This document shows positions 1-14,092 of a stretch of DNA of 14,092 bases, piece by piece. The DNA lies in assembly GCA_029240815.1 (NCBI GenBank), contig JARDZO010000157.1, positions 1 through 14,092 of the forward strand, written 5' to 3'. The notes under the pieces are model-generated. The model saw only the letters and a program-made list of their open reading frames with translations, did not search any database and was not told where the DNA came from. This DNA is from Brevibacillus sp. (GTDB taxonomy: Bacteria > Bacillota > Bacilli > Brevibacillales > Brevibacillaceae). How positions within the stretch are numbered: the stretch's first letter is position 1; each line of letters begins with the position of its first letter. Made by a program: the position numbers and the translations under genes.

Positions 1-1487
1 AAACGGACAAATAGATCTTTCCAATCCCTCAAACGATAGGGGACAGCCGGGCTGACATAGGGAACACCAAAGCTTTCTAGCCGGACTAGATGACTGCACA
101 GCAATAAAAAAAATAAAACCAGCCCGTACAAACCAAATATGGCCGCTGAGAACATGGCGAAAAAGCGGATGATCCGTAGCGATATTCCCAAATTGTACGA
201 GGGTATGGCAAACGACGAGATGGCTGTTACCGCCACGACAATCACCATAATGGGGCTGACGATCCCAGCCTGCACGGCGGCTTGGCCAATGATCAATCCG
301 CCGACAATTCCCATGGCGGGACCAATTGGCTTGGGCAGACGCAGACCTGCTTCCCTCAAAATCTCGATGGATATCTCCATGATCAGTGCTTCCAGCAGGG
401 CAGGGAACGGTACGCTTTGTCTCGATTCGATAATGGAAATGACCAGCTCGGTTGGAATTAATCCTTGATGAAACGAGATAAAGGAAATATACAAAGCAGG
501 TATCAGCATCGAAGCAAATGCAGTAAAGAATCGCAAAAGGCGTATAAACGTGCCGGGGATCCAGCGTTCATAGTAATCTTCCGGCGATTGCAGCAGCATG
601 CTGAATGAAACAGGAGCAATCAAAGCAAACGGCGTTCCATCCAGCAAAATCGCCACCCGCCCATCCATTAATGCACTGATGACGCGGTCCGGACGCTCCG
701 TGCTTTGCACTTGCGGAAAAGGGCTGAGGAAGTCGTCTTCGATCAATTGTTCAACATAGCCGGACTCTCCCAGGTAGTCCAAATTTATCGTAGATATTCG
801 ACTTTTTACTTCTTCGACAAGGGCGGGATCGGCAATTTCTTTCATGTAGGCTATGACTAGCTCTTTTTTCACCCGTACTCCTACATGGAACTTGAGCATG
901 AGCAAGTCAGCGTTTTCGCCGTGCTGCCGTAAGAGGGCCGTATTGTCGCCGAGCGCTTCGGTAAAGCCAACCCTGGGTCCTCTGACCAAAGGCTCGGAGA
1001 CCGGTTCTTCTATATTTCTGGCCTTTTTTTTTACCGTGTCCAGGAGATAAACGACTGCTGATCCTTCTATCCATAACGCTGTGTAGCCCGCCAATACTTT
1101 TGGCTTCCAGACCTTGGCATCATTGGTTTTTTTTCCATCAAGGATGGCTAGAAGCTGTTTGGTTAAATCATCATGGGGAACAGCCTCCGTTTCAGAGGAA
1201 AACTCCTCGTGATGATCCTTCAGTAGGAACTGGCTAATGTGTGGATCGATGAGGCTGCGGTCTGACAGTCCGGACACATAGATCATGGCCGCACGAACGG
1301 CCGATTGCCCAAAGGAAAACTCGCGAATATGCACATCTGAATTTTGCCCGAGCTCCTGCCGAAAAAGCTCCAGATCTCTTTGGTAATCGCCAGTGAACAT
1401 GAGAGAAGACATAGGATTTGAACCAGGATGAGTTCCGTTTTTAGAATGGATTCTCTCCATGCTTCTGTGAAATGTCCGCCTCGTCAT
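1..1487 (-). CDS. GerA-family spore germination protein (GerAA/GerKA/GerBA type), C-terminus cut by window edge
   Basis: This is the A subunit of a nutrient germinant receptor in the spore inner membrane. The frame is open without a stop from ATG at 1487 to base 1, about 495 codons. The first ~300 residues are hydrophilic and carry GerA-family stretches such as [16 protein letters not shown] and [16 protein letters not shown] membrane part begins near W309 ([18 protein letters not shown]), followed by several hydrophobic helices including [20 protein letters not shown]. The last visible segment ([19 protein letters not shown]) is typical of the family's extreme C-terminus, so only a few tens of residues should be missing. 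The start follows AAGAGTG. An ATG two codons upstream is followed at once by TAA and cannot be used. The B and C subunit genes, if present, lie beyond the left edge. It is transcribed away from the phosphonate operon and is probably functionally unrelated to it. Confidence 0.95.
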
Positions 1488-1492
1488 TTACA

Positions 1493-1627
1493 TCACTCTT
1501 CCATGGACGTATGAATCCACCTGATCATGCATGAAATCAGGTACGGGACAAGAAAGACGATGAAGGCCTGCATAAGAACGGACCAGTCTGGAAGGTTGGC
1601 AAGAGTTGATTTCCACAAATTTCTCAT
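1493..1627 (-). CDS. Small single-span membrane peptide ORF (44 aa) just upstream of gerA
   Basis: ATG at 1627 is preceded by AGGGAAAGG, a plausible though close ribosome binding site. The frame encodes 44 residues and stops at 1493, five bases before the gerA start codon, so the two genes would be translationally coupled. The protein starts MRNLWKSTLANLPDW, continues with a hydrophobic helix at about residues 16-37 (segment LMQAFIVFLVPYLISCMI) and ends in the charged tail IHTSMEE. I do not recognise a family. Small membrane subunits (D proteins) are known to accompany some GerA-type receptors in Bacillus, but those described usually have two helices and are longer, so the comparison is only suggestive. 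The position, ribosome binding site and membrane-like composition favour a real gene; the short length is the main doubt. Confidence 0.5.
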   Translation of the reverse strand: MRNLWKSTLANLPDWSVLMQAFIVFLVPYLISCMIRWIHTSMEE

Positions 1628-1650
1628 CCTTTCCCTATTCAATACTTGCA

Positions 1651-1682
1651 TTCATTATCGTCTGTTGGGAAAAGGGTTATAC
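1651..1682 (-). promoter_or_regulatory. Possible forespore-type promoter for the germination operon
   Basis: On the minus strand GTATAA (1682-1677) and GATAATGA (1659-1652) are separated by 17 bases. They resemble, loosely, the -35 and -10 elements used by SigF/SigG-type factors that transcribe gerA operons. Transcription would start near 1644, about 17 bases before the small ORF. The match is partial, and a different promoter is possible. Confidence 0.3.
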
Positions 1683-1725
1683 CAATGGTTTGCGAATCCG
1701 AGAATCTCACGAGGAGAAAACCGAG

Positions 1726-1747
1726 AGTCGAGCCTATAAGCTCGGCT
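1726..1747 (+). terminator. Hairpin followed by T-rich tract, reading toward the phosphonate operon
   Basis: AGTCGAGC (1726-1733) pairs with GCTCGGCT (1740-1747), eight base pairs including one G-T, with a six-base loop. TTTT and then a second T-run (1752-1757) follow. This has the form of a plus-strand intrinsic terminator placed just upstream of the promoter at 1768. No plus-strand gene precedes it in the window, so it may stop antisense transcription emerging from the gerA region. Confidence 0.4.
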
Positions 1748-1767
1748 TTTACTTTTTCAAAAAAGAT

Positions 1768-1795
1768 TTGAAATGTTTAGACAATTAGGTATAAT
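1768..1795 (+). promoter_or_regulatory. SigA-type promoter of the phosphonate operon
   Basis: TTGAAA (1768-1773) and a perfect TATAAT (1790-1795) are separated by 16 bases. Transcription would start near 1802, giving a leader of about 110 bases before the binding-protein gene. It is the best housekeeping promoter seen in the control region and the only good candidate upstream of the transporter genes. Confidence 0.75.
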
Positions 1796-1829
1796 AAAAA
1801 CAAAAAACAACTAAAAAACGGGAAAACAA

Positions 1830-1861
1830 ACTAATTGTTGTGGAATTAGTGTTGTGTTAAC
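1830..1861. promoter_or_regulatory. Candidate operator in the phosphonate operon leader
   Basis: A perfect seven-base inverted repeat, ACTAATT (1830-1836) and AATTAGT (1844-1850), lies about 30 bases after the predicted transcription start. GTTGTG occurs twice in register 14 bases apart (1837-1842 and 1851-1856). The end of the block, TTGTGTTAAC (1852-1861), matches nine of ten bases of TTGTTTTAAC (8607-8616) ahead of the first shell gene. A repressor such as the DeoR-family protein at 7725 could bind here. The site is seen; its function is inferred. Confidence 0.35.
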
Positions 1862-1914
1862 CGGAAGCTTCAGTGGAGTGGGAGACTCGTGCAGGAAAAA
1901 GGGGAGGGTTAAGG

Positions 1915-2970
1915 ATGAAAAAATGGTACGGCTCTTTCTTCGCAGGTGTATTGCTTCTAGCGGCACTCACAGGTTGTGGACAGTCTTCCAATCCGGCTTC
2001 TGGTGGCAAAGGCTCATCTGAATTGACCGTGTACACGGCTCTGGAGGATGACCAGCTAAAGGCATACGTCGGTGCATTTAACACAGCTCACCCCGAAATC
2101 AAGCTGAACATTGTCAGGGACTCGACGGGAGTTATCATCGCCAAGCTGATTGCTGAGAAGGACAACCCGCAAGCAGACGTCGTCTGGGGTACGGCTGCGA
2201 CCGAGCTGCTGGGGGCTGAAGCGCAGAACGTGCTGGAAGGGTACTCGCCCAAAGGGATTGAACGCATTGTCCCTGAGTTCAAGGACTCCAAGGATCCTGC
2301 TCATTGGGTGGGCATCGATGCTTTCGAGACCGCGTTTGTCGTCAACACCAAAGAATTGGAAAAGCACAACCTGCCAGTCCCACAGTCGTATGCCGACCTG
2401 ATCAAGCCCGAGTATAAAGGGATGATCGTCATGCCCAATCCTTCCTCGTCAGGAACCGGCTTCTTCACCGTCTTTGCTTGGCTGCAGCTCCAGGGTGATC
2501 CAGCGGCTTGGAGCTACATGGATAAACTTCACGAGAACATCGCTCTGTACACGCACTCTGGTTCAAAACCGGCAAAAATGGCAGCTTCAGGGGAGTATCC
2601 AATCGGCATCTCCTTTGGCTACCGAGGCATTACGGAAAAGAAAAAGGGTGCACCACTTGAGATCGTGTTTCCAAAAGAGGGCGCAGGCTGGGATGTCGAA
2701 GCCAATGCACTCGTGAAAAAGGCCAAGATCAAACCAGAAGCCAAGGTGTTCCTCGACTGGGCGATCTCCGATGAAGCGATGAAGGAGTACAACAAAAACT
2801 TCGCGATTATTACATTGCAAGATGCAGGCAGCGGTATCCCCGAAGGCTATACGAAAGAACCGAAATCTCAGCTGATCAAAAACGACTTGATTCAGGCATC
2901 AGCCGATCGACCCAAGATCCTGGCAGAGTGGGATAAGCGTTACAGCACAAAGAGCGAGCCGAAACAGTGA
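1915..2970 (+). CDS. ABC transporter substrate-binding lipoprotein, probably for 2-aminoethylphosphonate
   Basis: 351-residue extracytoplasmic binding protein of the iron/AEP-binding (PhnS2/AepX-like) group. Residues 1-21 form a lipoprotein signal peptide: MKK, a hydrophobic core, then lipobox LTGC with Cys21 as the lipidated residue. The mature part starts with [18 protein letters not shown] and has the [14 protein letters not shown] and [14 protein letters not shown] stretches typical of family 1 solute-binding proteins. ATG 1915 is chosen over an in-frame start at 1873 because GGGGAGGG lies just upstream and the signal peptide begins there. It is the first gene of the operon, followed by its ATPase and permease. 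Ligand assignment rests on the neighbours phnX and phnW; the fold alone would also allow iron or another small anion. Confidence 0.9.
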
Positions 2971-3030
2971 GTGACGAGGCGTATTCGCATCTTTTCTTAC
3001 ACCAAGCAAAAGGAAGAAGGGAGGAGCCGT

Positions 3031-4089
3031 ATGACAAAGCCATATCTCAGCATTCAAGGAATCAGAAAAACCTTTGGCAAGTTTGTAGCTCTCACATCGA
3101 TCGATATCGATATTAAAAAAAATGAATTCATTTGCCTGCTTGGCCCCAGTGGTTGTGGCAAGACGACATTACTCCGCATTTTGGCGGGGTTGGAGCAGCC
3201 TACGAGCGGGCGCATCTTGGTCAATGATCGTGACATTACGGTTCTCCCGCCTGCCAAACGAAACTTCGGGATGATGTTCCAATCCTACGCCCTTTTTCCC
3301 AATCTGACGGCAGCGCAAAATATCGCCTATGGACTTTACTCGAAGAAATGGTCCAAAAAGGACATCGAGGATAAAGTACGGGAAGTGCTGGCGCTGATCG
3401 ATTTGGAGCACATCCGTGACAAGTACCCATCTCAGCTCTCTGGCGGACAACAACAACGGGTCGCCTTGGCCCGTGCGATCGCACTGTCACCTGACTTCTT
3501 ATTGCTGGATGAGCCGCTGTCAGCGCTAGATGCCAAGGTCCGACTCAAGCTACGTCGAGAATTGCGTAGCTTGCATGAAAAAATCGGCATCACGACGATC
3601 ATGGTGACTCACGACCAGGATGAGGCATTGACCATGGCGGATCGGATCGTGGTCATGAACAATGCGGAGGTCGTTCAAATCGGCTCTCCGCAAGAAATTT
3701 ACGAAAGGCCAAACAGTCCGTTTGTAGCTGACTTCGTAGGTGCGATCAATTTCCTCGAGGAGTCTGTATTCAATGGGGGGACGATCAATCAAGACAGGCT
3801 CTTTGCGATTCGACCCGAGAACATTCACCTGATGGATCCGGCAGCCGAGTACAGTCTCAAAGCGATCGTGCAAGATATGGAATTTCGCGGTTCGTTTTAC
3901 CGTGTCACTCTGCAACTCATCAATCTACAGAACGGTCTGCTCCCGCAGCTGGTCACGATGGATATGCCTGTCAACCAGACACACCGGATGGGACTTTCCC
4001 GAAACAAGCAGGTCGCATTTGAACTGCCGATGGAAAATTTGATTTCGTTTGATCAGGCAGCCGTGACAACGAAGACGGGGAGTGGTTGA
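3031..4089 (+). CDS. ABC transporter ATP-binding protein, AEP uptake
   Basis: 352-residue cytoplasmic ATPase that powers the transporter encoded around it. All nucleotide-binding motifs are present: Walker A GPSGCGKTT (38-46), Q-loop around Q84, signature LSGGQQQR (136-143), Walker B FLLLDE (156-161) and H-loop His194. Residues from about 235 onward form a TOBE-like C-terminal regulatory domain, as in spermidine/iron/AEP importers (PotA/FbpC/PhnT2-like). ATG 3031 is chosen because GGGAGG lies six bases upstream. An upstream GTG at 2971 directly after the previous stop would add 20 atypical residues. The permease starts four bases after its stop codon. Confidence 0.93.
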   Translation: MTKPYLSIQGIRKTFGKFVALTSIDIDIKKNEFICLLGPSGCGKTTLLRILAGLEQPTSGRILVNDRDITVLPPAKRNFGMMFQSYALFPNLTAAQNIAYGLYSKKWSKKDIEDKVREVLALIDLEHIRDKYPSQLSGGQQQRVALARAIALSPDFLLLDEPLSALDAKVRLKLRRELRSLHEKIGITTIMVTHDQDEALTMADRIVVMNNAEVVQIGSPQEIYERPNSPFVADFVGAINFLEESVFNGGTINQDRLFAIRPENIHLMDPAAEYSLKAIVQDMEFRGSFYRVTLQLINLQNGLLPQLVTMDMPVNQTHRMGLSRNKQVAFELPMENLISFDQAAVTTKTGSG

Positions 4090-4093
4090 ACCA

Positions 4094-5794
4094 ATGAGCA
4101 CACGAACCGTTGGCCAGAAAATGGGCAGGGATGAATGGCTGCAAAAGATACTCGTCAGCGGAATTGTCATCGTGCTTTTCATCAGTGTACTGTTGCCGCT
4201 GGGAGATTTGTTCAGCAGAGCATTTATTAATGAAAGCGGCCAGTTCATCGGACTCGCCAACTTCGTTAGGTATTTTGCGACTCCGGCTCTCGTGCGGTCA
4301 TTTGGCAACACGATGTACGTCTCCGGAATTACCACAGTCTTGTCGGTGGCACTCGCGTTTCTGTATGCATTCGCCCTGACGCGAACGGACATGAGAGGAA
4401 AAGTGTTTTTCCGGTACGTAGCTTTGCTGCCACTGTTTGCACCTACGATGATGCATGGGATCGCGCTGACTTACTTGTTCGGCAACCAAGGTATTTTGAC
4501 CACAGGTTTTTTCGGTGTATTACCGGGCTTTGACATGGAGCTGTACGGTCCATTGGGGATCATTGTGTCGGAAGTCATTTACACCTTTCCGCAGGCATAC
4601 CTGATCATGGCGGTGTCGCTTTCCTTTGCGGACTACAATCTGTACGAAGCAGCCGAGACGATGGGGGCAGGGAAGCTGCGCAAGTTCCTCACCGTCACCT
4701 TACCGAACGTCAAATACGGGCTGATCAGCGCCATCTTTGTCTGTTTCACCTTGAGCTTTACTGATTTCGGTGCACCCAAGGTAGTAGGTGGACAATTCAA
4801 CGTACTGGCTACGGACATTTACAAGCAGGTGATCGGTCAGCAAAACACGACAATGGGTGCAACCGTAGGTATCATTTTGATTCTGCCTGCGATCCTGGCC
4901 TTCATCGTGGATCGGATTGTGGAGCGCAAGCAAAATTCATCCGTCTCTGCCAAATCCACCCCGTACAAAATCACATCACAGCGTGGACGGGACACTGCTT
5001 TCTTTGTCTACTGCTCGCTGATCGCCGCTTCGATCTTTGTCATGCTGGGGACGGTGATCTTCGCTTCGTTGGTAAAGGTGTGGCCGTATGATCTGACAAT
5101 GACATTATTGCACTACGACTTTTCCAAGGTGGCAGGTGAAGGGCTGCAACCGTTCTGGAACAGCCTGCTCGTTTCCTTTTACAGCGCAGCAGCGGGTACG
5201 GTCATTACTTTCGTCAATGCGTACTTGATTGAAAAGACTCGCTTTATGAAAGGACTGCGGCAGGTGGGATACTTCCTTTCCATTTTGCCGCTCGCCTTGC
5301 CTGGTCTGGTGATTGGTCTCGCCTACATCTTTTTCTTTAACCATCCTGACAATCCGCTGAACTGGATGTACGGCTCGATTTTGATCCTGGTTTTGGCCAA
5401 TCTCATTCACTTTTATGCAGTACCGTTCATCTCGGCAACGACCGCGCTGAAAAAACTGGACAAAGAATTCGAGCTCGCATCCGAATCGATGGGTGTTCCG
5501 TTCTACGTCACGTTTTGGCGGGTGACGGTGCCGATGTCACTGCCAGCCATCCTGGAAAATGCCGTCTACTATTTTATCAACTCGATGGTGACCATCTCTG
5601 CCGTCGTCTTTCTTTACTCGGCCGATTTTAAACTGGCTTCCGTATCCATTGTCAACATGGATGATGCAGGGGATGTGGCTCCAGCGGCTGCCATGTCCGT
5701 ACTCATCGTCCTGACCAATGTACTGGTGCGGATCGTCTATGAGATTGGTACAAAGAAATGGCGAGAAAAGACAGGGGCATGGCAAAAAAGATAA
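4094..5794 (+). CDS. Fused two-domain ABC permease, AEP uptake (PhnU2-like)
   Basis: 566-residue inner-membrane protein holding two binding-protein-dependent permease (MetI-like) domains in one chain, so one polypeptide replaces a permease heterodimer. The first half has about six helices and an EAA loop at EAAETMGAGKLRKFLTVTLP. The second half repeats the plan with LASESMGVPFYVTFWRVTVP. Fused permeases of this length are characteristic of the iron (FbpB) and AEP (PhnU2) importer families. ATG 4094 follows GGGGAGTGG by about ten bases; a GTG at 4082 overlaps the ribosome binding site and is less likely. The phnX start lies 14 bases past its stop. Confidence 0.93.
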   Translation: MSTRTVGQKMGRDEWLQKILVSGIVIVLFISVLLPLGDLFSRAFINESGQFIGLANFVRYFATPALVRSFGNTMYVSGITTVLSVALAFLYAFALTRTDMRGKVFFRYVALLPLFAPTMMHGIALTYLFGNQGILTTGFFGVLPGFDMELYGPLGIIVSEVIYTFPQAYLIMAVSLSFADYNLYEAAETMGAGKLRKFLTVTLPNVKYGLISAIFVCFTLSFTDFGAPKVVGGQFNVLATDIYKQVIGQQNTTMGATVGIILILPAILAFIVDRIVERKQNSSVSAKSTPYKITSQRGRDTAFFVYCSLIAASIFVMLGTVIFASLVKVWPYDLTMTLLHYDFSKVAGEGLQPFWNSLLVSFYSAAAGTVITFVNAYLIEKTRFMKGLRQVGYFLSILPLALPGLVIGLAYIFFFNHPDNPLNWMYGSILILVLANLIHFYAVPFISATTALKKLDKEFELASESMGVPFYVTFWRVTVPMSLPAILENAVYYFINSMVTISAVVFLYSADFKLASVSIVNMDDAGDVAPAAAMSVLIVLTNVLVRIVYEIGTKKWREKTGAWQKR

Positions 5795-5808
5795 AGGTGG
5801 GGAGTGTT

Positions 5809-6603
5809 ATGATTCAAGCAGTGATCTTTGACTGGGCTGGAACAACCGTTGACTATGGATGCTTCGCGCCCCTCGATGTCTTTTTGGAGGTGTTTAAAAA
5901 GCGAGGCATTGATGTCACCCACGAGGAAGCGCGTGAACCGATGGGAATGCTCAAATGGGATCACATCGACACGATGCTGAAGATGGAGCGCGTGGCGAAT
6001 TTGTGGAAGGACAAATTCGGCAGACTCCCTGAGAAAAAAGACGTCGACATGCTGTATGCCGATTTTGAGCCGATGCTGTTTTCCATTTTAAAAAACTACA
6101 CGTCGCCCATTCCGGGTGTGCTGGAATTGGTGGGACGATTGCGGGCAGCCGGACTCAAAATCGGATCGACGACCGGATATACGGCAGAAATGATGGCTGT
6201 CGTGGCACCTGAGGCAAAAAAGAAAGGCTATGCGCCTGATTCGATGGTCACACCGAGCGAGATGCCGGCTGGGCGTCCCTTCCCGTGGATGTGCTACCAA
6301 AACGCGATCAATCTGGATGTTCACCCGATGAAGCACATCATCAAGGTGGGGGATACGACCAGCGATATAAAGGAAGCGGTGGCTGCAGGTGCATGGGCAG
6401 TGGGGGTAATCAAAGGGAGCAGTGAGCTTGGAATGACGGAGCGAGAGGTGCATGAATGTGACCCTGACGTGCTGTTTGACAAAATGGAGGCTGTAACGAA
6501 GCGATTCAAGGCTGTCGGTGCCGATTATGTGATCGAATCCATCGGTGAGCTGGATACGCTGATTCCCAAAATCAACCTGCGCCTGGCGCAAAAGGAGAGA
6601 TAA
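5809..6603 (+). CDS. phnX: Phosphonoacetaldehyde hydrolase (phosphonatase)
   Basis: 264-residue HAD-superfamily enzyme that hydrolyses the C-P bond of phosphonoacetaldehyde to acetaldehyde and phosphate. The nucleophile motif DWAGTTVD has Asp8, with Ala10 where most HAD phosphatases have a second Asp; this is diagnostic of PhnX. The Schiff-base lysine is Lys49 in GMLKWDH. Further HAD motifs are STTGYT and [20 protein letters not shown], with acidic metal-binding residues. The length equals that of Bacillus phosphonatases. ATG 5809 is preceded by GGTGGGGAG; an earlier in-frame ATG at 5758 overlaps the permease and adds residues before the conserved start. No extra N- or C-terminal targeting peptide is visible. 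Its product, acetaldehyde, is the expected substrate of the dehydrogenase at 9364. Confidence 0.97.
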
Positions 6604-6605
6604 CG

Positions 6606-7718
6606 ATGAAACTCACTCAATTGCCTGACAATCCGTACCTCTTGTTGACTCCGGGACCGCTCTCGACCTCCAAGGGAGTAAAGGCAGCCATGCTGCGTGA
6701 CTGGTGCACCTGGGACAACGAGTACAATGATCTGGTCCAGGTGATCCGACGTAAGCTAGTTGGTTTGGCCGGCGCTAACCACGACGACTACACTACCGTG
6801 CTCATGCAGGGGAGCGGCAGTTTTTCCGTAGAAGCGGTAGTCGGTTCAGTAGTTCCGGCAGATGGAAAGCTGGTTGTTTTGACCAATGGTGCTTATGGGA
6901 ATCGTCTCGCCCAAATGGCGCAGGTGCTGAAAATTGATACGCAGGTGCTCGACTTTGGGGAAGTGTCCCCCGCGGAGGCTGGAAAACTGCGTGAGACTTT
7001 GGAGAACGATCCTCAAATCACGCACGTCGCAGTCGTCCATTGTGAAACGACAACCGGCATGCTCAACCCGATCGACCAAGTCGCCAAAGTGGCAAAAGAG
7101 TCCGGCAAGGTATTGATCGTCGATGCGATGAGCAGCTTTGGCGGGATCGCGATCGATGTGGCAGGTCTGGGTATCGACTTTTTGATCAGCAGTGCCAATA
7201 AATGCATTCAGGGTGTGCCCGGCTTTGGATTTATTTTGGCCAAGACAGAAGAACTGAAAAAATGCAAGGGCCAGGCGCGATCGCTCTCGCTGGATTTGTA
7301 CGATCAGTGGGAAACGATGGAAAAGCATAACGGCAAGTGGCGCTATACCTCTCCTACACACGTCGTTCGCGCCTTCTACCAAGCACTGGCGGAGTTAGAA
7401 GAGGAAGGCGGCGTGGAAAAGCGTCAGGTGCGGTATCGCGAGAATCAACGCACGTTGGTCGAAGGAATGGAGCGTCTCGGCTTTTCTACACTGCTGACCC
7501 GAGAGTGGCAGTCGCCAATCATTACTTCCTTTTACTTCCCAGAGAGTCCGACGTTTACATTTGCAGCGTTTTACGAGCGATTGAAAAAGGAAGGCTTCGT
7601 CATCTATCCAGGCAAAATCTCCGTGGCAGATACATTCCGGATCGGCAATATCGGGGAGGTCTACCCGCATGATATGAAACGACTCGTGCAGGCTGTTGAA
7701 CAAAATATATTCTGGTAA
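6606..7718 (+). CDS. phnW: 2-aminoethylphosphonate:pyruvate transaminase
   Basis: 370-residue PLP-dependent class V aminotransferase. It transfers the amino group of AEP to pyruvate, giving phosphonoacetaldehyde and alanine, the step just before PhnX. The start reads [19 protein letters not shown], the usual PhnW opening. [20 protein letters not shown] (Asp173 near the PLP ring) and [13 protein letters not shown] with the Schiff-base Lys199 are present. ATG 6606 follows AAAGGAGAG and lies two bases after the phnX stop, so the two genes are tightly coupled. PhnW and PhnX encoded together define the phosphonatase pathway for AEP. No targeting extension is visible at either end. Confidence 0.97.
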
Positions 7719-7724
7719 TCCCCT

Positions 7725-8510
7725 ATGTCTCTAGCAGGCGAAGAGCGAAAAGACCTCATCATCGATATGATCAACTCACGAGGCAAAGTCAGAACAAGCG
7801 AGCTTGTAGATAAATTGCAAGTCTCCTCGGAAACGATTCGGCGTTATTTGGAGGAGCTCGAGCATGATAAAAGGCTTAAGCGGGTGTACGGAGGAGCGAT
7901 CAAGATCCATTTTGATCGGGAAGAACCCTCTCACCTGACGCGGGAAGTAGCCTTTGCGGACGAGAAAAAACGCATCGCCCGTACTGCGGCAAGCCTTGTG
8001 CAGGACAACGAAGTGGTACTGATCGACGATGGAACGACGACGATGCACATGCTCCCGTATTTGCTCAGCCGCAAGAATCTTTGCTTCATCACCATCTCGG
8101 TGCCAGCGTTGAATCTCTTGATGGACTACCAGAACAAAGGGTTGCTTAGCGGTGAGGTGTACTTCATTGGTGGGAAAGTACAGTCCAAACATTTTCGCTC
8201 AGTAGGCACGCTTGCCGAAAAAATGATGCAAGACTTTTTCGTCGACAAGTCCTTTCTCTCGATCGACGGCATCCAGGCTCATTATGGAATCTCCAGTTAT
8301 GACGCGGAGAAAGCCATGCTCGCCAAACGGTTTATCGAAAATGCAAAGGAGACGATCGTGCTCACGGATCACTCCAAGATTGGCATCAGCACCTTTTACA
8401 AGATCGCGGATCTGAGAGAGACAGATGTGGTTGTCAGTGACGTACCGTTCCCCAAAGAATGGGGCAGTGAGCTGGAAGCAAAAGACGTGAATTGGATAGT
8501 GGCAGAGTAA
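7725..8510 (+). CDS. DeoR-family transcriptional regulator
   Basis: 261-residue regulator. Residues 1-57 form the DeoR winged helix-turn-helix (EERKDLIIDMI, then VSSETIRRYLEELE and RVYGGA). The rest is the DeoR effector domain of the sugar-isomerase-like fold, with DDGTTT at 101-106 and LTDHSKIG at 214-221. The family usually represses nearby operons and senses a phosphorylated metabolite. AEP or phosphonoacetaldehyde would be reasonable ligands here, but that is inference. It starts six bases after phnW. No good Shine-Dalgarno sequence precedes ATG 7725 (only a TGGT-like match), so translation may depend on coupling to phnW and be low. It sits at the junction of the phosphonate and shell operons and is the only regulator in the window. 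Confidence 0.92.
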   Translation: MSLAGEERKDLIIDMINSRGKVRTSELVDKLQVSSETIRRYLEELEHDKRLKRVYGGAIKIHFDREEPSHLTREVAFADEKKRIARTAASLVQDNEVVLIDDGTTTMHMLPYLLSRKNLCFITISVPALNLLMDYQNKGLLSGEVYFIGGKVQSKHFRSVGTLAEKMMQDFFVDKSFLSIDGIQAHYGISSYDAEKAMLAKRFIENAKETIVLTDHSKIGISTFYKIADLRETDVVVSDVPFPKEWGSELEAKDVNWIVAE

Positions 8511-8644
8511 GGACAAGGGCGTCAGGGAAGCCCTCTATTTTTCGCGGAAAGTCACAACCAAAATCAATAAAAACAACGAAAAAGCAGAAATTTAACCTGA
8601 TATTCCTTGTTTTAACGAAAGTGTCGGAGAAAGGTGGATACCAC
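8511..8644 (+). promoter_or_regulatory. Intergenic control region ahead of the shell operon
   Basis: This is the largest gap between the regulator and the shell genes. It holds a weak terminator-like hairpin at its left end. To the right, TTTAAC occurs twice exactly 20 bases apart (8591-8596 and 8611-8616), AACGAAA occurs twice (8575-8581 and 8614-8620), and TTGTTTTAAC (8607-8616) resembles the block at 1852-1861. I could not find a convincing -35/-10 pair. The shell operon may therefore depend on read-through from upstream or on a non-consensus promoter. Confidence 0.4.
8516..8542 (+). terminator. Weak terminator-like hairpin after the regulator gene
   Basis: AGGGC (8516-8520) pairs with GCCCT (8530-8534), then CTA and five T residues. 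The five-base-pair stem is short, so it may attenuate rather than stop transcription into the shell genes. Confidence 0.35.
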
Positions 8645-9019
8645 ATGCTCGAAAATGGCTACGCCTTGGGAATGATCGAGACGCTAGGATTCCCCGCCCT
8701 CGTCGCTGCTACAGATGCGGCTGCCAAAGCAGCGGATGTCCGCTGCGTGACGTACCAGGGAGCAGATGCGGGGATCGTCACGATTTACATTGTAGGAGAT
8801 GTTGCCTCTGTGACGGCCGCCGTCTCTGTGGGAGAGGCTGAAGCGAGAAGGATTGGGCAGCTTCTCCACTCCCGCGTCATCCCGCGGCCAGAGCGGAGCG
8901 TCATGCAAATGATCCTGCAGCAGCTGGAAAAAGAAAAAGGCAAACAGGCAACAAAAGCAGCAAGCAAACCGAAAAATAGCGTTCCGGCAACGACTACGCA
9001 AACAAGCAAGGAGGAATAG
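8645..9019 (+). CDS. BMC-H shell protein with C-terminal tail and acidic pore
   Basis: 124-residue microcompartment shell protein with a single BMC domain (about residues 5-95), which forms hexameric facet tiles. Recognisable features are [20 protein letters not shown], the lysine of DAAAK matching the inter-hexamer edge lysine of PduA, and RVIPRPE. The pore-loop positions that read GGG in the two neighbouring shell proteins read Asp41-Ala42-Gly43 here. Residues 97-124 are a Lys/Ala/Thr-rich tail absent from the paralogues. ATG 8645 follows AAGGTGG; a frame extension back to 8492 overlaps the regulator gene and is not credible. It is the first gene of the shell operon. Its divergence from the other two suggests a distinct position or pore selectivity in the shell. 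Confidence 0.93.
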
Positions 9020-9021
9020 AC

Positions 9022-9303
9022 ATGGGAGATGCATTGGGTATGGTGGAAACGAAGGGTTTGATCGGAGCTGTGGAAGCAGCTGATGCCATGGTGAAAGCAG
9101 CGAATGTCAAGCTGATCGGGAAGGTGCACGTCGGCGGTGGTCTCGTGACCGTTATGGTTCGCGGAGATGTAGGAGCGGTAAAAGCATCTACAGACTCAGG
9201 CGCAGCGGCAGCGGAAAAAGTGGGCGAACTCGTCTCCGTACATGTCATCCCGCGCCCTCACTCGGATATCGAGCTGATTCTGCCCAAACTCGAGCAATCG
9301 TAA
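9022..9303 (+). CDS. BMC-H shell protein, EutM/PduA type (copy 1)
   Basis: 93-residue single BMC domain protein, the standard hexameric facet tile. It opens [20 protein letters not shown] with edge lysine Lys25, has the pore loop HVGGG at 36-40 and ends [18 protein letters not shown]. The GGG pore matches EutM of ethanolamine metabolosomes rather than the GSG of PduA. It starts two bases after the preceding shell gene, with AAGGAGGA as ribosome binding site. Its protein differs at only two aligned positions from the shell protein at 10856, although the two genes differ silently at about half of their codons. Confidence 0.97.
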
Positions 9304-9363
9304 GTGAAACCGCCGAACATAGCGCAAGACTCGTAAATGGCTGAGAAGAGGTGACGGTATATC

Positions 9364-10842
9364 GTGATGCTAGATAGAGAATTGCAATCAGTTCAGGAAG
9401 TGCGCCAATGTCTGGCGCAAGCCACTGGCGCGCAAAAACACCTGCAAGCCATGTCGCAAAGTCAAATCGATCAGATCGTACAACGCATGGCCGAGGCCGC
9501 TCGATCGGAAGCGGACCGCCTGGCGGCATTAGCTGTAGAGGAAACCGGATATGGCCGAGTAGCGGATAAAACGGTGAAAAATTTGTTCGCAGCAAACGAT
9601 GTCTATCAATCGATCAAAGACAAGAAAACGGTCGGGATCATTCGGCGCGATGAGCAAAACAGAGTATGGGAGATCGCGCAGCCAGTGGGAGTCATCGCAG
9701 GGATTGTTCCATCTACCAATCCTACTTCTACGGTGATTTTCAAGGCACTCATTTCCGTAAAGGCGGGCAACGCTATCGTGTTCAGCCCCCATCCTCAAGC
9801 TGCCAAGTGTACGAAGGAAGCGGCGGCCCTCATGCAGGCAGCGGCAGAGCGTGCTGGCGCTCCGGCAGGATTGATCTCCTGCATTACGGAGCCTACGTTG
9901 GAAGCTACGCAGGAACTGATGAGGCACAGCAAAACAGATGTCATCCTCGCCACGGGCGGGACGGCGATGGTAAAAGCTGCTTACGGCTCAGGTAAGCCTG
10001 CTTATGGTGTCGGACCAGGCAATGTGCCAGTATACATCCACGCCAGTGCGGATATCGCAAGGGCGATCCGCCAAACGATCCAGAGCAAAACGTTTGATTA
10101 TGGAACGATTTGCGCTTCTGAACAGGCATTGGTGGTGGACAAATCGATCAAGCGAAAGGTCGTTGCCGAGCTGAAGCAGCAAGGGGCCTATTTTCTCGAC
10201 GACCATGAGCGAAAGCGGGTATCGGCAATCATCATGAAAGCGGAGGGGCTCAATCCGGCGATTGTCGGCAAATCACCGCAATCGATAGCCGAACTGGCGG
10301 GCATCCTGGTTCCGGAAGACGCCAATCTGTTGATTGCCGAAGAAAGGGAGATCGGGCTTGATTATCCGTTTTCCGTAGAAAAGCTGGCCCCGATTCTCGC
10401 CTTGTACACGGCGAATGACACGGCAGAAGCGAGCAGCATTTGTACGCGACTGCTGGAGTTAGGTGGATTGGGACATACCATTGGCTTGCATTGTGAGGAT
10501 ACACAGGTGATCGAGACGTTCGTGCTGGATAAACCGGCTTCCAGAATTGTCGTCAACTCGGGCACGACTTTCGGCGGAATCGGAGCTACTACGGGCATCG
10601 TACCTTCTCTTACACTGGGCTGCGGCTCGGATGGCAACAATGTCACCTCGGACAATATCGGACCTGAACACCTATTCAATATCAAGCGCGTCGCCTTTGG
10701 ACTTCGCGAGATGGAGCTGGGAAATACTCCGGTGGCACCACCATCCACTAACTCCACAGCGGCTCCTGCAGCGATCAGCAGGGACGAAATCGCCCAGATT
10801 ATCAAGAGTGTATTACTAGAATTACAGTCTACCAAACGGTAA
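9364..10842 (+). CDS. CoA-acylating aldehyde dehydrogenase of the microcompartment (EutE/PduP type)
   Basis: 492-residue enzyme expected to oxidise acetaldehyde to acetyl-CoA with NAD+ and CoA. Family features are PVGVIAGIVPSTNPTSTVIF (107-126), ISVKAGNAIVFSPHP, GVGPGNVPVYI and the catalytic Cys250 in FDYGTICASEQA. The C-terminus extends past the fold with a Pro/Thr/Ser/Ala linker (about 453-471) and an amphipathic helix at 472-492 (core DEIAQIIKSVLLEL). That is the design of a BMC encapsulation peptide. The N-terminus starts directly with the enzyme's own helices, so it lacks the N-terminal peptide of PduP. GTG 9364 lies nine bases after AGAGGTGA; the adjacent ATG 9367 is an alternative. It sits between two near-identical shell genes and is the core cargo enzyme. 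The aldehyde supplied by PhnX fits acetaldehyde better than propionaldehyde. Confidence 0.95.
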   Translation: MMLDRELQSVQEVRQCLAQATGAQKHLQAMSQSQIDQIVQRMAEAARSEADRLAALAVEETGYGRVADKTVKNLFAANDVYQSIKDKKTVGIIRRDEQNRVWEIAQPVGVIAGIVPSTNPTSTVIFKALISVKAGNAIVFSPHPQAAKCTKEAAALMQAAAERAGAPAGLISCITEPTLEATQELMRHSKTDVILATGGTAMVKAAYGSGKPAYGVGPGNVPVYIHASADIARAIRQTIQSKTFDYGTICASEQALVVDKSIKRKVVAELKQQGAYFLDDHERKRVSAIIMKAEGLNPAIVGKSPQSIAELAGILVPEDANLLIAEEREIGLDYPFSVEKLAPILALYTANDTAEASSICTRLLELGGLGHTIGLHCEDTQVIETFVLDKPASRIVVNSGTTFGGIGATTGIVPSLTLGCGSDGNNVTSDNIGPEHLFNIKRVAFGLREMELGNTPVAPPSTNSTAAPAAISRDEIAQIIKSVLLELQSTKR

Positions 10843-10855
10843 GGGGGTATAAAGA

Positions 10856-11143
10856 ATGGCAGGAGAAATGGGAGCACTGGGAATGGTAGAAACAAAAGGA
10901 TTGATTGGAGCAGTTGAGGCGGCCGATGCCATGGTGAAGGCAGCCAATGTCAAGCTGATTGGAAAAGTGCATGTAGGCGGTGGTTTGGTAACCGTCATGG
11001 TGCGCGGGGATGTGGGAGCGGTAAAAGCATCGACCGATGCAGGCGCGGCAGCGGCGGAAAAAGTGGGAGAACTAAAATCCGTGCATGTCATCCCGCGCCC
11101 GCATTCGGATATCGAGTTGATCTTGCCCAAGCTGGAAGGGTAA
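10856..11143 (+). CDS. BMC-H shell protein, EutM/PduA type (copy 2)
   Basis: 95-residue single BMC domain protein, nearly the same protein as the one at 9022. From ALGMVETKG to PKLE (88 positions) only Ser/Ala in TD[S/A]G and Val/Lys in GEL[V/K]SV differ. The GGG pore and edge lysine are conserved. Its N-terminus is two residues longer ([10 protein letters not shown]). ATG 10856 follows AAGGGGGT at normal spacing; an internal ATG at 10868 has AGGAG only two bases away and is less likely. It lies 13 bases after the aldehyde dehydrogenase and is a duplicate facet protein that could mix with copy 1 in hexamers or facets. Confidence 0.96.
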
Positions 11144-11154
11144 TGGTCTAGCCT

Positions 11155-11943
11155 ATGGCTTTGATTACGGAATCAACATTGCGGGCCATGCTGCGATCTG
11201 GGATTCCCAATCCTTATCTTGTCCGCGCCGATGACAAATTCACCCCGGCAGCCATCGATTTTCTAAAGGGGAGAGGGATCAAAGTGGAAGCTTTCCAATC
11301 GTCAGATGCCTTAACGTCCAATAGCGTACGTTCAAATGAACTCAGCATCCCGGTAGGCGTATCCAACCGGCATGTTCACTTGTCCCAGGAAGATGTCGAG
11401 AAGTTGTATGGGGTTGGCTACCAGCTGACCCCGCTGCGACCTCTCTCCCAGCCCGGACAGTTCGCAGCGAAGGAGACGGTGACGCTCCTCGGCCCAAAAG
11501 GAAACATCAAAGGAGTGCGTATACTCGGACCTGCGCGAGGAGCCAGCCAGGTGGAAATATCCAAAACAGATGGATTTGCGCTCGGTATTCATCCGCCGAT
11601 CAGAGTGTCTGGCTCTCTGGAGGGAACACCTGGCGTCACGCTCATTGGGTCGAGCGGCTTCGTATCACTCCCAAAAGGGGTGATTGTGGCGAAATGTCAT
11701 GTTCACATGTCTGATGCTGATGCTCGTACGTCAGGCGTTCAGGATGGCGACAGCCTGATCCTGCAGATGAGAGGGGAGCGCGCTCTTATCTTTCCGGACG
11801 TAATCGTGCGAGTCAGCCCCACATATGCGCTGGATTTTCACATCGACCTGGACGAAGCCAACGCAGCTAATTTGTCTACGGGTGACGTGGTGCATCTGAT
11901 CGGCAAAAATGGCAAACTGTTTTCCACAACAGGGAGGTGGTAG
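11155..11943 (+). CDS. pduL: PduL-type phosphotransacylase with EutT-like N-terminal module
   Basis: 262-residue BMC phosphotransacylase that converts acetyl-CoA and phosphate to acetyl phosphate and recycles CoA inside the shell. Zinc-site motifs are NRHVHLS (His73, His75) and KCHVHMSDADA (His182, His184), with PGQFAAKETV and a later His229, as expected for the two halves of PduL. Typical PduL proteins are shorter; the extra ~60 N-terminal residues contain ITESTLRAML and FTPAAIDFLKGRGIKV, which resemble the first ~50 residues of EutT. The module may have a targeting or binding role. ATG 11155 has only a weak ribosome binding site, so coupling to the shell gene 11 bases upstream is likely. 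PhnX releases phosphate, the co-substrate of this enzyme. Confidence 0.93.
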   Translation: MALITESTLRAMLRSGIPNPYLVRADDKFTPAAIDFLKGRGIKVEAFQSSDALTSNSVRSNELSIPVGVSNRHVHLSQEDVEKLYGVGYQLTPLRPLSQPGQFAAKETVTLLGPKGNIKGVRILGPARGASQVEISKTDGFALGIHPPIRVSGSLEGTPGVTLIGSSGFVSLPKGVIVAKCHVHMSDADARTSGVQDGDSLILQMRGERALIFPDVIVRVSPTYALDFHIDLDEANAANLSTGDVVHLIGKNGKLFSTTGRW

Positions 11944-11945
11944 AC

Positions 11946-12743
11946 ATGGATGTCCGCCAGATGATCGAGTCTATCACGCGAGAAATTATGCAGTCGATGA
12001 GTATGCCCCAGGTAAAAAGGCCGAAATGGCTGTTCATCTTTTGTGACAGCAAGGCGCATGAGTCGTTCTCCGACCAGTTTATCGCCCTGCAGAATCACGG
12101 AATCTGTCATGATATTCTGTTTTTAGATGGGGAGACCTCCTCGTGGCTCGGCATGCATCGCATTGAGTGCACCGGGGCAGGCAAGATCATCGCGACAGAC
12201 GAGTATGCGCCTGCTCCGCTGGAGTTGCCAAAAGAATACGACGGGATCGTGATCCCGGAAATCGATCTGGACAATGCAGCACGGGTGGTCGCAGGACTAA
12301 AGGGGACCATCAAGGCGGAAATCATTTTTTCTGCACTTGTCTTGGGCAAGCCCGTCTTGGTGGGAGAAGACGGGCCTGGCGTTAAACGCTCCGACCGTCG
12401 CTGCCTTAAGACATTAACCTTACCAGGGCCGTACCACAAGCTGTTTCAGCGTCATGTGAACGACATGAAGGAGCTGGGGATCGAGTTTGCTGCACAAAAG
12501 GGATTGGCAGAATCCATCATCCGCAAGAACAGGGCAAGTCAGCAGGCAGCGGAACACGCACAGTCCATTCCGGATTCGCAAGGTCAACAACCCGTAACGG
12601 TGAAGCTGCTCTCAGCTGACTGGGTGAAATCACAATCAGACTTTCCCGATCAGACGCTGGTCCTGCGGCAGGGAGCAATCGTCTCTCCACTGGCGATGGA
12701 CTTGCTCAAAGAGAAAGGGATCGCAGTCCACTTCATGCGATAA
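11946..12743 (+). CDS. BMC-associated protein with flavoprotein-like fold, function unknown
   Basis: 265-residue protein I cannot assign to a reaction. Residues 1-20 form an amphipathic helix (core DVRQMIESITREIMQ) like an encapsulation peptide. Residues 27-195 look like a Rossmann-type flavoprotein domain: strands WLFIFCDS and HDILFLDG, then YDGIVIPEIDLDNAARVVAG, which follows the pattern of the PF02441-type flavoprotein loop. A conserved-looking block GEDGPGVKRSDRRCLKTLTL (140-159) follows. A linker of about 25 polar residues leads to a C-terminal module (VLRQGAIVSPLAMDLLKEKG) like the one at the PduL N-terminus. ATG 11946 follows GGGAGGTGG and lies two bases after pduL; a GTG at 11937 sits inside that ribosome binding site. 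It may bind FMN for electron transfer or help cofactor recycling, but no substrate can be named. Confidence 0.9.
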   Translation: MDVRQMIESITREIMQSMSMPQVKRPKWLFIFCDSKAHESFSDQFIALQNHGICHDILFLDGETSSWLGMHRIECTGAGKIIATDEYAPAPLELPKEYDGIVIPEIDLDNAARVVAGLKGTIKAEIIFSALVLGKPVLVGEDGPGVKRSDRRCLKTLTLPGPYHKLFQRHVNDMKELGIEFAAQKGLAESIIRKNRASQQAAEHAQSIPDSQGQQPVTVKLLSADWVKSQSDFPDQTLVLRQGAIVSPLAMDLLKEKGIAVHFMR

Positions 12744-12755
12744 AGGGGGAGCGCC

Positions 12756-13031
12756 ATGTTTTTGGGAAAAGTGATCGGCAGTGTCTGGTCCACACAAAAA
12801 GAAGAGGGCATGGAGAATTTGAAGCTGCTGGTTGTCCAGCCCATTGACTGGAACGATAACGAGGGTGGACGAACGGTGATTGCAGCTGACCGCATCGGAG
12901 CGGGCTTTGGTGAAAAGGTCATCGTTTCTTCGGGCACTCCTGCGCGGATCATTTTTCACAACAAGATGGTCCCCATCGATGCCGTCATCGTAGGAATTGT
13001 GGACTCTTATGAAGTTACACAAGAGACATGA
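12756..13031 (+). CDS. EutN/CcmL-type BMC vertex protein (BMC-P pentamer)
   Basis: 91-residue pentameric protein that caps the vertices of the polyhedral shell. It shows the family opening FLGKVIGSVWST, then LKLLVVQPIDW, the AADRIGAGFGEKVIVSSG block and the ending PIDAVIVGIVDSYEV. ATG 12756 follows GGGGGAG and lies 12 bases after the preceding gene. It is the only vertex protein in the window and the last gene of the operon, followed at once by a strong terminator. With the three BMC-H proteins it gives a complete minimal set for facets and vertices. Confidence 0.96.
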   Translation: MFLGKVIGSVWSTQKEEGMENLKLLVVQPIDWNDNEGGRTVIAADRIGAGFGEKVIVSSGTPARIIFHNKMVPIDAVIVGIVDSYEVTQET

Positions 13032-13033
13032 AA

Positions 13034-13074
13034 AGCAAGAAGGTGTAGTCTGTAGAAGACAACACCTTCTTGCT
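13034..13074. terminator. Strong bidirectional terminator closing the microcompartment operon
   Basis: AGCAAGAAGGTGT (13034-13046) pairs perfectly with ACACCTTCTTGCT (13062-13074), 13 base pairs. The apical loop can form a further GTCT/AGAC stem. A moderately T-rich tail follows on the plus strand, and TTTT follows the stem on the minus strand (13034-13031). It starts three bases after the eutN-like stop codon. Confidence 0.9.
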
Positions 13075-13137
13075 GTTTCCGTTTCTTCAAAACTTTCCGC
13101 TAAAACGCGGTCGATCTTCCATGAATAGCTGTGGAGG

Positions 13138-13338
13138 GGAGAAGCAGGTTTCCGATCTACGCTCCGGCCTACACCCTGCATAGGAGAATTGACTGTCCGC
13201 TCCACAACGATTCACGGGGAAGCGGTAAAGTAGAAGCCGCTTCGCAGCGAATACAGAGGTACCGCTTCCGGATCCCGTGAATTCGTTGTTACGCTGAGTA
13301 GGGTTCCGGAGTCGCTCCGCCTGGAAACCTGCTTCTCC
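13138..13338. repeat. Nested inverted-repeat element, about 200 bp
   Basis: Outer arms GGAGAAGCAGGTTTCC (13138-13153) and GGAAACCTGCTTCTCC (13323-13338) are perfect 16-base reverse complements. Inside, an 18-base arm, ATTCACGGGGAAGCGGTA (13210-13227), pairs with TACCGCTTC (13260-13268) plus CCCGTGAAT (13274-13282), leaving a five-base bulge. Flanking CAACGA and TCGTTG extend this inner stem. No open reading frame with protein-like features is present. It may be a MITE-like or other dispersed palindromic element, or a structured RNA. I do not recognise a named family. Confidence 0.75.
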
Positions 13339-13396
13339 TGCGAGCTGTTGTTGTTTCTAGTTATCTGGTAGTACGAGTTTCGAGGATCTTAGGAAC

Positions 13397-13466
13397 AGCG
13401 TCCACCTTTGATTCAGCTCCCCGAGACGGCTACTTTGGACGCGGTTTCGTTTTTTAGATGGAGCCG
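13397..13466. repeat. 70-bp palindromic repeat, copy A
   Basis: GCGTCCA (13398-13404) and TGGACGC (13436-13442) form an inverted repeat. The same layout, with shared blocks AGCGTCCACCT, CTACTTTGGACGC and TGGAGCCG, recurs at 13999-14067 in the same orientation. An outer AAC...GTT pair continues the stem with one mismatch. Confidence 0.7.
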
Positions 13467-13493
13467 GCCAGCTAACCTAAGCGGGTGTATTTC

Positions 13494-13732
13494 TTACTCG
13501 GGAGTCGTGATGAACGCTTCCGCCTCGATCTCGACTAGCACCTCAGGCTCGATCAGTGTTTGACCTCGACCATCGTCGCAACCGGTTGAATGTTCCGGAA
13601 AAATTCGCCGTGCGCTTTTCCGATTTCTTCCCATTTGGATATATCCGTGACGATCATTCTCGTTCTCACCACATGGGACATATCTGCTCCCAGTTCCTGC
13701 AGAGCTGATTCGATGGCTTCAAGAATGATCCT
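13494..13732 (-). pseudogene. RidA/YjgF-family remnant: truncated at the 5' end and frameshifted
   Basis: On the minus strand, from 13732, the frame reads ILEAIESALQELGADMSHVV, then TRMIVTDISKWEEIGKAHGE and PVATMVEVK, and stops early. Shifting one base after VEVK restores LIEPEVLVEIEAEAF and TTPE with a stop at 13496-13494. The joined sequence matches the second half of RidA proteins (enamine/imine deaminases that remove reactive 2-aminoacrylate). The break is explained by one missing base in the T-run at 13559-13561. The N-terminal half is absent: TGA and TAG codons stand directly upstream of 13732 in that frame. A sequencing error could cause the frameshift, but not the missing first half, so the gene is probably dead. 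It is flanked by the two copies of the 70-bp repeat. Confidence 0.75.
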
Positions 13733-13980
13733 CTATCATGGGAAGTTTGTACCGACTGTTATTTATCCATTTGTTGTCAGGGAAGTACAAGTATTACTTT
13801 TTAGAGTGGAGCGCTTCGCCTTTTTCCATCCCTCCACTACAGTCAGCCACAGCAATAAAGGCAGCGAAGCCCTACCCGAAAATGTTTTGAACAAGCTTAG
13901 TAAAAGCTCGCTCAACAATTACAGCTGTCCAGGAAAAAGGGGAAATGAAGATGGTCGGGACGCAGCCGAGGTGGAGCGGA
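13733..13980. other. Gene-free stretch with small inverted repeats
   Basis: I see no supported gene here. TTGTAC (13747-13752) and GTACAA (13785-13790) form a six-base inverted repeat. AGTGGAG (13805-13811) and CTCCACT (13832-13838) form a seven-base inverted repeat around CGCTTCGCC and a T-run. The related string GTGGAGCG recurs at 13971-13978, near the start of repeat copy B. The stretch looks like accumulated repeat debris between the ridA remnant and copy B. Confidence 0.5.
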
Positions 13981-14067
13981 AAAAGCGGAACACACTTGAG
14001 CGTCCACCTCTGAGTAGCTTCCAGACCCGTCTACTTTGGACGCCGTTCCGCTTTTGGAGTGGAGCCG
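13981..14067. repeat. 70-bp palindromic repeat, copy B, with extended arms
   Basis: AAAAGCGGAAC (13981-13991) pairs perfectly with GTTCCGCTTTT (14045-14055). Nested inside, GCGTCCA (14000-14006) pairs with TGGACGC (14037-14043). The core at 13999-14067 is clearly related to copy A at 13397. The four outer A/T pairs give either strand a short T-run after the stem, so it could also act as a terminator. Confidence 0.75.
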
Positions 14068-14092
14068 TGCAGGGATGACCCCATGCAAGTGT

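Follow-up and report, generated by a model that had tools for sequence, protein, structure and literature searches.

Gene content points to a 2-aminoethylphosphonate metabolosome in a Brevibacillus-like bacterium

The question raised by this locus is whether genes for the breakdown of 2-aminoethylphosphonate (AEP) and a neighbouring microcompartment shell operon form a single system. In the window (the whole stretch of DNA analysed, 14,092 nucleotides, from a Brevibacillus-like bacterium) the two gene sets are adjacent and apparently have one common switch; this gene content points to an organelle feeding on phosphonate. We believe, with considerable confidence, that the locus encodes a dedicated AEP metabolosome, i.e., an EUT-type compartment with the ethanolamine ammonia-lyase replaced by phosphonatase; EUT-type ancestry is the best reading. 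AEP is the commonest natural phosphonate, and such a compartment would therefore link an organelle to the phosphorus cycle. It would extend the list of signature enzymes by a new kind, phosphonatase, and the range of substrates by a new class, phosphonates, and it suggests how new compartments may originate: the acetaldehyde-handling shell is kept and the feeding enzyme is exchanged. Many metabolosomes in the catalogue possess an aldehyde dehydrogenase but lack any evident aldehyde-producing enzyme (excerpt of PMC8217296). Since the closely related strains belong to named species of Brevibacillus, this proposal could be tested soon.

All 13 genes (Table 1) are present on the + strand at the coordinates first read, each with a start and a stop. 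The sequence-only reading described a complete AEP uptake and phosphonatase set at 1915-7718, and it was right: PhnS2, PhnT2, PhnU2, PhnX and PhnW all pass the NCBIfam cut-offs. Both enzymes of the hydrolytic AEP pathway, PhnW and PhnX, exceed the cut-offs of equivalog models. Residues 12 and 53 of the solved PhnX 2iof align with an identical Asp and Lys in the window PhnX, which we take to be the catalytic aspartate and the Schiff-base lysine. Pfam recognises this protein only as PF00702/PF13419. The single DeoR regulator that was placed between the phn set and the shell operon is also there, with both its domains over the cut-off.

Table 1. Genes and predicted signals of the locus (positions in the window)
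Feature	Position	Strand	Evidence
Sigma-70-like promoter of phn operon, TTGAAA-16-TATAAT, 11/12	1768..1795	+	predicted
Operator-like motif AAAACAACTAAAAA, proposed DeoR site, just 3' of phn promoter	1804..1817	+	one of only two window matches
PhnS2, 2-aminoethylphosphonate substrate-binding protein	1915..2970	+	TIGR03261, 452 bits (NCBIfam cut-off 393)
PhnT2, AEP transporter ATPase	3031..4089	+	TIGR03265, 471 bits (cut-off 458)
PhnU2, AEP transporter permease	4094..5794	+	TIGR03262, 777 bits (cut-off 593)
PhnX, phosphonoacetaldehyde hydrolase; proposed signature enzyme	5809..6603	+	TIGR01422, 361 bits (cut-off 220)
PhnW, AEP:pyruvate aminotransferase	6606..7718	+	TIGR02326, 601 bits (cut-off 401); solved PhnW 9kk8
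DeoR-family regulator	7725..8510	+	PF08220 and PF00455 over cut-off
Possible terminator after deoR: short hairpin, then T-rich stretch	8516..8534	+	predicted fold
Shorter operator-like motif ACAACCAAAA upstream of shell operon	8554-8563	+	motif match
Operator-like motif AAAACAACGAAAAA upstream of shell operon	8570..8583	+	motif match
BMC-H 1, with C-terminal tail	8645..9019	+	PF00936
BMC-H 2, EutM-like	9022..9303	+	PF00936; NF012018 slightly below cut-off
CoA-acylating acetaldehyde dehydrogenase (AldDH, EutE type) with linker and C-terminal amphipathic helix	9364..10842	+	TIGR02518, 642 bits (cut-off 620)
BMC-H 3, EutM-like	10856..11143	+	PF00936
PduL phosphotransacylase with ~60-residue N-terminal extension	11155..11943	+	PF06130; NF011652, 262 bits (cut-off 209); solved PduL 5cuo
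OrfX: N-terminal amphipathic helix and flavoprotein-like domain	11946..12743	+	weak TIGR02536, 39 bits (cut-off 153)
BMC-P (EutN/CcmL), shell vertex	12756..13031	+	PF03319 over Pfam cut-off
Possible terminator: long hairpin at/behind end of last shell gene	13030..13079	+	fold -29 kcal/mol

Of the hallmarks of a metabolosome, BMC-H and BMC-P genes, an acylating AldDH and PduL are found in the window; at the Pfam cut-offs, the BMC domain is recognised in three ORFs and EutN_CcmL in one. The AldDH and the EutM-type BMC-H are the hallmarks of EUT, over and slightly under the cut-offs of their models, respectively. BMC-H 3 is a near copy of BMC-H 2 (83% DNA identity, 263 nt). The description of 8645-13031 as a "full" metabolosome operon holds for three BMC-H, AldDH, PduL and BMC-P, but not entirely: neither an alcohol dehydrogenase (for NAD recycling) among the genes identified nor a BMC-T gene is present in the window. 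The C-terminus of AldDH, its putative targeting end, is conserved and lies outside the part matched by the solved 5j78; a linker and a helix-like C-terminus occur in 22 of the 22 relatives listed. The OrfX gene is an operon member absent from the finding of the sequence-only reading; its structure model is flavoprotein-like and of middling quality (pLDDT 73, pTM 0.56).

The proposed mechanism is as follows. PduL requires one phosphate per acetyl-CoA. AEP would be imported by PhnS2T2U2, as the families suggest; PhnW would then use it to aminate pyruvate, with alanine and phosphonoacetaldehyde as products, and PhnX would split the latter into acetaldehyde and phosphate (this chemistry is established for both families, PMC8154272). 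AldDH and PduL, both with EP-like ends, are presumed to lie inside the BMC-H/BMC-P shell and there to convert acetaldehyde to acetyl-CoA and acetyl phosphate, CoA being recycled within the shell. PhnX is most likely in or at the lumen and PhnW in the cytosol, since phnX, more than phnW, stays beside the shell genes. It is tempting to propose that PhnX is inside and that PduL uses the released phosphate on the spot, so that the compartment is self-sufficient in phosphate; we rate this tentatively, at somewhat below even chances. If true, the phosphorus of the C-P bond would exit as acetyl phosphate and end in ATP, AEP would simultaneously supply carbon, nitrogen, phosphorus and energy, and the compartment type would have phosphonatase as its signature enzyme.

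The linkage of phnX to BMC genes was suggested as something to be sought in other genomes, and it does recur: in 19 clusters, including the window and one cluster joined by inference across a contig break, phnX is adjacent to this shell family, in several genera and with differing gene orders. Of the 23 loci sharing the shell operon, 13 have phnX next to it, and there are five further clusters (L111, L131-L133 and L113/L114, the last being the joined one). In the loci outside Brevibacillus, phnW moves or inverts, and phnX stays beside the shell genes; the distance from its end to the first shell gene is 53-108 bp in 9 of the 10 phn-type loci (the tenth, L014, is frameshifted and was left out of the measurement). 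Among 398 Bacilli genomes, 6 of 45 phnX matches have a BMC-P gene within 10 kb, versus 0.17 expected by random placement, although the six include G001, on which the sample is centred, and G002, both already known before the survey; the other 39 matches have no shell nearby. One of the six, in G153, is a decayed shell locus, and L130 has kept phn and lost most genes of the shell operon. phnX was also found in 12/391 Clostridia and 9/369 Gammaproteobacteria genomes; tblastn gave no shell gene in the 21 stretches fetched from them, several of which end at a contig end (L151 and L169 are shorter than 5 kb), and shells were obtained for the controls L036, L048, L065 and L133. Two stretches, L167 and L168, have aldehyde dehydrogenase matches (28% and 38% identity).

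The PhnX tree (60 rows) places the shell-linked sequences in a supported clade apart from 39 of the 40 free PhnX sampled: the starred clade (97/90) of 20 rows includes all 18 of them, its other two rows being one decayed shell locus and one free copy. With four concatenated proteins (29 rows), the phn shells separate from the eut shells (support 79/99, in 76% of bootstraps); as this split is not starred, a single origin of the phn shells is no more than likely. In the tree of AldDH alone (39 rows), the phn label needs two changes.

Both transcription units share an operator-like motif. AAAACAACNAAAAA with at most one mismatch has two matches in the window versus 0.01 expected, the motif having been chosen after the upstream regions had been inspected and being clear only in the close kin of the window. 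Of the two places where the 14-base motif matches, one is the phn promoter and the other lies a short way upstream of the shell operon. Ahead of the shell genes, two of the four close relatives (L001 and L131-L133) have the exact motif, L001 has a partial one and L132 has none; nor was it seen at this position in L002 and L006. We presume from the motif common to both units that the DeoR repressor turns both of them on given AEP or its product. Sigma-70-like sites are no more numerous in the region than by chance; close relatives have a sequence similar to the phn promoter at the corresponding position ahead of phnS2. The hairpin after deoR also has similar sequence in close relatives and is absent from the terminator-scan list. 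The deoR-bmcH1 spacer is not unusual as RNA (z -1.4), and Rfam gives no window match at gathering scores.

The absence of known BMC signature enzymes from the window, noted initially, was confirmed: the genes identified there include neither EutB/EutC nor, more generally, an ethanolamine ammonia-lyase, diol dehydratase or glycyl radical enzyme. In four genomes (G007, G008, G011 and G002), glycyl radical enzyme (PF02901) has no match, and neither has diol dehydratase (PF02286), for which the control likewise had no match anywhere. Homologous shell operons without phn had been named as evidence against the idea, and such operons do exist, in 10 of the 23 loci as judged from the fetched flanks; yet all ten carry eutB, with the same product, acetaldehyde, and this favours an exchange of one aldehyde source for another. 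None of the 13 phn-type loci has the eutB cluster in the flanks fetched. The adjacency in several genera, the clade of shell-linked PhnX and the shared motif support the original proposal that phosphonatase is the likely source feeding the shell with acetaldehyde, so far as sequences can tell.

Among the competing explanations, an accidental juxtaposition of two ordinary operons in a single genome agrees with shell-less phn clusters being common, but the genome comparison already refutes it: with the recurrence in differing gene orders, the clade and the motif, we give it practically no credence, and by the sequence comparisons the phn-shell link is not chance. It is improbable, too, that the shell operon serves as an ethanolamine compartment, with eut enzymes encoded elsewhere and phn genes as mere neighbours. 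The shell is EUT-like, and eutB occurs somewhere in 12 of the 13 phn-type genomes; G008 and G011 have eutB and the phn shell as their only shell. G002 resembles a shared shell: its phn shell carries EutL and its eut module, elsewhere in the genome, has no BMC-H of its own, so both substrates may be handled by this one shell. G010 has a second eutB at a distance of ~10 kb from its phn shell. On the other hand, an additional shell for ethanolamine is present in nine of the 13 genomes, eutB is missing from G007, the EutV/EutW-type genes found in eut loci do not accompany the phn shells, the linked PhnX has its own clade, and the operator-like motif is common to both units. As to a co-regulated aldehyde source elsewhere, followed by gene content only, these ten genomes are the clearer cases and the remaining three are less clear. 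(The EutL and EutB labels were checked by HMM in one locus, L016; EutA, EutC, EutP, EutS, EutV and EutW are presumed from recall and gene order.)

A more serious alternative, which we still consider unlikely, is that PhnW and PhnX are both cytosolic and the shell takes up cytosolic acetaldehyde, with only AldDH, PduL and OrfX inside; the compartment is then still AEP-linked, but has no encapsulated signature enzyme. Its strength is that AldDH, PduL and OrfX have EP-like ends, in contrast to PhnW and PhnX: neither has an EP-like extension, and PhnX has no N- or C-terminal extension resembling a targeting peptide, its ends being about alike in shell-linked and free proteins. It is opposed by the persistence of phnX beside the shell where phnW moves, by known metabolosomes producing their aldehyde inside the shell, and by the PhnX C-terminal helix, which looks amphipathic, though apparently also in free PhnX. 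The hydrophobic moment was tried as targeting evidence and rejected. Among each protein's own segments, the OrfX N-terminus ranks at the 100th percentile, the AldDH C-terminus at the 96th and the PduL N-terminus at the 94th; the C-termini of PhnX (96th) and PhnW (99th) also score high, and the test therefore does not discriminate. Least probable after chance is a compartment that mainly confines phosphonoacetaldehyde, with PhnW and PhnX inside and acetaldehyde handling secondary. Both enzymes are in the cluster and phosphonoacetaldehyde is itself an aldehyde; however, in several loci (L008, L010) phnW lies at a distance from the shell or diverges from it, and AldDH falls in the acetaldehyde family.

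The EUT metabolosome of Paenibacillus/Brevibacillus (EUT2-like in the catalogue's terms) is close to the proposed AEP metabolosome: the operon order (BMC-H, AldDH, BMC-H, PduL, OrfX, BMC-P) and the acetaldehyde chemistry are the same, and AldDH has a C-terminal EP-like end (type I of the catalogue). The window differs by PhnX/PhnW, the AEP importer and the DeoR regulator, and lacks EutABC, EutL, EutS, EutP and EutVW. In the SPU (sugar phosphate utilisation) metabolosome, a DeoC-type aldolase is proposed as the acetaldehyde source for the shell AldDH (excerpt of PMC8217296). Here, too, the source is an enzyme other than an ammonia-lyase, but it is an aldolase, along with an RpiB-type enzyme, instead of a phosphonatase. 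For RMM2, an aminotransferase has been considered as the upstream enzyme (excerpt of PMC4207490); a possible upstream aminotransferase is the likeness, while the substrate class is different and C-P bond chemistry is absent. The shell-less hydrolytic AEP pathway (PhnW-PhnX) has enzymes and products identical to those of the window, but the clusters seen have no shell, acylating AldDH or PduL. In the excerpt of PMC3909097, the AEP genes are phnY/phnZ, with no link to a shell. We found no description of an AEP metabolosome in titles and abstract starts of the open PMC literature; it may sit under another label in the supplements of two catalogues.

As for the neighbouring genes, an alanine dehydrogenase lies directly 3' of the shell in six loci (TIGR00518, checked in one). 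This label, as well as those of GABA-permease-like, MgtC and saccharopine-dehydrogenase-like genes, was checked in one representative each. In these relatives the enzyme would give back pyruvate and free ammonia.

The window appears to be an entire contig of 14,092 bases of Brevibacillus kind, and its OrfX (a shell-operon protein with a flavoprotein-like domain) is 84-86% identical to proteins from B. nitrificans, B. choshinensis and B. centrosporus. The gene coordinates of the sequence-only reading proved correct when checked against the window. On the plus strand, PhnS2, PhnT2, PhnU2, PhnX and PhnW, every one above its own NCBIfam equivalog cut-off, are followed by a DeoR regulator and by seven shell-operon genes in the order BMC-H, BMC-H, AldDH (acetylating aldehyde dehydrogenase), BMC-H, PduL, OrfX, BMC-P.

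Coordinates of the features discussed in the window and in related loci (L-numbers)
Feature	Location	Strand	Remark
GerA-type spore germination protein (PF03323)	window 3-1487	minus	adjoins the phn operon
AAAACAACNAAAAA match 1	window 1804-1817		directly downstream of the phn promoter
ACAACNAAAA match	window 8554		
AAAACAACNAAAAA match 2	window 8570-8583		in the spacer that separates deoR from the shell operon
Shell operon	window 8645-13031	plus	seven genes
First BMC-H	window 8645-9019	plus	short C-terminal tail only
BMC-H 2, part aligned to BMC-H 3	window 9031-9293	plus	near copy of BMC-H 3
BMC-H 3, part aligned to BMC-H 2	window 10874-11136	plus	near copy of BMC-H 2
OrfX	window 11946-12743	plus	
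Two short overlapping ORFs	window 13494-13681	minus	different frames
Saccharopine-dehydrogenase-like gene	L007:256-1488		
Tandem phnX genes	L010:5693-7643		upstream of the shell operon
First BMC-H, extended	L013:7724-8224		weak Rho_N-like match in the extension
mgtC-family gene	L017:4700-5245		
Decayed locus	L130:8599-10722		

The PhnX of the window aligns with the solved PhnX 2iof over 254 residues and is identical to it at positions 12 and 53, which we take to be catalytic. PduL, which carries a conserved N-terminal extension, can be aligned to the solved 5cuo, and residues 1-451 of AldDH to the solved 5j78. The last 41 residues of AldDH form a linker and a helix-like end, which are kept in the 22 relatives listed and are in keeping with the type I AldDH with a C-terminal targeting peptide of PMC8217296; the N-terminus of OrfX is an amphipathic helix. 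BMC-H 2 and BMC-H 3 share 83% DNA identity over 263 nt; the extra EutM-like copy is also found in a Brevibacillus sub-group (L001, L131-L133), and the other phn-type loci mapped have one such gene. The first BMC-H has a long C-terminal extension in many relatives. The minus-strand ORFs near the contig end resemble fragments of one small protein, perhaps RidA-like.

Scanning exact short words of PduL against 84,980 species genomes gave 471 relatives, and the shell operon is present in 23 of the best 80 loci, which were kept (L001-L022 and L024; L022 has no match to the first BMC-H). In 13 of the 23 (L001, L002, L006-L015, L017) phnX lies in the fetched flank; no phnX was found within the fetched flank of the other 10. 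All 10 of these have eutB downstream, together with genes that we presume to be eutA and eutW (the names are ours); eutC is shown in 8 and eutL in 8, and the identity of eutB and eutL was checked by HMM in L016. With eutB in all ten, a single shell operon thus exists in two forms with different acetaldehyde sources. Further clusters linked to phnX are L111, L131, L132, L133 and L113/L114 (one cluster, joined by inference from two contig ends), which brings the shell operons beside phnX to 19, the window included. The distance from the phnX end to the first shell gene is 53-108 bp in 9 of the 10 non-Brevibacillus phn-type loci (the frameshifted L014 was left out). The position of phnW varies (upstream, on the opposite strand in L008, or 3' of the shell in L010), and an alanine dehydrogenase stands directly 3' of the shell genes in 6 loci.

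L010 has two unlike phnX in tandem, the first from another PhnX branch. In L014 (Peribacillus) phnX, AldDH, one BMC-H and other genes are broken into several frames, by decay or poor sequence. L130 retains the phn genes, deoR, orfX and BMC-P, but AldDH, every BMC-H gene and the bulk of pduL (residues 1-204) have no match there.

In a tree of 60 PhnX sequences, all 18 shell-linked ones (L113 counted among them) fall within one starred clade of 20. Its two remaining members are L119, a free copy that nests within the clade, and L130, which has lost most of its shell operon. The clade excludes 39 further free PhnX as well as the L010 tandem copy. The shell tree (four concatenated proteins, 29 rows) separates the phn side from the eut side (support 79/99, 76% of bootstraps); the tree of AldDH alone does not resolve this split.

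On the question whether the phn-linked shell might still serve ethanolamine, eutB occurs in 12 of the 13 phn-type genomes of the PduL word scan. Nine of the 12 have a second shell gene set adjoining an eutB; G008 and G011 have eutB (in two pieces in G011) and the phn shell only, and a search for eutB in G007, also with the phn shell only, found none. The only shell of G002 adjoins phn and includes EutL, and an eut module that has EutS and lacks BMC-H is located elsewhere, so this shell may be shared between phn and eut. G010 has a second eutB between its phn and eut shells, about 10 kb from the former. In 7 non-Brevibacillus phn-type genomes the eut shells belong to a clearly different AldDH branch, and therefore the phn shell is no copy of the genome's own eut shell. 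A search for EutBC among the genes of the window found nothing, for which reason we class the proposed phn compartment as a metabolosome apart from the EUT compartment and file it, as AEP-linked (2-aminoethylphosphonate), under new forms. The main text of two BMC locus catalogues (PMC8217296, PMC4207490) has no word beginning with phosphon-; titles and abstract beginnings in the open full-text literature searched gave no phosphonate-linked microcompartment or metabolosome.

Among 398 Bacilli genomes, phnX occurs in 39 (45 matches), BMC-P in 75 and both in 25; 6 of the 45 phnX lie less than 10 kb from BMC-P, against 0.17 expected under random phnX placement. The Poisson figure of about 3e-8 is no fair probability, since two of the six, G001 and G002, were known beforehand, G153 is the decayed L130, and the loci are closely related to one another. 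In Clostridia and Gammaproteobacteria, 21 phnX stretches, several ending at contig ends, showed no shell link.

With gene content, conservation, clade and motif observed, we infer enzyme activity, compartment formation, induction and the place of PhnX. AEP would be imported via PhnS2T2U2 and converted by PhnW and PhnX to alanine, phosphate and acetaldehyde (for these products see the text of PMC8154272); within the shell, AldDH and PduL would turn acetaldehyde into acetyl phosphate, with CoA recycled internally. Phosphate is both a PhnX product and a PduL substrate, so the two enzymes could be coupled through it inside the shell. The weakest point of the proposal is that the termini of PhnX hold no recognisable targeting peptide; the genes identified in the window also include no alcohol dehydrogenase to account for NAD recycling.

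The phn genes and the shell operon are two transcription units with one motif in common; deoR is followed by a short hairpin that runs into a T-rich tail, and the last shell gene by a long hairpin. With at most one mismatch, AAAACAACNAAAAA has 2 matches in the window against 0.01 expected. The shorter ACAACNAAAA has 4 against 0.12 (both AAAACAACNAAAAA places, 8554 and one within phnS2), though these expectations flatter a motif picked after inspection of upstream regions. Among loci with the gene order of the window, ACAACNAAAA stands without mismatch at the two promoter regions of L133 and of L131; AAAACAAC stands at the two of L001, and in L132 at the phn promoter alone; upstream of the shell genes of L002 and L006 the motif was searched with no match. 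DeoR is predicted to bind these sites.

Several phn clusters, whether or not they include a shell, contain an uncharacterised, phosphonate-associated gene for a saccharopine-dehydrogenase-like oxidoreductase (L007, L117, L118, L123, L113, L002, L006), and an mgtC-family gene recurs near phn-type clusters (L017 and eight other phn-type loci). In L131 the saccharopine-dehydrogenase-like gene is divergent, and the spacer that it shares with mgtC holds 2 extra motif sites.
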